Of a stretch of DNA of 22,883 bases, positions 1-22,883 are shown piece after piece (the stretch's first letter is position 1; every line of letters begins with the position of its first letter). A program made the translations under genes and the position numbers. Source of the DNA: a virus; IMG/VR virus record IMGVR_UViG_3300015372_000199, positions 1 to 22,883 of that record; one strand, written 5' to 3'. The notes beneath the pieces are model-generated. The model worked only from the letters and a program-made list of their open reading frames with translations, was not told the DNA's origin and made no database searches.

Positions 1-1
1 C

Positions 2-682
2 AAAGGCCGGCCGTTCATCTACGTGCTCGACTCACAGGACAGCCTGACCTCGGCCGCCTCCAAGAAGAAGTTCAAGCAGCAACGGAAGGCGGAGAAGGAG
101 GGTGAGGAGGCCAAGGGATCCTTCGGGGACGGGAAGGCGAAGTATCATAGCGAGCACATCCGCGAGTCCCTAGCGGGCATCCGGGACCTAGGGAGTATCC
201 TCATCATCATCGGGCAGACCCGGGACTCTCTAGGCTACGGGTTCAATCCCAAAACCCGGTCGGGCGGTCGGGCCCTACGGTTCTATGCCCACCTAGAGAT
301 CTGGTCGGCGGTCGGGAAGAAGTTGGAGAGACTCCGCCATGGCCGCAAACGGGTGGTTGGGGTACAGTGCTTGGTGGAAGTGAAGAAGAACAGGCTCACC
401 GGGAAGGTAGGGCGGGACCGTCAGGTCATCCTTCCCATCTACTACGGACTCGGCATCGACGATGTCGGGTCCTGTGTGGACTTCCTCGTGCGGGAGGGAC
501 GTTGGTCAAACGACGACGGGGTAGTTGTCGCGCGAGATTTGCGGATAAAGGGGCCCAGAGGCCGGGTTGTAGCGTATATCGAAGACAAGGGGCTGGAGAC
601 TCGCCTACGGGAAGTGGTCGGGGAGACCTGGCAACAAATTGAGGAGGAGTGCTTGGTCAAACGAAAGGCTCGTTATGCATAA
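2..682 (+). CDS. RecA/UvsX-like recombinase, 5'-truncated
   Basis: The reading frame is open from the left edge, so the start and the Walker A motif lie outside the window. The visible part begins with a Walker B strand (FIYVLDSQDS), then a charged stretch in the region of DNA-binding loop L1, then ILIIIGQTRDSLG and GGRALRFYAHLEIW. The last motif closely matches the RecA segment that follows loop L2 (GGNALKFYASVRLDI in E. coli). VEVKKNR followed by ILPIYYGLGIDDVGSCVDFLV matches the end of the RecA core. RecA-family proteins form filaments on single-stranded DNA and catalyse strand exchange, which phages use in replication and repair. The gene is first in a tightly overlapping operon with a flap exonuclease and a nuclease, which fits that role. 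The family call is secure; whether it is closer to RecA or UvsX is not decided. Confidence 0.88.
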   Translation, partial: KGRPFIYVLDSQDSLTSAASKKKFKQQRKAEKEGEEAKGSFGDGKAKYHSEHIRESLAGIRDLGSILIIIGQTRDSLGYGFNPKTRSGGRALRFYAHLEIWSAVGKKLERLRHGRKRVVGVQCLVEVKKNRLTGKVGRDRQVILPIYYGLGIDDVGSCVDFLVREGRWSNDDGVVVARDLRIKGPRGRVVAYIEDKGLETRLREVVGETWQQIEEECLVKRKARYA

Positions 683-866
683 GCGCAAAGTGATACAGGT
701 AGTTAGCAGCATCGATCCGGTGGGAAAGTATTTCATTCTCGCCGTGTGTGACGACGGGACCCTGTGGAAGTTGGATGGGTTGTATGAGGGCAGTTCAGTT
801 TGGGAACCATTTCCCGTCCCGCCTCAGGATGAATGGAGACTTCCCTCCGACTCAACCGTTGTATGA
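675..866 (+). CDS. Small protein of unknown function (63 aa)
   Basis: The ATG at 675 overlaps the recombinase stop by 8 nt and has a purine-rich GAAAGG about 6 nt upstream. An in-frame TTG at 639 is a less likely start. The product is a compact beta-type protein with a readable core FILAVCDDGTLWKLDG followed by VWEPFPVPP. That pattern (a short strand, 'DGTLW', then a Trp/Pro-rich tail) resembles small phage proteins of unknown role. No catalytic motif, signal peptide or membrane segment is visible. Its stop overlaps the next start (ATGA), so it is probably translationally coupled. The function is unknown. Confidence 0.65.
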   Translation: MHKRKVIQVVSSIDPVGKYFILAVCDDGTLWKLDGLYEGSSVWEPFPVPPQDEWRLPSDSTVV

Positions 867-1135
867 TCTGTTCACCCTTTCCAGAGTCGAACCAAGTATT
901 CAACCCGCCGCCGGACTTGGATCCTTCCCAATGCTCGGCGGCGGAGGCCTTCGTCGGAGTCATCCAACAAGGGAACCTGGACGGCCATACGTTCGTTGTC
1001 GTGGCTTGGAAGCCCACCCCGGAGGAGTTGGAGGAGCTAAACCGGGGCGGCCTCATTTACTTAAGCGTGCTCGGCGGACTCCCACCCCATTTCCTGTGCA
1101 CCGATTTCAAAACGGCTTCGTATCAAACCACATGA
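863..1135 (+). CDS. Small protein of unknown function (90 aa)
   Basis: I chose the ATG at 863 because it forms an ATGA overlap with the previous stop, the pattern used at nearly every junction in this operon. An in-frame ATG at 833 with an AGGA only 3 nt away is the alternative and would add 10 residues. The N-terminal part has CMICSPFPES-type small residues, and the middle has a strand FVVVAWKPTPEELEEL followed by GGLIYLSVLGGLPPHFLC. The Trp-x-Pro-Thr motif followed by a helix and a Gly-rich hydrophobic strand recurs in small phage proteins, but I know no function for it. No metal or nucleotide site is convincing. It ends in an ATGA overlap with the next gene. Confidence 0.65.
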   Translation: MICSPFPESNQVFNPPPDLDPSQCSAAEAFVGVIQQGNLDGHTFVVVAWKPTPEELEELNRGGLIYLSVLGGLPPHFLCTDFKTASYQTT

Positions 1136-1737
1136 GCAAACTATTACCGGAGGAGAGCGTCCGTAACCCACAAGCCGAGGAGCCGTGGAAGAGGCGGGAG
1201 GTGGATCGGATGTTGGACATGCACTTCGAGGGGGTGGATATCGTCCGGTTGGCCGCTAAGATTGGCCGTAACCCGTATGCGATCAAGAAGAAGCTCGACG
1301 AGTATGTGTACAACGAACGCAACCGGATCGTGGACTACCAACCCAAGCAACGGATCAGTCGGAAGGGGAAGCGCCTCACCGACGCCGAACGGAAGCTGAT
1401 CCGGTCCTGTATCAAACAGGGGATTGACTTGGAGCATGCCGCCCGGGTCCTCATGCGGGACTTATCGGAGATCAGCACTAAGGATCAGGAACAGGTGGTG
1501 AAGAACAAAGAGGTCGCGGCGAGCTTGGACTTGGTGTTGGCTTACCGTTACATCTATCACCAGTACAAGTTCAAGCTGATCTCCAACAAGGCCTATGACA
1601 ACATGAAGGCGGAGGAAATGGAGTATGGTGGTGGGGTCCTAGCCCTATCCACTAAGGAATGCCCGGACTATGTCAAGTCGTTGGCCCTCTACTTGGTGGG
1701 GAAACACGAGTGGACCCACGGAAAGATCAAACAATGA
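1132..1737 (+). CDS. Basic protein with probable helix-turn-helix (201 aa), unknown function
   Basis: The frame is open further upstream (to 748), but the ATG at 1132 gives an ATGA overlap with the previous stop, and the upstream part lies inside two other genes. Residues about 25-55 (MHFEGVDIVRLAAKIGRNPY, then AIKKKLDEY) look like a helix-turn-helix of the kind that recognises DNA. A second helical stretch follows (LTDAERKLIRSCIKQGIDLE, then HAARVLMRDL), which could be a second helix-turn-helix. The protein is rich in Lys and Arg. It sits directly upstream of the flap exonuclease with an ATGA junction, so a role in DNA replication, recombination or operon control is possible. This is inference, and I recognise no named family. 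Confidence 0.75.
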   Translation: MSKLLPEESVRNPQAEEPWKRREVDRMLDMHFEGVDIVRLAAKIGRNPYAIKKKLDEYVYNERNRIVDYQPKQRISRKGKRLTDAERKLIRSCIKQGIDLEHAARVLMRDLSEISTKDQEQVVKNKEVAASLDLVLAYRYIYHQYKFKLISNKAYDNMKAEEMEYGGGVLALSTKECPDYVKSLALYLVGKHEWTHGKIKQ

Positions 1738-2576
1738 AGACGTGGCTAGTATTAGATTGTCCCAACCTGTGCTTTCGGCTGTGGGGTGTCCTACGAAAGA
1801 GCGGACCGGGTTGGTATTTGAACGAGGGGCTGGTTACCTGTTTCATGCGGACGGTGACCTCCCTTCGGACGAGCTTCCAGACGGATCACTTAGCCTTTTG
1901 TTTTGACTCCCCGGTTCTCTTCCGCCGGCAAATCTTTCCTAAGTACAAAGCCTATCGCCGGGGCGAGACTGACTCGGAGGTGATCCAGGACAAGATCAGG
2001 GTGAGGAGGGTGATAGACGAACTATGGAAGCAACTAGGACGGGCCGGGTTCGTGAACGTGTTCCGGTCGCCGGGGATGGAGAGCGACGACTTGATGGCCA
2101 AGATTGCCTTCACCTACGACGGGTTGAGGGAGGGTCCCGACGGGGACGAGAAGCTGTTCCTCGTTTTGGTTTCCTCCGACAAGGACCTCTACCAATGCCT
2201 TTCCGAGCGGGTCATCCTGCACATGTCGGGCACCATGACAAAAAGGGCCTTTGAGAACCTGTATGAGATTCCGCCACGGGCCTGGGCCCGCGTGAAGGCG
2301 ATCGCCGGGTGTAAGACGGACGGGGTGCCCGGCATTCCGGGTATCGGGGAGAACACGGCATTGAAGTATATCCGGGGCCAGATCAGCTCCGGGGCCAAGC
2401 TCAACAAGATCCGTAGTCCAGAGGGTAGGAATATCATCCAACGGAATCGCCAGTTGGTGGAGCTCCCGGCCGAGGGTTGTCCAAAGATCAAGCTCTACGA
2501 TCGGGATTGGTCGGAGGACAAATGGATCCGGCTGGCCAAGAAACTAAAGATCAAGGAGGGACGGATACGGGTATGA
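1734..2576 (+). CDS. 5'-3' exonuclease / flap endonuclease (FEN/PIN family)
   Basis: This 280-residue protein is of typical length for phage T5 D15 or T4 RNase H type enzymes. In order it shows: the PIN-domain strand WLVLDCPN with Asp8; FCFDSPVLFRRQIFPKYKAY (Asp58, with Tyr71 and Arg75 in the helical arch region); GMESDDLM (Glu116, Asp118, Asp119); and LVSSDKDLYQ (Asp149, Asp151). A helix-3-turn-helix follows, AGCKTDGVPGIPGIGENTAL with Asp196. These acidic residues bind the two catalytic metal ions in the family. The enzyme removes RNA primers and 5' flaps during phage replication. It is coupled by ATGA overlaps to the helix-turn-helix protein before it and the nuclease after it. I chose the ATG at 1734 over upstream in-frame codons because it makes the overlap and begins exactly at the PIN strand. 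Confidence 0.93.
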   Translation: MKTWLVLDCPNLCFRLWGVLRKSGPGWYLNEGLVTCFMRTVTSLRTSFQTDHLAFCFDSPVLFRRQIFPKYKAYRRGETDSEVIQDKIRVRRVIDELWKQLGRAGFVNVFRSPGMESDDLMAKIAFTYDGLREGPDGDEKLFLVLVSSDKDLYQCLSERVILHMSGTMTKRAFENLYEIPPRAWARVKAIAGCKTDGVPGIPGIGENTALKYIRGQISSGAKLNKIRSPEGRNIIQRNRQLVELPAEGCPKIKLYDRDWSEDKWIRLAKKLKIKEGRIRV

Positions 2577-3181
2577 GAGCCAAAAAAGGATCCCAGTTTG
2601 AACGGAAGATCTGCCGGACACTATCCCGCTGGTGGAGCCTAGGAGGGTGGCCGGAGGAGGAAGTGAGGGACGATATCTTCTGGAGGTCATCCCAGTCCGG
2701 CGGCCGGGCAACCTGGCGGGCGAGGAAAGGATTGAAGACAGCCAACTCCTACGGGGACGTGGCGGCAATGGACCCGATCGGCCGGCCGTTGCTCAAGATG
2801 TTCACCATCGAGCTCAAGCGGGGAGACTCCCACGGTCATCCGCTCGACCTGCTCGACGCCCGGCCGACGGATACCCAACGCAAATGGGAGAAGACGTTGA
2901 AGCAAACGGTGGACTCCATGACGGATGCGGGTTCACTTGGCTGGCTCCTCATTCACCAACGGGACTTTCGGGAGTCCGTGGTTTACATCGACTGGCCGAC
3001 GGCCAAGCGGTTCAACCTCCTGAAGATCTGTCCCACCTTCGTTCTCTTCAAGGTGCGGGTGAACGAGGGGAAAGGAAAGAGGTGGTGGAGGCTCTACTAC
3101 GGGTGCCTCCGGCTCGAGGATTTTCTCCGGGTAATGAAGCCCGCGGAGATAATAGAACAAATAGAAAGGATCACAGAATGA
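2573..3181 (+). CDS. PD-(D/E)XK nuclease, possible Holliday-junction resolvase
   Basis: The 202-residue product starts with KGSQFERKICRTLSRWW, an amphipathic helix carrying Glu10, typical of the first motif of PD-(D/E)XK enzymes. Next come a Ser/Gly-rich turn (SSQSGGRATW) and the catalytic core: GDVAAM with Asp62, then MFTIELKRG with Glu80 and Lys82. The arrangement E...D...ExK is that of archaeal-type Hjc resolvases and related phage nucleases. The second half has several Trp-rich strands and no further motif. Position after a recombinase and flap exonuclease supports a recombination role, such as cutting branched DNA before packaging. A restriction or DNA-end-processing nuclease is an alternative. 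Both ends overlap neighbours by ATGA. Confidence 0.75.
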   Translation: MRAKKGSQFERKICRTLSRWWSLGGWPEEEVRDDIFWRSSQSGGRATWRARKGLKTANSYGDVAAMDPIGRPLLKMFTIELKRGDSHGHPLDLLDARPTDTQRKWEKTLKQTVDSMTDAGSLGWLLIHQRDFRESVVYIDWPTAKRFNLLKICPTFVLFKVRVNEGKGKRWWRLYYGCLRLEDFLRVMKPAEIIEQIERITE

Positions 3182-3885
3182 AAAAAACGCTAGTGTTGGT
3201 TTCCGGCGGGATGGACTCAGCGGTATTACTCCGGGAGATGCGCCAGTGCTCCGGAGTGGTCCGGGCGATCTCCTTCAACTACGGTCAGCGCCACGGGATT
3301 GAGTTGGAGTATGCCGCCCGGCATTGCACCGAGCTTGGGGTGAGGCATGAGATCGTGGAGATGTCCTTCCTCAAACACCTCCTCCCCGGCTCCTCCCAGA
3401 CTGACGCCTCTGTCCCGGTGCCGGCCGGGCACTACTCGGAGGAGTCCATGAAGGCGACGGTCGTCCCCAATCGGAATATGATCATGCTGTCGATCGCGGC
3501 CGGCCACGCCCTTGCTAACGACATCGAGTCGGTGGCCTACGCTGCGCACTACGGGGATCATGCCATCTATCCCGATTGCCGCCCGGAGTTCGTGGGCGCC
3601 CTGAACGGGGCCCTCGCCCTCTGCGACTGGAAGAAGGTCCGGGTGGAGACTCCGTTCGTGAACTTGTCGAAGGCGGACATCCTGAAGGCCGGGATCGCCT
3701 TGAAGGTGGATTGGAAGGAAACGTATTCCTGTTACACCGGGCAGACCCTCCAATGCGGACGGTGCGGGACTTGCATCGAGCGGCGGGAGGCGTTCCACTT
3801 GGCCGGGGTGGAGGATCCGACGGAATACAACCCGGCGACGGCCCCGATGCTCGGTGATTTGGTTCTTAAAGGTTTCAAACTCTAA
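3178..3885 (+). CDS. queC: 7-cyano-7-deazaguanine (preQ0) synthase
   Basis: At 235 residues the protein is close to E. coli QueC (231). The PP-loop ATP-pyrophosphatase motif LVSGGMDSAVLL lies at residues 7-18. SFNYGQRH (32-39) and VVPNRNMIMLSIAAGHA (95-111) are the characteristic QueC motifs. The zinc site is complete: Cys185, Cys193, Cys196 and Cys199. QueC converts 7-carboxy-7-deazaguanine and ammonia to preQ0 using ATP. In phages this feeds 7-deazaguanine modification of genomic DNA, which protects against restriction enzymes, or tRNA queuosine synthesis. No QueD, QueE, FolE, DpdA or transglycosylase is in the window, so the pathway must be completed outside it or by the host. The ATG overlaps the upstream stop (ATGA), making queC the last large gene of this operon. 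Confidence 0.93.
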   Translation: MKKTLVLVSGGMDSAVLLREMRQCSGVVRAISFNYGQRHGIELEYAARHCTELGVRHEIVEMSFLKHLLPGSSQTDASVPVPAGHYSEESMKATVVPNRNMIMLSIAAGHALANDIESVAYAAHYGDHAIYPDCRPEFVGALNGALALCDWKKVRVETPFVNLSKADILKAGIALKVDWKETYSCYTGQTLQCGRCGTCIERREAFHLAGVEDPTEYNPATAPMLGDLVLKGFKL

Positions 3886-3965
3886 TGCAAAAGATTCCAA
3901 AGTCTAATGCTGGAATATCATTTCCACCATTCGTGGGTGGCGCGGCGACCGGGATATCACCATAG
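3885..3965 (+). CDS. Possible 26-codon ORF overlapping the queC stop
   Basis: An ATG at 3885-3887 overlaps the queC stop (TAATG) and opens a frame of 26 codons ending at a TAG. The predicted peptide contains ISFPPFVGG followed by AATGISP. Coupled overlaps are the rule in this operon, so it could be translated by reinitiation. The peptide is short, shows no domain, and the rest of the gap is non-coding in this frame. It could equally be chance, or the remnant of a longer gene broken by the stop at 3963-3965. Confidence 0.25.
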   Translation: MQKIPKSNAGISFPPFVGGAATGISP

Positions 3966-4154
3966 GTGGGCCAGGAAAAAAAGAGCTGAAATGTCAAAAA
4001 AGATGTGGTGTTAAATCCTAGGTGGGTGATATTGGTTGCAAGTAAGGGCGGTCCGGATGGATCGTCCGAGCAGAACCGGGGCGGGTTAGTACCCGCTATA
4101 TCACGGAGAAGAGTCGCTCCGGTTCGCAAACCCGGTGGCCCTCGTAGGGTCACC
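3954..4154 (+). other. Inverted-repeat-rich leader, possible structured RNA or switch
   Basis: This lies in the 285-nt gap between queC and the gene at 4171. I see a hairpin GCGGGT(4081-4086)/ACCCGC(4091-4096) with a TAGT loop, a hairpin CGGAG(4104-4108)/CTCCG(4117-4121), and a 9-bp hairpin 4134-4142/4146-4154 (one G-T pair, loop CGT). The segment GGTGATAT (4025-4032) can pair with ATATCACC (3954-3961), and its GTGATAT part can pair with ATATCAC (4098-4104), giving two mutually exclusive folds. The last hairpin ends 16 nt before the ATG at 4171, which lacks a Shine-Dalgarno sequence. No known riboswitch consensus, including preQ1 types, was recognised. Pairing was judged by eye only. Confidence 0.4.
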
Positions 4155-4170
4155 AAGCACAAATTAGTTT

Positions 4171-5016
4171 ATGAGCAAGATGAAGAGCAAGGAAGTCCTG
4201 AAGGAAGTCCGCCGTTCCAGGGACCCGGCAGAGTTCGGCGTCCGGCTGCGGGTCGGGGACATCATCCGTATGGGAAACACCGAGCACTTCGTTTGGTTCC
4301 TAAACGATAGCCGGGCGGCGGTGATCCCGCTCCGGAACACAACGTACACCTTCAAGACATTGGAGACGGACGTAACGTTCCAGGCGGACCCGGCGAGTGT
4401 AAACATCAGTCCAAACAGCGAGGTCCCGATCCTCAAACGGCTCGGCCGGGAGGGTTTGATCGCGTTCCTCGCACAACGAACAGAAGAAAGGAAGGCAGTT
4501 ATGGCTAAGAACAAAGAAGAGAAGAACGGTAAGTCGGAGAAGGAAGAGGGCCCGAAGCTCGGCGGCCTCGGTGGATTCCTGGGGCACCCCGTCACCGGAG
4601 TGATCCGGGCCATGGGCGTGGCCGGGTGGTCCTTCAAGGAAGTCCGCTACGTGTTCGACAAAGCGAAAATCCAGGTCGCCGATAACACGATCCGGATCCA
4701 GCTACACAAGGGCAAGTCCAAAGCCCAGGAACCCGCGGACGTGAGCAAGAAAGAGCTCGCGCAGCTCCGACCGGACCCGGCCCTCTTCGCCAAGGAAGAG
4801 AAAGCCGACAAGAAGGGCAAGGGCGCCAAGGACGCGAAGGCGGCCGGGAAGTCCAAGCCCGCGAAGGCGGAAGCGGACGACGACGGGGACGACGACGAGG
4901 GTGACGAACCCGCCCCGGCGAAGAAGCCCAAGGTCAAACCCGCCGCCAAGCCTGCGAAGGAAGAGGCGGAACCCGCGGACGAGAAGGAAGAGGACGACGA
5001 AGCGGTGGAAGTGTAA
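4171..5016 (+). CDS. Lys/Asp/Glu-rich protein with a module shared with the MuF protein
   Basis: The 281-residue product has three parts. Residues 1-110 form a folded N-terminal domain (VGDIIRMGNTEHFVWFLNDS and following beta strands). Residues 139-181 form a small helical module ending in KIQVADNTIRIQLHKGK. Residues 185-281 are a low-complexity tail of Lys/Ala/Pro blocks alternating with Asp/Glu blocks. The module is about 50% identical (22 of 44 positions by my alignment) to residues 341-384 of the MuF-type head protein at 10794-13058. The ATG at 4171 has no clear Shine-Dalgarno, while an internal in-frame ATG at 4501 has a strong one. A strong terminator follows, so the gene may be its own transcript together with its leader. 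The function is unknown; a nucleic-acid-binding or structural accessory protein is possible. Confidence 0.8.
   Translation: MSKMKSKEVLKEVRRSRDPAEFGVRLRVGDIIRMGNTEHFVWFLNDSRAAVIPLRNTTYTFKTLETDVTFQADPASVNISPNSEVPILKRLGREGLIAFLAQRTEERKAVMAKNKEEKNGKSEKEEGPKLGGLGGFLGHPVTGVIRAMGVAGWSFKEVRYVFDKAKIQVADNTIRIQLHKGKSKAQEPADVSKKELAQLRPDPALFAKEEKADKKGKGAKDAKAAGKSKPAKAEADDDGDDDEGDEPAPAKKPKVKPAAKPAKEEAEPADEKEEDDEAVEV
4487..4503 (+). promoter_or_regulatory. Internal Shine-Dalgarno and in-frame ATG inside the 4171 gene
   Basis: AAAGGAAGG at 4487-4495 lies 5 nt before an in-frame ATG at 4501. That is a better initiation site than the annotated start at 4171. Translation from it would give a 171-residue protein beginning MAKNKEEK and containing only the shared helical module and charged tail. 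The sequence right after the ATG is A-rich in an otherwise GC-rich gene, as at true starts elsewhere in this phage. Confidence 0.45.
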
Positions 5017-5039
5017 AGCGCGGTTGGGCTAAAAGCAGA

Positions 5040-5075
5040 CGCCCGGTGGGAACCCTCCCGCCGGGTGTTTTTTTT
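5040..5075 (+). terminator. Rho-independent terminator
   Basis: A 12-bp stem pairs 5040-5051 with 5056-5067 (two G-T pairs, loop ACCC) and is followed directly by eight T residues (5068-5075). It lies 23 nt after the stop of the gene at 4171 and before the terminase genes. It should end transcription of the upstream unit. Confidence 0.88.
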
Positions 5076-5113
5076 GCTTTACGGGAACCCGGTGGTCCTC
5101 CATTTTGGGGATC

Positions 5114-5959
5114 ATGAAGTTCCGACATATGCAAAGCAGATTGGGGATGAGCCGCTACAACCTGGAGCGGGTCCTCGAGTACTTCTTCTGGTTATGCCAC
5201 GGGGAAAAGGAGATGACCAAGCAAGCCCAGCTCCTCGGCGTCCACCTGGATACGTTCAAGAGCTGGTGGAATACCCCGGCCTTCAAGGTGGCCCGGACCA
5301 AGGCCGAAGAGTTCGTGGCCGGCCAAGCGGAAACCTTCGGGGAGTATGTCTTCCGTCAGCTCACCCCGGAGGCGCAGAAGGTTTGGAAGCGGATCTCCAA
5401 ATGGGCGGACCCGAAGAAGAGGCAAACCCTCGAGGACCAAGCCAACGTCCACCGGGAGATGAAAGCCCTCGGCCGGAAGATCCGCCAGGAGCTCTTCATC
5501 CACGCATTGATCTACTCCAACTACAACCTGAGCGAGGCCTGCCGGATCACCGGGGTGTCCTACAACCAGCTCAACGGGTGGAGGCGGGAGGATACGGGCT
5601 TCAAGCGGTTGGTCGAAGAGGTCGAGTGGCATAAAAAGAACTTCTTCGAGCACGCTCTCATGGACTTAGTGGCCGAGCGCCATCCCACGGCCGTCCTGTT
5701 CGTCAACCGGACGATCAATGCGGACCGGGGATATAGCGAGAGGATGACCGTCAACCACACTGGGCTGGATCCTTCCTTCGGCTTGGAGGACCTCGACCTG
5801 GATCTGGAAACCCGGAAGCGGATCCTCGAGGCGATCCGGAGGAAAAAGGAGAAGGAGGCGTCTTCGTCCCCAATCATCGACGTCACCCCTCAACAGCTTA
5901 CCAACGGCGAACCGGACGGGAACGGGGAAAACGGCGAAGACAATGCGGTTAATGAGTAA
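5114..5959 (+). CDS. Terminase small subunit
   Basis: This 281-residue protein lies directly upstream of the large terminase. It has two helix-turn-helix regions. The first is QAQLLGVHLDTFKSWWNTPA (residues 37-56). The second is NLSEACRITGVSYNQLNGWR (138-157), followed by FFEHALMDLVAERHPTAVLF (178-197) and NRTINADRGYSER. The second block, with a helix-turn-helix, a long helix and an NxxxxxRGYSER-like strand, is the pattern of many phage TerS-like proteins. TerS recognises the phage packaging site and loads the large subunit. The C-terminus is acidic and Asn-rich. I chose the ATG at 5114, preceded by a GGGG; ATGs at 5129 and 5147 and a TTG at 5105 are alternatives. The call rests on helix-turn-helix content plus position. 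Confidence 0.78.
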   Translation: MKFRHMQSRLGMSRYNLERVLEYFFWLCHGEKEMTKQAQLLGVHLDTFKSWWNTPAFKVARTKAEEFVAGQAETFGEYVFRQLTPEAQKVWKRISKWADPKKRQTLEDQANVHREMKALGRKIRQELFIHALIYSNYNLSEACRITGVSYNQLNGWRREDTGFKRLVEEVEWHKKNFFEHALMDLVAERHPTAVLFVNRTINADRGYSERMTVNHTGLDPSFGLEDLDLDLETRKRILEAIRRKKEKEASSSPIIDVTPQQLTNGEPDGNGENGEDNAVNE

Positions 5960-5965
5960 AGACGA

Positions 5966-7441
5966 ATGCCCCTAGCTCCTTGGCAGCAAAAGCAACCTCC
6001 CATCCCGGCCCGGTGGACCGAAACCAAGATGGTGGCGTCCATCTGCCGGGAGTCCTTCTTCGAGTTCATCAAGGAGTTCTGGGACACGATCATCCAGGAC
6101 CCGCCGATCCTCAATTGGCACATCGAATACTTGGCCAACGAGCTCCAACAAGTGGCCGAGCGGGTTTTCAAAGGGGAGCCAAAGGAATACGACCTCATAG
6201 TCAACATCTCCCCGGCCTCTACCAAGTCCACCATCTTCTCCCAAATGTTCCCCGCTTGGGCTTGGACCCGCAAGCCGGACGCCAAGTTCATTTGCGCCTC
6301 CTACGGCCAAGTCCTCGCCCTCCGGGATGCGATCCGCTCACGGGATCTTGTGGAATCCGAAAAGTACAAGAAGTGTTTCCCCGGCATCGGACTCCGCGAA
6401 GATCAAAATACGAAAGGCCTTTACATTAACACTAAGGGAGGATCCCGACTGTCGGTAGGGATAGGCGGGGCGGCCGCCGGCCTCCACGGCCACTTCTTAA
6501 TTGTGGACGACCCGATCAACCCGGAGCAGGCCTACAGCGAGGCGGACTTGAAGGTCGCTAATCGGTGGATGACAACGACACTGCCGACCAGAAAGATTGA
6601 CAAGAAGGTGACAGTAACGATCCTGGTACAACAACGTCTGCACCAGGCCGACCCCTCGGGTGAACAACTTGAAAAGAGCAAAGGAGTAGGAATCCGGCAT
6701 ATATGCCTACCGGGGGAATTGGGGAATGATCCGGACGCTGTCGTCGTCTCCCCGCCGGAGTTACGGGACAGGTATGTGGACGGCCTATTCGACCCGATCC
6801 GCCTAGACCGGGAGTCCTTAAAAGCCCTCGAGTCGGAACTAGGAATCTACGGTTACAGCTCCCAAATCCTCCAGACCCCGGTTCCCTTGGCCGGGGCCAT
6901 GTTTATGGTAAACAAGTTTCAGTTCTGCGACCAGCCCCCTCGTAGGATAGTCCGCACCGTCCGCAGCTGGGATAAGGCGGGGACGGAAGGGGCGGGGAAG
7001 TACACCGTCGGCCTCCTGATGGCCGAGGACTCCGCCGGCCAATGGGGTATTCTAGACGTCATTCGGGATAGGTGGGGAGCAACCCGGAGAGAAGAAGAGA
7101 TCCGGTCTGCCGCCGAGATGGATGGCGACGAGGTCCCGGTCGTCCTCGAAATAGAGGGAGGATCCGGCGGAAAGGAATCCGGGGAGTCCACCACGAAGAA
7201 CCTCAAAGGTTACCGGGTCCATGCCTTCCATCCCACCGGAGATAAGGTCAGCCGGGCTTATCCCTTCGCCTCCCAAGTCGGGTCGGGGAACGTCTGGGTC
7301 CTCAACCGGGATTGGACCCGGGACTACGTGGAGGAGCTCCGCTTCTTCCCCAATTCCAAATACTCGGACCAAGTGGACGCCTCGAGCGGGGCCTTCAACT
7401 TCCTAGCCAAGAAGAGGAAGAAAGCCGGGGCCTTATGGTAG
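5966..7441 (+). CDS. Terminase large subunit (ATPase and nuclease)
   Basis: The 491-residue length is typical for TerL. The ATPase domain shows a degenerate Walker A, SPASTKST (82-89), a Walker B, HFLIVDDP (176-183), and a coupling-type motif TILVQQRLH (218-226). The RNase-H-fold nuclease domain shows VRSWDKAGT with Asp336, VVLEIEGGSGGKES with Glu395/Glu397, and SDQVDASSGAFNFL with Asp468/Asp471. TerL cuts concatemeric DNA and pumps it into the prohead through the portal. The gene begins 6 nt after the small-subunit stop with a weak ribosome site, so coupling is likely. The Walker A form with Ala-Ser-Thr in place of Gly is common in TerL proteins. Confidence 0.95.
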   Translation: MPLAPWQQKQPPIPARWTETKMVASICRESFFEFIKEFWDTIIQDPPILNWHIEYLANELQQVAERVFKGEPKEYDLIVNISPASTKSTIFSQMFPAWAWTRKPDAKFICASYGQVLALRDAIRSRDLVESEKYKKCFPGIGLREDQNTKGLYINTKGGSRLSVGIGGAAAGLHGHFLIVDDPINPEQAYSEADLKVANRWMTTTLPTRKIDKKVTVTILVQQRLHQADPSGEQLEKSKGVGIRHICLPGELGNDPDAVVVSPPELRDRYVDGLFDPIRLDRESLKALESELGIYGYSSQILQTPVPLAGAMFMVNKFQFCDQPPRRIVRTVRSWDKAGTEGAGKYTVGLLMAEDSAGQWGILDVIRDRWGATRREEEIRSAAEMDGDEVPVVLEIEGGSGGKESGESTTKNLKGYRVHAFHPTGDKVSRAYPFASQVGSGNVWVLNRDWTRDYVEELRFFPNSKYSDQVDASSGAFNFLAKKRKKAGALW

Positions 7442-7474
7442 GAGGAGATAATGGGGTATGAATACACCGACTGA
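7440..7474 (+). promoter_or_regulatory. Perfect Shine-Dalgarno leading to a 7-codon leader ORF
   Basis: AGGAGG at 7440-7445 lies 5 nt before an ATG at 7451 that encodes only seven residues (MGYEYTD). The start of the real gene, ATG 7458, is 12 nt from the same site and in another frame. No other start codon exists in the frame of the 7458 gene, because a stop lies at 7449-7451. The best ribosome site therefore appears to feed a tiny overlapping ORF that ends inside the next gene. Confidence 0.4.
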
Positions 7475-7739
7475 TGAACAAGATGGGCCGGGTCCGAAGG
7501 TTGATCGCCTGGACCGGGCGATTGCGGTTTGTTGTGAGATGATAGCTGCCAAGCAAAGGGAAGTGACCGAGCTGCAGAGGCGGTTGGCTCTCCTCCGGGA
7601 GATTGAGCGGGACTTCGTCCAAGTGGACAAGAGGGCCCGGGCCGTCGAGCGGGCGGAGAAGCGGGTCCAGCCGGAGGTGAAGTCGGCCGACTTCGGGCCA
7701 CAACAAATCGTCAACGGCACGCGGTCGGAGGAACTATGA
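7458..7739 (+). CDS. Coiled-coil protein of unknown function (93 aa)
   Basis: The product is almost entirely predicted helix. The stretch from RLDRAIAVCCEMIAAKQREV through LQRRLALLREIERDF has a heptad-like spacing of Leu and Ile and is rich in Arg and Glu, as in a coiled coil. The last 25 residues are polar. There is no catalytic motif. It follows the large terminase and overlaps the next gene by ATGA. Small coiled-coil proteins after terminase genes can be packaging or head accessory factors, but nothing here shows that directly. The start at 7458 is the only one available in frame. Confidence 0.65.
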   Translation: MNTPTDEQDGPGPKVDRLDRAIAVCCEMIAAKQREVTELQRRLALLREIERDFVQVDKRARAVERAEKRVQPEVKSADFGPQQIVNGTRSEEL

Positions 7740-7939
7740 ACTCTTGCTGTGGATGTAAACATTGGAAGCCTTCCCGGGAGGGCGACGTAGGCCGGTGTCT
7801 TAGGATCACCGCCGTCGGCGCCACGTCGGACAACAAGGCGGTCGTAATCGAAGGAGACATCGGCGATTCCCACCTCGTCACCGCGGCGGATTTTAGTTGC
7901 TGCCTGTTCGAGGCGGCCCCAGTAGTCAAACCTATATGA
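7736..7939 (+). CDS. Small Cys-rich, probably zinc-binding protein (67 aa)
   Basis: The N-terminus reads [12 protein letters not shown] and is followed by VGRCLRI, then near the end DFSCCLFE. The CxxC...W...GxC...C.FE layout is found in small phage proteins that are thought to bind zinc. Cys4, Cys5, Cys7, Cys21, Cys55 and Cys56 are available as ligands. The middle is beta-rich ([10 protein letters not shown]). It overlaps both neighbours by ATGA and is therefore coupled to the thymidylate-synthase-like gene. No function is established. Confidence 0.7.
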
Positions 7940-8775
7940 AACAATACCTAGACCTACTCCATCACGTAATCGCCCACGGGAAGGACCGGGAAGACCGGAC
8001 CGGCGTGGGAACGCGGGCCGTGTTCGGTTACCAATTCCGCCACCACCTACAGGACGGCTTCCCGTTGCTCACGACTAAGAAGATCCACACCAAGTCCATC
8101 ATCGTGGAGCTGCTGTGGTTCCTCCGGGGCGACACCAACATCAAGTTCCTCCACGACTTCGGTGTCACGATTTGGGACGAGTGGGCCGACAAAGACGGGG
8201 ACCTGGGCCCGGTGTATGGCAAGCAGTGGAGACATTGGGAGAAGTTCGACAACATGGGCGAACACTTCATGTATGAGCGAAACGAGATCGACCAGATAGC
8301 CAACCTCGTTTCCGACCTCGTGAAGAACCCGTTCAGCCGGCGCCACATCGTCTCCGCCTGGAACCCAGTGGACGTGCCCAGGATGAAGCTGCCTCCCTGC
8401 CACACCCTTTGGCAATGTCAGGTGAGTGAGGGTTTCCTGAACCTCCACCTCTACGCCCGCAGTATCGACTCGTTCCTCGGCCTCCCGTTCAACATCGCCT
8501 CCTATGCCTTCCTGACAATGATGCTGGCGCAGGTTACCGGGCGGACCGCCGCCAACCTCCGACGGAAGATCAAACGGCTACCCGACGAACCACATGGGCA
8601 GAACTTCAGCCAGCCCCGCGGGATGATGGCGATCCGGACTATGAAGGAGGTCGCGGAGATAATGGGTATTGACAAGTCACGGGTCCACCAGTTGGAGCGG
8701 GTGGCTTTTTGGAAGATACGGAAAGGGTTAAAGGAGTTTGCAACCTACTTAGCTGAACGATACGGAAAGGGATAA
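7936..8775 (+). CDS. Thymidylate synthase (ThyA-type) core fused to a sigma-region-4-like helix-turn-helix
   Basis: Residues 1-202 are clear Thy[11 protein letters not shown] (Arg21), [17 protein letters not shown] (Glu58), WDEWAD (Trp80, Trp83), [16 protein letters not shown] (Arg135, Arg136), PPCHTLWQ with the catalytic Cys155, and [19 protein letters not shown] (Asp178, Asn186). The homology then stops. The segment expected next in ThyA, with the conserved HxY nucleotide-binding motif (His207/Tyr209 in E. coli) and the folate-closing C-terminus, is absent. Instead residues about 233-275 read [20 protein letters not shown] followed by [14 protein letters not shown], close to sigma-70 region 4. 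The frame has no stop between the halves. The protein may be inactive as a TS, a dUMP-binding regulator, or the product of a deletion. It is coupled by ATGA to the gene before it and followed 1 nt later by a DUF1599 gene. Confidence 0.85.
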
Positions 8776-8776
8776 C

Positions 8777-9115
8777 ATGAACACACAACTACAACAATCG
8801 GCAATCGACATTAGGAAGGCCTGCGACGAGATCGCGGACATGCTCATCAAGAAGAACGAGGCCTACGGGAACTCGGCCCTCGACCCGACGAGGATCATGT
8901 CCAAGCTCGATGCGGTGGAAGGCATTAAGGTCCGCATCGACGACAAGCTGAACCGGATCATGCAGGGGAACCTCACCTTTAACGAGGACACCGAGCTCGA
9001 CTTGACGGGCTACTTCATCCTCCTCCGGGTGGCTCGGTGGCGGGAGAAGAGGCGGGCCGAAGCCTTGGAGGCTCGTAGGAACGATGCGGCGACGAAGGAG
9101 GGCAACCAATTCTAA
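8777..9115 (+). CDS. DUF1599 / nucleotide modification associated domain 1-like protein
   Basis: The 112-residue product carries KKNEAYGNSALDPTRIMSKL (residues 25-44), then IKVRIDDKLNRI (50-61) and EDTELDLTGYFILL (70-83). This K(N)xxYGNS...RIDDKLxRI...ED...DLxGYxxLL pattern is that of the DUF1599 (Nmad1) family in phages, which is linked by genomic context to modified nucleotides. The acidic and His/Asp pattern recalls all-alpha NTP pyrophosphohydrolases, but the activity is not settled. It starts 1 nt after the ThyA-like gene and has a purine-rich GGAAAGGG ribosome site. Together the two suggest thymidine or modified-pyrimidine metabolism. Confidence 0.78.
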   Translation: MNTQLQQSAIDIRKACDEIADMLIKKNEAYGNSALDPTRIMSKLDAVEGIKVRIDDKLNRIMQGNLTFNEDTELDLTGYFILLRVARWREKRRAEALEARRNDAATKEGNQF

Positions 9116-9118
9116 CTT

Positions 9119-9247
9119 TGCCACCGCCGGGCCAATCCCCAGGATAGGTTGGTTGCTCCGTCGTGTCATACGACTAAGTTCGACGGAGCGGCTACTACGG
9201 ACTATCCTGGCCTGGCTCCCTCCTAGTGGAGGGGAACGGCGGTGGCA
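9119..9247 (+). ncRNA. Putative structured RNA, closed three-way junction
   Basis: Four helices fit together without conflict. A perfect 11-bp closing stem pairs 9119-9129 with 9237-9247. Inside it, 9139-9147 (CCAGGATAG) pairs perfectly with 9202-9210. Within that arm, 9155-9163 (GCTCCGTCG) pairs perfectly with 9181-9189. A separate hairpin pairs 9217-9223 with 9228-9234 (loop TAGT, one G-T pair). A T-rich run follows (9248-9266). The element fills most of the 180-nt gap between the DUF1599 gene and the portal gene. The inner arm has an alternative hairpin, 9160-9164 with 9170-9174. No known RNA family was recognised. It could be a non-coding RNA, a leader, a processing site or a DNA-level element. 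Confidence 0.5.
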
Positions 9248-9295
9248 TTCTTTTCCTTTTGCTTTCCGTCCCGGTGGGGCCGTAAAGTAGGAACC

Positions 9296-10792
9296 GTGAA
9301 AACAGTTTCTACGACTAAATCGGCGGCGGGAATGCCGGTGTTCAATAGACTACTGACAACCAATTTCCTGATGGAGCGGCAGCTCTGGCTCCGGAGGCAA
9401 TTGGATCCTCGCCGGAACATTGACCAGGAATGCGGACACCCGGAGTGTGTCGATACCCTCGAGTTCAAACGGGCTTTCCTCCGGGGTGATATCGCCAAGC
9501 GGGTCGTCACCCTCCTCCCGGAAGAGAGCTGGTCGGACACCCCGGATGTGTATGAGACGGAGGATGAAACCGAAACCGAGTTTGAGGAAGCGTGGGGCGA
9601 GCTGGAGGATCAACTCCAGGTTCTCTCCATGTTGGAGCGGGTAGATGTCCTGAGCGGGATCGGCCACTACGGGATCCTCCTCCTCGGCCTAGGGGACGGT
9701 GCCCGGCTGGATCAACCCGCACCGGGCGTCAACCCGCTGACCGGGGAGAAGACGGAAGGAAGCCGGGAACAGGAGCTCCTCTTCCTCCGGGCCTTCGACG
9801 AGTCGCTGGTTTGCATCAAAGAGTTGGAGACGAACACGGCCAGCCCCCGGTTCGGCCACCCTACCCTCTACGAAATCACCTTCGAGGACATTACGAGCAC
9901 CGGGGCCTCGTCTATCACCAGCAAACAGTTGATCCATTGGTCCCGGGTGATTCACGTGGCCGACAACCGGATGTGTAGCGAGATCATAGGAGTGCCGAGG
10001 ATGGAGGTCGTGTTCAACCGCCTCCTCGACATCAAGAAGATCGCCGGCGGGAGCGGGGAGATGTTCTGGAAAGGCGGGTTCCCTGGCATCTCGTTGGAAT
10101 CCTCCCCGGGCGTGGACGAGACGGTGGAGTTCGATGCGGCCGCGACCAAGCAACAACTCGAGTCCTACATGAACGGCCTCCAGCGTTATCTTGCCACCGT
10201 CGGGATGAGTGCCAAGTCTTTGACTACTCAGGTCGCCGATCCCGGCCCGCACCTGGAAGTCCAACTCAAGCTCATTGCCGTGGCGATGGGCGTTCCGTGG
10301 CGGGTATTCATCGGGTCGGAGGCGGCACAGCTGGCTTCCGAGCAGGATTCCAAGAGCTGGAACCGACGGTTGAACCGGAGGCGATGCAAGTATTTGAATC
10401 CCTTTGTCATTGTGCCGACCATCGACCGGCTCGTCGCCCTCGGTGTCCTTCCTGAGCCGGAGGAGCTATGTGTGGACTGGCCGGATCTCAACACCCTCGG
10501 GGATAAGGACAAGGCCGAGGTCGCCCAGAAGAAGTCCGACGCCCTCTCCAAGTACATCCAATCGGGGTCTGATATTATCGTCCCGCCGTTCCACTACCTG
10601 ACGTTGATCCTAGGGCTCGAGGAGGAGGAAGCCCGGTCCATCATCGACGAGGTGACGAGCGGGCTTGCAGAGGAGGACGGGGTAGCGGCGGCCTTACAGG
10701 ATCGCCGGGACCAACAAGCCGCGGCCGCTCAAGCCCAAGCAACGGCCGCGGCCGGCCGGAACGGGGCGGGGGCGCCCGCGGCCCGGGAGTAG
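9296..10792 (+). CDS. Phage portal protein (DUF1073-like)
   Basis: About 498 residues, a typical portal length. The N-terminal part contains LRGDIAKRVVTLLPEESWSD, a pattern in portals of the DUF1073 type, with GIGHYGILLLGLGDG after it. The C-terminal core contains LKLIAVAMGVPWRVFIGSEA followed by QLASEQDSKSWNRRL, the characteristic segment before the wing/crown helices. The last 50 residues are an Ala/Gln-rich helix. The portal forms the dodecameric ring at one vertex through which TerL pumps DNA. The position between terminase and MuF supports the call. The start is uncertain: GTG 9296 (GGA 3 nt upstream) or ATG 9332; I chose 9296. Confidence 0.88.
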   Translation: MKTVSTTKSAAGMPVFNRLLTTNFLMERQLWLRRQLDPRRNIDQECGHPECVDTLEFKRAFLRGDIAKRVVTLLPEESWSDTPDVYETEDETETEFEEAWGELEDQLQVLSMLERVDVLSGIGHYGILLLGLGDGARLDQPAPGVNPLTGEKTEGSREQELLFLRAFDESLVCIKELETNTASPRFGHPTLYEITFEDITSTGASSITSKQLIHWSRVIHVADNRMCSEIIGVPRMEVVFNRLLDIKKIAGGSGEMFWKGGFPGISLESSPGVDETVEFDAAATKQQLESYMNGLQRYLATVGMSAKSLTTQVADPGPHLEVQLKLIAVAMGVPWRVFIGSEAAQLASEQDSKSWNRRLNRRRCKYLNPFVIVPTIDRLVALGVLPEPEELCVDWPDLNTLGDKDKAEVAQKKSDALSKYIQSGSDIIVPPFHYLTLILGLEEEEARSIIDEVTSGLAEEDGVAAALQDRRDQQAAAAQAQATAAAGRNGAGAPAARE

Positions 10793-10793
10793 T

Positions 10794-13058
10794 ATGCTCT
10801 ACTCCGTAAGATATCGGGCCCACAACGGGCATTACCACCGGTTGCCTACGCATAACCTCCTGGTGAGGAATGCCAACCCGGTGAGGATGGACCCGACGAG
10901 GACTACTCAGCTCCGCCGGGCCTTCGAGGCCGAGATCAACCGGAGGTTCAGGAAGCTCTCCGATGCCGTATGGAAGTTCTTGGAGGAGGACGACCAGCTA
11001 GGGCTCAAGACGTTTACGACCCGGCTGACTCTTCACCAACGGGACTTCCAGTTCAGGACCGACGCCGGGAAGTTGGATGCCTTCAACGAGTGGCTCAAGC
11101 AGCAGATCGAAGCCAACGTTATCTCCAATCCTCCCTCCATGTCCCACGGTCCCTGGACCGGGAAGTACATAGAGTCGGCCTACAAGCGGGGATTGATCAA
11201 TGCCTACGATTCCGCCTCGAGGGGCGGGGCGGTCGGAGGGCAGACGAAGGAGTCCTTCCTCAAGACTGCCTTCGGCCAACCGGAGGCCAAGTCCAAGGTT
11301 CAGCTGATCGCTACCCGGGCCTTGGAGGATCTGAAGGGAGTGTCGGCGACGGCGGCCCAGAAGATGAACCGGATCCTCGCCCAGGGACTCATTGACGGGA
11401 AGGGACCCGCCGCAATCGCCAAAGAGATGTCCGACCAGATCAAGTCCTTGACGAAGGCGAGGGCCCTACTCATTGCGAGGACGGAGGTCATCTCGGCCCA
11501 TGCGGAGGGTCAGCTCGACGCCTTCGACGAGCTCGGAGTGGACGAGCTAGGGGTGATGGCGGAGTGGAGCACGGCCGGCGACGACCGGGTTTGCTCCATC
11601 TGTGCCGCCCTAGAGGGCCAGGTCTTCACGGTGGAAGAGGCGAGAGGGATGATTCCCAAGCACCCGAATTGTCGTTGCTCCTGGATCCCTTCGACGCCGA
11701 CTAAGGCCCAGAAGAAGGCGGCTGCTAAGAGAATCAAAGCCGGGAAGGGCAAGTCGGCGAGAAGCAAAGGCAAACCGTTCAAGGGAGAGGTCGAGCTCCC
11801 GATGTTGGAGGGACATTCCGTCGTCTCGGTCGTCCGCGGGCTAGGGTCCCAAGGCGTCACCTTCAAGGAGGCGAAAGAGATCTTCCAACAAGCGGGTATC
11901 CAGGTGGCCGATCAGACGTTGAGGATCCAGCTGAAAGCCGGGTCCCTAGGGCAAGGGTCTATGGCTCCGGGTGAGCTCCTAACCCGGTTGAGGGCAGGCC
12001 AAATCAAGATCGCCCCGTCACCGGGCCCGGCACCGGGCCCGGCACCGGGTCCCGCCCCTTTGCCCCCAATAGAGCCCCCAAAGCCGGCGACACCGAAGCC
12101 GACAGCGAAGACACCGGAGCCTACGGTCGAGCCGGGAACCGGGACGACCAAGTTCGCCACGGCGGAGGAGTATCGGCAGCATGTCTTGGAGACACAAGCC
12201 ACCTCCCCGGTCGGTGTTCTGGAGGCAGAGCGGGCGGCGGTGAGTAAGCAGAACGTTGCCACAACCGTTAGGATCAACCAGATCAGGAAGGAGTTGTTAA
12301 AGGAGCTCAACCGGGACTTTACCCAGGCCGGCGATCCGGCCCATCTCATAGCCTTAGAGGCGGAGAGAAAAACGCTCATCAATCAGAGGGAGGAGCTGTA
12401 CAAAAAGTCGGCTGAACTGTACCACAAGATCGAGGCGTCCAAGATTCCGATGGCCGACATGCGCAAGTTATTGTTCGAGGACGACAACCTTGGGACCCAT
12501 GAGGTGACTAACGTCTTCTCTAAGTCCATTGGAGGCTACGGGGTGTTAGAGAAGCGGACGACGGATGCGGCGGTGGATATACTGAAGATGATGCCCAAGT
12601 CCGCCTACACGAAGAAGGAGCTCGAAGCCCTCGGTAGGCTCTCCATCGAGATTGACAATAAGATGTCCGCCGCCGGGACGTACAATAGTACACTCGACCG
12701 GTTGAAGATGAACCTCTCCCAACCACAGTCGGAGTGGCCGAAGACCTTCGCCCACGAGTTTGGACATCACATCTCCTACAAGGTTCCCCGGATCATGCAA
12801 GATCAGAACCGACTCTTCGAGAAGCGGACGGTGGGTGAGGTGAAGAAAGCCCTGCCAGGTTTCGGGAAGAAGATCCAGGGCAAGAAGGATAAGTGGTGGC
12901 AGCGGTCGTATGCGGGCCGAATCTATCCTGACGGGCACTACCCGGAGGTCATCTCCGTCGGGGTGGAGCTGCTTTGGGAGGATGCGGCCGCCTTTGCCAA
13001 GGGCGACCCGGAGTGGTTCAACATGGTCGTGAAAACTCTCAAAGGATTGAAAGAGTAG
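10794..13058 (+). CDS. MuF-type minor head protein with C-terminal HEFGH metallopeptidase domain
   Basis: This 754-residue protein has several parts. Residues about 222-300 are a phage Mu gpF domain: ALLIARTEVISAHAEGQLDA, then DDRVCSICAALEGQVF and HPNCRCSW. Residues 341-384 are a helical module shared with the protein at 4171-5016. Residues 405-445 are a Pro-rich linker with PGPA repeats. Residues about 470-560 form a charged coiled coil. The C-terminal domain contains KTFAHEFGHHISYK (HExxH-type zinc site at 654-658), with Glu718 or Glu725 in PEVISVGVELL as a possible third ligand. MuF proteins sit inside the capsid near the portal, and some carry toxin or enzyme domains thought to be delivered with the DNA. 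The peptidase may therefore be an injected effector or a head-maturation protease. The start follows the portal stop by 1 nt. Confidence 0.88.
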   Translation: MLYSVRYRAHNGHYHRLPTHNLLVRNANPVRMDPTRTTQLRRAFEAEINRRFRKLSDAVWKFLEEDDQLGLKTFTTRLTLHQRDFQFRTDAGKLDAFNEWLKQQIEANVISNPPSMSHGPWTGKYIESAYKRGLINAYDSASRGGAVGGQTKESFLKTAFGQPEAKSKVQLIATRALEDLKGVSATAAQKMNRILAQGLIDGKGPAAIAKEMSDQIKSLTKARALLIARTEVISAHAEGQLDAFDELGVDELGVMAEWSTAGDDRVCSICAALEGQVFTVEEARGMIPKHPNCRCSWIPSTPTKAQKKAAAKRIKAGKGKSARSKGKPFKGEVELPMLEGHSVVSVVRGLGSQGVTFKEAKEIFQQAGIQVADQTLRIQLKAGSLGQGSMAPGELLTRLRAGQIKIAPSPGPAPGPAPGPAPLPPIEPPKPATPKPTAKTPEPTVEPGTGTTKFATAEEYRQHVLETQATSPVGVLEAERAAVSKQNVATTVRINQIRKELLKELNRDFTQAGDPAHLIALEAERKTLINQREELYKKSAELYHKIEASKIPMADMRKLLFEDDNLGTHEVTNVFSKSIGGYGVLEKRTTDAAVDILKMMPKSAYTKKELEALGRLSIEIDNKMSAAGTYNSTLDRLKMNLSQPQSEWPKTFAHEFGHHISYKVPRIMQDQNRLFEKRTVGEVKKALPGFGKKIQGKKDKWWQRSYAGRIYPDGHYPEVISVGVELLWEDAAAFAKGDPEWFNMVVKTLKGLKE
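12021..12056 (+). repeat. 12-bp tandem repeat, three units
   Basis: CCGGGCCCGGCA occurs at 12021-12032 and 12033-12044, with a degenerate third copy at 12045-12056. It encodes the PGPA repeats of the Pro-rich linker in the MuF protein, just after the shared helical module. Repeat slippage could vary the linker length. Confidence 0.85.
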
Positions 13059-13072
13059 ATAATAGGACACCT

Positions 13073-13330
13073 ATGCTCATAGTGGAATACGAAGATTTGA
13101 CGGCGAGTTGGGACGCTCAGGGCTTCGAGTGGAAGTCCGACGAGGAGGTGTTTGCTGACGCCCTCAACGACAATCTACCCAAGTTCCCGGTAGAGGCCCA
13201 CCTCCTCGTCGGAGGGGTGGAAGGACTTGCGTTGGAGGGAGCCAAGAAGGTGTTCGGGGGTGATTTGAAGGTCATCCTGTTTGATCCGCCGTTGCCGGAC
13301 CCGCCGGAGGAAGGAACCGACGACACATGA
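13073..13330 (+). CDS. Small acidic protein of unknown function (85 aa)
   Basis: I chose the ATG at 13073, 15 nt after the MuF stop, with an AGGA about 6 nt upstream. An in-frame codon at 12974 would overlap the MuF gene heavily and is unlikely. The product begins with a strand MLIVEYEDLTASWD, has GVEGLALEGAKKVFGG in the middle and ends with LFDPPLPDPPEEG. It is acidic and has no recognised motif, signal peptide or membrane segment. Its stop overlaps the fucosyltransferase-like start by ATGA. It may belong to the head module or to the glycan island; I cannot tell which. Confidence 0.65.
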   Translation: MLIVEYEDLTASWDAQGFEWKSDEEVFADALNDNLPKFPVEAHLLVGGVEGLALEGAKKVFGGDLKVILFDPPLPDPPEEGTDDT

Positions 13331-14103
13331 GCATAGGAATGCCCACCTACGTCATCCCGTTCACCGTCGGGCGGATGGGGAACTACCTGTTCCAAGTGGC
13401 GGCGACTATCGGATACGCGAAACGCCACGGGTTAGAGTTCACGGTCCCGGCCCATCCTTACCAGCCCCGTCGCGACCCGGTGTACTTAGGTCACCTCGTC
13501 CACCCTAAGTTCGACGCGATGATGCCGTCGATGACGGTGAAGGAACAGTTCTTCCACTATCACGAGATCCCTTTCCAAGAGGAGTGGAAGGACGGCCGGA
13601 CTATCATCCTCGAGGGTTACTGGCAGTCGGAGAAGTATTTCAAAGAGTTCCGGGCGGACATCCTCAAGCTGTTCGGGTTTGAGTGGACTTCCATGCCGGG
13701 GACGGTCTCGGTCCACGTCCGCCGGGGCGACTACCTCAAGTGGAGGCAAAAGCACCCTCCCGTAGGGGCGGAGTGGATGGAGAAGGCGATGGAACAATTC
13801 CCCGGCCACCGGTTCATCTTCTTCTCGGATGATATCGGATGGTGCCGGAAGGTGTTCGGGAAGCGGAAGGATTGTTCCTTCTCCATGGGACACGACGAGG
13901 TGCGGGACCTCGTGGAGATGTCCTGGTGCGAGCATCAAATCTGCTCCGCCTCCACCTACTCTTGGTGGGGCGCTTGGCTGAACCAAAACCCGAACAAGCG
14001 GGTCGTCATACCCCGGCTTTGGTTCGTCCCGGGTTGGGGCGGACATAACACGAAGGATGTAGTCCCGGAAGGATGGATCCGAATGAATAATGGAGGAGCA
14101 TGA
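13327..14103 (+). CDS. Alpha-1,2-fucosyltransferase-like glycosyltransferase (GT11)
   Basis: The 258-residue product is slightly shorter than typical bacterial GT11 enzymes (about 280-300). The N-terminal GRMGNYLFQVAATIGYAKRH (residues 15-34) matches the GT11 signature GxLGNQxFQxA. SVHVRRGDYL (128-137) is the GDP-fucose binding motif HxRRGDY. FIFFSDDIGWCRK (163-175) and CSASTYSWWGAWLN (206-219) are the remaining family motifs. GT11 enzymes transfer fucose from GDP-fucose in alpha-1,2 linkage to galactose. No fucose-synthesis gene is in the window, so GDP-fucose, or a related sugar, would come from the host. It is the first gene of a glycan-modification island and overlaps the genes on both sides. 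Confidence 0.88.
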   Translation: MSIGMPTYVIPFTVGRMGNYLFQVAATIGYAKRHGLEFTVPAHPYQPRRDPVYLGHLVHPKFDAMMPSMTVKEQFFHYHEIPFQEEWKDGRTIILEGYWQSEKYFKEFRADILKLFGFEWTSMPGTVSVHVRRGDYLKWRQKHPPVGAEWMEKAMEQFPGHRFIFFSDDIGWCRKVFGKRKDCSFSMGHDEVRDLVEMSWCEHQICSASTYSWWGAWLNQNPNKRVVIPRLWFVPGWGGHNTKDVVPEGWIRMNNGGA

Positions 14104-14150
14104 TCCAAGCCAAGCTGAGACAGGTGAATGAGGAGTTGAAGGCGATATGA
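14100..14150 (+). CDS. Tiny 16-codon ORF bridging two glycosyltransferase genes
   Basis: A strong ribosome site (GGAGGAG at 14092-14098) precedes an ATG at 14100 that overlaps the upstream TGA (ATGA). The ORF encodes MIQAKLRQVNEELKAI, an amphipathic helix, and ends in a TGA that overlaps the ATG of the next gene (ATGA again). Fully linked starts at both ends suggest it is translated. It may serve mainly to carry ribosomes across a 46-nt gap, or be a real micropeptide. Confidence 0.5.
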   Translation: MIQAKLRQVNEELKAI

Positions 14151-14872
14151 AGATCACGGCCTTCTGTCCCACCCTCAACCGGCCGGAGCTCCTCGGCCGG
14201 CTCATCAAATGCTTCGAGAATCAAACCTACGAGGACCGGGAACTCATCATCCTCGACGACGGGGGCCAATACGAGAACCAGAAGGGCGACCGTTGGGAGG
14301 TCGTCTCTGTCCCGCGGCGCTTCTCCTCCTTAGGGGAGAAGAACAATGCCGCGATCGCCCTCGCCTCCTTCGATACTTGGGCCCTCGCCAAGGCCGACGA
14401 TGACGACATCTATATGCCGTGGTGGTTGGAGTCCTTGGCCGATGCACTCAAGAGGGCCGAGCTCGTCCAACCCAAGTATGCCATGGATTTTGTCAACGGG
14501 GAGTGGGTCCAATCCGAGACATTCAGCCGTAAGACGGGACGCTTCGCCTATCACGGTTGTTGGGCATTCCGGAGGAGCCTCGTGGAGAAACACGGAGGCT
14601 ACCGGCCGGAGTATGCCGGGGACGACCAAGAGATGGATCGCCGGCTTCGTAGCGTAGGGGTGGCCTCCATGGGAATTGACATCAAACGGTTCAAGCCTTT
14701 CTACTGGTACAACCGTCCGCTACCCGGTAGGATCAGCTCCCGCGGCGGATCCAAGCAGGCCTACATGGACACCGGGCGGAAGGTTCCCTATGTGGGGAAG
14801 GTTCCGGAGTGGACCGGAGAACAGGTCTGGACGTGGGCGATCCCAACGAAGATAATTGAGCGACAGTGGTAA
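14147..14872 (+). CDS. Family 2 glycosyltransferase
   Basis: The 241-residue product starts with the GT-A nucleotide-binding fold: ITAFCPTLNRPELLGRLIKC, then FENQTYEDRELIILDDGG with Asp37/Asp38. The catalytic DXD-type motif is KADDDDIYMPWWLE (84-87 region). GCWAFRRSL and YAGDDQEMDRRL (around 165-176) match the acceptor-side motif of GT2 enzymes, where an acidic ED/DD residue acts as base. GT2 enzymes are inverting transferases that build polysaccharides and glycan side chains. The donor and acceptor cannot be read. The start is fixed by the ATGA overlap with the 16-codon ORF. It belongs to the glycan island. Confidence 0.88.
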   Translation: MKITAFCPTLNRPELLGRLIKCFENQTYEDRELIILDDGGQYENQKGDRWEVVSVPRRFSSLGEKNNAAIALASFDTWALAKADDDDIYMPWWLESLADALKRAELVQPKYAMDFVNGEWVQSETFSRKTGRFAYHGCWAFRRSLVEKHGGYRPEYAGDDQEMDRRLRSVGVASMGIDIKRFKPFYWYNRPLPGRISSRGGSKQAYMDTGRKVPYVGKVPEWTGEQVWTWAIPTKIIERQW

Positions 14873-14892
14873 ACCATAACAATGAAGGAACT

Positions 14893-15276
14893 ATGTTAAA
14901 AACACTCATAGCGTTTGCCGTGATAATCGCGGCACCGCTACTCGCAGCCCAAGCCCCGCCGTTGAGGCGGGTCCTCCTCACCTGGACCAACCCTAACAGA
15001 ACCAACCCGGTGGACGATCCAAACATCCTCTACCGGGTCTGGCACACGAACCAGCTTGCCAACATCACCAACCAAGCGACTACCAATTGGACGTTACTGA
15101 CTACCCTCCCCAACGTCCCGTCGGCGACCAACTTGGGGGTATTCCTCATGGTCCCGCAGGACGTGAACTTCTTTGCCGTATCAGCCTCAAATTTCTACGA
15201 GGTTTTCTCTACAAACGCCCGGACGCCCGCTTCGCCATCCGGCGTGAGTCAACTCTTAATCACCCTCACCAACTAA
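14893..15276 (+). CDS. Secreted small beta-type protein with signal peptide (127 aa)
   Basis: The ATG at 14893 has a GAAGGAAC ribosome site. An in-frame GTG at 14866 is less likely because it would overlap the GT2 gene and bury the signal peptide. The N-terminus is MLKTLIAFAVIIAAPLLAAQ, a standard signal peptide with cleavage probably after residue 21. The mature part is Asn/Thr-rich: RRVLLTWTNPNRTN, then ILYRVWHTNQLANITNQ and NFFAVSASNFYEVFS. The strand pattern recalls a fibronectin type III-like fold. It should be exported from the host cell. A secreted protein inside a phage glycan island could alter the cell surface, for example to exclude other phages, but no family is recognised. Confidence 0.75.
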   Translation: MLKTLIAFAVIIAAPLLAAQAPPLRRVLLTWTNPNRTNPVDDPNILYRVWHTNQLANITNQATTNWTLLTTLPNVPSATNLGVFLMVPQDVNFFAVSASNFYEVFSTNARTPASPSGVSQLLITLTN

Positions 15277-15303
15277 GCAAAGAAGCCTTACTCCATATTC
15301 AAC

Positions 15304-15329
15304 GGCTGGTTGTCGAGCGACTGCCAGCC
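15304..15329 (+). other. Hairpin in the short gap before a methyltransferase gene
   Basis: GGCTGG (15304-15309) pairs with CCAGCC (15324-15329), ending 11 nt before the ATG at 15341. That start lacks a Shine-Dalgarno sequence, and no alternative in-frame start exists upstream. The hairpin could mark the start or weakly terminate, but there is no T-run. Confidence 0.35.
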
Positions 15330-15340
15330 CCATCACTTCC

Positions 15341-15886
15341 ATGATCAGAACCAGAAACGACTTCCCACAACTCCTGGTAAGCACCGGGCGGACCAAGTAC
15401 TCTGTCGAGATCGGGGTGGCCGAAGGCTACTTCAGCTGGCACCTTTTGGATCACTGGCCGGGAACCCACTACCTAGTGGACCCGTGGAAGAGATTAAGCG
15501 TTCCGGGGTATAGTGTCCACGGGGACGAGGACCAGGAAGCCCGTTACAAGAGGATCCTCAAGAAGGCAAACACTTACAAGGGACGGGCGATTGTGGAACG
15601 GATGACCTCCGAGAAGGCGGCACCCTACTTCGTGGACAACTTCTTCGACTTCGTGTACATCGACGCCAACCACACCTTCGAGGAGGTCGTCAAGGACATC
15701 AACCTTTGGTGGCCTAAGGTCCGGGCCGGCGGGATCCTGGCCGGTCACGACTACTTGCAAGGCCTCAAAGACGGGGTGATCTACGGTGTGAAGGCGGCGG
15801 TCGATATGTTTGCCATGCCTGACCGGCTGAAGGTCGGGGTGACTCAGGAGGAGGATTACAAGAGCTGGTGGATCGAAAAGCCATGA
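15341..15886 (+). CDS. Class I SAM-dependent methyltransferase (Methyltransf_24-like)
   Basis: The 181-residue product has SVEIGVAEGYFSWHLLDHW (21-39), the glycine-rich SAM-binding motif I, then THYLVDPWK (Asp47, ribose contact). FDFVYIDANHTFEEVVKDIN (102-121) and RAGGILAGHDY (128-138) are motifs of the Methyltransf_24 group, whose members methylate sugars or small molecules. The 'IDANHTFE...D...W...GGxxxGHDY' set is well preserved. The position between glycosyltransferases suggests methylation of the same glycan, capping or decorating it. The start is ATG 15341 without a clear ribosome site; the 3' end overlaps the next gene by ATGA. Confidence 0.85.
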   Translation: MIRTRNDFPQLLVSTGRTKYSVEIGVAEGYFSWHLLDHWPGTHYLVDPWKRLSVPGYSVHGDEDQEARYKRILKKANTYKGRAIVERMTSEKAAPYFVDNFFDFVYIDANHTFEEVVKDINLWWPKVRAGGILAGHDYLQGLKDGVIYGVKAAVDMFAMPDRLKVGVTQEEDYKSWWIEKP

Positions 15887-16554
15887 GCAAACTACTACTC
15901 ACCATCGCCACCTCCGAGATTAGGGTGTACTGCCAAGAGTTCCTAGAGAACCAAGCCGTCTATGCCCGGTCCAATAGCTATGAGTATCGAATCGTGTCGG
16001 AGAAACATTGGAAGGATCTCCACCCTAGCTTCTCCAAGGTGTATGAAATTGATCGGGCCTTTGAGGAGGGTTGGGAGGTTGTCCTTTGGGCTGATGCTGA
16101 TGTGCTCTTTATGGATCAAACTGTGGATCTCTCCAAGCTACTACACCCCGGCATCTTTGTGGCAGCTTACCAGCAGGGTAATTGGACGGCCTGGAAGTAC
16201 CTCTGCGCGGGCCTCACAGTATGGAAGAACTGCAAACAGTCCCGGGCGTTTGTTACCGAGTGGAGGGAACGATGCGAAATCGGAAGCCCTTCCGTCCGAC
16301 CCAACGAGCGGGTTATTATCACGCATCACCCATGGGAACAGTGGTATTTCGACGAGCTTATACGGGAAACCAACTATGCTGGTGTTCGAGGATGCACGGC
16401 GGCAGAGATAGGATGCTTCTGCCCGGAGATTTGGTCGGACGGGACTTTGTGGGTTCCGGGTATGCCAACCATCCACATGTCGGGGCCGGCCTCTTGGGAG
16501 AAGAGGGCCCAAGTCCTCCCGCTCTACCTAGACCAAGTGAAATATGCTAATTGA
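15883..16554 (+). CDS. Probable glycosyltransferase with DXD motif (GT34/GT-A-like)
   Basis: I chose the ATG at 15883 for its ATGA overlap with the methyltransferase; an in-frame GTG at 15868 is possible. The 223-residue product has SKVYEIDRAFEEGWEVVLWA followed by DADVLFMD (Asp71-Asp73), the DXD metal-nucleotide motif in a 'WxDADxLFxD' setting. That setting is typical of galactosyl- and mannosyltransferases of the GMA12/MNN10 (GT34) type. CAGLTVWKNCKQSRAFVTEW and HHPWEQWYFDEL follow, and the C-terminal IHMSGP is consistent with the His after the acceptor site. It is part of the glycan island. The exact sugar is unknown. Confidence 0.78.
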   Translation: MSKLLLTIATSEIRVYCQEFLENQAVYARSNSYEYRIVSEKHWKDLHPSFSKVYEIDRAFEEGWEVVLWADADVLFMDQTVDLSKLLHPGIFVAAYQQGNWTAWKYLCAGLTVWKNCKQSRAFVTEWRERCEIGSPSVRPNERVIITHHPWEQWYFDELIRETNYAGVRGCTAAEIGCFCPEIWSDGTLWVPGMPTIHMSGPASWEKRAQVLPLYLDQVKYAN

Positions 16555-17200
16555 CTTCAAAGAAGTGTTTAGGCGCTACAAGATCCAAACCCGCGGAGTC
16601 CTCCACCTTGGGGCGAACACCGGGCAGGAGGCGGAGATCTACGAGAAGCTCGGCATCCAGCGGGTAATTTGGGTGGAGGCTCTTGAGGATGTCCACGCCC
16701 GGCTCGTCGAGAATGTGGCGAAGTACCCCGGACATACAGCCCTCTGTGCTTGCCTCAGCGACAAGGACGGCGACAACGTAGTCTTCAACCGGGCTAATAA
16801 CGAATCGCAATCCTCCTCCTTCCTCGAGCTAGGGACTCATGCGAAGGAGTATCCCGGCACCGTGTACACCGAGCGGATCGGGATGCGGACGGTGCGGGCG
16901 GATACCCTATTGAAGTATCACGACCTTCGAGTAGGGCCGGGCTGGTTCCTCAACGTGGACTTGCAAGGGGCGGAGCTCCTGGCACTCAAGGGGCTGGGCG
17001 ATTTGCTCTGGTGCTTCTCCTACGCCTACATCGAGGTGAACATCCGGGAGCTCTATAAGGGTTGCCCGATGGTGGAGGAGATCGACGCCTACCTCGAGCC
17101 GTTCCTCCTCGTCGGCCGGGAGTTGAAGTTGATGCCGCAGGGTTGGGGAGATAAACTGTACACACGCATCGCACATACGGTTCCACAGGATCCATTATGA
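16544..17200 (+). CDS. FkbM-family methyltransferase
   Basis: The 218-residue product has GVLHLGANTGQEAEIYEKLG (18-37), SAM motif I, then VIWVEALEDVHARL with Glu45. LNVDLQGAELLALKGLG (136-152) with Asp139, Gly142 and Glu144 is the FkbM signature (xxxDxxGxExxxLxG). FkbM-type enzymes O-methylate sugars and other small acceptors and are frequent next to glycosyltransferases. The gene overlaps the previous one by 11 nt and the next by ATGA. With the Methyltransf_24-like gene it gives the island two methyltransferases of different families. Confidence 0.9.
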   Translation: MLIDFKEVFRRYKIQTRGVLHLGANTGQEAEIYEKLGIQRVIWVEALEDVHARLVENVAKYPGHTALCACLSDKDGDNVVFNRANNESQSSSFLELGTHAKEYPGTVYTERIGMRTVRADTLLKYHDLRVGPGWFLNVDLQGAELLALKGLGDLLWCFSYAYIEVNIRELYKGCPMVEEIDAYLEPFLLVGRELKLMPQGWGDKLYTRIAHTVPQDPL

Positions 17201-17859
17201 CATCCTATCACGATACTATGAGATATCACATCATTCGATACGACACGATCAAACACGACTTCGTCCGGCTGATCAGGAACCTACTCGGGGTGTCCAACCT
17301 CGAGGACTTGGACGAGAAGCACGACGAGCTGTTCAAAGTAGGGGCGGACTCCTGCACCTCCTTCCACCAGAAATTCTACGGCAAGTATCACGACGGTTGG
17401 TGGGAGATGGAATGCCTCTACGAGGACTTTATTCGGGACGTCATGATCCCGATTTGGAAACCTCCGTTCCTCTATCAGAAGTTCCCAACCTTCCGTGTCC
17501 ACCTTCGGGGCAACCTAGCGGTCGGGGCCTTCCACAACGACGCCCAGTTTGGGCACCCTACCGGGGAGATGAACTACATCATCCCGCTCACCAACTCCTC
17601 CGGGACGGCGAGTGTTTGGGTAGAGTCCGAGCCGGGGAAGGAAGACTATCAGCCGATGGAGCTGCGGGTCGGGAACCTGATAGAGTTCAACGGGAACGTC
17701 CTGACCCACGGGAACAAGCTGAACGATACGGGTAAGACGAGGGTGAGCATGGACTACCGGATCCTCCCGATGGCGTACTATCGGCCCCACGACTTCAAGG
17801 CTACCATGACGCGGAAGACACCGCTCCTCGAGGGCGAGTATTACAAGAGGATGGAATGA
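17197..17859 (+). CDS. StrG-like 2-oxoglutarate/Fe(II)-dependent oxygenase
   Basis: The 220-residue product carries an iron-binding triad: AFHNDAQFGHPTGEMNYIIP with His113 and Asp115, then NVLTHGNKLNDTGKTRVSMD with His171 and Arg182 (2-oxoglutarate contact). The wording 'FHxDxxxxHPxGExNxxxPLT...ES' followed by 'HGNxxNxTGxTRVSxDxR' resembles StrG of streptomycin biosynthesis and similar proteins found in glycan clusters. Such enzymes hydroxylate or oxidise small molecules or sugars. The acceptor here is unknown; the neighbouring transferases suggest a sugar or glycolipid. The start forms an ATGA overlap. Family assignment comes from motif memory, not a search. Confidence 0.75.
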   Translation: MTSYHDTMRYHIIRYDTIKHDFVRLIRNLLGVSNLEDLDEKHDELFKVGADSCTSFHQKFYGKYHDGWWEMECLYEDFIRDVMIPIWKPPFLYQKFPTFRVHLRGNLAVGAFHNDAQFGHPTGEMNYIIPLTNSSGTASVWVESEPGKEDYQPMELRVGNLIEFNGNVLTHGNKLNDTGKTRVSMDYRILPMAYYRPHDFKATMTRKTPLLEGEYYKRME

Positions 17860-18677
17860 TCCTAACGACTATTACCACGGTGTGGAGACGGGAAGAGATG
17901 CTCCGGTTGTGGCTGGCTAACCTCCGCTACGCGACCCGGCCGGACATCTTTCACCTCGTCTATTTCATAGGTGAACTTCCCCCGGCTTGGTGGGCTGAAG
18001 AGGCCAAGGGAATCAACATCAAGGTGATGCTCCGGTTCGAGCCTCCCGGTGGATCCATCGGGTATTACCACAACCTAGGGGCGGAGGCCGCCCCGTCGGA
18101 GTGGATCATGAAGCTGGATGTGGACGCATTCCCTAACCAGTACTACTTCAGGAGCCTCCTCCCGATCCTCGACTCGGCCGGCCCGCGGGAGTGGTTTAAC
18201 GGGGGTATGTTCTACGTCTCCAAGTTCTACTCCGTTTGCCTGCTCGACAGCCCCTTAATTGGCCGGGCCTACGAGCAAGTCATGGGCAACCGGAGGACCT
18301 ACGCCGCGATGCCCTACTTAGGGCCGGCCGCGACCAACTTCATCTGTCGGCGGAAAGACTACCTCGCCCTAGGAGGATGCAGCCCCGGCTTCCACGGATA
18401 CGGGTGGGAGGATTACCAGCAGATCTATATGTTGGAGAAGTATCAGCGGGGCGAGGATCCGTTGCCGGGCGCCCTCACTCTAGCCAACGTCACCCGGAGG
18501 TGTCGGGACGAGATCAGCCGTCCCAAAGCCCAGCTGTTGTTGGATCGGGACCCGTGGCTGTGCTTACTCCACCATTGGCACCCGGCGGCCAAAGGGACCA
18601 GTATGGATCAGAACCGGAAAGTGCTTTACGATTACATACTCACCAGCAAAGGAAACCATGAACCTATCCAACGATGA
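17856..18677 (+). CDS. Glycosyltransferase, GT-A fold with GT27-like C-terminal motif
   Basis: The 273-residue product begins with a short GT-A strand (LTTITTVWRREEMLRLWLAN) and has EWIMKLDVDAFPN, placing a DVD metal motif at residues 88-90. GGMFYVSKF and ATNFICRRKDYLALGG follow. FHGYGWEDYQQIYMLEKY (179-196) matches the 'W/GWGxED' motif of the galactosyltransferase C-terminal domain (Glyco_transf_7C), seen in GT27 and chondroitin-polymerase-type enzymes. HHWHP near the C-terminus may complete the metal site. It probably transfers a UDP-linked sugar. It overlaps the oxygenase gene by ATGA and the next gene by 20 nt. Confidence 0.85.
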   Translation: MILTTITTVWRREEMLRLWLANLRYATRPDIFHLVYFIGELPPAWWAEEAKGINIKVMLRFEPPGGSIGYYHNLGAEAAPSEWIMKLDVDAFPNQYYFRSLLPILDSAGPREWFNGGMFYVSKFYSVCLLDSPLIGRAYEQVMGNRRTYAAMPYLGPAATNFICRRKDYLALGGCSPGFHGYGWEDYQQIYMLEKYQRGEDPLPGALTLANVTRRCRDEISRPKAQLLLDRDPWLCLLHHWHPAAKGTSMDQNRKVLYDYILTSKGNHEPIQR

Positions 18678-19065
18678 CCTGTATCTAGTCAAACTGAAGG
18701 GCTGCGGACTCTCCACCGGAACGATCGCGACCCGCCTCAACATTTCCGCCGTCGAGGTCGAGAAGCGGTGGAAGCGGATCCAGGAAGGGACCCTAGCGGC
18801 GCAGGAGAACGGCCACACCCAACTCTGCCAACAGTACACGGTGCTTTGCCACCAATACCAACTACTTGGTGAGTCCCTTAAGATCATTTCCCACGCGATC
18901 TCCGACGAGCTGAACCCGGAGGAGCTCTCCCTCCTTATCGTGGATGATAAGACTCAAACCCTCGACAACCTCCGGCGCAACGCGATCATCCTCCGGCCGT
19001 TCAAGCCAGTGGATCCAGCCGAGTCCTTGAAGGAACGGTTAGAGAAACAGGCGGAAAGTAACTAG
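18658..19065 (+). CDS. Helix-turn-helix protein of unknown function (135 aa)
   Basis: The N-terminal 45 residues (LYLVKLKGCGLSTGTIATRL, then NISAVEVEKRWKRI) form a sigma-region-4/LuxR-like helix-turn-helix. A central Gln-rich helix follows (QLCQQYTVLCHQYQLLGESL), then a polar C-terminal helix. It could bind DNA as a regulator, or act as an assembly factor with a terminase-like helix-turn-helix. It is the last gene of the island and overlaps the previous gene by 20 nt. The start ATG 18658 lies in the context AGGAAACCATG, a reasonable ribosome site. Confidence 0.7.
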   Translation: MNLSNDDLYLVKLKGCGLSTGTIATRLNISAVEVEKRWKRIQEGTLAAQENGHTQLCQQYTVLCHQYQLLGESLKIISHAISDELNPEELSLLIVDDKTQTLDNLRRNAIILRPFKPVDPAESLKERLEKQAESN

Positions 19066-19091
19066 GTTAACACGAGGCGGGACGGGCCTAG

Positions 19092-19186
19092 GTGTTCTCA
19101 CTTTTCGCAAAAAAGTAGTTTACCCGGACCGCTTTTTTGAGTGATAGTTCCCGGTGTTGAAAGTGAACTCTAAACCATGAGAACAC
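19092..19186 (+). promoter_or_regulatory. Nested inverted repeats before the head protease gene
   Basis: GTGTTCTCA (19092-19100) pairs perfectly with TGAGAACAC (19178-19186), which ends at the base before the ATG at 19187. Nested inside, CAAAAAAG (19108-19115) pairs with CTTTTTTG (19132-19139). The gene has no clear Shine-Dalgarno beyond a GAG inside the outer stem. The inner stem followed by T-rich sequence could terminate the upstream island transcript; the outer stem could control translation. No convincing promoter was found by eye, although one would be expected here. Confidence 0.4.
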
Positions 19187-20740
19187 ATGAAACAGTTTTC
19201 GAGACTTACCTGTAACTTACTTCCGGCGGGCTGTCGATTGGACACCCTGGAGGGCAGGAACTACACTGTGGTTCCAATGATCATCCTCACCGAAGGAGTA
19301 CACCAAGGGTCCCAAGGTCCCCTCTACTATCCCAAGGAGGAACTTAGCAAGACTCCAGTGGTCTGGAATCACAAGCCTATTGTGGTGTATCATCCGACGA
19401 TGAACGGGGAAGGCATTTCTGCCTGCGACCCGACCATCATCAACAACCGCAAGGTCGGGCTGATGATGAACACCAAGTTTGAAGGCGGCCGGCTGAAGTC
19501 TGAGGCTTGGATCGAGAAGGACCGGGCCAATACGGTGGACGACCGGATCATGACGGCGATCGACGCCAAGGAGATGATGGAGCTCTCAACCGGGGTATTC
19601 GTGGACGTGGAAGACACGACCGGGACCTGGAAAGGCGAGGAGTATGCCGGGATCGCCCGCAATTACCGGCCCGATCACCTCGCCCTACTCCCTGACCAAG
19701 TTGGGGCCTGCTCCATCGCGGACGGGGCGGGCTTCCTCCGCAACAATGCCTTCAACGACAACCCGGCCAGTAAGGCCTTGCGGAAGGCGTTGATCAAAAT
19801 GGGCGTCCTCGACAACGAGATGTCCATGTCGAACATTCACTCGGCTTTATCCACGGCGGTCCGGAAGAAGTTCAACGTCGCAGACGACGGGCCGTTCATT
19901 TGGATTGCGGATGTGTATTCCAACTTCTTCATCTACGAAAAGGATGGGAAGCTCTGGAGGCTGGACTACACAGCAGACAATTCTGGCGTTACGTTGGGTG
20001 ACGGGACGCCAGTAGAAGTCACTCGTGTGACAGAATACCGGACGGTGAAGGAAGGAACCTTCGTCGGTAACAACCAACAGGAAACTATGAACAAAAAAGA
20101 AACAGTGGACGCGATCATCGCGAGCAATACTGGATGGAAGGAGACGGACCGTCCGGTGTTGATGAATCTCGGCGACGATCAGCTCAAGCAGATCCAGGGT
20201 GGGATCAAGGTGGTCCCGGCTCCGACGCCCAAAGCGAAGGAGAAGATCGACGCCCTCATCGCGGCGAACGTCGGGCTCACGGAAGAGGACCGGCCTCAAC
20301 TCAACGCCTTCACGGAAGCTCAGTTGTCGCGCATTTCCCTCGTGAAGTCTCCGCCTCCGGCGGCTCCGGCCGCGCCAACGGCCCCGGCAGCTCCCGCCCC
20401 GGCGACAAACACGCAGTCGTCAGCCCCGGTGACGGTGGCCGACTACATTAAGATGGCTCCTCCGCAGATCCAGGAAGTGCTGAACAGCGGCATTTCGATG
20501 CACACTGAGGAGAAGGCCAAACTCATTGGAGTCATCCTGGCGAACACGAACAACGGATACACCAAGGAGGAGTTGGAAGCCAAGCCGCTCGGCGAGTTGA
20601 GGAACCTCGTCCGGTTGGCCGGCCAGAAGCCGGCGGAAACCCACACCCCGGCTCCTTACTACGGCGGCCAGGCGCCCGTCCCGGTGGGCAACGAGGCCGA
20701 GGAAGCCTTGGTGATGCCGGTGATCAACTTCGGCAAATAA
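19187..20740 (+). CDS. DUF2213-type head protease-like protein with C-terminal scaffold-like region
   Basis: The 517-residue product starts with a DUF2213-like domain: EGRNYTVVPMIILTEGVHQG, VVWNHKPIVVYHP (His69), ELSTGVFVDVEDTTGTW (Ser135), and NYRPDHLALLPDQVGACSIA with His164. The conserved STG and PDHLALLP motifs fit a serine-type prohead protease, but activity is inferred. A beta domain follows (FIWIADVYSNFFIYEKDGKLW). After that come two copies of a 35-residue helical repeat (303-337 and 350-384), a Pro/Ala-rich linker and a C-terminal helical part. The C-terminal half looks like a scaffold. An internal in-frame start at 20087 may express it alone. The neighbours are the decoration and capsid genes. 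Confidence 0.82.
   Translation: MKQFSRLTCNLLPAGCRLDTLEGRNYTVVPMIILTEGVHQGSQGPLYYPKEELSKTPVVWNHKPIVVYHPTMNGEGISACDPTIINNRKVGLMMNTKFEGGRLKSEAWIEKDRANTVDDRIMTAIDAKEMMELSTGVFVDVEDTTGTWKGEEYAGIARNYRPDHLALLPDQVGACSIADGAGFLRNNAFNDNPASKALRKALIKMGVLDNEMSMSNIHSALSTAVRKKFNVADDGPFIWIADVYSNFFIYEKDGKLWRLDYTADNSGVTLGDGTPVEVTRVTEYRTVKEGTFVGNNQQETMNKKETVDAIIASNTGWKETDRPVLMNLGDDQLKQIQGGIKVVPAPTPKAKEKIDALIAANVGLTEEDRPQLNAFTEAQLSRISLVKSPPPAAPAAPTAPAAPAPATNTQSSAPVTVADYIKMAPPQIQEVLNSGISMHTEEKAKLIGVILANTNNGYTKEELEAKPLGELRNLVRLAGQKPAETHTPAPYYGGQAPVPVGNEAEEALVMPVINFGK
20087..20740 (+). CDS. Possible scaffold protein from an internal in-frame start (Nu3-like)
   Basis: AGGAA at 20079-20083 lies 3-4 nt before an ATG at 20087, in frame with the protease gene. 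The sequence after it (ATGAACAAAAAAGAAAC) is A-rich, unlike the surrounding GC-rich DNA but like true starts such as 3178. The product would be 217 residues: two helical repeats, an Ala/Pro linker and a helical C-terminus, that is, the scaffold part without the protease. In phage lambda, scaffold Nu3 is made the same way inside protease gene C. This is inference from layout and ribosome site. Confidence 0.45.
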   Translation: MNKKETVDAIIASNTGWKETDRPVLMNLGDDQLKQIQGGIKVVPAPTPKAKEKIDALIAANVGLTEEDRPQLNAFTEAQLSRISLVKSPPPAAPAAPTAPAAPAPATNTQSSAPVTVADYIKMAPPQIQEVLNSGISMHTEEKAKLIGVILANTNNGYTKEELEAKPLGELRNLVRLAGQKPAETHTPAPYYGGQAPVPVGNEAEEALVMPVINFGK

Positions 20741-20771
20741 CCGCAGTTAACAGAACACGAAAGGAAATACT

Positions 20772-21203
20772 ATGCCAGAAGTACCGAAAAGAATTCACCT
20801 GTTGGGTGATGGTCGGCACGAGGAGTTCGTTGCGGCGGGAGTTGTCCGCCCCGGCGACCTCATCAAGATGGACTCCGACGGTAAGGTGGTTAAGCACGCC
20901 TCCGCGGGAGGTTACGCCGAGCGGCTGTTCGCGCTCGAGGATGCCCTCCAAGGCAAGGAGATCGGTGATTCCTATGCCGCTGATGACGTGGTCGGAGCGG
21001 TGGTGGCACAACCGGGCGACGTGGTTTACGCCTGGCTGTCATGGGGCGAGAACGTCACCAAGGGTGATACGCTCGTCAGTAACGGGGACGGGGCGCTGAA
21101 GAAGCTCTCCTCCACAGACAAACCGATCGCGATCGCCTTGGAGACGTTGAACCTGGCGGATAGCGAGTCGGCGGACGAGAGGATCCGCTGCCGGATCGTA
21201 TAA
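20772..21203 (+). CDS. Probable head decoration protein
   Basis: The 143-residue product sits between the protease/scaffold gene and the major capsid gene, where decoration proteins are usually coded. It has a beta-rich, Gly/Val-rich sequence: VVRPGDLIKMDSDGKVVKHA, GGYAERLFALEDALQGKEIG, AQPGDVVYAWLSWGENVTKG and TLVSNGDGALKKL. These 'PGDLxxxxxDGKxxKH', 'FALED' and 'KGDxLVSNGDG' phrases are common to small phage head proteins. They would bind the outside of the capsid lattice and stabilise it. A good ribosome site (AAAGGAAATACTATG) precedes the start. The function rests on position and pattern. Confidence 0.75.
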   Translation: MPEVPKRIHLLGDGRHEEFVAAGVVRPGDLIKMDSDGKVVKHASAGGYAERLFALEDALQGKEIGDSYAADDVVGAVVAQPGDVVYAWLSWGENVTKGDTLVSNGDGALKKLSSTDKPIAIALETLNLADSESADERIRCRIV

Positions 21204-21234
21204 ACCCAGTAACCCTGAAAGGAACGAATACCAT

Positions 21235-22296
21235 ATGGACTTCATTCTAAACGGACAAGCACAGGGGAAGGTTGCGGCGTCTCTGCTCAGCAATGGGTTT
21301 GACGTGTCTTGCCTCCGCCCCTGGATCGGTAAGGACGGGCGCCACTACATCGCCCAAAATCACAACGGTAAAATGATCGCTGTCCCTACGCCCGTTGCCA
21401 ATGCGACGCTGCGCAAGGACGAGTGGAAGCTGCTCGACGACGCCATCATCATGGCTGCGAAGGAGCGGTTGCGCGTGGTGGCGGACCTCCGGGGTGCCGG
21501 CCTGACCTTCTCCATCCCCAACGGGATGGGCAAGACGGTGCTGCAAACCGAGTCGGTCAGCGACATCACGGCGGCCACGATCAGCATGGACCCGGCCCGC
21601 AAGGGTGAAGGGGATCGTCCCGAGTATGACTTGGTAAACCTCCCGTTGCCTGTCATCCACAAGGACTTCTACTTCAATGCGAGACAGATCGCAACGTCCC
21701 GGGGCCAGCAAACCTCCATCGACGTCACGACCGCACAGCTCGCCGCCCGGCGGGTGTCGGAAGAGGCGGAGAAGCTCGTGCTCGGAACCGCGGCCTCCTA
21801 CAGCTACGGCGGCGGGACGGTGTACGGGTTGACCAACTTCCCGTCGAGAATCACGGCCACCATCACCTCTCCGGAGGACACCGGGTGGACTCCGTTGATC
21901 ACGGTGCGCGAAGTGTTGGCGATGCGGCAGGCGAGCCAGGATCACCTCCACTACGGACCCTGGGTTCTGTACAATGCACCGGCTTGGGATCAATACCTTG
22001 ACGACGACTACTCGACGGCCAAGGGCGACGCGACCCTCCGGGAACGGATCAAGAAGATCTCCGGGATTCAGGATGTGCGGACGGCCGACTACTTGGGCAC
22101 TGGAGTGTTTACCCTCCTCCTTGTCCAGCAGACCTCCGACGTCATCCGCGAGGTCGTCGGGATGGACATCACCACGGTGCAGTGGGAAGAGGAAGGCGGG
22201 ATGCGCCTGAACTTCAAGGTCATGGCGATCTTGGTGCCCCAGTTGAGGGCCGACTTCAACGGGAACACCGGCATCGTCCACGGCAGCACGACGTAA
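21235..22296 (+). CDS. Major capsid protein (HK97 fold, encapsulin-like group)
   Basis: The 353-residue product is followed by a strong terminator and lies in the capsid position of the head module. TVYGLTNFPSR, DHLHYGPWVLYNAPAWDQYL (P-domain region), ADYLGTGVFTLLLVQQTSDV and TVQWEEEGGMRLNFKVMAIL match capsid proteins related to encapsulins (linocin-like), which have the HK97 fold. The N-terminal arm is short and there is no obvious long scaffold delta domain, in line with a separate scaffold. An AGGA ribosome site lies 11 nt upstream. Hundreds of copies form the capsid shell. Confidence 0.88.
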   Translation: MDFILNGQAQGKVAASLLSNGFDVSCLRPWIGKDGRHYIAQNHNGKMIAVPTPVANATLRKDEWKLLDDAIIMAAKERLRVVADLRGAGLTFSIPNGMGKTVLQTESVSDITAATISMDPARKGEGDRPEYDLVNLPLPVIHKDFYFNARQIATSRGQQTSIDVTTAQLAARRVSEEAEKLVLGTAASYSYGGGTVYGLTNFPSRITATITSPEDTGWTPLITVREVLAMRQASQDHLHYGPWVLYNAPAWDQYLDDDYSTAKGDATLRERIKKISGIQDVRTADYLGTGVFTLLLVQQTSDVIREVVGMDITTVQWEEEGGMRLNFKVMAILVPQLRADFNGNTGIVHGSTT

Positions 22297-22326
22297 GACT
22301 TGGGTGAGGTTGGGTTGAAGCAACGG

Positions 22327-22363
22327 CTGCCGGAGGGACTAGCCTCCCCTCCGGCAGTTTTTT
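22327..22363 (+). terminator. Rho-independent terminator after the capsid gene
   Basis: A perfect 10-bp stem pairs 22327-22336 (CTGCCGGAGG) with 22348-22357, with an 11-nt loop, followed by six T residues (22358-22363). It ends the highly expressed head transcript 31 nt after the capsid stop. The genes after it would depend on read-through or a new promoter. Confidence 0.88.
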
Positions 22364-22381
22364 GGTAAAAACAAATCAACA

Positions 22382-22406
22382 GATCCTAGCGAGGCTGGTT
22401 AGGATC
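22382..22406 (+). promoter_or_regulatory. Palindromic hairpin upstream of a small structural gene
   Basis: GATCCTA (22382-22388) pairs perfectly with TAGGATC (22400-22406) around an 11-nt spacer. It lies between the capsid terminator and the ATG at 22423. It could be an operator-like site or an RNA hairpin. No clear promoter is visible by eye in the 59-nt gap. Confidence 0.35.
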
Positions 22407-22422
22407 AGAACGGGTTAATAAC

Positions 22423-22650
22423 ATGAAGTTCAGAGTCATCGCAGGAACTCACTATCAGGATAACAGGCGCTACACCAAGGGCCAGGTCGTGAGCTCCACC
22501 CAGGACCTCGTCAAGCTGTTCACGGGGAAGTTTGAAGTCGTGCCGGATACTGTCCAGTCTTCGGCCGGGGCCGCCGGTCCGCCTCCTCCTCCGGTTCCTC
22601 CGAAGAAGAAGAAGACCGCCCCCAAGGTGGAGGAGACTGAGGACGAATAA
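22423..22650 (+). CDS. Small structural-type protein with acidic/basic tail (75 aa)
   Basis: Residues 1-40 form a small beta fold: KFRVIAGTHYQDNRRYTKGQ followed by VVSSTQDLVKLFTGKFEVV. The 'GxHYxxxxxYxxGxVVxSxxDLxxxFxxKFE' pattern is widespread in small proteins coded just after phage capsid genes. Residues 45-75 are a low-complexity tail with PPPPPVPPKKKK and an acidic end. The role is probably structural but unproven. Its stop overlaps the next start (TAATG). The ribosome site is weak. Confidence 0.75.
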   Translation: MKFRVIAGTHYQDNRRYTKGQVVSSTQDLVKLFTGKFEVVPDTVQSSAGAAGPPPPPVPPKKKKTAPKVEETEDE

Positions 22651-22883
22651 TGGCCATTAGGACTACATCCGACTTGGTCAAAGGGATCATCGAGGTTGAT
22701 ACCACGATCAGCCTCGACCCTTTTATCTTAGCGGCCTCCGCCCTCGTGGACGATATTGCGTCGGACTCCGGCCACGACGCCGCCCGTCTCCAGCTCATCG
22801 AGACGTGGCTTTCCGCCCACTTTTACACAGTCAGGGATCCTCGCACTACGCAGGAAAGAGCCGGCACCGTAGCTGCTTCTTTC
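22650..22883 (+). CDS. Head-tail connector/adaptor-like protein, 3'-truncated
   Basis: The ATG at 22650 overlaps the previous stop (TAATG), and the frame stays open to the right edge, giving 78 residues. It starts MAIRTTSDLVKGIIEVDTTI, then FILAASALVDDIA and LQLIETWLSAHFYTVRDPRT. This all-helical pattern ('LIExWLAAHFYxxRDPR...SE..G') matches phage proteins of the head-tail adaptor type coded after the capsid gene, comparable in place to HK97 gp6. The C-terminal part is outside the window, so the family assignment is tentative. Confidence 0.72.
   Translation, partial: MAIRTTSDLVKGIIEVDTTISLDPFILAASALVDDIASDSGHDAARLQLIETWLSAHFYTVRDPRTTQERAGTVAASF

Follow-up and report, generated by a model that had tools for sequence, protein, structure and literature searches.

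A covarying three-way-junction element, a candidate structured RNA, upstream of the portal gene in one lineage of phages

Background

The functions of structured non-coding RNAs in tailed phages are known in few cases, and the gap in front of a phage portal gene raises the question of whether the nested inverted repeats within it fold, are kept by selection and act as such an RNA. Starting from an original prediction made from the DNA letters alone, we identify here an element with strong covariation support that belongs to no known family and has a fixed place between the terminase-side block and the portal gene. As one lineage carries it while sister phages lack it, it lends itself to a clean comparison of what a phage gains from such RNAs.

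The locus and its gene neighborhood

The 22.9-kb viral record analysed here (22,883 nt, the whole of which we call the window) is identical over 11.8 kb to IMGVR_UViG_3300000440_000303 and carries all its major genes on the plus strand (Table 1). Between the phrog_1485 gene and the portal gene lies a non-coding gap from 9116 to 9295, in which the element begins 3 nt after the phrog_1485 stop codon. We place the portal start at the GTG at 9296, and not at the mechanical ORF start at 9242, because of the homologous start in a second phage and the context of the start codon. This second phage, L003 (IMGVR_UViG_3300038441_001671), comes from a separate metagenome; its portal is 83% identical to that of the window and its gene order is the same, namely TerL, variable genes, phrog_1485, gap, portal and head protein, with 55% identity over 84 aa between the two phrog_1485 proteins. 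A host search with the portal as query, covering 388 and 297 genomes from two phyla, returned no match.

Table 1. Genes and sequence features of the window that bear on the element, in listed order
Feature	Positions	Strand	Evidence or remark
RecA-like, 5'-3' exonuclease, QueC-like, TerS-like protein	window	+	start of listed gene order
TerL	5966-7441	+	Terminase_6C nuclease domain; TerS-like partner present
Thymidylate synthase homolog	7897-8775	+	between TerL and PHROG 1485 gene
PHROG 1485 family gene, upstream neighbor	8777..9115	+	phrog_1485 E 2.9e-16
Candidate structured RNA element, whole, three-way junction	9119..9247	+	MFE -78.4 kcal/mol, z -7.1; covariance with L003:4150-4266
P1 closing stem 5' strand, UGCCACCGCCG	9119..9129	+	11 exact pairs with 9237..9247
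P2 5' strand, GCCA	9131..9134	+	4 pairs with 9213-9216
P3 5' strand, CCAGGAUAG	9139..9147	+	9 exact pairs with 9202-9210
P4 5' strand, GCUCCGUCG	9155..9163	+	9 exact pairs with 9181-9189
P4 3' strand, CGACGGAGC	9181..9189	+	9 exact pairs with 9155-9163
Invariant motif UACGGACU	9196..9203	+	3' side of P4/P3 internal loop; last two bases in P3
P3 3' strand, CUAUCCUGG	9202..9210	+	9 exact pairs with 9139-9147
P2 3' strand, UGGC	9213..9216	+	pairs with 9131-9134
P5 hairpin, CCCUCC-UAGU-GGAGGG	9218..9233	+	6 pairs, 9218-9223/9228-9233
P1 closing stem 3' strand, CGGCGGUGGCA	9237..9247	+	11 exact pairs with 9119..9129
Portal promoter-like site, TTGCTT-N18-TAAAGT	9259..9288	+	7 nt before start codon
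Portal protein gene, GTG start	9296..10792	+	phrog_146 E 6e-59; Phage_portal_3 E 1.1e-24
Mu F-like head protein, glycosyltransferases, DUF2213 protein, encapsulin-like capsid protein		+	after portal, in listed gene order

Predicted fold of the element

The exact 11-bp closing stem and the two exact nested 9-bp stems that the original prediction described within 129 nt of non-coding sequence are all present where it had placed them. The separate 7-bp hairpin corresponds to P5, which has six Watson-Crick pairs and one possible U.G, and a further helix, P2, had been overlooked. P1, P2 and P5 form the three-way junction, from which P2, P3 and P4 continue as a long arm; in the window the fold lengthens P1/P2 and P4 by G.U pairs. 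Its free energy compares with -50.2 +/- 4.0 kcal/mol for dinucleotide shuffles, none of which (0/200) folds equally well, so that the possibility of equally stable shuffled sequences, which the prediction itself had raised, was not upheld. Since the segment at 9101 comes second lowest on the plus strand in a coarse 130-nt sliding scan with 25 shuffles (z -4.6), we regard folding energy alone as suggestive and not decisive. Other segments of the same scan with z near -4.5 are what might favor a chance fold of GC-rich intergenic DNA, a reading that now has next to no probability, being refuted by the independent phage described below, in which nine pairs are compensated and a single one is broken.

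Nested palindromes in general fold well on both strands and as single-stranded DNA. This element is no exception, with z -6.1 for the other strand of the segment and z -6.6 for the segment as single-stranded DNA; because both of these fold well, the strand of the element is not fixed by folding alone.

Compensatory changes in an independent phage

The homologous gap of L003 holds a counterpart of 117 nt (4150-4266; z -6.3), which when folded unaided forms P1 (11 bp), P2 (6 bp), P4 (10 bp) and P5 (6 bp). We compared the two elements in a structure alignment, in which P2-P4 were aligned by hand to the structure and P1 and P5 are also recovered by plain MAFFT, giving 38 comparable pairs with substitutions at 21 of the 76 paired positions. 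Nine of these pairs have exchanged both bases without loss of pairing, one has gone from G-C to G.U and one is broken: the compensatory changes for which the original prediction had proposed to look are therefore present, at nine double-sided changes against a single broken pair, in a comparison of two independent members only. P1 has one compensated pair (its third, C-G in the window and U-A in L003), P2 has two of four, P4 has three together with the G.U pair, and P5, which reads UCCUUC-UUGU-GAAGGA in L003, has two. P3 accounts for the remaining compensated pair and for the broken one; its pair probability in L003 is only 0-0.12, and it is the least certain helix, strong in the window and weak in L003. 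For P1, P2, P4 and P5 the pair probability is at least 0.93 in both phages; two innermost pairs fall below this, that of P1 (0.54 in either phage) and that of P5 in L003 (0.51).

Two controls bear on these counts. When the pairing partners are slid by 1-3 columns, 0-1 compensated pairs are left. Among 100,000 simulations with 21 random substitutions each, none matches the observation: on average 14 pairs are broken, there are never fewer than five broken, and at most six are compensated. As no simulation with equal substitutions comes near the observed compensation, we conclude that the stems have been kept by selection. A covariance model (R1) scores the L003 element at 97.5 bits, a value to be read in light of R1 having been built from these same two sequences. 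At the internal loop of the long arm, UACGGACU is identical in L003 at all eight positions, while the length of the surrounding loop varies, and the P4 apical loop is unconserved. The latter bears on the alternative hairpin noted for the inner arm (GUCGU/ACGAC), which can be drawn from bases of P4 and its apical loop; P4 itself is kept by covariation. The RNA region as a whole is 74% identical between the two phages, and the 11-22 nt directly downstream are at the level of shuffled sequence. It is this conservation in L003, and not the folding energy, that provides the strong evidence for a structured RNA, and that the three-way-junction fold is conserved we take as nearly certain.

The plus strand folds better than the minus strand in both phages and the flanking genes are also on it; the plus strand is likely to be that of the element, which in our assessment very probably acts as RNA. 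The same data bear on whether the conserved object might instead be a functional DNA site, such as a single-stranded hairpin or cruciform serving recombination, replication or the initiation of packaging. The segment does fold as single-stranded DNA and on both strands, and compensation is mostly from Watson-Crick to Watson-Crick, as DNA would also require. Against this, one L003 stem pair is G.U on the plus strand and the window fold is extended by such pairs, the strands are unequal in both phages, no integrase was found beside the element, and DNA recognition sites usually keep their sequence and are not re-paired with new letters. We therefore rate a DNA site as unlikely.

Distribution in phages and genomes

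Strict DNA patterns matched no record other than that of the window and L003. Loose homolog patterns gave at least 113-120 matches per scan of IMG/VR and genome contigs; among the approximately 80 listed matches per scan to which the covariance model was applied, the highest score apart from self-matches was 22 bits, which is the chance level. The model run over the loci of portal relatives, the pattern matches and 26 whole viral records recovered the window's record and L003 alone, as did a scan of TerL relatives for the element, and a locus search for phrog_1485 relatives recovered just the window's own record. No further copy emerged when phages and plasmids were searched by BLASTN with the element, or from one pattern scan of a collection of 84,980 prokaryote genomes. 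Two scans for portal relatives yielded no record between 62 and 83% portal identity. In the next-closest phages (L004, L006, L007 and L008, with 59-62% portal identity) the upstream stop and the portal start are approximately 30-45 nt apart, which leaves no room for the element, and R1 has no match in the records of the relatives at about 60% portal identity, several of which are fragments. From its two-member distribution we conclude that the element was either gained in, or lost outside, one lineage; it is lineage-specific, and dispensable in the wider phage group.

Several other inverted repeats were considered as homologs or as further elements. In L011, a relative with 58% identity, a 120-nt segment of the portal gap (1720-1839) has an exact 11-bp closing stem; we rejected it as its interior differs, it folds better on the other strand (z -4.4, against -3.1 on the plus strand), it overlaps the -35 element and it has no R1 match. 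Inverted repeats in the gap of L347 and others appear to be coding or fold weakly.

The perfect terminal inverted repeat of 11 bp, and the resemblance to a clean insertion between stop codon and portal -35 on comparison with L004 and L006, would suit a small MITE-like mobile element. Such an element is most improbable: the sequence is present as a single copy in the window record, the searches used found no other copy in IMG/VR, the 84,980 genomes, phages or plasmids, no target-site duplication is seen, and the inner stems are re-paired by compensation, which would not be maintained in a dead insert.

Transcript boundaries and a proposed role

The original prediction allowed for a role in expression. 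The element ends 11 nt upstream of a promoter-like site of the portal gene, which follows a pattern, TTGC-N17/18-TAnnnT with a start codon within 5-8 nt, that recurs in the window, L003 and most of the 21 relatives examined. It is seen across a broad phage group, in the portal gaps of L003, L004, L332, L333, L008, L011, L338, L339 and L345 (the last with TTGT for TTGC), and matches only three times on the plus strand of the whole window. To judge by the spacing of promoter and start codon, the portal mRNA is probably leaderless. Because the portal has its own conserved promoter pattern between it and the RNA, we reject the RNA as a portal 5' leader. A search directly upstream of the RNA for a promoter of its own saw none.

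At its downstream edge, the T-rich run noted after the closing stem is present in the window and missing in L003, where the sequence after the stem is AAUUCCUCCACAG, without a U-run; a terminator scan was empty in both phages. A conserved intrinsic terminator is rejected on these two grounds. The element does resemble intrinsic terminators and 3'-UTR stability hairpins: its GC-rich stem follows a stop codon and precedes a promoter, and in the window a T-run is present; it differs in that its 11-bp stem closes a folded body of approximately 107 nt and in that the T-run is unconserved. These observations define the main rival to the role proposed below, a purely cis-acting operon boundary, in which a large 3'-UTR structure ahead of the portal promoter terminates the terminase-side transcript or insulates it and keeps exonucleases from its 3' end, with no separate RNA. 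The place of the element between stop codon and -35, its stable end-closing stem and the U-rich run of the window all suit a boundary. The missing U-run and empty terminator scan do not, the relatives cope without any structure in the gap, and the invariant internal-loop motif and the junction would be superfluous for a simple boundary; we therefore consider this reading possible and yet doubtful.

The best explanation, to which we assign a probability of roughly 0.4, is a structured RNA with which the upstream transcript ends and which is kept in discrete, protein-bound form. The terminase-side transcript, read from the plus strand, would carry the element at its 3' end, directly behind the phrog_1485 stop, and the element would end just short of the independent, probably leaderless portal promoter. 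By pairing both ends, the 11-bp stem should protect the folded body, which would persist or be trimmed out as a discrete RNA, some 120-130 nt long, and the conserved junction together with the invariant UACGGACU loop would be the likely recognition site for a protein.

Comparison with known structured RNAs

No family of Rfam 15 reaches its gathering threshold on the element, and ARAGORN detects no tRNA or tmRNA at it. Given the same architecture in the homologous gap of L003 and the nine compensated pairs, the description of the element as a candidate new structured RNA stands.

In phage packaging RNAs of the phi29 type (pRNA) a long arm is followed by a short hairpin arm. The element shares this architecture, being a tailed-phage RNA candidate of approximately 120 nt with a closing helix (P1), a three-way junction, a long arm with an internal loop (P2-P3-P4) and then a short one (P5). 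A pRNA-like function would seat the closing helix on the motor ATPase and interlock the arms of neighbors in the portal ring. Size, arm order and the adjacency of the portal and terminase genes are compatible with this, as is the complementarity of the P4 loop ACUA to the P5 loop UAGU in the window. The loops of L003, however, have no 4-nt complementarity; the window encodes an ordinary TerL with a Terminase_6C nuclease domain and a TerS-like partner, and not a phi29-type ATPase; and the element sits between phrog_1485 and the portal and is absent in near relatives, with the relatives at about 60% portal identity giving no model match (several being fragmentary records). Nor is there a match to pRNA RF00044 at its gathering score or at E up to 5, which by itself is weak evidence because pRNAs share only about 12% sequence similarity among themselves (PMC5340915). 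A pRNA-like RNA is thus quite improbable. For the packaging role of the original prediction in general we find no positive evidence and some against it, in that the relatives at about 60% portal identity lack the RNA in the gap. This, and the absence of the T-run in L003, makes an essential packaging role or an intrinsic terminator unlikely.

A broader form of trans action is likewise unlikely in our view: the element would represent a new class of trans-acting phage RNA, marked by the three-way junction and the invariant UACGGACU loop, that serves virion assembly or packaging or acts on a host RNA-binding protein. By analogy, the assembly or packaging version may be an independently evolved, lineage-specific counterpart of pRNA beside the portal gene.

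As a structured cis RNA within a phage transcript, the putRNA of HK022 is a further point of comparison, and a nascent-RNA antiterminator of its kind would act on RNA polymerase entering the structural operon from upstream. The position of the element, a structured fold in the path of the operon just before the long block of structural genes, would suit this. The putRNAs, however, are found close to early promoters and consist of two stem-loops in approximately 70 nt (PMC9378689), whereas the element forms a larger three-way junction of 117-129 nt where a gene block ends, and a local promoter serves the structural genes; antitermination is accordingly very improbable.

Besides the metagenome-derived set considered next, similar motif collections exist. 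The candidate structured RNAs found near phage genes in metagenomes (PMC8040213) are likewise orphan conserved intergenic folds, drawn from comparative analysis only; the likeness is one of description, and the main text of that study does not mention portal, capsid or terminase genes.

Other features of the window

An exact 15-bp inverted repeat (13136/13213) downstream of the head gene was rejected as a structured element, since it lies inside a small coding gene and its gap folds no better than shuffles. The gene (13074-13328; counterpart L003 8060-8327) is a conserved ORF that starts with MLIV, and the repeat structure of the window is not conserved. From 13327 to 18677, a sugar-modifying block with several glycosyltransferases and an FkbM methyltransferase is set inside the structural operon, flanked by the Mu F-like head gene and the DUF2213 gene.

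Upstream of the element, L003 is without an ORF sized like the thymidylate synthase homolog between TerL and phrog_1485. In the window, the C-terminus of this homolog (residues 247-276) exceeds the Pfam cut-off for Sigma70 region 4, which makes for an odd fusion. The QueC-like protein (2632-3885) has a long N-terminal extension, its QueC part comprising residues 185-390 of 417 aa. Together, the QueC-like protein and the ThyA homolog hint at modified phage DNA.
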